Shown here piece after piece: positions 1 to 31,763 of a stretch of 31,763 bases of DNA; the stretch's first letter is position 1; each line of letters opens with the position of its first letter. Source of the stretch: a virus; IMG/VR virus record IMGVR_UViG_3300037584_002849, positions 1-31,763 of that record; one strand, 5' to 3'. The position numbers were made by a program, and so were the translations under genes. A model generated the notes under the pieces. The model made no database searches. It saw only the letters and a program-made list of their open reading frames with translations, and was not told the DNA's origin.

Positions 1-382
1 GAGCATCATGAACACCCATGACTTGATATGGTCTAGGTTTGTATTTTGAAATACTTTTGACGTAATCTGTAACTCCCTGTGGCGATATTAATTCATTCTC
101 TTCAAGTGGTAGTCCATAAAATTTACTACCTTCAAATTCATATGTATATCCTTTACGATTACAAAATGATATTATTCTATCTACAAGTCCAGTATATATT
201 TCATTCTTTCTCATATCATAAAGTCTTATCTTTCCATCCCAATACTTATTACGATATTGTGGCATAAACTTTGCGCCAGGAACTTCAAATGTAAAATGAT
301 CTGAGAGTTCATGATACACATGTTGTTCTGAGTCAATCGTCACAAAGACTTCATTTTTCTTTTTAATAATAAGATGGGTCAT
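1..382 (-). CDS. uvsW: UvsW recombination DNA helicase, N-terminal part (cut by window edge)
   Basis: Only the first 127 codons are present; the frame stays open to base 1. Translation begins MTHLIIKKKNEVFVTIDSEQ and continues through HELSDHFTFEVPGAKFMPQ and NKYWDGKIRLYD. This matches the N-terminal substrate-binding domain of T4 UvsW (the HELRDFFSFE and NWDGRIRLLD equivalents). In T4, UvsW is a superfamily 2 helicase that unwinds R-loops and remodels branched recombination and replication intermediates, and so helps shift replication from origin-driven to recombination-driven. The helicase motifs lie outside the window and cannot be checked. The ATG at 382-380 overlaps the UvsY stop (ATGA), so the two are probably translationally coupled, in the same order as in T4-like marine phages. 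Confidence 0.86.
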   Translation of the reverse strand, partial: MTHLIIKKKNEVFVTIDSEQHVYHELSDHFTFEVPGAKFMPQYRNKYWDGKIRLYDMRKNEIYTGLVDRIISFCNRKGYTYEFEGSKFYGLPLEENELISPQGVTDYVKSISKYKPRPYQVMGVHDA

Positions 383-813
383 GCAAATCCAGCTTGGAAT
401 TTATGCCATTCAATTGAGTTTTTAATTTGATATGTACGATTCGATATCTGTTTCAAAATACTTTCAATGTAATTAATCATCACATTGTAATATTCAACTT
501 TTAAATTTGCATCTGAAACTCGTTCATCAGCATCCATGTATCTTATTAACGCATCTTTATCTCTAACTTTCTTTGGGAATGGTTCTCTCTCATATACTTC
601 AGGATCTGCCTTTCCTGAATAGTATTCATACCTTTCATGACGAACACTCTTTTGTATCTTCTGAGCTTTTGTTCTTAACAATATTAAGTTGTTCATTATC
701 TCATGATATTTAGAATGCAACTGAGGAATCTTAACAGACTCTTCATGCATATTGTCAATATCAATCTTACAGTCCTGTTCCCACATGGACTGAATCTTTT
801 CAAGATTAATCAT
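379..813 (-). CDS. uvsY: UvsY recombination mediator protein
   Basis: 144 residues, close to T4 UvsY (137). The N-terminus (LEKIQSMWEQDCKIDIDN, then EESVKIPQLHSKYHEI) carries the characteristic UvsY start: a LExIQxMW helix, an acidic stretch, and the LHSKY motif. A basic helical segment and the EYYSGK motif follow at about residues 62-70. In T4 this protein is the mediator that loads the UvsX recombinase onto gp32-coated single-stranded DNA. The rest of the sequence is predicted helical and charged, consistent with the family. It starts 6 bases after the upstream tail gene stop and its stop overlaps the UvsW start, so the four genes after gp23 look like one unit. UvsX is not in the window. 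Confidence 0.9.
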   Translation of the reverse strand: MINLEKIQSMWEQDCKIDIDNMHEESVKIPQLHSKYHEIMNNLILLRTKAQKIQKSVRHERYEYYSGKADPEVYEREPFPKKVRDKDALIRYMDADERVSDANLKVEYYNVMINYIESILKQISNRTYQIKNSIEWHKFQAGFA

Positions 814-819
814 GTAAAA

Positions 820-1416
820 TTATTTTTTTGGTTTATTATCTAGTCGATTACCGCTTGGATCAGTAATATCATATATTGTATATTTAAAAGTTACTGATGC
901 AGTAAAGAAACTATAGTCACGTTGGGATACATCAAAATCTAATGTTGAAAGTGAAATCGGAAATGCGTCTTTAAAATTAACATGTATGCTTGGTTTATAG
1001 TTACTACCTAACACTTGTAGTGTAGCATCTGAAAATTCAAAATAACGAGGATCTGCCTCATCACTTGCACTTGCATTAGTTCTAATATCATCTTTTCTTA
1101 GTTGATCAAATTGTCCTAAAGATTCTGGATATCCAAGGCCAGTGATCCACTTGTAGATTGCAAGATAGTTTTCCATCTTCTCATCTACTAAGAAACGAAC
1201 GGTTAAATCATCATACAAAACTTTATCGCCAGGCACAGGAATATCCTTCAAATAAGTGGGTTGAACAGCAGTTCCCATGCTTATTTGAGGTATGTTCGCA
1301 GATTGGCAAAGAAAATCAACCTTTGGTGTCTTAGTTATAATCAACTTAAAACCAAGAGGAGACATATAGTTCCTATTGGCAATTTGTTTATCAAAGGGTG
1401 ATACGGAATCAGTCAT
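820..1416 (-). CDS. Tail-tube-fold protein, gp3-type tail completion / tube initiator candidate
   Basis: 198 residues. The segment MSPLGFKLIITKTPKVDFLC, then ANIPQISMGTA and LKDIPVPGDKVLYDDLTVRF, is the pattern of the T4 gp19-like tail tube family: strand, IPxxS loop, PVPGDK loop, strand. The C-terminal FFTASVTFKYTIYDI also fits. The true gp19 is elsewhere in the window (7414-7992), so this is a second tube-fold protein. In marine T4-like phages the gene directly after gp23 and before uvsY is usually labelled gp3 (tail completion and sheath stabiliser). A gp54-type baseplate tube initiator is the main alternative. The fold call is firmer than the exact T4 equivalent. The start at 1416 is preceded by an AAGAAG ribosome-binding-like stretch and overlaps the end of the small upstream gene by 8 bases. 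Confidence 0.72.
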   Translation of the reverse strand: MTDSVSPFDKQIANRNYMSPLGFKLIITKTPKVDFLCQSANIPQISMGTAVQPTYLKDIPVPGDKVLYDDLTVRFLVDEKMENYLAIYKWITGLGYPESLGQFDQLRKDDIRTNASASDEADPRYFEFSDATLQVLGSNYKPSIHVNFKDAFPISLSTLDFDVSQRDYSFFTASVTFKYTIYDITDPSGNRLDNKPKK

Positions 1417-1534
1417 CTAACTTCTTTTTCAATTTTTTGATTCTTCTAACATAAAGAATCTCTGCTTGTGAATACAGAATCGGATTTTTCTTTGATCTCT
1501 TGATAATAAGTTTTGCAGCTTCTTTATCATTCAT
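1409..1534 (-). CDS. Small conserved basic protein (41 residues), hypothetical
   Basis: Short basic protein beginning MNDKEAAKLIIKRSKKNP and ending in a lysine-rich tail (RRIKKLKKKLDD). The frame is open much further upstream, but that extension runs through the gp23 coding region and the terminator. The ATG at 1534-1532, just after the terminator hairpin, is therefore the realistic start. Roughly a third of its residues are Lys or Arg. The end overlaps the start of the gp3-like gene by 8 bases, which suggests coupled translation. No canonical Shine-Dalgarno sequence is visible before the ATG. I recall similar 40-residue genes at this place in marine T4-like phages but cannot assign a function; a nucleic-acid-binding or regulatory role is only a guess. 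Confidence 0.6.
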   Translation of the reverse strand: MNDKEAAKLIIKRSKKNPILYSQAEILYVRRIKKLKKKLDD

Positions 1535-1550
1535 ATTACTATTTAGACAC

Positions 1551-1576
1551 AAAAAAAGAGACCCTTTCGGGTCTCT
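1551..1576 (-). terminator. Rho-independent terminator after gp23
   Basis: On the minus strand an 8-bp perfect stem (AGAGACCC / GGGTCTCT) with a GAAA tetraloop is followed at once by seven T residues. This is a textbook intrinsic terminator 28 bases after the gp23 stop, as expected after the most abundantly made protein. A second small hairpin (ATCTC / GAGAT, 1582-1596) sits just upstream. Confidence 0.93.
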
Positions 1577-1596
1577 GATCCATCTCGAACTGAGAT

Positions 1597-1604
1597 TATT
1601 TATA
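1597..1604 (-). promoter_or_regulatory. T4-type late promoter motif TATAAATA between gp23 stop and terminator
   Basis: A perfect TATAAATA on the minus strand begins directly after the gp23 TAA stop. The expected start of transcription, about ten bases from the motif centre, would fall near 1590, upstream of the terminator at 1576-1551. It is either the promoter of the 41-residue/gp3/uvsY/uvsW unit reading through a leaky terminator, or a source of a very short RNA, or a chance match. Confidence 0.55.
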
Positions 1605-3011
1605 TTACATAAGGTTTGTAACTGAAACTCTTCTGTAGTAACGGTTAGCGTTAACAGTAAGTGTTCCAAGTCCTTGTGTTGTACCTTGTGAGAATGGGTT
1701 CTCAACCATACCATATCTGGTCTTGAATCCAATCTTAGGTTGGAATGTATCCTGACCAACCGCACGAACCATCTGTAGAGGAACGTATGGACAGTAGAAT
1801 AATCCAGCGTCGTAAGGAGAAGTACCTTTGTAACCGATAACATAGTACTGTGTTGCAGCACTGTTAGCAGCGAATGGGTCGATGTAAACTCTATACTTAC
1901 CGTTGATAACACCAGCAAATGTATTTCCTGTGTCGTCTACGTTTAAGTTAGCGTTAAGAGCAGGAGTGTAATCTAATACACCAGCCATTGTTAATGCAGA
2001 AGCAACGTCAGCAGAGCAAAGGATGATGTTACCCTTTCCACGACGAGTTCTTTGTGCAATAGCGTTTGCGTCTCTTTCGATCTGGAATAGAAGTCCTTTG
2101 AACTTCTCAACAGACCATCTACCATTTGAGTCAACATCTAAGTTGAATGTACCAGCAGATGCTACGTTAACCTGAGCACCAGTCTCAGCAGTTTTGTAGA
2201 TTGTTCTGATAACTTCTCTGTTGATTTCAGCAAGAATCTCAGTTGATAGAATGTTTGCTAACTCAGCCTCAGCGTTCAATCCGTGGATTGCCTTAAGGTC
2301 TTGAGCAAGTTCTAAACTGTACTCTGCTTTTAGAGCTCTAGACTTCGCAGTCACGGTTATCTTCTCGATTGAGAAGGCCATTTCGTTGAAGGACTTTCCA
2401 GACTCTCCGAGGTTCTCAGCCTCGTCTGTACGCATACCTTGACCTACATCATATGCAACCTGTTTTGCATTAGATGATGGGTTAAGTGCGCCTGGGTTAG
2501 ATCCTGACTGTGCAGTTGTACCTAAACCAGTTGTAACTGAATCGAATCCAGATGTGTTTCCATTCTGTGAAGTTTGTCCAGAGAATGCTGAATCTGGTTC
2601 GTTGAATAATGCTTCTGTTCCAAGCATGCTGTTGGCATTTGTGCCATCAACAAATCTGGATCTCATTGCGAAAATGAGTCCTGTTGGAGCATTCATTGGC
2701 TGAACACCAGCAAGGTCATATGCGACCAAGTTTGGCATTGCACGTCTAATCAATGAGATTAGAACTGGGTCGAAACCTGCAACAGGGCCAGATGCAGTTG
2801 CGCCAGCAGAGAAACCTGCGTTTGCACCTGTATTTGTACTAACTGTTGGGGCTTCAGAGAGGAATGACTTTTCCTCGCTTAAAAATCTTTCTTGGTTCTC
2901 GAGCAAGACAGCAGTAACCGCTTTACGATGATTGTCCTTGATAGCATCAATTCCATCATGTTCTAAGAGGGGCTTCCACTTCTCTTGCAATTGTTCTGCG
3001 TTGTTGAACAT
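1605..3011 (-). CDS. 23: gp23 major capsid protein
   Basis: 468 residues (T4 gp23 is 521). The N-terminal helical propeptide (FNNAEQLQEKWKPLLEHDG, and NHRKAVTAVLLENQERFLSE) matches the gp23 delta piece. A gp21 processing site is visible as FLSE|A at residues 50-54, so mature capsid protein should begin at A54. Further family landmarks are PNLVAYDLAGVQPMNAPTG, and ALKAEYSLELAQDLKAIHGL followed by AELANILSTEILAEINREV. It forms the hexamers of the prolate head. No gp24-like paralogue for the vertices is seen here. The ATG at 3011 has an AGGT ribosome-binding site with a 9-base spacer. No TATAAATA is visible in the 49-base gap upstream, so it may be co-transcribed with gp22 or use a non-consensus promoter. 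A strong terminator follows. Confidence 0.98.
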   Translation of the reverse strand: MFNNAEQLQEKWKPLLEHDGIDAIKDNHRKAVTAVLLENQERFLSEEKSFLSEAPTVSTNTGANAGFSAGATASGPVAGFDPVLISLIRRAMPNLVAYDLAGVQPMNAPTGLIFAMRSRFVDGTNANSMLGTEALFNEPDSAFSGQTSQNGNTSGFDSVTTGLGTTAQSGSNPGALNPSSNAKQVAYDVGQGMRTDEAENLGESGKSFNEMAFSIEKITVTAKSRALKAEYSLELAQDLKAIHGLNAEAELANILSTEILAEINREVIRTIYKTAETGAQVNVASAGTFNLDVDSNGRWSVEKFKGLLFQIERDANAIAQRTRRGKGNIILCSADVASALTMAGVLDYTPALNANLNVDDTGNTFAGVINGKYRVYIDPFAANSAATQYYVIGYKGTSPYDAGLFYCPYVPLQMVRAVGQDTFQPKIGFKTRYGMVENPFSQGTTQGLGTLTVNANRYYRRVSVTNLM

Positions 3012-3060
3012 TTGCGTTTTTACCTATGTTTGATTGTTTGATTAATTAACAAGTTGAGAT

Positions 3061-4122
3061 TCAATTCTTAGTGGCGTGTGATAGTGCCTGCATGTATGCC
3101 GCCATACTACCAGAAACATCTGGAGTTGCAGCTTCTTCGTTTAACACTTCAGACTCACTTCTTTTGGGAGCAGATTTAAAGTAAGACTCTTTAAGAGTTA
3201 CTAACTTCTCCTCATAAGCTTTTTCACTTTCAAACTCAACACCTTCGGCAAGTGAAGCGAGCTTCTCTTTCTGAGTGGTCGATAGACCTTCAGAAACATC
3301 GGAAAGGATTCCATCAGCTGTTGCCTCTGAGAGACTCTTAGTGATAGTGATATTCTTTTCGATCTGCTCGTTGAGTTTTGATTCCATTTCGTCAAGTTTT
3401 TCTACCATATTCTCAACGACATCATATTTATCTTCAGGGATTGATACATAATGTTCTTCAAAAAGACCTCGCATTCCTTCAAGGAATGATTCAGTCATTT
3501 CGGTTCTAAGACCACGCTCTACTTGGAGTGCGTTTTCTTGTAACCACTCATCAGCGACGTATTCTAAGTAAGAATCGACACGTTCGATGAGTTCGTCTTT
3601 CATGCCTTCGACCTCTTCTACGAGCTTTGCTTCGTAGTGAGATTCCATGGCTTCTCTAAGTTCGGTAACTTTGGACTTTAGAGCAGCCTCGAAAATTGTC
3701 TTGGCTTTTTCTCTAAACTCTTCGGAAAGTTCCTGACCACCGAGAAGTGCATTGACATCATCATCGATGTCAACTTCATCAGTGATTTCGGGGAGTTCGA
3801 CAGTTTCTTCTACTGTCTCTTCCTCGGCGACGACTTCCTCTTCTGCAATCTCATCTTCAGCGATCACTTCTTCTTCAGTTTCCACTGCTTCTTTTTGTGA
3901 TTTTGACATAACGCCTTTTACTGATTTAAGATTTGCTGCATAAGAACCTTCACCAGCTGGATCCCTTAATTTATTGGAATCGTCATCTGGTTTGTTGTTT
4001 TCTGGAGTTGGGCCACCGAGATCCTCATAACTCACGCCTGCCATGGTTTGCATGGGCTCAGCGGGTTTAGCACCAGCGGTTACGGCGTTCTCCATTTCTT
4101 GTAAATTTTTCCCACGGGACAT
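3061..4122 (-). CDS. 22: gp22 prohead scaffolding core protein
   Basis: 353 residues, longer than T4 gp22 (269). The composition is that of an assembly scaffold: a Pro/Asp-rich N-terminus, an extremely Glu-rich stretch at about residues 80-122, then long charged helices with heptad-like leucines (about 130-320), and a short C-terminus that could bind the shell. Candidate gp21 cleavage sites of the [LI]xE type are visible, for example SLSE|A at 264-268. In T4 this protein forms the core on which gp23 assembles and is then digested by gp21 to small peptides. It lies directly between protease and capsid genes, as in T4. The start has a GGAG ribosome-binding site 7 bases upstream and a consensus late promoter 36 bases before the ATG. 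The low-complexity acidic part produces a spurious serine-rich open frame on the other strand. Confidence 0.9.
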   Translation of the reverse strand: MSRGKNLQEMENAVTAGAKPAEPMQTMAGVSYEDLGGPTPENNKPDDDSNKLRDPAGEGSYAANLKSVKGVMSKSQKEAVETEEEVIAEDEIAEEEVVAEEETVEETVELPEITDEVDIDDDVNALLGGQELSEEFREKAKTIFEAALKSKVTELREAMESHYEAKLVEEVEGMKDELIERVDSYLEYVADEWLQENALQVERGLRTEMTESFLEGMRGLFEEHYVSIPEDKYDVVENMVEKLDEMESKLNEQIEKNITITKSLSEATADGILSDVSEGLSTTQKEKLASLAEGVEFESEKAYEEKLVTLKESYFKSAPKRSESEVLNEEAATPDVSGSMAAYMQALSHATKN

Positions 4123-4158
4123 TTGAACTCTCCGATTTACCTTTGTATAATCTGTTTT

Positions 4159-4166
4159 TATTTATA
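4159..4166 (-). promoter_or_regulatory. Late promoter TATAAATA for gp22 (and probably gp23)
   Basis: A perfect TATAAATA lies on the minus strand 36 bases upstream of the gp22 start and 2 bases past the gp21 stop. An AGGTA pentamer (4142-4138) and a GGAG ribosome-binding site (4133-4130) lie between it and the ATG. Confidence 0.82.
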
Positions 4167-4168
4167 AT

Positions 4169-4819
4169 TTAAAGATTTGCTAAGAAATCTTGAAAGACGC
4201 CCAGTTTCTGTTCGTCTAATTTTCCTTGATCAACTAGTGTGTTGATCTGTTTATATGTTTTTTCGGCCAACCTCTCACGAAGCATGCCTCCATCCCATAC
4301 CCACTCCTTACCTTCCATAATGCCATCTACGAAAGCATCTGGAGCTGAGGGGTCTGCAACGATATCTGCAGCAGTAGCAAGAGTAAAATCTTCTCCTACC
4401 ACACTGTATCCTTCGTTAGTTTTGTTTAAAGATCCTACACCTCTTGATGAAACACCAAGTTTAACACCCTCACCTAATAAATTAGATGCGATCTTACCCA
4501 TTGGAGTACTAAGAATCTTTGCTTTTCCTATAAAGTTATTTCCACTCTCTTTGAGCGAGACAATTTTATGGGATACTCTGTCAAGATTAACAGTCGGGCC
4601 GTCGGGATGACCCAACTCACCAAGAGCTCTGCCTTTCTGAACAAAGTTTTCGTTGTATCTATTAACTTCACGCATTAACGTTTGTTTTGGATACATCCTA
4701 CCATTACGATTTTTCATTTCACTTTGAAGGAATACTCCTTCAATGTACAGATTTTTCTTACCGTTGCGACTTTCAACAATAACTTCAACCTGTTCTATTT
4801 CTTCTGTAATGAGTTTCAT
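4169..4819 (-). CDS. 21: gp21 prohead maturation protease
   Basis: 216 residues, the same size as T4 gp21 (212). It belongs to the herpesvirus-assemblin-like serine protease fold. Landmarks are the N-terminal strand with NLYIEGVFLQSEMKNRNGRM, the catalytic-His motif GELGHP (His71), and the nucleophile motif LGVSSRGVGS (Ser124/Ser125), followed by DIVADPSAPDAFV. It cleaves scaffold, capsid and internal head proteins after glutamate in [LI]xE-type sites and then digests itself. The start is well supported: the ATG overlaps the preceding stop (TAATG) and an AGGAG ribosome-binding site sits 7 bases upstream. Its own candidate sites (for example VFLQSE) are not obviously different from other proheads. 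Confidence 0.95.
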   Translation of the reverse strand: MKLITEEIEQVEVIVESRNGKKNLYIEGVFLQSEMKNRNGRMYPKQTLMREVNRYNENFVQKGRALGELGHPDGPTVNLDRVSHKIVSLKESGNNFIGKAKILSTPMGKIASNLLGEGVKLGVSSRGVGSLNKTNEGYSVVGEDFTLATAADIVADPSAPDAFVDGIMEGKEWVWDGGMLRERLAEKTYKQINTLVDQGKLDEQKLGVFQDFLANL

Positions 4820-5379
4820 TATGCCGCTCCTGTTGTTTGAACTTGTTGTGCAAATAATTGACCACCTGTTGTATGATCAGTCACTGCTGAAACTGTGAGT
4901 TCTCTTCTTGCTGCTGCAGTAGTCGTGACTGCATTATCGGAATTAAGAGCACGACTGTCATGACCTATTGTAAGTTTTGCTCCAAACTGTGCAAAACCAA
5001 TGGTTCTTTGCTCTTGAATTGAAACAACTCTTGCAGTTGTATTGAATCCAGTTACGCCAGTAATACCAGATACTACAACTACATCATTAACTCTGAATGG
5101 ATTTCCCATTCCTTCAGCGAGTGTGATAACTGTATTAGCTCCTTTTGCAATTCCTTCTATTGGAATCGAACTAACTCTTCCTATATTTAAAGTTGCAGAT
5201 CCTCCAGCTGGAACGTAGTAGTCAGCTGTTGTTGCAGGCCCAGTCGTACCTATCGCTACATGTTGTCCAGCACCTTTTGCAACAACTCGTAGAGTATCCG
5301 ATTGAACCGTAAATGCTTGGCCTGCACTTGAATTACTTGTAGCAAAACTAAATCCAGCGCCAACAGGTTGATGTGCCAT
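4819..5379 (-). CDS. Beta-rich virion protein in the gp68 position, function unknown
   Basis: 186 residues, rich in Ala, Thr, Val and Gly, with no predicted membrane segment or coiled coil. The N-terminus (MAHQPVGAGFSFATSNSSAG) and the alternation of short strands (TLRVVAKGAGQHVAIGTTGP, ADYYVPAGGSATLNIG, then PFRVNDVVVVSG) suggest a small beta-barrel or Ig-like structural protein. T4 has the prohead core protein gp68 here, but the sequence and composition do not resemble a core protein. I recall similar proteins at this spot in marine T4-like phages annotated only as structural. Sitting in a TAATG-coupled chain between the core and protease genes argues for a head role, perhaps surface decoration; that is inference. 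An AGGAAG-type ribosome-binding site precedes the ATG. Confidence 0.6.
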   Translation of the reverse strand: MAHQPVGAGFSFATSNSSAGQAFTVQSDTLRVVAKGAGQHVAIGTTGPATTADYYVPAGGSATLNIGRVSSIPIEGIAKGANTVITLAEGMGNPFRVNDVVVVSGITGVTGFNTTARVVSIQEQRTIGFAQFGAKLTIGHDSRALNSDNAVTTTAAARRELTVSAVTDHTTGGQLFAQQVQTTGAA

Positions 5380-5600
5380 TACTCTTCCTCTTCGTATTCT
5401 TCGTCATTATCAAGTTCACCAACTGTTTCTGATTCTGCATCTTCTTCAGTTTCAACATCATAACCCATCATTGCATTGGCAACAGGAGATTTGAGAGAAT
5501 CAACTCTCTCACCAGCCTTTGCGAATAAAGCAGTTTTTATTGAATCACTAATTTCAGATGGAGATTCATCCGCAATTATCAAGTTCATTAATTCATCCAT
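5379..5600 (-). CDS. 67: gp67-like prohead core protein
   Basis: 73 residues. A helical N-terminal half (MDELMNLIIADESPSEISDS, then IKTALFAKAGERVDSLK) is followed by a strongly acidic tail ending in EEYEEEE. T4 gp67 (about 80 residues) has the same plan, a helical start plus an acidic tail, and the same place between portal and protease genes. It is an essential component of the prohead core that helps determine head shape and is processed by gp21. The identification rests on position, size and architecture more than on residue identity. AGGA with a 10-base spacer supports the ATG, and a consensus late promoter lies 26 bases upstream. The stop overlaps the next start (TAATG). Confidence 0.78.
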   Translation of the reverse strand: MDELMNLIIADESPSEISDSIKTALFAKAGERVDSLKSPVANAMMGYDVETEEDAESETVGELDNDEEYEEEE

Positions 5601-5626
5601 TAGATAAAAATCCTATACCTATGTTT

Positions 5627-5634
5627 TATTTATA
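5627..5634 (-). promoter_or_regulatory. Late promoter TATAAATA for the gp67-gp21 group
   Basis: A perfect TATAAATA on the minus strand overlaps the portal stop codon: the TAA stop is itself the central TAA of the promoter (ATA TAA ATA). It is 26 bases before the gp67 ATG. An AGGTA pentamer (5620-5616) follows 6 bases after the motif. Confidence 0.85.
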
Positions 5635-7351
5635 TCTCGCCACCTTTAAGATCTGGCGTGCCAGGAGACTCAGGATCGTCAGTACTAGCTGTATCAATAC
5701 TCTCTTTACCACCCTCTGTTTGAGTTTTACCTAGATTTTGTTTTGATGAACGACTTTTTGAGTCTTGCTCTTGTTGCATCATCATCAATTCTTCTTCAGT
5801 AGGTGGAATAATGCCAGCTGCTCTTTCTTCATCCATGATCGCATTTTCTTGTACGATTTCATCATCAGTTTGACGTAAGATCTTACGACGAATATAATTG
5901 ACAGAATAATATTTACCGATATATGGATCAGCAGTTGCAACTAATCCAAGTCTTTCTTGCATTAATTCAGCATCTTTAAGTTCAGCAAAGTGATTATCAT
6001 ATAAGAAATCATATTGAATATGATCACTCATTTGTTCCCACTCTTCTGGAGTTACAACATTTTTAAGAATTAATTGAGTTTTAAGTATGTCATGGAAAAG
6101 ATTACTAAATCTTTTTCTCATTCTTCCAACAAACTTACTAAACTTAAGTTCATCTCTTAATACTTCTGATGAACGACCTAGACTGAAACTCGCATTATCA
6201 GCCATGCGAGACTCAGGAACATTCAAAGATCTTAAAAGTTTCTTTTGGAAATACTCTACGTCTGTAAGTTCTCCTAAATTTTGTCCGCCAGGCAACGTTG
6301 ATATCTCAGTTCCACGACCACCCTCTCTACGAGGCAACCAGAAATCTTCCATCATTGACATATATTTCTTGTCGTCACGAACTTCACCAGTCGCTGCATC
6401 GTAAGTTAATTTATTACGGTATCTCGACATTACTTCACGAAGATATTGTTCTGCTTTTGCCTTTGGTAAGTTACCTACATCAATGTAGAATATTCTACGT
6501 TCTGGAGCCCTTGATAATCTGTATATCACAAGAGCGTCTTCAATCATACGAAGTTGATTGAGTGATTTAATTGCTTTTTGTAGATATGAAAGAACTGTAT
6601 GTTTATTACGATCTACTAAACCTGATGTGCAGTATGCGATTGCATCTTTGGCAAACTTAACTGCATCCTTCTGCTGACCTGTAACAGCAACAGATCCATA
6701 TTGATTTTTTTGATATGAATTAGGTGTGTATATAAAGTATTCCGTTAAGCCTGGAAATTCAGCATCTTTTGGATTTGCACCATCTAAGCCTGGTCTATTA
6801 TTATTTGCATATTGTATTGCGTTTGCGCCACCTTTTTTCTTCTGTTCTCTAATATATTTTATTTTAAGTGCATCAATATATCTAAGTTCCTTAATTCCTT
6901 CCTCTGGTCTATCTAAATCTATGACTTTATGATAATAAATTCTTCCATCTACATACCAGTTACGAAATATTTCATGTGCTTTTTTATCAAAGTCCAACAT
7001 TTCTTTGATATATTGAAACTCTCCACGAATAATATCTTTAATTTGAGGCCCTACATTTAAATTTTGAAGATCAATTTGGATTGGTGAATCATTTTGATCT
7101 GCAACTATTGCTTCAATTAAAATATCCTCTATCGCAGCATCAACTTCGGGATGCAAAGCCATCTCTCGATACCTACGAATTAAATCGTATTCTGTTTTAA
7201 ATACGCCTTCTACATCTAAATATTGACCATAAAATCCAGACGATAAAAAGTAGTCCGCACCGTCCTCATTATTTTTGGGGACTGGTGAGACTACTGTTTC
7301 CGACGGTTTCTTGTATGAATCGTCAATTGAGAAACCAAAAAGTTGTGCCAT
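5630..7351 (-). CDS. 20: gp20 portal vertex protein
   Basis: 573 residues (T4 gp20 is 524). The gp20 family is recognisable from DLIRRYREMALHPEVDAAIE near residue 58, the wing segment DALVIYRLSRAPERRIFYID, and the stem/tunnel segment STLPGGQNLGELTDVEYFQK followed by LLRSLNVPESRM. The portal is the dodecameric ring at one head vertex. It nucleates prohead assembly, docks the terminase for DNA entry and later joins the neck (gp13/gp14). The C-terminal 60 residues are Gln/Glu/Ser-rich and look disordered. Its late promoter is 25 bases upstream, with a CTATAGGTATAA stretch between promoter and ATG acting as leader and ribosome-binding region. The stop codon forms part of the next late promoter. 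Confidence 0.97.
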   Translation of the reverse strand: MAQLFGFSIDDSYKKPSETVVSPVPKNNEDGADYFLSSGFYGQYLDVEGVFKTEYDLIRRYREMALHPEVDAAIEDILIEAIVADQNDSPIQIDLQNLNVGPQIKDIIRGEFQYIKEMLDFDKKAHEIFRNWYVDGRIYYHKVIDLDRPEEGIKELRYIDALKIKYIREQKKKGGANAIQYANNNRPGLDGANPKDAEFPGLTEYFIYTPNSYQKNQYGSVAVTGQQKDAVKFAKDAIAYCTSGLVDRNKHTVLSYLQKAIKSLNQLRMIEDALVIYRLSRAPERRIFYIDVGNLPKAKAEQYLREVMSRYRNKLTYDAATGEVRDDKKYMSMMEDFWLPRREGGRGTEISTLPGGQNLGELTDVEYFQKKLLRSLNVPESRMADNASFSLGRSSEVLRDELKFSKFVGRMRKRFSNLFHDILKTQLILKNVVTPEEWEQMSDHIQYDFLYDNHFAELKDAELMQERLGLVATADPYIGKYYSVNYIRRKILRQTDDEIVQENAIMDEERAAGIIPPTEEELMMMQQEQDSKSRSSKQNLGKTQTEGGKESIDTASTDDPESPGTPDLKGGEI

Positions 7352-7376
7352 TGTATAACTTTTATACCTATAGTGG

Positions 7377-7384
7377 TATTTATA
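7377..7384 (-). promoter_or_regulatory. Late promoter TATAAATA for gp20
   Basis: A perfect TATAAATA on the minus strand lies in the 62-base gap between gp19 and gp20, 25 bases before the portal ATG. An AGGTA pentamer (7369-7365) lies 7 bases downstream of the motif. Confidence 0.85.
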
Positions 7385-7413
7385 TTATATCCTAAATTGT
7401 GTTTTTAATCAAC

Positions 7414-7992
7414 CTAGAAGTTACCTAGTGGAGAAACTACTTCATAGAATAGGTAGTTAAACGTAACTTGGAACTCTTCTATCTGATCAGTTGCACCGAA
7501 ATCAAGAGGAATAGAACTTACTGTATTAGGATAAATTCCTTCAAACTTATACTGTCTTAGTAATTTTTCTGGATTGCCAGGATTAGATCCTTCTCTACTT
7601 AGTTGTTTTACATCAGCAGATCTTTGATAAACTTCTGGGTTAATTGTACCTTGAGCTGTCTGCAAATCGTTAATAGAATTACTCCATTTCTCCATTGCAT
7701 CTCTGATTAAGAAATCAGTATCGTTAATAACAGTCACTGTCCAAGGATCAAAGGTGCGATCTCCAGCAACAGGGAGAACACGACCTCTATATGGAACTGG
7801 AATATTACCCAAGTTAGATGCTGGTATTTCTGCAGCCTTTACAAGGAATGGAACTTTATCCGTTACTAAGTTTAGGTCAATCCCTAACTCTTCTGGAAAA
7901 GCAATCTCAATTTCAAATAAATTAGCTCTTGCACCACCACCAGTCAATCTTGATCGAAACTCAGTTATGTTTCTTTGATTAAATGTTGCCAT
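7414..7992 (-). CDS. 19: gp19 tail tube protein
   Basis: 192 residues (T4 gp19 is 163). It matches the T4-like tail tube family: an N-terminal FNQRNITEFRSRL with GGGARANLFEIEIAFP, then VPFLVKAAEIPASNLGNIPV, YRGRVLPVAGDRTFDPWTVT, and the C-terminal strand EEFQVTFNYLFYEV. Hexameric rings of it stack inside the sheath to form the channel for DNA delivery. It directly follows gp18, as in T4. An AAGGAG ribosome-binding site precedes the ATG with a 12-base spacer. No perfect late promoter is present; only a degenerate ACTAAATA (8022-8015) lies 22 bases upstream, so it may be transcribed together with gp18. Confidence 0.96.
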   Translation of the reverse strand: MATFNQRNITEFRSRLTGGGARANLFEIEIAFPEELGIDLNLVTDKVPFLVKAAEIPASNLGNIPVPYRGRVLPVAGDRTFDPWTVTVINDTDFLIRDAMEKWSNSINDLQTAQGTINPEVYQRSADVKQLSREGSNPGNPEKLLRQYKFEGIYPNTVSSIPLDFGATDQIEEFQVTFNYLFYEVVSPLGNF

Positions 7993-8032
7993 TTTCTTTT
8001 TTAACTCCTTTGGTTATTTAGTGGGGATTTAA

Positions 8033-10264
8033 TTAAACTCGACCAGCGACTTCAGAGAAGCTAACTCCTGTTCTTGTCGCAACGAATGTAAGACCGATGA
8101 AGTTAATTGAACGAGCAGGTTTGATAAAGATATCAGCCTTAAACTCATTTGCATCAATGACATCAGGTGTGTTGTTTGTTTCATCACAAATTACAAGGAA
8201 GTCAGATAAACCTCTCTTTGCTTGAACTCCACGAAGGAATGGTTCAACAATATTACGGAAGTTTGCTCTCGTAATCTCATCGTTAAACTCAAAGAGTTGT
8301 GTCCTTGCAGCAATTTCAATTCTTGCCTCTAGATTTAAGAACAAACGACGTACGTTAATTCTGTCAAATGCAGACGCAATTGATAGTCCTGTCTTATCAC
8401 CAAATAATAAGAATCCACCGCCAGGTGAGAATATCACTGGGTTGATTCTCTTCACATATAAAGCATCTCTTTGTACTTTATTTGGATTGTATGCTAACTT
8501 AACTGTGTTAAGTATGTTTCCTCTTTGAGGGCCAGCGGGTGAGAACCAAGGGAATTGTTCCTCAGATGTTCTTGCCATTAATCCAGCAATATCACCATTA
8601 AGTGGCATAAACTGGAATTTGTTATTGAATCTATCAAACTGATATTTGTAACCTGAGTCAAATACCGCAAATGAAGATGATGTAATTGGATCATAGAATC
8701 GAATTACGTTATCAGTCTGAGTTGATGCCTTTGTGACATTTACAACTGTCTCTCTATTTGGAGAGATAACTGCTAAACAATCTTTTCTCTGTTCTGCAAT
8801 CGCAATCAATTTGTTTGCCTTTGCTTGTGATTCCTGTTCGTTACCTACGATGCCAGGGCCTTGAAGTAAGAAATTAACTGAGTACTCTGCTTCGTTCTCA
8901 AAGATTTCATAACCACCCATGATTGAACCAAGAGAACAAGAGTATCCACCTTCTGTACTTACACCAGAATAATCTTTACCACCTTGTAGTTCGTAAAGTA
9001 TGTTACCACCAAAGTTGAAGGTTACATCTTGTGCATCCTGACTCCAAAGATTAGTTACTGCTGATGTAGGAGTAAATACGGTTTGAATACCAGATGCAAT
9101 TGATCCGTTACCTGTTGAAACTCCAACAAAGATATTGTCTGAGTTCTCTGCAACGAAGTTTTTATAGTAGATCGCACTACCAAATGAGTTCTTTGCATCA
9201 TCCGCCTTGGATAAGAAAGCAAACTTCTCAAGAATTGCACCTTGTTGTCCAGTTATTTTTCCACTGTCGTCAATAACTACAATGTGAAGTTCGTCATTCT
9301 TACTGTTTCTTGCAGCAGCATATCCACTTGTGCCTGGTTTTTCAGCAATCTCTTTCCATGCTAATGCACCATTCTTTAATTGAATGAACTGATTATCATA
9401 CCAGTCTGCAATTGTTGTGACTGTTAGTGATGTTTGAATACCAGCTGCTGGATTCGCAATTGTTGAACTACTATTTGATATTTGAATACCAGTGCCAGGT
9501 AATCTATTACCAGATGCAGCACCAGTAGTTGATGTTGCTGATCCTACTGCAAATTGGAATTTACCATTCTCTGTATAATTTACAGGGAATATTGTTCCAC
9601 CAGCAGAAACACGATTTACAACCTTAACATCAATTGTACTATTTCCAACACCAGTGATGACACCTTGTAGATATCCATCTAACTCTCCAGTTGTACCAAC
9701 TCCTACAAATGAACCACTAATTGCTTGAGTTACCGCAAAACCAACCTGTACCTTTCCAGTAACATCTCCTGTTACTCCAGTAAGATTGGGATCATATGTA
9801 AGTGTTTGATCTGCAGCACCATCAATGTATGCAACTTTTAATCCGTTTGCATAACTGCCTGGGTTTCTTGCAGCTAATCGATATGAAACATTATCCTCAA
9901 AATTATTTTGATAATCATCAAAAGATTTTATTTTAAGACTTGATGTTGATGCAACACCTACAGCACCAACGTTTGCGTTGTTTAACTTTGCACCGTCTGC
10001 TCTAACGACTCTTAATACACCACCATACTGTAAATAGTTTGATGCAGAATACCAGTATTCATACTGTCTATCATTATTAAATGGTTTTCCAAAAAGATCA
10101 ATCAGATCTTGCTCATTTTCAATAAGCAAAGGTTCTAGTACAGGGCCTCTTTCAAAGGGGCCTACTATTGCACCTGTCTGATCACTTATGGAGTCAATTC
10201 TACCAACCGTAAGATCAACTTCCCTGACCTTAACGCCTGGAGATACTAAACCTATGCCAGCCAT
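8033..10264 (-). CDS. 18: gp18 contractile tail sheath protein
   Basis: 743 residues (T4 gp18 is 659). The N-terminus MAGIGLVSPGVKVREVDLTV is the sheath start that forms the inter-subunit linking arm. VGPFERGPVLEPLLIENEQD and the FGKPFNNDRQYEYWYSASN region are typical of T4-like sheaths. The conserved C-terminal core contains NPVIFSPGGGFLLFGDKT and DRINVRRLFLNLEARIEIAA, and ends with a strand used for cross-subunit augmentation. The middle (about residues 130-330) is Gly/Thr/Ser-rich and probably is the exposed, variable domain. The sheath contracts on adsorption to push the tube into the cell. A GGAG ribosome-binding site is 6 bases from the ATG and a late promoter variant lies 36 bases upstream. 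Confidence 0.97.
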   Translation of the reverse strand: MAGIGLVSPGVKVREVDLTVGRIDSISDQTGAIVGPFERGPVLEPLLIENEQDLIDLFGKPFNNDRQYEYWYSASNYLQYGGVLRVVRADGAKLNNANVGAVGVASTSSLKIKSFDDYQNNFEDNVSYRLAARNPGSYANGLKVAYIDGAADQTLTYDPNLTGVTGDVTGKVQVGFAVTQAISGSFVGVGTTGELDGYLQGVITGVGNSTIDVKVVNRVSAGGTIFPVNYTENGKFQFAVGSATSTTGAASGNRLPGTGIQISNSSSTIANPAAGIQTSLTVTTIADWYDNQFIQLKNGALAWKEIAEKPGTSGYAAARNSKNDELHIVVIDDSGKITGQQGAILEKFAFLSKADDAKNSFGSAIYYKNFVAENSDNIFVGVSTGNGSIASGIQTVFTPTSAVTNLWSQDAQDVTFNFGGNILYELQGGKDYSGVSTEGGYSCSLGSIMGGYEIFENEAEYSVNFLLQGPGIVGNEQESQAKANKLIAIAEQRKDCLAVISPNRETVVNVTKASTQTDNVIRFYDPITSSSFAVFDSGYKYQFDRFNNKFQFMPLNGDIAGLMARTSEEQFPWFSPAGPQRGNILNTVKLAYNPNKVQRDALYVKRINPVIFSPGGGFLLFGDKTGLSIASAFDRINVRRLFLNLEARIEIAARTQLFEFNDEITRANFRNIVEPFLRGVQAKRGLSDFLVICDETNNTPDVIDANEFKADIFIKPARSINFIGLTFVATRTGVSFSEVAGRV

Positions 10265-10300
10265 GTTTTTCTCCGAAGTTCCACGTTGTTTTACTAAATT

Positions 10301-10308
10301 TATTTATG
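10301..10308 (-). promoter_or_regulatory. Late promoter CATAAATA for gp18
   Basis: CATAAATA on the minus strand matches the looser NATAAATA form reported for marine T4-like phages. It is 36 bases before the gp18 ATG in the 83-base gap after the zinc-ribbon gene. Upstream of it is a weak CCCC/GGGG hairpin (10317-10331) without a T-tract. Confidence 0.72.
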
Positions 10309-10347
10309 AATTGCTACCCCTCTAAATGGGGAAACATGACGCAAACA

Positions 10348-10572
10348 CTACCAATCAGGATAAATCTCAACTATTTCTTTTCTCTTTCTTCCTTTTATAA
10401 CTCTTTTAATCGAACACTTTTTACACTCATATGCATATGCTGACGGTACATTTCCTCGATCTTTTCTTGTTTTATAGAAATCATTAATTAATTCTTTTGT
10501 CTCTCCACACATCTTGCATTTTCTTTGCTGAAATAGTAAGTGTTCTAATTCAAACTGATCCTCTATGTTCAT
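10348..10572 (-). CDS. Small zinc-ribbon protein, HNH-like N-terminus, unknown role
   Basis: 74 residues with two Cys pairs, CKMCGETK at about residues 19-26 and ECKKCS at about 49-54. Together they would bind one zinc ion in a zinc ribbon or treble-clef. The pattern KxCxxCGxxKxxxxFYK resembles the zinc part of phage HNH endonucleases, but no His-Asn-His catalytic motif follows. The C-terminus is basic (KGRKRK). The ATG overlaps the gp17 stop (ATGA), so it is translationally coupled to the large terminase. This makes a packaging-related or nuclease-accessory role conceivable. I recall comparable small zinc proteins between gp17 and gp18 in marine T4-like phages, but their function is not known to me. 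Confidence 0.7.
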   Translation of the reverse strand: MNIEDQFELEHLLFQQRKCKMCGETKELINDFYKTRKDRGNVPSAYAYECKKCSIKRVIKGRKRKEIVEIYPDW

Positions 10573-12233
10573 CTATAATTCCACATGTAATCCATATCCA
10601 TACCACCACCTTTATCACCATATTCATCTACATGCCAACGATCACCATCCGCATCTACAAAACTTTCTTCCTCTGTTCCATCTACAATAAAACCAAAGGG
10701 TGACATATCCTGTTCGATCTGATCTCTCTGATCTTCATAAATTCTTTTGCGAACATCTTGATCAGTCAATTCTTTAAAGTAATCTTGTGCTACCAACCAT
10801 GCATATATTACGAGACACATTGCAAGGTCATCATTACATCCCTCTTCCGCTTCAAATGAATTACTTTTTTGTATGAAAGTTGTAAGTTCAGATATGATAT
10901 CATAATCATTGAATATTAACTTTTCATCTTCAATTAAAGTTTTTAGATTAGAACATCCAACTTTTTTCACAGTCTTAGACATCTTTACACCTAACTGTGT
11001 TTTCTTGCCTGAAAATCCTTGTCCAACAATTTGACCAGCACGACCTCTCATTGAACACAGTAATAGATTATCATACTCTAAATCATATTGAATAATACTT
11101 GCAACCTGATCTCCAATATCATTTACCTCACATAGAATAAATGCATTATTATATGCCTTTGCAATATCTACAATAATACTTGGAAACAACATCGGTTTAA
11201 TTTCATTGTTCCGATACTTTCCAATAATTTTATGTGGGAAGGTTGTGATATCTGTAATTACAAATGCAGAGTAATCAATACCAACACCACGAGCTACATC
11301 AACTGTAAGCACATAATCATGATTTTTAATTGGTTCAAAGTAAATATCTAAACCAGCATTCTTCTTAATTGGTTCATCATATACTAATGTTTTTAATTTT
11401 GAGGAACTAATTAAAGTATCAACAGATCCTAGAAACTCACACTCAAACTCAACACGAAACTGTTGTTCTGATGTGTTTGCAATTGTTTGTTCTTTCCAGA
11501 CTTGATCTCTGCCTGGCACTTCTGACCAATGAACTTCTGTTGGAATATATTCATTCTTTCCTCTTTCCGCATCATGCCACATACGGTAAAAATGATTCAT
11601 ACCTCGTGGTGTAGATACGATTATAACTTTTGTTCTTTGACCAGAAGATATAGTAGGATAAACAGAGGCAAAGAATTGATCAGCAATGTGATTCGGGATA
11701 AAAGCGAACTCGTCGAGAAAGATGACATTATAGGAACCGCCTCGGACAGCAGATGCAGACGTAGATGCAGCGAGAATTTTTGATCCATTTTCTAACTCCA
11801 GTGATCCTTTGTTCCAGACAAGAACACCCTGTTGCATCCATTTAGGTAAGTTCTCATATGCAAGTTGTAATCTTCCTAGAAGATCTCGGGCAGTAGAGGC
11901 CTTGTTCGCAAGTATAGCAATATTAACGTTATCATTAAAAACTGCGTAATGTAAGAGATAAGATACAACTGTAGTGGATTTACCCGTCTGCCGAGGCATC
12001 TTACAGATGTTAAAACGGTTTTCATGGAAATTTCGTACTAATTTTTCTTGAAATGGATAAAGGTTAAAATTGACCAAACCCTCATCAAGAGAGACTATTT
12101 GAATATAATTCTTTGCAAAATAAACTGGATCGTCCTTACACTTAATGAATTCCTCAATTTGTTCCTGAGTAAATTCAACTTTGACGTTCGCTTTCTTTAG
12201 ATTGGGATTACCAAGATATACAGTATCAGACAT
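10569..12233 (-). CDS. 17: gp17 terminase large subunit (packaging ATPase and nuclease)
   Basis: 554 residues (T4 gp17 is 610). ATPase domain: Walker A MPRQTGKST (79-87), Walker B IFLDEF with D174 and E175, and coupling motif STPRG (207-211). Nuclease domain of the RNase H fold: VDVARG with D312, CEVND with E369, and NDDLAM with D468/D469. These are the positions equivalent to the three acidic metal ligands of T4 gp17. The protein drives ATP-powered DNA translocation through the portal and cuts the concatemer. The C-terminal 55 residues are acidic. The start at 12233 gives the expected N-terminus but has no visible Shine-Dalgarno sequence; its upstream 18 bases are only A/T. The small subunit gp16 is 6.4 kb away, unlike the adjacent T4 arrangement. 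Confidence 0.98.
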   Translation of the reverse strand: MSDTVYLGNPNLKKANVKVEFTQEQIEEFIKCKDDPVYFAKNYIQIVSLDEGLVNFNLYPFQEKLVRNFHENRFNICKMPRQTGKSTTVVSYLLHYAVFNDNVNIAILANKASTARDLLGRLQLAYENLPKWMQQGVLVWNKGSLELENGSKILAASTSASAVRGGSYNVIFLDEFAFIPNHIADQFFASVYPTISSGQRTKVIIVSTPRGMNHFYRMWHDAERGKNEYIPTEVHWSEVPGRDQVWKEQTIANTSEQQFRVEFECEFLGSVDTLISSSKLKTLVYDEPIKKNAGLDIYFEPIKNHDYVLTVDVARGVGIDYSAFVITDITTFPHKIIGKYRNNEIKPMLFPSIIVDIAKAYNNAFILCEVNDIGDQVASIIQYDLEYDNLLLCSMRGRAGQIVGQGFSGKKTQLGVKMSKTVKKVGCSNLKTLIEDEKLIFNDYDIISELTTFIQKSNSFEAEEGCNDDLAMCLVIYAWLVAQDYFKELTDQDVRKRIYEDQRDQIEQDMSPFGFIVDGTEEESFVDADGDRWHVDEYGDKGGGMDMDYMWNYR

Positions 12234-12251
12234 AATAAATTAAATTAAAAA

Positions 12252-12503
12252 TTAATCTTCATCGTCAGGTTTTTTTGGATTGGAAAATGATCCTCCACCC
12301 ATACCTATATCTAGGGGATTACTTTTGTCCAATCTTCTACTTCTTAATCTAATATTTCTTTCTGCTGTTTTTTTATCTGGTGCATTTGCATATTCAGTAT
12401 CTCTTATTATTTTATGAGCATTACCAAAATCCATCACACCTACTTTTTGTCCAATTTTTTTAACAAATCCTTGTTCTGACATAAATTGTTTGAATGTTTT
12501 CAT
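12252..12503 (-). CDS. Putative internal head protein with T4 IP-like capsid-targeting sequence
   Basis: 83 residues from the ATG at 12503; an in-frame GTG at 12515 would add four residues. The ATG is preferred because it overlaps the stop of the preceding gene (TGATG) and has an AGGAGG ribosome-binding site at 12520-12515 with an 11-base spacer. The N-terminus MKTFKQFMSEQ lines up residue for residue with the start MKTYQEFIAEA shared by T4 internal proteins IPI-IPIII. There gp21 cleaves after Glu10; here Glu10 is followed by Gln. The remainder is basic (RNIRLRSRRLDK) with a Gly/Ser-rich acidic tail ending DDED. From this I infer a protein packaged in the prohead core, trimmed by gp21 and possibly ejected with the DNA. 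No enzymatic motif is seen. Confidence 0.62.
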   Translation of the reverse strand: MKTFKQFMSEQGFVKKIGQKVGVMDFGNAHKIIRDTEYANAPDKKTAERNIRLRSRRLDKSNPLDIGMGGGSFSNPKKPDDED

Positions 12504-15500
12504 CAGCACTTCCACCTCCTTCTTGCTTGTCTTAGTCTGCTGTTAGGATCTTTTGCAGCCTTTGGAAACTTCTTCATCTGCCCTGCACTTCTAGCACAGT
12601 AACTCTTTCTTCTCTTCGCATCCTTAGAACCTTTTTTGACTTTACCAGTCACAGCAGTCTTTAACTTAGAGCCAGGATTACGACGACGATATGCAGCAAC
12701 ACCTTTTGCAGTCATACCAGCACCACTCTTAGTCGATCTCTTGTGTCCTGATTTGACACTCATTCCTTTCATATCATCTTCAATTACATACTCCTCACCC
12801 TGAGTTTGATCAAGTTTTTTCAAGTTAGGATCTTTTTTAGCATCAGCTACTTTTTTATCCGCTGCAGAATCTCTAGTATTTTGTATTGCTTTATTTGTTT
12901 CTTGTCGTTTTATTTCTCTTTCTTTTCTCCTTTCAATAAAATCATTTGCACCCTCACCAACCATTACAGTAGGTTCGCCTGGTTCAAGTTCTTTTGGTAA
13001 GAACGATAAAACCTTAGAGTCGGGATAAACTTTCTGTATTTCTTTTTCTACAGTTTGACGAGTTGGTCTCGAAACAGATGGCACAAACATCTGAATCATG
13101 TAGGTCTTACCTCTCCATGTCAATACAACTTTATATGTGTGACCGTTCTTAACTAAACGAACTTTATCTTCTGAAACTGTTGAAAGTTTTTTTTTAGCCT
13201 CGAAAGATTCTACTTTCGGTAACTTAGGTTCATTTGCTTTTGCTAGTTCTAACTTTTTCTTTGCAACTGCTGCTTCATTTGGATTATCAGATTTTGTTCT
13301 AGCTTCTATCTTCTGAGTTGTAGACTTATGTTTAACTGGATTGATAGTGATATCATCCATAAGACCTTCACTTGTAGTCTTCTTCTTCACACAGTTATTA
13401 TATCTCTTACCAAACATCATCTTAGTTCCTTTCTTCTCATACCCCTTCCAACACTTCTGACCTTCTTTGATTTCAATCATACCAGCAGCTTCAAGTGCTG
13501 AAACTTGCATTGGTGAGAATCCTTCGTTCTTTGACTTGTTACCCCAGTTTGCAGCACCGACTTTACGACATTTCACCAAAGCACCAGATGCATATGCACT
13601 TGGCCACACAGAGTATCTTGACTTGACCTTATGATAACAGGCATCCTTTGAACCACTACCCTTACCTTTCTTATCTTTGGCTTCATTCACATATTCTTCT
13701 TTCTTCATACCCTTTTTACCGCCAGGCACTTTCTTGCCTGCAAATTTTTCAATATTTTTTTCTAATTTTTTTACTGCCTCTGGATGTGATTTGCTAAGAT
13801 CAGCAGTTCCTTTATAACCTTCTTTTACTCCAGCAGCTCTTAGTGTCTTCGCCTGTTTTGTGTGCATTGCAACCGCCTTGTCAAGTTGTGCTGGAATTGC
13901 ATTTGCAGACTTCCCTGCATCCTTCTTGAATACATCTGACTTTCTTAATCTACTTGCCTGACTTTTATGTAATGCAACTGCTTTATCCAATTCTTTTGGA
14001 ATCTTATTGACAGAAGATCCGTAGTGTGATTCCACCACTTTTTTACGATTAAAATAATTCTCTTTCATTTTCTTCTTGGGATCTGTGGAAACATTTGTTG
14101 GTTTTGCTGCACCTGATTTATTCGGTTGATTTGGATCAGCAGCTCTCTTTCTTCTTGCAGCACTATCTCTTTCTTTATCACTCATTGATCTTCTCTTGGA
14201 AGATGATACGCACTTAGGAGTTGATTTTTGGCCAGGTTGTCTTGCACAAGGTTTCCCATCGTACTTACCACCAACTTGAACCCATCCTCTTACTTTGCGT
14301 CCTGACTTGGTAGTTCCACTGGATTTACCAAACCATGCACGAAGGCCTTCTTCGCTTACATTATATTTATAATCATCGTCAATTATCTCTCCTCTTTGCG
14401 GATGAATACGAGGTGTAATCTCTTTTTTAGATTTATTTTTTATTTCTTTTTTGCTTTGGAGTTTATCTTGAGCCGCTCTTACTCTTGCTAACATTTCTTC
14501 CTGACTTTCTTCTTTCATCGCCAACTTAGTTGCGATTGCATACTTCACATTCTTATCACCATATCTTTTCTTCATATCTTTTGTGCTTATCGCATCAGCA
14601 ATCTCATCACGTTTCTTCATTTGTTTCTTGGTCATCTTCTTAGCTTCAGATATTCCAAAATTAAATGCATCCTCTAATTCTTTAGGTATGAACTCAGAAA
14701 CCTTTGCTCTATATTCTCTTCTCTGTAACATTCTTTTTGCTCTTGCACCAGCATCCATCGCCTTCTGAGCTTTCTTTTCTTTCTTGGGTGCAGCGACTGC
14801 TTCTTCAACACCTTTCCTTTTGTTCATTCTATATCTAATTGCCCAATTGTCAGGAATGGTAAAATGTTTTGCTTTAAATTGATTATGGAGAAGAGTCGGT
14901 GATATATCATTACGTTTTGCAATACCTTGCATCAACTGATCTACAGAATCATAAGTAATAGTTTTAATAGTTTTTAAACCATCCTCTAACTCAACCACTG
15001 CATTTGTGATAAGTCCTACGTCTGAATGATTATATAATCCTTCTTTCACTTCTGGTTTATTATCTTTTTCCTTTCTTGGATTTTTTTCTCTGAGTTTTTT
15101 AATCTTTTCTTCAGCTGCATCACTTGGAGATTTTTGATTTTCATAATACTTTTTAATTATATCCTCCCCATTTCCTTCATTCATTCTCTTTGTCTTTTTC
15201 TTCATCGAGTTGATGTACTTTCGATAGACGGCTGCTTCAGAACTTTTACCCATCTCTCTCGCCCTTTGTTCCATAGCAACAGCCGCTTGAATCTTATGAG
15301 CATGTGATCGAGAAGAACTCCTGATTTTTGATACAGATGCTTTAGCTTTAGCCACGTTCTTAAAACCAAGTCCATGAATAGTTCCTTTAGGATCTTCATC
15401 AGTATATAAGTCAGAGTGTTTTTTGGATTTTGCTGGTTGTCCTTTCTTTCTTGGAATACGAGGATTTGATCCCTCATAAACTATCGCTTCACCCATTCCG

Positions 15501-15733
15501 CCACCGCCATTGCCACCACCATTACCACCAGAGCCACCGTTACCATTTCCAGCGCCATTCCCGCCGTTCCCATTTTCGTTAGAACTTCCGTTACCATTTT
15601 TCTTTGTTTCGTTATCGTCCTCTCTTTCTCTCGCAAGATATCCTCTAGCACCAATACGATACCCACGAGGGATCTTCTTGCACTTCTTTTCATCAAAGCA
15701 GTAATATTTGCCTGGCGGACACTTCTTAGCCAT
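12503..15733 (-). CDS. Large basic modular protein (DUF5872/DUF6321-type modules), unknown function
   Basis: 1,076 residues, strongly Lys/Arg-rich, and apparently a chain of short modules rather than one fold. In order: a Cys cluster (CPPGKYYCFDEKKCKK, 5-20); a Gly/Asn low-complexity linker (46-80); SRSHAHKIQAAVAMEQRARE (141-160) with a following helix; a 230-302 segment; a YAIATKLAMKEE segment (398-409); a GWVQVGGKYDGKPCARQ segment (483-499) with basic tail; a duplicated LDKAVALHKSQASRLR-like helix (582-597 and 617-632); KDACYHKVKSRYSVWPSAYA (696-715), typical of DUF5872; CWKGYEKKGTKMMFGKRY (761-778); a beta module HTYKVVLTWRGKTYMIQMFV (865-884); and a C-terminal module with GVAAYRRRNPGSKLKTAV (1011-1028). 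Many modules recur singly in marine phage proteins. It is presumably a virion or DNA-associated protein; the role is unknown. It has its own late promoter. Confidence 0.72.
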   Translation of the reverse strand: MAKKCPPGKYYCFDEKKCKKIPRGYRIGARGYLAREREDDNETKKNGNGSSNENGNGGNGAGNGNGGSGGNGGGNGGGGMGEAIVYEGSNPRIPRKKGQPAKSKKHSDLYTDEDPKGTIHGLGFKNVAKAKASVSKIRSSSRSHAHKIQAAVAMEQRAREMGKSSEAAVYRKYINSMKKKTKRMNEGNGEDIIKKYYENQKSPSDAAEEKIKKLREKNPRKEKDNKPEVKEGLYNHSDVGLITNAVVELEDGLKTIKTITYDSVDQLMQGIAKRNDISPTLLHNQFKAKHFTIPDNWAIRYRMNKRKGVEEAVAAPKKEKKAQKAMDAGARAKRMLQRREYRAKVSEFIPKELEDAFNFGISEAKKMTKKQMKKRDEIADAISTKDMKKRYGDKNVKYAIATKLAMKEESQEEMLARVRAAQDKLQSKKEIKNKSKKEITPRIHPQRGEIIDDDYKYNVSEEGLRAWFGKSSGTTKSGRKVRGWVQVGGKYDGKPCARQPGQKSTPKCVSSSKRRSMSDKERDSAARRKRAADPNQPNKSGAAKPTNVSTDPKKKMKENYFNRKKVVESHYGSSVNKIPKELDKAVALHKSQASRLRKSDVFKKDAGKSANAIPAQLDKAVAMHTKQAKTLRAAGVKEGYKGTADLSKSHPEAVKKLEKNIEKFAGKKVPGGKKGMKKEEYVNEAKDKKGKGSGSKDACYHKVKSRYSVWPSAYASGALVKCRKVGAANWGNKSKNEGFSPMQVSALEAAGMIEIKEGQKCWKGYEKKGTKMMFGKRYNNCVKKKTTSEGLMDDITINPVKHKSTTQKIEARTKSDNPNEAAVAKKKLELAKANEPKLPKVESFEAKKKLSTVSEDKVRLVKNGHTYKVVLTWRGKTYMIQMFVPSVSRPTRQTVEKEIQKVYPDSKVLSFLPKELEPGEPTVMVGEGANDFIERRKEREIKRQETNKAIQNTRDSAADKKVADAKKDPNLKKLDQTQGEEYVIEDDMKGMSVKSGHKRSTKSGAGMTAKGVAAYRRRNPGSKLKTAVTGKVKKGSKDAKRRKSYCARSAGQMKKFPKAAKDPNSRLRQARRRWKC

Positions 15734-15756
15734 AAATCGAATAGGATCTTCAGATA

Positions 15757-15764
15757 TATTTATA
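15757..15764 (-). promoter_or_regulatory. Late promoter TATAAATA for the 1,076-residue gene
   Basis: A perfect TATAAATA on the minus strand is built around the TAA stop of the preceding fibre-like gene (GTA TAA ATA). It is 23 bases before the ATG at 15733. Only a weak GAAGA ribosome-binding-like stretch follows. It probably drives the 1,076-residue gene, the internal-protein candidate and gp17. Confidence 0.82.
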
Positions 15765-18618
15765 CTTTTATTACAGTCTTAGATAATTTGAAGACCGTAG
15801 ATGCTGTAGTTGTCGGAGTCACACGAAGTCTTAAATTACCACCACTAATATCAGCATCAAAGGTAGCAAGTATTGAACCTGTACGAATTGTTCCAAATTC
15901 ACTCAAGAAAGCATTCGTTCCGTCATGAACAACATTGATTGTTGTCACATGATATTCACTTCCTCTAGTGACTTGAACTTGGAAAGTTGCAGAACGATTC
16001 ACTGATGCAGATACACTTGCAACAGTGTCTGCACTTGATGATGTTGTTGTCAAAGTGTCACTTGAAAGTGTGATGATGCCTGGATCTCCAAGATCCACAC
16101 CAGCTGATGCAGTAATAATACCAGTTGCAAGGATGTCATTCTGATCTAGAGAAGTGATTGTACCAGCAACAGATAAGTTACCACTGATGATTGCATCAAC
16201 AGCATTGACGTTTGTAACTGTAACGTTGGGTGATCCTGTTAATCCCTGAGCACTAACTGCGAGTGTTGCGTTAGATGCAGTTCCTGTGACATCACCTGTT
16301 AATGCACCGACAAAAGTTGTTGCAGTTGTGACACCTGTTGCAAATATATCTCCATCTGGACTAACGGTAACACCAGTTCCAACAATGATATCGTTTCTAA
16401 ACGTTGATATTCCAGCAACATCTAATATACCTGTTCTTACATTTGCGGTGTTTGCAATACCTGTGAGTGCAGATCCGTCAATTGCTGGTAATGCAGATGG
16501 AAATCTTGCGTCGGGTATTGTTCCTGAACTTAAGTTTGATGCGTTCAGGGAATTGATAATTGAAGATGTAACAAATGCAGCACCGTTTGTAAGTTGATTG
16601 TTATTAGTAGGTATTGTTGGTTTGTTTGTGAGATTATCAAAATCAATATCAATATTTGCAGAACCATTGAAACTTGTTCCAGCAATTGTTCGTGCATTTG
16701 TTAGTATAGTTGCAGTTGCAGCATTACCTGTAATATCATCACTTGCAGTGATAAAACCAGCACCATTAGTGATTGCATTATTGTTTAACGAAATGTTTGA
16801 TGTTCCATCAAAAGATACACCAGCAATTGTTCGTGCATTTGCCAGAGCAGTTGCAGTTGCAGCGTTACCTGTAGTTGACCCCGATGAACCAGAAACATTA
16901 CCTGTTACATTACCTGTTACGTTACCTGTTAATGCACCAACAAAAGTTGTTGCGGTTGTGACACCTGTAAAGAATCCGTCACCATCTTTGCTTATTGTGA
17001 CACCAGCTCCAACGATTAAACCAGATCTTGCAGTAACAAGACCAACAGAATCAATGTTAGTTACATCTTCATAAGTTAGAGTTCCACCAATTGTAACGTT
17101 ACCACTAAATGTTCCAGTGGAAGCAATAACTGAACCAACTGTGATATTTGGTGTTCCTGTTAATCCACCAGATGTTCCTGTTGTATTTTGATTCAGTGTT
17201 GGAACTCTTGCAGCACCAATTGTTCCTGATGAAATATTAGATGCATTTAAGTTGGTTAAACTTGCACCAGATCCATCATTGAGTAGTAAAGTTCCAGCTG
17301 AGTTTGGTAAGATTACAGTTGGATTACCTGAGAACTGAGAGTGAGGTGGTGCTTGTAATCTTAAGTAATGTGCATTATTTGATTCGCAATATAAATCAAT
17401 TCTCGCTGGAGTGCTATCATCACTTCTTAATTTAATTTGATTGTAAAATGAAGCGTTACTTGATCCTGTGATGGTTGTACCAGAAATAGCACCAGTAGCT
17501 GTAAAACTACCTCTTACTGTTCCACCTGAAGGACTATCAATAACATTGGAATTTACCTGAACGGCATTTCCCATATAGCCATGGTTTGTGCATTGATAGT
17601 GCAATACTGTTGGTGTTGTATCAGTGACTGCAATTTCAGTGTACGCACCTGAGCTACCAGCGGTTCCGTTCGTTGTTATGTTAGTCGTATATGAAGTAGC
17701 TTTCGCAGCATCATAATAAAAACGAAGTGGGTGATTACTATTTGAACTATCACTCTGATCAAAACGGTATGTTCTGCCAGGTGTAAGTGTTAAAAATGGT
17801 GATTGAACATTATCTAAGTTATATCCTAAACTACTACCTTGACCATAATATCTGTGTTCTCCATCTATCTTAGTTGCAACTTTAACTGTGATAGTTATTG
17901 TTGATGCGTGAGGTGCAATTAAATGACTGTATCCTGAGAACTGTGCAGCAGTGATAATACCTGATGTATTCAGACTATCCTGAGTTCCTATACCAGCAGA
18001 TCCACCGATAAATTTACCACTTGACTCATCATATTTTAGGAACTTACCATCAACCTTTGCAGTATCTTCATCAACATCATCAAGTTTTGAAAGATTAACT
18101 TCACCAGATCCTGGCCCTTGTGCAAGAACACGATTCAGAATATTCTTAAGTTTTCTTATCTCTGACTGTACATCAGTATCTACATTTTCAGTTTCTTCTT
18201 TGACTGTTGTATCTTCAATAAACTTGATTGCCTTTGTGATGGCACTCTCGTCCTCTTTTATTTCCTCAACTGCTGGTTTTTTTGGTTTCTTCTTACTTCC
18301 AATTTCTTTTTTGATTTCTTCATAGTCATCTTCTTCTTCCAAAGATTCAATATCAAAATCTTCTGGAACTCCAACTACAACTTCTTCAGGTTTTTTAACA
18401 TCTTCTAGAACAACATCAAGTTGTTCGATAAATTTTTCCCCTTTCTCTTTTTGTTCTTTAACTGCTACCTTTGCCTTTTTAATTCCAGAAAAAACAGTTG
18501 AAGCTAAGACATCGAGATTGATGTCAGCCTCTTTGAGAAGGTTGTTAAACTCCTCTTCTTTTTCTTTCTTGGCCTCTCCGAGAAGACTAAAAAATTCTGT
18601 GAGTTCTGGTGATTTCAT
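15760..18618 (-). CDS. Fibre-like virion protein with cupredoxin-like domain and beta-repeat shaft
   Basis: 952 residues. The N-terminal ~165 residues are charged and helical (starting ELTEFFSLLGEAKKEK), probably an anchor. A compact beta domain at about 238-356 reads YRFDQSDSSNSNHPLRFYYD, then HYQCTNHGYMG. Its His296, Cys343, His346 and Met349 reproduce the type 1 copper ligand pattern, with the amicyanin-type C-x2-H-x2-M loop. Residues 360-840 are Gly/Thr/Ala/Asn-rich repeats typical of trimeric fibre shafts: two copies of TGVTTATTFVGALTG and two of NARTIAGxSF. The C-terminal ~90 residues (RSATFQVQVTRGSEYHVTT, DADISGGNLRLRVTPT) form a conserved tip-like domain of marine phage structural proteins. 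The start overlaps the gp16 stop (ATGA). I infer a head or tail fibre or whisker; the receptor and copper content are unproven. Confidence 0.75.
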   Translation of the reverse strand: MKSPELTEFFSLLGEAKKEKEEEFNNLLKEADINLDVLASTVFSGIKKAKVAVKEQKEKGEKFIEQLDVVLEDVKKPEEVVVGVPEDFDIESLEEEDDYEEIKKEIGSKKKPKKPAVEEIKEDESAITKAIKFIEDTTVKEETENVDTDVQSEIRKLKNILNRVLAQGPGSGEVNLSKLDDVDEDTAKVDGKFLKYDESSGKFIGGSAGIGTQDSLNTSGIITAAQFSGYSHLIAPHASTITITVKVATKIDGEHRYYGQGSSLGYNLDNVQSPFLTLTPGRTYRFDQSDSSNSNHPLRFYYDAAKATSYTTNITTNGTAGSSGAYTEIAVTDTTPTVLHYQCTNHGYMGNAVQVNSNVIDSPSGGTVRGSFTATGAISGTTITGSSNASFYNQIKLRSDDSTPARIDLYCESNNAHYLRLQAPPHSQFSGNPTVILPNSAGTLLLNDGSGASLTNLNASNISSGTIGAARVPTLNQNTTGTSGGLTGTPNITVGSVIASTGTFSGNVTIGGTLTYEDVTNIDSVGLVTARSGLIVGAGVTISKDGDGFFTGVTTATTFVGALTGNVTGNVTGNVSGSSGSTTGNAATATALANARTIAGVSFDGTSNISLNNNAITNGAGFITASDDITGNAATATILTNARTIAGTSFNGSANIDIDFDNLTNKPTIPTNNNQLTNGAAFVTSSIINSLNASNLSSGTIPDARFPSALPAIDGSALTGIANTANVRTGILDVAGISTFRNDIIVGTGVTVSPDGDIFATGVTTATTFVGALTGDVTGTASNATLAVSAQGLTGSPNVTVTNVNAVDAIISGNLSVAGTITSLDQNDILATGIITASAGVDLGDPGIITLSSDTLTTTSSSADTVASVSASVNRSATFQVQVTRGSEYHVTTINVVHDGTNAFLSEFGTIRTGSILATFDADISGGNLRLRVTPTTTASTVFKLSKTVIKV
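16282..16383 (-). repeat. Fibre shaft repeat A, copy 2
   Basis: Encodes residues 746-779 of the fibre-like protein (VGTGVTVSPDGDIFATGVTT, then ATTFVGALTGDVTG). It is the second copy of a 34-residue unit and differs at only a handful of positions from the copy at 16912-17013. Confidence 0.8.
16651..16728 (-). repeat. Fibre shaft repeat B, copy 2
   Basis: Encodes residues 631-656 of the fibre-like protein (GNAATATILTNARTIAG, then TSFNGSANI). It is nearly the same as the unit at 16792-16869; the pair is a tandem-type duplication 47 residues apart. Confidence 0.8.
16792..16869 (-). repeat. Fibre shaft repeat B, copy 1
   Basis: Encodes residues 584-609 of the fibre-like protein (GNAATATALANARTIAG, then VSFDGTSNI). 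It is paired with 16651-16728. The NARTIAGxSFDGxxNI signature is common in phage fibres. Confidence 0.8.
16912..17013 (-). repeat. Fibre shaft repeat A, copy 1
   Basis: Encodes residues 536-569 (VGAGVTISKDGDGFFTGVTT, then ATTFVGALTGNVTG). It is immediately followed by two further GNVTG/GNVSG pentapeptides, a short internal slippage-type repeat. Confidence 0.8.
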
Positions 18619-19031
18619 TTATCATCTTCTTTTTGTTTCTTAATCAATTTTGATAACTCAGCCGTTGAACCAACAAACAATGCGTTGGTTACATTAGTGG
18701 GGCCTTTGTTTGGATCTTGTTCAAGATCCTTCATTTTTTGTTGAAGATCAATAAGTTTATCTGTTGTATCTGCGACTGCTTTGATTGTTGTTGCAGCAAC
18801 TTCATATGCTCTCGCAGAATCAGATTCTTGTGCTAATTCTAATATACCATTTACAGCTTCTTGACCTTTCTCAACAAGAGAATATAAATTTGCACGACTA
18901 TATTCATAGTCTTTTTCGGAATCATTTTGATCACTTGTTTTCAGTTGATTCTTTCGAGGTTCAATCTTATCGTTTTCAACGACCTCTGTATCAACATTAA
19001 GTGCTTCCTCGATAGAATCAAAATTTTTCAT
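18615..19031 (-). CDS. 16: gp16 terminase small subunit
   Basis: 138 residues (T4 gp16 is 164). The central helical part SRANLYSLVEKGQEAVNGIL, then ARAYEVAATTIKAVADTTDK and LIDLQQKMKDLEQ, is the T4-like small terminase core: two helices forming the oligomeric coiled coil. It is flanked by a charged N-terminus and a Lys-rich tail (KLIKKQKEDDK). In T4 it forms rings that recognise concatemeric DNA and stimulate gp17 ATPase. An AGGAG ribosome-binding site is 4 bases from the ATG, overlapping the gp15 stop region. The stop overlaps the start of the fibre-like gene (ATGA). Gene order gp13-gp14-gp15-gp16 is as in T4, and only then is the T4 order interrupted. Confidence 0.88.
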   Translation of the reverse strand: MKNFDSIEEALNVDTEVVENDKIEPRKNQLKTSDQNDSEKDYEYSRANLYSLVEKGQEAVNGILELAQESDSARAYEVAATTIKAVADTTDKLIDLQQKMKDLEQDPNKGPTNVTNALFVGSTAELSKLIKKQKEDDK

Positions 19032-19038
19032 AATTCTC

Positions 19039-20082
19039 CTAGATATCTATACCTTGAGATGGACTATACTTTTTACCATCACTAAAGAATGACGATGTTT
19101 CATTGAATCCAAAGTCATCACCAAATTCAATTAATGCATCATCTGCTGTGTTAAGAACACCGATTGGTGCATTATGTTCATGTTTAGCAGCAATCGTATT
19201 ATCATGACCACGGAATACGGTGACGTTTTGACCACTGATACTTCTAATCTTCATGATTTCAGTATCAATGATAATTCTTTGATTTGCAGCAAGATCAGTA
19301 GTTGAACTCACTTTAAACTGTGTGACCTTCGCAGAAATTGCTCCATCAACGACAGTTGCCTCATCACCATCATAATTTTCTTTGGCAGCTGGTGTTGCAC
19401 TATATCTGATATTACGTCTAGCAGTAACTGTATTTGTACTAGTGTAGTAATCAACATCAACCTTCTTGATAAGACCTTCTGGATTATCTGCAACGGGGCC
19501 GAATAGATAAGTCTTCGCAGTAAATCCTAAAGTATAAACAATAGTTCTACGAGTCTCAAAACTACCTTCATACTGATCACTTTGATTTATACTCTCTAAA
19601 ACAATTGGTATATCTTTTTTCTCACCAATTGAATCAATTAGATTAATTGTAATATTAAATGATGGTTGAAAGTATGGAACTATCTGTTCTAATATCTGTA
19701 ATGCATCATCACTTAACTTAGCCATAATACTAAGTTCAAATGCAACATTATATGGAACAGGCATATAAACTTTCTTTGCAGTTGTTCCACCCTTTGCAAG
19801 AAAAGTTTGTGCAATTCCTGTTTTACGAGTTGGATCATATTGTATTCCCTGCATTTCAAAAGATAATCTGGGAAGAGTTATTGCGATCTCTCTTTCTAAA
19901 TCTGGTTGTTGTTGAATTCTTGCCAAAAATTTCTGCATTGGCCCATACGCCAAAGGAACTTTCATGACACTGAAGTTTGAGCCACTCGTATCCTTATGTC
20001 GGATGTTAATATTATTAAAGAGAGTTCCGAAACCGATAACTGTCTTTCTTAATATTTCATGGTAGAAGTAAGTACCTAACAT
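19039..20082 (-). CDS. 15: gp15 tail sheath stabiliser / tail terminator
   Basis: 347 residues (T4 gp15 is 272). The N-terminus MLGTYFYHEILRKTVIGFGT with LFNNINIRH and the segment VPLAYGPMQKFLARIQQQPD are strongly characteristic of gp15. It forms the ring that caps the tail end and joins it to the neck. The extra length is explained by a C-terminal beta module at about 249-308 (DTEIMKIRSISGQNVTVFRG, then HEHNAPIG), a type seen in many phage structural proteins and also in the large baseplate protein of this window. A degenerate late-promoter-like TCTAAATA (20106-20099) lies 16 bases before the ATG. Confidence 0.93.
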   Translation of the reverse strand: MLGTYFYHEILRKTVIGFGTLFNNINIRHKDTSGSNFSVMKVPLAYGPMQKFLARIQQQPDLEREIAITLPRLSFEMQGIQYDPTRKTGIAQTFLAKGGTTAKKVYMPVPYNVAFELSIMAKLSDDALQILEQIVPYFQPSFNITINLIDSIGEKKDIPIVLESINQSDQYEGSFETRRTIVYTLGFTAKTYLFGPVADNPEGLIKKVDVDYYTSTNTVTARRNIRYSATPAAKENYDGDEATVVDGAISAKVTQFKVSSTTDLAANQRIIIDTEIMKIRSISGQNVTVFRGHDNTIAAKHEHNAPIGVLNTADDALIEFGDDFGFNETSSFFSDGKKYSPSQGIDI

Positions 20083-20101
20083 ATCAAAGCTTTCTAACTA
20101 T

Positions 20102-21490
20102 TTAGAATGTTCCGAACGGATTGCCTTCAGAGAAGTCCAAAATGGCATCAGCCTCGGACTCAAAGTTTGCATTATCATTATATTGATTCGCTTTAAACTC
20201 ATCATTTGGATAACTATTTGGTTGATCATAATTCACAGATTCAATGATATAAACCGCACCAGATTCATTACCTGTAATTCTTTCACCAACTTGGAATTGC
20301 ATTGCAGTTAGCATACTGACATCAAGAGTTCTAGAACTTTCATCCCATACCTTGACTCTTGCAGTTTCACCAGAACTTGAGGATACTTGAACTGTTTCAT
20401 TAAAGATATAATTACCATCTGCAATCGTTGATGCAACACCAATTGATATTGTTGGTGCAACAGTATATCCAGCACCAGCGTTACTAATTCTCACAGATCG
20501 AATCGTTCCACCAACCATGACTGCTTCCGCAGTTGCATTAGTTCCTCCTTCAGGAGCAGTTCCAATCGCAACATTTGGAGTTGTAGTGTAACCTGATCCT
20601 CCAGAGGTGATGGTAACAATACCTACAGAACCTAGAGATGTGATGCCAGCAGTCGCTATACCCGTGCCTGGCACGGTTATAGTGGGTATTCCTATGTATC
20701 CACTGCCAGGATTGATTAAAAGAATTCTATCGATAGATTTACCAGTTGCAATACCTGTTCTCTCTGTCATGATCGCAACCGCAGTTGCTTCTGTTCCTAC
20801 AGATGTTGTGATACCAATTGTAGGTGCAGCAGCATATCCAAATCCATCATTCTGTAAAAATATCTGTTGAACTCCACCAAAGACTACAGTTGTATTTGCA
20901 GTTGCGGTGCTACCTATACCAGCAAGTATTAGTCTTGCAGAATAACCATCTGTTTGAACAACCTTATCGATTGTTTCAATATTAGTATCAATAACTTCAT
21001 CTTCATATTCAAATACTTCACATGTAAGTTGATAAGTATAATTCTTTCTTAATTGATAATTTGGTTTTTCAAACTCAACATATTTAATCTCAAATAATTT
21101 TTTACCCAAAGGTGCAAATATCAAATCACCTTCTCTTGGTCGGTTTGATATTTCATAATCATCTTCTTGTTTTTCTAAAAAGGGTGCGACTGACTCTTCA
21201 AACCTTTCTCTTGAGATTACAAATGTCGCTTCTGTGGTAACTCGAATACCAAATTTTGTCAATATATCTCCTTGTCCAGCATATCCATCAACATTCATGA
21301 GATATGCTTCGAGAGGAAATGCCTGATCAAATCTTGATTCAGTCACTTCTCTCATAATGGTTCTAGATGTCATTAACTTTCGAGGAATGTAATGACACTC
21401 CTGTCCGTACATTCTTAACTGTTCATTAATTAAGTCTTGTACTAAACCTTGTTCTGACTCAGAACCCTGTAGGAAAAAAGGATTTAACAT
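20102..21490 (-). CDS. 14: gp14 neck protein with inserted glycine-rich beta repeats
   Basis: 462 residues against 256 in T4. The first 175 residues (NPFFLQGSESEQGLVQDLIN, GQECHYIPRKLMTSRTIMRE, FPLEAYLMNVDGYAGQGDIL) and the end (SEADAILDFSEGNPFGTF) are the gp14 neck protein that with gp13 closes the filled head and accepts the tail. Between them, at about 205-355, are four degenerate repeats centred on GFGY (216-219), GSGY (262-265), GSGY (298-301) and GAGY (339-342), each followed by xxxPxIxI. They account for most of the size difference and probably form a surface beta domain. The start overlaps the gp13 stop (TAATG), suggesting coupled synthesis of the two neck proteins. Confidence 0.93.
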   Translation of the reverse strand: MLNPFFLQGSESEQGLVQDLINEQLRMYGQECHYIPRKLMTSRTIMREVTESRFDQAFPLEAYLMNVDGYAGQGDILTKFGIRVTTEATFVISRERFEESVAPFLEKQEDDYEISNRPREGDLIFAPLGKKLFEIKYVEFEKPNYQLRKNYTYQLTCEVFEYEDEVIDTNIETIDKVVQTDGYSARLILAGIGSTATANTTVVFGGVQQIFLQNDGFGYAAAPTIGITTSVGTEATAVAIMTERTGIATGKSIDRILLINPGSGYIGIPTITVPGTGIATAGITSLGSVGIVTITSGGSGYTTTPNVAIGTAPEGGTNATAEAVMVGGTIRSVRISNAGAGYTVAPTISIGVASTIADGNYIFNETVQVSSSSGETARVKVWDESSRTLDVSMLTAMQFQVGERITGNESGAVYIIESVNYDQPNSYPNDEFKANQYNDNANFESEADAILDFSEGNPFGTF

Positions 21491-22329
21491 TATCCAATCA
21501 TATCTAGTGGAGGCATTTCATAATCACTTGACATCTTAGCTCTGATTTCATCCAACTCTCTGACACCATCATCATAGATTTGACGACCATTAAGTTGAAT
21601 ACCGCCAGGCAATTGAACTCCTTGGAATTTAATCAAGTTTTGACCCCACTGTTTTTTACATAATGCTGTGAAATATCTTTTTAAAAATGGATCATTATAC
21701 ACTTTTGTAAAATCATTCGGATCTAAGATTCTAAAACAATCAATAACAAAGAAATCATCTACGTTTAAGACACCAAAATCTGCATCGATATATAAACGAT
21801 CTTGACGAATATTAAATCTATATCTCATATCAGGATTCAGTAGAAAACTTATATCCTCAAGATAAGTCTGAACCATTGTATATTGAAGAAGATCAACAGA
21901 TCCAAAAGCATATAAGTCATTCAAGAACAACTGGTATCGAATATTAAACAGTCCATCATAAACTGTGTCTGATCTAATTTTAAATATCTGATTAACTCCA
22001 ATCACTGATGGTGGCATCTGTAGATAGTTTTGATTCTCTTCAAAATCAAAACTTGTTGATAATCCAACTGTTGATGTCCCAGTGGTTGTTGTAATACCTA
22101 AGTTTGTATTTCCACCTCTCGCTTGACCTCTATCAATATCATCTTGTGTAATTTTATATTTCAAATACATTCTTGTGATACCATCATAGTGTCTTTCTTG
22201 ATACACTTGCACAGCATCATCTAACAGATCAGAGAATTGCTCATCTGCAACGTTAATTTCTAAGACAGGAAATCCAAGCTGTCTTTTTGCGTAATCTATT
22301 AAACCTTCTCTCGAACTTGGTTGAGCCAT
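21490..22329 (-). CDS. 13: gp13 neck protein
   Basis: 279 residues (T4 gp13 is 309). The N-terminus SSREGLIDYAKRQLGFPVLE with INVADEQFSDLLDDAVQVYQERHYDG is the conserved head-completion protein signature. VDDFFVIDCFRILDPNDFTK and LCKKQWGQNLIKFQGVQLPG complete the match. It binds the portal after packaging and, with gp14, forms the neck. A GAGGTG ribosome-binding site 4-9 bases before the ATG, lying in the last codons of the preceding small gene, fixes the start. Confidence 0.94.
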   Translation of the reverse strand: MAQPSSREGLIDYAKRQLGFPVLEINVADEQFSDLLDDAVQVYQERHYDGITRMYLKYKITQDDIDRGQARGGNTNLGITTTTGTSTVGLSTSFDFEENQNYLQMPPSVIGVNQIFKIRSDTVYDGLFNIRYQLFLNDLYAFGSVDLLQYTMVQTYLEDISFLLNPDMRYRFNIRQDRLYIDADFGVLNVDDFFVIDCFRILDPNDFTKVYNDPFLKRYFTALCKKQWGQNLIKFQGVQLPGGIQLNGRQIYDDGVRELDEIRAKMSSDYEMPPLDMIG

Positions 22330-22338
22330 TCTTCACCT

Positions 22339-22701
22339 CTAAGTTGAAATACCTGTTCTGACAAGAACATTACCCTCTATAATTTTAAAGAAAGTAGAAC
22401 CAGAACTCACATTGACATCATACAGATATCTACCTTCAGCTAAACTTCTGGTTACTGTTGAACCCATAGACAGAGTAACTTTTCCGTCTGTGTCTCCAAG
22501 TGATACGCCAAAAGTATTTGCAGTTCCAATCGAAGACTTTTTCATATTGCTTGTTCCAGTATAGTTAGTAAAATTTATACTTGAACCAGCAGAAGTTTTG
22601 ATTGTAAAAGTGGTGTTAAAATCAGCACCAGAAAATATGGTTAGATTTACACCCATTGGAACGGCAACATCTGGATCAAATGTGATTACCTGTTGTGCCA
22701 T
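22339..22701 (-). CDS. Small beta-sandwich virion protein (BppU/Ig-like), unknown role
   Basis: 120 residues, all beta by eye. The pattern is NLTIFSGADFNTTFTIKTSA, then FTNYTGTSNMKKS, GKVTLSMGSTVTRSLAEGRY and LYDVNVSSGSTFFKIIEGNV. The motif xxGxYxYDVxxxSGxxxxxxxGxxxV is typical of small Ig-like proteins or domains such as the BppU N-terminal domain, found on phage baseplates and capsids. It has no signal peptide or membrane helix. It sits between baseplate and neck genes, so a baseplate or neck accessory role is likely. There is no clear Shine-Dalgarno sequence; four bases separate it from the previous stop, so re-initiation is possible. Confidence 0.65.
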   Translation of the reverse strand: MAQQVITFDPDVAVPMGVNLTIFSGADFNTTFTIKTSAGSSINFTNYTGTSNMKKSSIGTANTFGVSLGDTDGKVTLSMGSTVTRSLAEGRYLYDVNVSSGSTFFKIIEGNVLVRTGIST

Positions 22702-22705
22702 TTTT

Positions 22706-22939
22706 TTAATTATTTAGTTTCTGAACAAGAGTAGATAGAAGATCCTTAATATCTCCCAACTCACTCTTTACATTATCAAGATCTTCTTTCATTTGATCTA
22801 ACTCATTATTTTTATTTTTGACGACCTTTTTACGTTTCATATAATCAAGATAAGCCTTCTTATCACGATTGACAATCGCTGTTGAGTCTGAATCTCGATA
22901 GAGTCCAGACTTACCTTCAACTGGAGTATAATTTGACAT
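22706..22939 (-). CDS. Small coiled-coil protein, hypothetical
   Basis: 77 residues. The N-terminus (EGKSGLYRDSDSTAIVNRDK, then KAYLDYMKRKK) resembles a conserved motif I recall from small marine T4-like virion proteins, with the pattern GxxGLxRDxxSxAIxNxDKxAYxxY. From about residue 46 to the end the sequence is a heptad coiled coil (LDQMKEDLDNVKSELGDIKD, LLSTLVQKL) able to make a short trimer or dimer. The ATG overlaps the stop of the giant baseplate gene (TAATG), so it is probably made in proportion to it. A chaperone or connector for the baseplate or fibres is a reasonable guess only. Confidence 0.68.
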   Translation of the reverse strand: MSNYTPVEGKSGLYRDSDSTAIVNRDKKAYLDYMKRKKVVKNKNNELDQMKEDLDNVKSELGDIKDLLSTLVQKLNN

Positions 22940-25900
22940 TATGCTAGTGCGATTGCTCTAAGATCTTTGATGAAAGGTGGTTGTGCCTGATTTGTTCCAA
23001 CCATATCAATCTTAATTTGGAATTTAGTAAATGGTGATATATCCTCAATAGTGAATTCATAATCTTTAAATTCTTCAGAAAGAGCTGGAGTCACATTATC
23101 ATCAGGTTTTCCATTGTTATTTGACTTATTAATAATATTACCAAACTCATCAATATTATCGAAGCCAGGGAATAGTTCAAAGTCTCTATCCATACTATTT
23201 TCACTAGATCCTTCAGTAATTGTTTTGAAGAATACACGAATATCAGAACTATTTCTTCGATAAGAAGCAAACTGAACTTTAATAGTTGTTGCTGGATTTT
23301 CTAGAATTACAAGATTTGAAACATAAGATGATGCACAAGGATCGTCACCTGTTTGATTTACTCTTGAATCAGATGCAAAATTAGTGACAGGACTATTGAT
23401 TCTATTTGTAGTTAATATTGTACTAACTCTATCTAAGTCAATCACAGGTGAAACATTTGGATTATCACTTGACAATAGAACTTCAAATGTCATTGATTTA
23501 TTGCCAGGCAAATCAGATAGTTGTCTACTTTCATTTACTTTAGATGCGATCATTCGAGGTGTTTCAAAATGATTTTGATCATCAATTGTAATTGATTCAA
23601 ATCCTTGATCTACGAAGGATGTTTCAGATCCATCAATACTTGTTGCTGAAACTGTTCTAACTCTAGCTGCAACGGATGTTCCATTTGGTGTGATAGTTTG
23701 AACATTAGGTGTCAATGTTTCAAACTGAACATTTTGTGATGCAGTTACTTTTGATCCACCACCACGTTTTGTAGTTGAGAAGAAACGATTTGGTAATGAT
23801 CCACCATTTCTATCTTCACCATCAGCATCCATATTTACCTTGATATGATAGAAGTCTAAATCTTTTGAATCCACAACGGTTGCTGCTGGACTATTCATAT
23901 CATGAGTTTTATTAATTCTTCGGAGAGAAACTCCAGAGAACTCATACTTCTTAATCTCTTCACCAGATGAGTGACTTGACTTAACAGTATCATCAATACC
24001 TCTGGTTGTGATGCCAGTGATTGATCCGTTTGTAACTCCTGTGTAAGATATAATCTCATTTCCAAGAATTGCATATCCAAAGTTTGTTGTTCCAACACCT
24101 ACACCTTCAAAGGTTGCAAAGTTAGATGAGGAAACAACAGATATATCTGATGAGGAACTTGTATCATAATCAGCGGTAAGTTTTGTAGATGGAACATCTG
24201 AATCAACTCCACCAATCTTAACCAAGTTATTGAATGAATGTAATCCGTGAGCTCTATGATTAACCTTAAAGTGTAATCCATCATTAGTTTGATTCACATC
24301 AATTGATGCAATCGTAGATCCACTTCCAACTGTCTTTCCGTCAATTCCAAGAACAGTTGATCCATTATTAAATCCAAGTGTTCCAATACCTGTGACAAAT
24401 GAACCTTGAATATTATCAACAACCAAACTATTAGTCGCAGTAATTAATCCAACAGATAGAACAGCACCACTTCCATTTCCAAGACCAAGTGTTCCAATTC
24501 CTAAAGTGTCACCGACTGCATAATTACTACCACCATTTGTAAAGGTAACAACACCAACGACTCCATTTTCTACACGGACGTTACCAATAATTCCACTTCC
24601 TTCACCAGTCTGAGTTTCCATTGGAATATCAGTGTATAAGAAGTGACCACTGGCAGGAGTATATCCAGCGCCAGGATTAGTAATAGTAACATCATTTGCA
24701 CCATTGATAGTTGCAATACCAGCAGTGTTGATAAGAGTTGCAGATGCGTTTAAGTTATTAAACTGACTGATTGTAACGCCAGGCACTAATCCAGCAGTAG
24801 GAGTTGTTGATAGTGCAGTTGATAATCCAATAACTGCCTTTCTAGAAAGTGATTGAATTGAGTTTTCTGGTAAAGTAATAATTTGATCATTACCTTCAGA
24901 TAACTCTGGACTGAAGAATCTACTTACGCCTGGATTTGTATTGAAGACTGCCTTACGAATCGTAAATTTAAGATCTTCATACTGACTTGCATCCCAAGTA
25001 ACACCGTTCTGAGATTTGAATAAAGATCCTAAGTATGGTTGCTGACTAATAATAACCTGTTGTTCATCAGGTAATCCAGCAGTGGATATATCCACCTCAC
25101 CCATTCTTGATATCCAAACTGTATAATTTTCAGAAGCTGATAATAGAACTAATGCATAACGTGATTCACCTTGCAAATAAACAGGAGAATCAAACGTGAA
25201 TGTTGTTGGAGTTGATGCATCATCTGATAAATCAACCTGACTTGGATCTAAAGTTACAACACTAAAAGGTAATATCTTACTTGTAGGTAATCCAGTCTCA
25301 ACAGTTCTAATCTGTAGTGTTACAGGTAATTCTTCATCCTTTCCTCTGAAGAAGCAATCAACAGATGTAATAAAGATACCACTACTGTCATTCACAGTAA
25401 ATGATTGTGCTAATGGATCATCATCAAATTCAAAGAAGTTTCCTGTGAGAACTGTTTCAGAATCACGCTTTCTTGTGATTCTATCATTAACAATTCTTTG
25501 ATCTGATACACTCAATCTTTCAATTTGAGGAACTTTAGTACTTAAAATTTGAGCTTGAGTATTTTCTAATATACCAGAAGCTGCAAAGTTTGCTTCAGCT
25601 GATCCTGTAACAGTTCCAGATACTTTAGAATTGACGGGACTTGTAGTTAAACGAAGTGTTTTTGTACCAGTTTCAAATCTTGGATTTGCATCAATATTTG
25701 GATTTGGTATTTCATAACATGATGTTAATTGACCTATACCATCAGAAATTAATCTGACATCAGATACTGTTGCCTCTGCACCACTTGTTTGACCAATTAA
25801 CTTTAGATTTTTTGCAGCATGTCCAAAGAATGTACCTTGAACCTGAGTTGCAAGACTAAATGTATCAACATTTAAAATAGTTGATGATGTAGAATATACT

Positions 25901-28900
25901 GTTGAAATACCAACATTACTTTGATATGGATTTAATGTACTAACTTTGGTTGGTGCATTATATGGGCCTTCTTTATGATTTGGTGCAGCTAATCTAAACA
26001 CAAACTTATTGTCACTTGATTTGACAGTCTCTCCAGTTTGGAATATGCCTGAAGTCATATTAACTTCAAGGAATTTTGGTGTAGTGAAATTAGTTACATC
26101 AATGTTATCAAAATAAACATAGAAACGAGTTCTAGGTTTCATTCTATGAGTTATAACTTCAATGTTTCTCTTTCTCATGAAAGGAACAACATCACGACTT
26201 AGAACTTTACTTCCTATAACTTCGCTTGTTATCTTTGGAGTAACTTTATACTGAATACCATTTCTTGATTGTCCTTGTTTTATTTCAACATCTTCAAAGG
26301 TAGTTGTTTCTGTCAATCTTGCATTGAATATGCCAGCATCATTAGCCCGACCATTAAATCCCCTAACTGCGTTCCTAGTCGCCCTATTAAGAGCATCCCG
26401 TCCTCTTCTATTTTGTAAAAATATAGTTCCTAGATTAGTTGTATTTGTTGATGTTCTTGTACCTAAAATAGTTTCACCGCCCCAATCTGTCTGCCAAGAT
26501 CCCCAATTAACCTCACTGAATCCAGTTTGAGCATTAACTCCCAACTCTCTGACTTTTTGATCGTAAGCAGAATTATCTTCAGTAATAATTGATTCAACTA
26601 CTTTAGTATCTGTCCATGTATCAGAATCTGGATTTATTTTCATGTCTCCAGAATAATAAACAATCAGATAAGGATTAACGTTTTCAATTCTTGATGCATA
26701 AACTTGTTTTAGATAATCTTTTTCTGAATAATCTAAAGTTAAAAGTCTTCCTGTTTTCTTTACATTTTCACCATCAATATCAGTTAAGAAATTAAGGTCT
26801 AATGTTGGATTTGCAGTTGTGCCAATTCCAATAAATGATTTTGAACCAACCACTAAATCAAGACAAGTTGTGTAATGGCCAGGTCTTAAGTATCCATTTT
26901 GAGCATCAATACTTGCAGAAAAATCTGGGTGTCCGATTTGATGAGCTTCATGTTTTTTAAAGTTATCAACAAAAAATCCTGACTTGAATCGATTTAATCC
27001 ATCCGAATCTGTAATTTGTAAATTTGCAGTATCTTGTTCAAGAAGAGAAAGTGCAGTATAATATTCAACTTGTTCAAGTCTTTTCTCAAGTCTTCCAATG
27101 TCAGACATTCTAAAACGTTTATGATCCGTTCTTTTGGTTGAAATATTTTTAATATTTTTTACGAATGCAGGCAAAGATATTGATGCAACTTCTATTGCAT
27201 CACTAATTGGTTGTGGTGATTTAGGATCATCAGATGGCACACCTTGTAAATATACAAACTCACCAGTTTTATCAAGGAATAACTTATCCTTTCTAGGTAG
27301 GTAATAATCGTAACTTACAACTAAATTTTCATCTGGAACCAAAGGATCAGGAATATTATTTTCTTGTGATGCGAAACTTCTTGATCTAAAATCAAATGGC
27401 GATATTGTGGATGATACATTATATCCAGCCACTTTAGGTCGAATATCAATCAAATCGCTATTTGGAACACGATAAGTAACATCTAGAGGCACTTTCTTTT
27501 CAATACCACTAGGATAACTTGATGCAGTATAGAAATCCCCAACATCATCAGATGTCACAAAGAAGTTTTTAAATACAACTTTTAATCTATTTGTTGGTGC
27601 TTCAAAAATTCCCTTTCTTTTAATAAATGAGAAGTCATAATATGTTGATTTTATATTTGAATCTAATTCAAATTGATTTGTGATATTACGATCACCCTCT
27701 GTGGTTGCAGTTACAGAAGCAGTGATTCCTGATTTTTCTGTTTTAACTTTTTCTCCAACGTCAAAGGTATTTTGATTTAATAGAACAATTCCTAATGTTG
27801 TTACGTTTGGTTTCTCAACAACCAATCCAACTGCATTACTTGCTAATCCAGTAATCTTTTCTCCAATAATTAAGTCTGAATTATTTCCACTTGGCCCATC
27901 ATACGCAGTTAAAGTCAAAGCAGGTAGATCAGGATCTCCAGCATCATTTGATTCAATGACTGCAAGTAATTCAATTGCATCAGCAACATTCAATGATATC
28001 TTTCTATCTTGAACTCTTGTTCCAAATATACTACTTGAAGTTAAACCATCATTTAAACTATTTGTTCCAATTCCAGATGAAGATTCAACTGATCTATTAA
28101 CAATTAATACATTTGATTCATTTACTTTTTTCTGTTTAGTTACAACTTTTGATTTGAGAACAGTTGCAAACAAGTTTGCTTTTCCTGAAGCTTTGCTTAA
28201 AGCAACAAATGTAACTGTTTTCTTATCGGCAGCAATTGTTATTTGACTTGATTTGAGTGGCTCAACTGATCCGTCATCATATGATATAAAATATCTTTCT
28301 TCATCAAATGGTTGGAAGAATAAATCTGCACCAGCATTAGGTGATGTAAATTGGTTATTCGCAACTGTGATATTAGAAAACTGTTTTCTTAATTGAATTG
28401 TTGTATTAGTTACATCAAGACTTTCAAGATTGATGTGTCTAACAGGTGTGACAAGACTATTATCACCTATCTCAAAAGATGGAGAACGAAGAACAAGATC
28501 ATTTACATCAATTGAGCCTGGAATTAAACCATTAGAAACTCCACCATTACAAACACCAGTGACTGATGAAACACCAACAACATTAATTGTATCACCGTCA
28601 GTTGAAACTCCTGTAATTCTATTGAAACGAGGAACAGTTTCGCCAGGCACTGTGTAACTTACAATGTTGTTTGATGTGATAATACCAGCAAAGTTCTGTC
28701 CAGATGCAGTAATAATACCAGCATTTCCAGATGTATTACTTAATCTAAAATTACCAGATGTTAAACTACTAAGTCTAACAGTGTTATCAAGTAAAAGATC
28801 AGCTTCAAATGTTGAAACACCAACTGCACTCTTTACAGATTTAACATCATTAAATGTAAAATCATCAACTTTAGTAATGATTCTTCCGTTTTGAACTCCG

Positions 28901-30456
28901 TTAATTAATATCGATTCATCTTTTAAGAATATACCATTTACGTCTATCAAACTAATATCTGTTACGTTTGTACCAGCAGATCTAATAAATCCTGTTGCAC
29001 CACTTCTTACACCTTGAATATGAGTTCCAAGTGTTACAGAAGTAATTGCAGTTCCAACTTTGATGTTTGTAAATGTTTTAACATCAAATAAACGAGTTTC
29101 AAATTGAGTTTTTTTATTTACAAAACTTGAAGACTGTGCTTTAAAATCATAAAGTCTTGCAAGTCCAATTTCAGCACCACCACCACCTCTTCTTTTATCA
29201 AGTAATGCTACAGTAGCAGTAGTTCCGATTCCTAAACTTGGAGATCCAAAAATATTATTTACAAATAATGGATTACCTGTTGAATAAGTTACTGCTTCTT
29301 GTTCAATTGTTCTTGTGGTTCTTGGTTTTGGAACGTCAATAAAAGCAGTTGATATTCTTTCAATTTTATATCCTTTTACATATGCTACGCCAGGTGATAC
29401 TTGAACTGTTAATAAATCATCAGATGGTGTATTTCCCTGTGTTGTTTTTTGTTCTGATGTGTATATTCCCTTATTTCCAATCTGATCATTTAATGATTCT
29501 TTTATAAATGTCTCAAAAGGTTTGACATAATAATCACCAGATTCATCAAAAGTTCTTGCAGCTAAAGTATCGTTAATTAAATTATATTGAGTCTCATTTA
29601 CAAATGTCTGTAATTCACCATTCTCAACACGAGCAATCTCGATAAAATTTTGATCATTTATATCATCAAGAGATTTTTTTGTTAAACTAATATTAATCTT
29701 AAGACGATCAGCGCCAGGTGCTGCAAAGTTTGTAAATCCTGATGCATTATCATTTAACGATGGATCTTCATCAGCACTAATAAAGTTCTCTTGAACATCA
29801 AATCCAATACGGAATGATGGAGTTGAACTATATTGATTTAAAATTAAAGTTTCGTTTTGAACTTGTGCAAAAGTTCCTCTAACAAAATATACACCTTCTC
29901 CGATTGACATTGCAGATCCAATCGCAGTCGCACCAAACGCCAATGTATTTGCAAATGGTTCATTCGCAGCAATAACACTCGCACCAAAAACAATATCTTT
30001 ATTTGCAAACAAACTTTCTCCATCACTGAATGTTTCAGTGGTGAAGTCATCACCAGATTTTTCATATTTAACATAAAGAGTTAAATTCCCTCTATCAGAA
30101 TTTAACTTTGATAATATTTTCTTAATTGTCGCTGTAACACCAGATCTTGCACCTGTGATTCTTAAACCAACTAATTGATCTGTATATAAAGATACTGGAA
30201 TACCTAAAAATGCATCCTCAACTTGAACACATGTAAAGTTATTATCATAACTTAAGTTGCCAGGAATTACCTTTGAACCCTCTTTGAAAAAGTGAGTACC
30301 AAATTGTTCAATCTGATTTTGTAAAATCGATTGTAACGTGCTTAGTTCTCGTGCTTGAACTGGAGATCCAGGCTTGAAAAGAACTTTGTAAAAATTTTTA
30401 TCTTTATCAAAATCGTCAAAGTAAGGGCTGACGTTTAGATTGGTTTCCTGTGGCAT
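22939..30456 (-). CDS. Giant baseplate/structural protein, DUF4815 family (2,505 residues)
   Basis: The longest gene of the window. The N-terminus (NLNVSPYFDDFDKDKNFYKV, FKPGSPVQARELSTLQSILQ, NQIEQFGTHFFKEGS) is the DUF4815 signature of large marine-myovirus virion proteins, usually annotated as baseplate wedge components occupying the gp7/gp10 part of the T4 map. The rest is Asn/Ser/Thr/Val-rich beta structure. Repeat-like submodules recur, such as LxxGExVxxxxSGxxAxV, a GAGY/GSNY glycine module around residues 1920-1980, and a TRG-type hairpin near 2150 also found in gp15. Its final segment (PFTKFQIKIDMVGTNQAQPP) looks like a carbohydrate-binding or jelly-roll-like end. It follows gp8 by 6 bases. 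Assignment to one T4 gene is not possible from sequence alone; no frame disruption is seen over 7.5 kb. Confidence 0.82.
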   Translation of the reverse strand: MPQETNLNVSPYFDDFDKDKNFYKVLFKPGSPVQARELSTLQSILQNQIEQFGTHFFKEGSKVIPGNLSYDNNFTCVQVEDAFLGIPVSLYTDQLVGLRITGARSGVTATIKKILSKLNSDRGNLTLYVKYEKSGDDFTTETFSDGESLFANKDIVFGASVIAANEPFANTLAFGATAIGSAMSIGEGVYFVRGTFAQVQNETLILNQYSSTPSFRIGFDVQENFISADEDPSLNDNASGFTNFAAPGADRLKINISLTKKSLDDINDQNFIEIARVENGELQTFVNETQYNLINDTLAARTFDESGDYYVKPFETFIKESLNDQIGNKGIYTSEQKTTQGNTPSDDLLTVQVSPGVAYVKGYKIERISTAFIDVPKPRTTRTIEQEAVTYSTGNPLFVNNIFGSPSLGIGTTATVALLDKRRGGGGAEIGLARLYDFKAQSSSFVNKKTQFETRLFDVKTFTNIKVGTAITSVTLGTHIQGVRSGATGFIRSAGTNVTDISLIDVNGIFLKDESILINGVQNGRIITKVDDFTFNDVKSVKSAVGVSTFEADLLLDNTVRLSSLTSGNFRLSNTSGNAGIITASGQNFAGIITSNNIVSYTVPGETVPRFNRITGVSTDGDTINVVGVSSVTGVCNGGVSNGLIPGSIDVNDLVLRSPSFEIGDNSLVTPVRHINLESLDVTNTTIQLRKQFSNITVANNQFTSPNAGADLFFQPFDEERYFISYDDGSVEPLKSSQITIAADKKTVTFVALSKASGKANLFATVLKSKVVTKQKKVNESNVLIVNRSVESSSGIGTNSLNDGLTSSSIFGTRVQDRKISLNVADAIELLAVIESNDAGDPDLPALTLTAYDGPSGNNSDLIIGEKITGLASNAVGLVVEKPNVTTLGIVLLNQNTFDVGEKVKTEKSGITASVTATTEGDRNITNQFELDSNIKSTYYDFSFIKRKGIFEAPTNRLKVVFKNFFVTSDDVGDFYTASSYPSGIEKKVPLDVTYRVPNSDLIDIRPKVAGYNVSSTISPFDFRSRSFASQENNIPDPLVPDENLVVSYDYYLPRKDKLFLDKTGEFVYLQGVPSDDPKSPQPISDAIEVASISLPAFVKNIKNISTKRTDHKRFRMSDIGRLEKRLEQVEYYTALSLLEQDTANLQITDSDGLNRFKSGFFVDNFKKHEAHQIGHPDFSASIDAQNGYLRPGHYTTCLDLVVGSKSFIGIGTTANPTLDLNFLTDIDGENVKKTGRLLTLDYSEKDYLKQVYASRIENVNPYLIVYYSGDMKINPDSDTWTDTKVVESIITEDNSAYDQKVRELGVNAQTGFSEVNWGSWQTDWGGETILGTRTSTNTTNLGTIFLQNRRGRDALNRATRNAVRGFNGRANDAGIFNARLTETTTFEDVEIKQGQSRNGIQYKVTPKITSEVIGSKVLSRDVVPFMRKRNIEVITHRMKPRTRFYVYFDNIDVTNFTTPKFLEVNMTSGIFQTGETVKSSDNKFVFRLAAPNHKEGPYNAPTKVSTLNPYQSNVGISTVYSTSSTILNVDTFSLATQVQGTFFGHAAKNLKLIGQTSGAEATVSDVRLISDGIGQLTSCYEIPNPNIDANPRFETGTKTLRLTTSPVNSKVSGTVTGSAEANFAASGILENTQAQILSTKVPQIERLSVSDQRIVNDRITRKRDSETVLTGNFFEFDDDPLAQSFTVNDSSGIFITSVDCFFRGKDEELPVTLQIRTVETGLPTSKILPFSVVTLDPSQVDLSDDASTPTTFTFDSPVYLQGESRYALVLLSASENYTVWISRMGEVDISTAGLPDEQQVIISQQPYLGSLFKSQNGVTWDASQYEDLKFTIRKAVFNTNPGVSRFFSPELSEGNDQIITLPENSIQSLSRKAVIGLSTALSTTPTAGLVPGVTISQFNNLNASATLINTAGIATINGANDVTITNPGAGYTPASGHFLYTDIPMETQTGEGSGIIGNVRVENGVVGVVTFTNGGSNYAVGDTLGIGTLGLGNGSGAVLSVGLITATNSLVVDNIQGSFVTGIGTLGFNNGSTVLGIDGKTVGSGSTIASIDVNQTNDGLHFKVNHRAHGLHSFNNLVKIGGVDSDVPSTKLTADYDTSSSSDISVVSSSNFATFEGVGVGTTNFGYAILGNEIISYTGVTNGSITGITTRGIDDTVKSSHSSGEEIKKYEFSGVSLRRINKTHDMNSPAATVVDSKDLDFYHIKVNMDADGEDRNGGSLPNRFFSTTKRGGGSKVTASQNVQFETLTPNVQTITPNGTSVAARVRTVSATSIDGSETSFVDQGFESITIDDQNHFETPRMIASKVNESRQLSDLPGNKSMTFEVLLSSDNPNVSPVIDLDRVSTILTTNRINSPVTNFASDSRVNQTGDDPCASSYVSNLVILENPATTIKVQFASYRRNSSDIRVFFKTITEGSSENSMDRDFELFPGFDNIDEFGNIINKSNNNGKPDDNVTPALSEEFKDYEFTIEDISPFTKFQIKIDMVGTNQAQPPFIKDLRAIALA

Positions 30457-30462
30457 GATTCT

Positions 30463-31763
30463 TTAAAATTCCAGTACGATCTTGATGTCTTCTTTCTGTT
30501 GAGAACTGCGAGTTACGGCAGCTCTGTTATCGACGTAAATTATATCGCCGCTATATTTTTTAACTTCAGGATTAGCAACACCTTTCACAAAACTCATCCC
30601 TAAATTAAATGTCCTACTATTTATTGAGGTAGAGAGACCAGGCGATAGAGATGTTCCAAAATTAGTATCTATATTTAGATTACTTGTTCCACCAAATATC
30701 GTTGTTCCCGCTCCAGTTGCAGGGTCAGCATTAAATCTAAACAATTCAAATCCATATGTAGGTGCATTTCCATCTGTTGATATTGCAAGTCTTCGATCTT
30801 GCCAATATTTAAGAACTCCTGTTGTTGCATCATAATTAATCACTCGACCAACAGCAGTTGATCCAATACCAATTTCCTGAGTAACTTCTGAGTCAGCAGT
30901 AAATGTTGTGGTTGTTGATCCAGCACCAGTAAGTTTCAGTGCATAAACAGCACTCGCTTTTGATAAAGTTAATTTATTCTCTGATCCAAAAGCAAGAGGA
31001 TCACGACAAAGACCAACACGAGAGAACTGGTTTCCTGTGATAAAGTCTGGGTTAGAAGTATCGTTCTCTAAACGAGAGTAAATTAGAACACGGTTTGCAC
31101 CAAGTTCTCGATACACATCAGCACCATGTCCATCTTGAGGTGGAATAATAACATTAAATGCAGCATCTGTTGAACCCGATGGATTAGTCAAACCAACATC
31201 AGTTAATCCAACAGAACCAAATGTATATTCAGATCCACCGTTAGTAACCTCAACCGAGTCAATTTTACCAGCAGCATTGACAACTACAGAACATCTACCA
31301 CCACTTCCGTCTCCCTTGATAGGAACGTTGTTGTAAGTTGCAGCAGTTCCATAACCAACACCACGATTTGTAATCGTTACAATTTTTAATTGACCACTAG
31401 TCGATGCGTTATTTCTAACTGCAGCAACGCTATTACTGGTTTTCCAATCTTGAGGTAATGGTATAAAACTAGTTGAATCAAATTTGATGATGCTATTTGG
31501 ATCAATAGTAAAAAGATATTTCCAAATGTATCCGTCTCCAGATGCACCAGCAGATCTTGGTTCTAAGTCTGTGAATAATGGTTCATCAAGAGATGGTCTT
31601 CCAGATGCGTTTTCTGGGTTAGTTCCATTCTGTAGACAAACATAAACTCTAAAGTTTGAGTTCATTACATAATAATTCGTGTCATACAAATTAGTTGAAC
31701 TAGTTTGTGGTGACAGATTTGATCGAGAATAATCATCCCGATACATTTCATACGTTGTACCTG
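30463..31763 (-). CDS. 8: gp8-like baseplate wedge protein, 5' end outside window
   Basis: The frame is open to the right edge (five codons, GTTYE, precede the first Met at 31746), so at least 432 residues are present and the true start is missing. The segment RVYVCLQNGTNPENASGRPS, then EPRSAGASGDGYIWKYLFTI and IKFDSTSFIPLPQDW, is the conserved gp8 block (T4 gp8 has a comparable GDGYxWxYLYTI strand). Downstream is a glycine module (VTITNRGVGYG, VEVTNGGSEYTFG). ELGANRVLIYSRLEND and RVGLCRDPLAFGS follow. T4 gp8 is 334 residues, so this homologue is clearly extended. In T4 it is a dimeric wedge component linking to gp7 and gp10. Its position just before the giant wedge-like gene fits. Confidence 0.82.
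   Translation of the reverse strand, partial: GTTYEMYRDDYSRSNLSPQTSSTNLYDTNYYVMNSNFRVYVCLQNGTNPENASGRPSLDEPLFTDLEPRSAGASGDGYIWKYLFTIDPNSIIKFDSTSFIPLPQDWKTSNSVAAVRNNASTSGQLKIVTITNRGVGYGTAATYNNVPIKGDGSGGRCSVVVNAAGKIDSVEVTNGGSEYTFGSVGLTDVGLTNPSGSTDAAFNVIIPPQDGHGADVYRELGANRVLIYSRLENDTSNPDFITGNQFSRVGLCRDPLAFGSENKLTLSKASAVYALKLTGAGSTTTTFTADSEVTQEIGIGSTAVGRVINYDATTGVLKYWQDRRLAISTDGNAPTYGFELFRFNADPATGAGTTIFGGTSNLNIDTNFGTSLSPGLSTSINSRTFNLGMSFVKGVANPEVKKYSGDIIYVDNRAAVTRSSQQKEDIKIVLEF

Follow-up and report, generated by a model that had tools for sequence, protein, structure and literature searches.

A Putative T4-Type Internal Head Protein Encoded Beside the Terminase Gene of a T4-Like Phage, and Its N-Terminal Tag on Unrelated Marine Phage Proteins

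Introduction

What is the role of an 83-residue basic protein encoded directly before the large terminase gene of a marine T4-like phage, and does its N-terminus send it into the head? The question is raised by IMG/VR record IMGVR_UViG_3300037584_002849, of which a stretch of 31,763 nucleotides (the window) was analysed here. An earlier note, made from the letters alone, had read the first residues of this protein as a capsid-targeting sequence (CTS) of the type that heads the internal proteins of phage T4. Targeting by the T4 CTS depends on residues 4 and 7, and its cutting on residues 8 and 10 (PMC9026906). T4 is already known to use capsid targeting, and it has been proposed that T4-like phages can load a variety of proteins in this way (PMC9026906). 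A literature search that covered few subscription journals, and which does not prove novelty, found no paper reporting a CTS tag in marine T4-like phages. The virion cargo of marine phages consists mostly of "hypothetical proteins" from mass spectrometry (MS). A short, testable N-terminal tag would explain the presence of odd enzymes (SAM hydrolase, NMNAT) in virions.

Results

The small ORF and its start

The features of the locus are listed in Table 1. The gene proposed in the earlier note is real: the small ORF is encoded on the minus strand, with a 1076-aa ORF on one side and gp17 on the other. MKTFKQF is also the start of all close relatives. The start was moved from the GTG at position 12,515 to the ATG at 12,503, because the former lies within a strong Shine-Dalgarno sequence and the latter overlaps the stop codon of the ORF upstream. 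At the junction of the two ORFs, which reads AAGGAGGTGGAAGTGCTGATGAAAAC on the coding strand, the TGA of the 1076-aa ORF shares one base with this ATG. The overlap suggests that the two ORFs are probably translationally coupled. The product has a computed pI of 9.7, and 73 of its 83 residues remain after Glu10.

Table 1. Features of the locus and of the head gene region (window positions).
Feature	Coordinates	Strand	Evidence or remark
Small CTS-tagged ORF, 83 aa, ATG start	12252..12503	minus	Start common to relatives; Shine-Dalgarno and stop/start overlap
Codons 1-10, MKTFKQFMSE, putative capsid-targeting sequence, predicted cut after Glu10	12474..12503	minus	T4 CTS determinants (PMC9026906), T4 internal protein starts, motif statistics
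Predicted mature body, 73 aa, basic	12255..12473	minus	Family comparison; AlphaFold2
Shine-Dalgarno AAGGAGG of the small ORF, within the end of the upstream ORF	12515..12521	minus	Sequence read
1076-aa basic modular ORF, C-terminal DUF6321, phrog_727	12503..15733	minus	Pfam/PHROGs; 11 gp21-type sites; relatives in virions
gp17 large terminase, directly downstream of the small ORF	10569..12233	minus	Annotation
gp21 prohead protease (Peptidase_S77), enzyme expected to cut the tag	4169..4819	minus	PF03420 E 2.3e-37; phrog_207
gp22 scaffold, expected core partner, 8 gp21-type sites	3061..4122	minus	PF25623 E 1.2e-78
gp23 major capsid protein, site FLSE53/A54 (slash, cut)	1605..3011	minus	Sequence read

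Correspondence with the T4 capsid-targeting sequence

The small ORF carries all four T4 CTS determinants, namely an aromatic residue at position 4, Phe7, a hydrophobic residue at position 8, and Glu10. Its gp21-type site, hydrophobic-x-Glu, is M8-S9-E10, with an atypical Gln at P1'. The earlier note had given MKTYQEFIAEA as the start of IPI, IPII and IPIII alike. Reading of the T4 record upheld this for IPII and IPIII (MKTYQEFIAE/A); IPI starts instead with MKTFKEFTSTTTPVSTITE/A. The match is thereby closer than with IPII and IPIII, as MKTFKEF of IPI and MKTFKQF of the small ORF are separated by a single conservative change. Judged from the PF03420 and PF25623 matches in the window, the phage encodes a gp21 protease and a gp22 scaffold of its own, and the FLSE/A site that the note had seen in gp23 is present.

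The tag across viral contigs

The 2.9 million viral contigs of IMG/VR were scanned for MKTFxQFxxE[AGVDE], which was found in at least 120 stretches (a lower bound), versus 4 for MKFQxTFxxE[AGVDE], a control made of the same codons in permuted order. The small ORF itself falls outside the exact pattern because of its Gln at position 11. In a second scan requiring only MKTFKQF, 114 distinct proteins were obtained, 91% of them with a Glu at positions 9-11; four of the 114 show E10-Q11 as in the small ORF. Among the matches listed, 218 distinct tagged proteins formed 101 body clusters, between which no similarity was detected. MKTFKQF was encoded by 58 different 21-mers, which points to selection on the protein and not on the DNA and, together with the 101 unrelated bodies, to a protein-level tag carried by many unrelated proteins.

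The position of the Glu follows a rule. In 78 body clusters chosen on MKTFKQF alone, with the statistics weighted by cluster, a hydrophobic residue 8 goes with Glu at position 10; where residue 8 is not hydrophobic, the Glu is at position 9 and Phe7 takes the P3 place (P 9e-7); Glu10 alone, with no hydrophobic residue 8, was seen in only about 2 of the 78. The hydrophobic-x-Glu rule is satisfied in 69/78 MKTFKQF clusters versus 13/34 clusters of MKTIKQI starts (P 1e-7), a conservative control as it includes some tag-like starts. Conservation among the tagged proteins ends at about residue 11, with no conserved position beyond. Judged from these sequence statistics, the MKTFKQF start looks like a protease-processed tag. 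Basicity was dropped as evidence for the tag, the median pI being 9.5 in control ORFs versus 9.9 in tagged ones.

Location of the tagged ORFs and exchange in one slot

T4-type genes 13-17 were present on 70 of 219 tagged loci, among the matches listed, versus 2 of 120 MKTIKQI control loci (P 3e-13), while replication genes did not differ in frequency between the tagged loci (again among the matches listed) and the control loci. Six unrelated tagged bodies start on or beside the stop codon of a DUF6321-type ORF ending in W[KN]C, as in the window. In the same slot, S-SCSM1 encodes MKTFKQFMSES, its first ten residues identical to those of the small ORF, in front of an unrelated body. This other body, phrog_1742, was found in 135 phage records, nearly all of cyanophages, with starts such as MKSYKQFMSES. 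T4-type internal protein genes show just this pattern, an unchanging tag in front of bodies that are swapped within one slot.

The body family

The body of the small protein has relatives in different phage groups, at 34-61% identity. The identical protein is present in two marine contigs and one close relative occupies the same slot; in marine contigs of a second T4-like group, shorter forms of 56-63 aa are flanked by gp13 and gp14. When the body was searched as a single-sequence query from which the tag had been removed, seven of seven T4-like neighbourhoods had a tagged copy and three contigs an untagged one. In the latter (L407, positions 3464-4153, L408 and L409) the body forms the C-terminus of a longer protein, and no T4 core genes were detectable. 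The only annotated one, L407, encodes a T7-type head-tail connector and a relative of the T7 scaffold, with a DUF6321 ORF directly after the body protein. From this distribution, the tag therefore appears to go with head assembly of the T4 type; the body accompanies DUF6321 in the head gene clusters of two types of phage.

No homologue of the body was found in the 50,697 records of phage isolates, the small ORF had no Pfam match, and a profile of the body family had no sequence match in PDB. In PHROGs the only match was a weak one (phrog_37584, E 0.035). AlphaFold2 predicted, at low confidence (mean pLDDT 65), a loose two-helix hairpin (residues 23-40 and 44-60) with a loose tail.

Tagged proteins in purified virions

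In cyanophage S-CREM2, 52 of 219 proteins were detected in CsCl-purified virions (PMC10665884 Table 3). Scanning the ORF starts of its whole genome for [MVL][KRQ]x[FYLW]xxFx(x)E yielded five genes, and 5/5 are among the MS-detected virion proteins (PMC10665884), with a P value of 6e-4 which is indicative, because the pattern was fixed after some S-CREM2 starts had been seen; leaving out the MQ start gives 4/4 (P 0.003, to be read likewise). The five are a SAM hydrolase (MKDFDSFLEE), a kinase (VKRFDAFLTE), a cytidylyltransferase (MKNFSSFLTEA) and two proteins of unknown function (MKDLHSFLTEQ and MQTFSMFFSE). Since MKDLHSFLTEQ (SFLTE/Q) is in virions, a Gln after the Glu, as in the small ORF, does occur in a virion protein. 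S-SCSM1 has two tagged starts and one of the two proteins was detected by MS: the NMNAT (MKSFLQFLKEA) was, and gp30, the nearest tagged protein of the same slot, was missing from the detections (PMC9602691). According to its authors, carry-over is possible for such enzymes (PMC9602691). S-CREM1 was left out of this comparison, as its record has no virion-protein flags.

The earlier note had counted the same motif on clearly non-virion proteins as evidence against its reading. The tag does head enzymes (SAM lyase, NMNAT-like, kinase), yet those of S-CREM2 and S-SCSM1 were detected in purified virions. Pfam families among the tagged bodies include S-AdoMet lyase, glucosaminidase, lytic transglycosylase, GNAT acetyltransferase, cytidylyltransferase and ADP-ribosyltransferase; SAM hydrolase and NMNAT are the odd enzymes seen in cyanophage virions. 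CTS-tagged S-AdoMet lyases/hydrolases (contigs L093, 7160-7690, and L152, 1921-2421, and S-CREM2 gp6) are possible packaged anti-restriction enzymes.

Some further observations concern the tagged set. In contig L173 a 424-aa ORF (4567-5838) starts with MKTFKQFLESKG and looks like the one Phage_capsid (HK97-type) match of the set, so the motif may also head some capsid proteins. A tag-like motif also occurs near the C-terminus of a handful of proteins: S-CREM2 gp12 (OR473000 7704..10313, EPKTFRDFLN), S-SCSM1 gp93 (MK867354 91626..91835, KKRTFKEFLEYIE), and ORFs of contigs L005 (11680-12261, QKTFTDFILSIPLQE) and L007 (4370-4870, SITFKDYLNKL). S-CREM2 gp12 and S-SCSM1 gp93 were both MS-detected in virions. 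These few cases are suggestive of a C-terminal form of the tag, with TFxxFL close to the end of the protein.

The upstream modular ORF

Several stretches of the 1076-aa ORF (89-175, 244-297, 410-573, 687-740, 696-927 and 1006-1076) match proteins that are tagged in other phages. It contains 11 hydrophobic-x-Glu-[Ala/Gly/Ser] sites versus 3.3 in shuffled copies, with fewer than 11 in each of 2000 shuffles; in the same comparison, the Asp, Lys and Gln versions of the site were not enriched. No tag was recognised at its start. Two relatives, S-SCSM1_29 and S-CREM2 gp137, are MS-detected virion proteins. The 1076-aa ORF is a candidate head-cargo polyprotein that gp21 may cut. In contig L082 a tagged protein (5547-6194) is fused to one module of this ORF and contains a stretch, DKLDAAFQKHDTGYHYSK, which we take to resemble a phospholipase A2 active site. 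On the other side of the 1076-aa ORF, a fibre-like 952-aa ORF (15760..18618), which matches PHROGs tail fibre families, starts with MKSPELTEFFSLLGEAKKEKEEEF and has a gp21-type site, LLGE/A, near its N-terminus.

Discussion

Role of the small protein

We propose that the small ORF encodes an internal head protein of the T4 type, a reading to which we assign a probability of about 0.84. In this model, MKTFKQFMSE would bind the small protein into the prohead core formed by the gp22 scaffold, and the gp21 of the phage would cut after Glu10. The resulting basic protein of 73 residues would stay inside the head with the DNA, together with which it would probably be ejected. The claim of the earlier note, a T4-type CTS with a gp21-processing site on a small basic protein, is well supported: the tag is found on unrelated bodies, the register of the cleavage site is kept, the tagged genes lie near genes 13-17, and tagged proteins are present in published virion proteomes.

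That the N-terminal match might be due to chance, or to a generic helical start of phage ORFs, was considered, as the motif is short and some MKTIKQI-type starts are similar. This explanation is very improbable and largely refuted by the excess over the permuted control (at least 120 versus 4), the 101 unrelated bodies, the association with gp13-17 and the virion proteomes. Clusters of tagged ORFs lie at the neck genes gp13-gp15 and not only at the terminase genes, and the motif could in principle direct proteins to the neck, tail or baseplate instead of the capsid core. We hold this to be improbable, given the match to the experimentally mapped determinants of the T4 CTS, the gp21-type site in conserved register and the many soluble enzymes among the cargo.

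The other alternatives accept internal packaging and differ on the body. A counter-defence effector of the IPI* type, targeted by the CTS and then ejected, is doubtful. T4 IPI is a restriction inhibitor (PMC9026906), and the S-AdoMet lyases among tagged relatives elsewhere are plausible anti-restriction cargo; the body of the small ORF, however, matches no known inhibitor and no Pfam or PDB family, and it is conserved across phage groups and keeps to head-gene slots, also in T7-like contigs. The suggestion in the earlier note of a rapidly diverging defence inhibitor is not supported: the mature part keeps 34-61% identity across phage groups and a constant place beside neck/terminase genes or DUF6321, and it also occurs untagged in contigs devoid of T4 core genes, of which one encodes a connector and a scaffold of the T7 type. 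The data on the body, which is kept with DUF6321 in head clusters of two phage types, speak more for a conserved function within the head, in association with the DNA or the core, than for an inhibitor of that kind. On the same CTS reading, the protein could also be an assembly-core component comparable to gp67/gp68 or IPIII, which gives the head its shape and has no further function once packaging is over. The conserved body, the fixed slot and, in the T7-like contig, the adjoining scaffold gene would agree with this. It is nevertheless rather unlikely: gp22 and, near gp20/gp21, small core-like genes are already present in the window, and a tag that is cut off from a retained body fits cargo better. 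On the sequence data we favour a packaged, trimmed and DNA-associated internal protein, possibly ejected. For the body, we give even odds to a DNA-associated or core-filling function exerted with the upstream DUF6321 modular protein, and rank it above host takeover or counter-defence, which we consider a tentative option.

Significance for marine phages

We lean slightly towards the broader view that marine T4-like phages load a large and exchangeable protein arsenal into the head by one CTS tag, comprising S-AdoMet lyases, NMNAT-like enzymes, acetyltransferases, glucosaminidases, ADP-ribosyltransferase-like proteins and many unknowns. Some of these proteins would be made within modular polyproteins, of which the 1076-aa ORF is an example, to be cut by gp21 into pieces which are singly tagged elsewhere, and the tag would predict virion cargo from the sequence alone. 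As roughly a hundred unrelated proteins of marine phages bear this tag, and some of these have been detected in purified virions, it offers a practical route to listing the cargo carried into hosts. The tag would allow cargo prediction in uncultured phages and would extend T4 capsid targeting beyond coliphages, and the question of what marine T4-like phages inject besides DNA becomes directly testable.

Comparison with known systems

The packaged enzymes of S-CREM2 and S-SCSM1 (SAM hydrolase, NMNAT/cytidylyltransferase, kinase) bear the same type of tag as the small ORF and were detected in purified virions; they differ from it in being large enzymes. In the parts of the two papers available, they are presented without a link to a targeting tag. 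The phrog_1742 proteins (S-SCSM1 gp30 and Sf-CH5 gp75, annotated as "hypothetical protein") share with the small ORF the slot beside a DUF6321 modular ORF and the terminase, and an N-terminus of the same type, MK[ST][FY]xQF[ML]SES. Their body is unrelated, although one module resembles, by eye, a stretch within the modular ORF, and it is represented in those 135 phage records whereas the body of the small ORF has no match in phage isolates.

With respect to T4 itself, the body gives no BLASTP alignment with IPII and is without any PDB match, P1' is Gln where IPII and IPIII have Ala, and the locus, at gp17 and behind a DUF6321 modular ORF, differs from those of the T4 internal proteins. The body family is conserved and not hypervariable, unlike T4 internal proteins. 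The mature regions of CTS proteins are divergent, as a review of the CTS stresses (PMC9026906), so that homology of the body does not define the group. The small ORF has in common with IPI, IPII, IPIII and Alt an N-terminal tag of ten residues, which is cut by gp21 in T4, with an aromatic residue 4, Phe7, a hydrophobic residue 8 and Glu10. As for the T4 internal proteins, it is a small basic protein of a phage possessing gp21 and gp22, and swappable bodies stand behind a constant tag.
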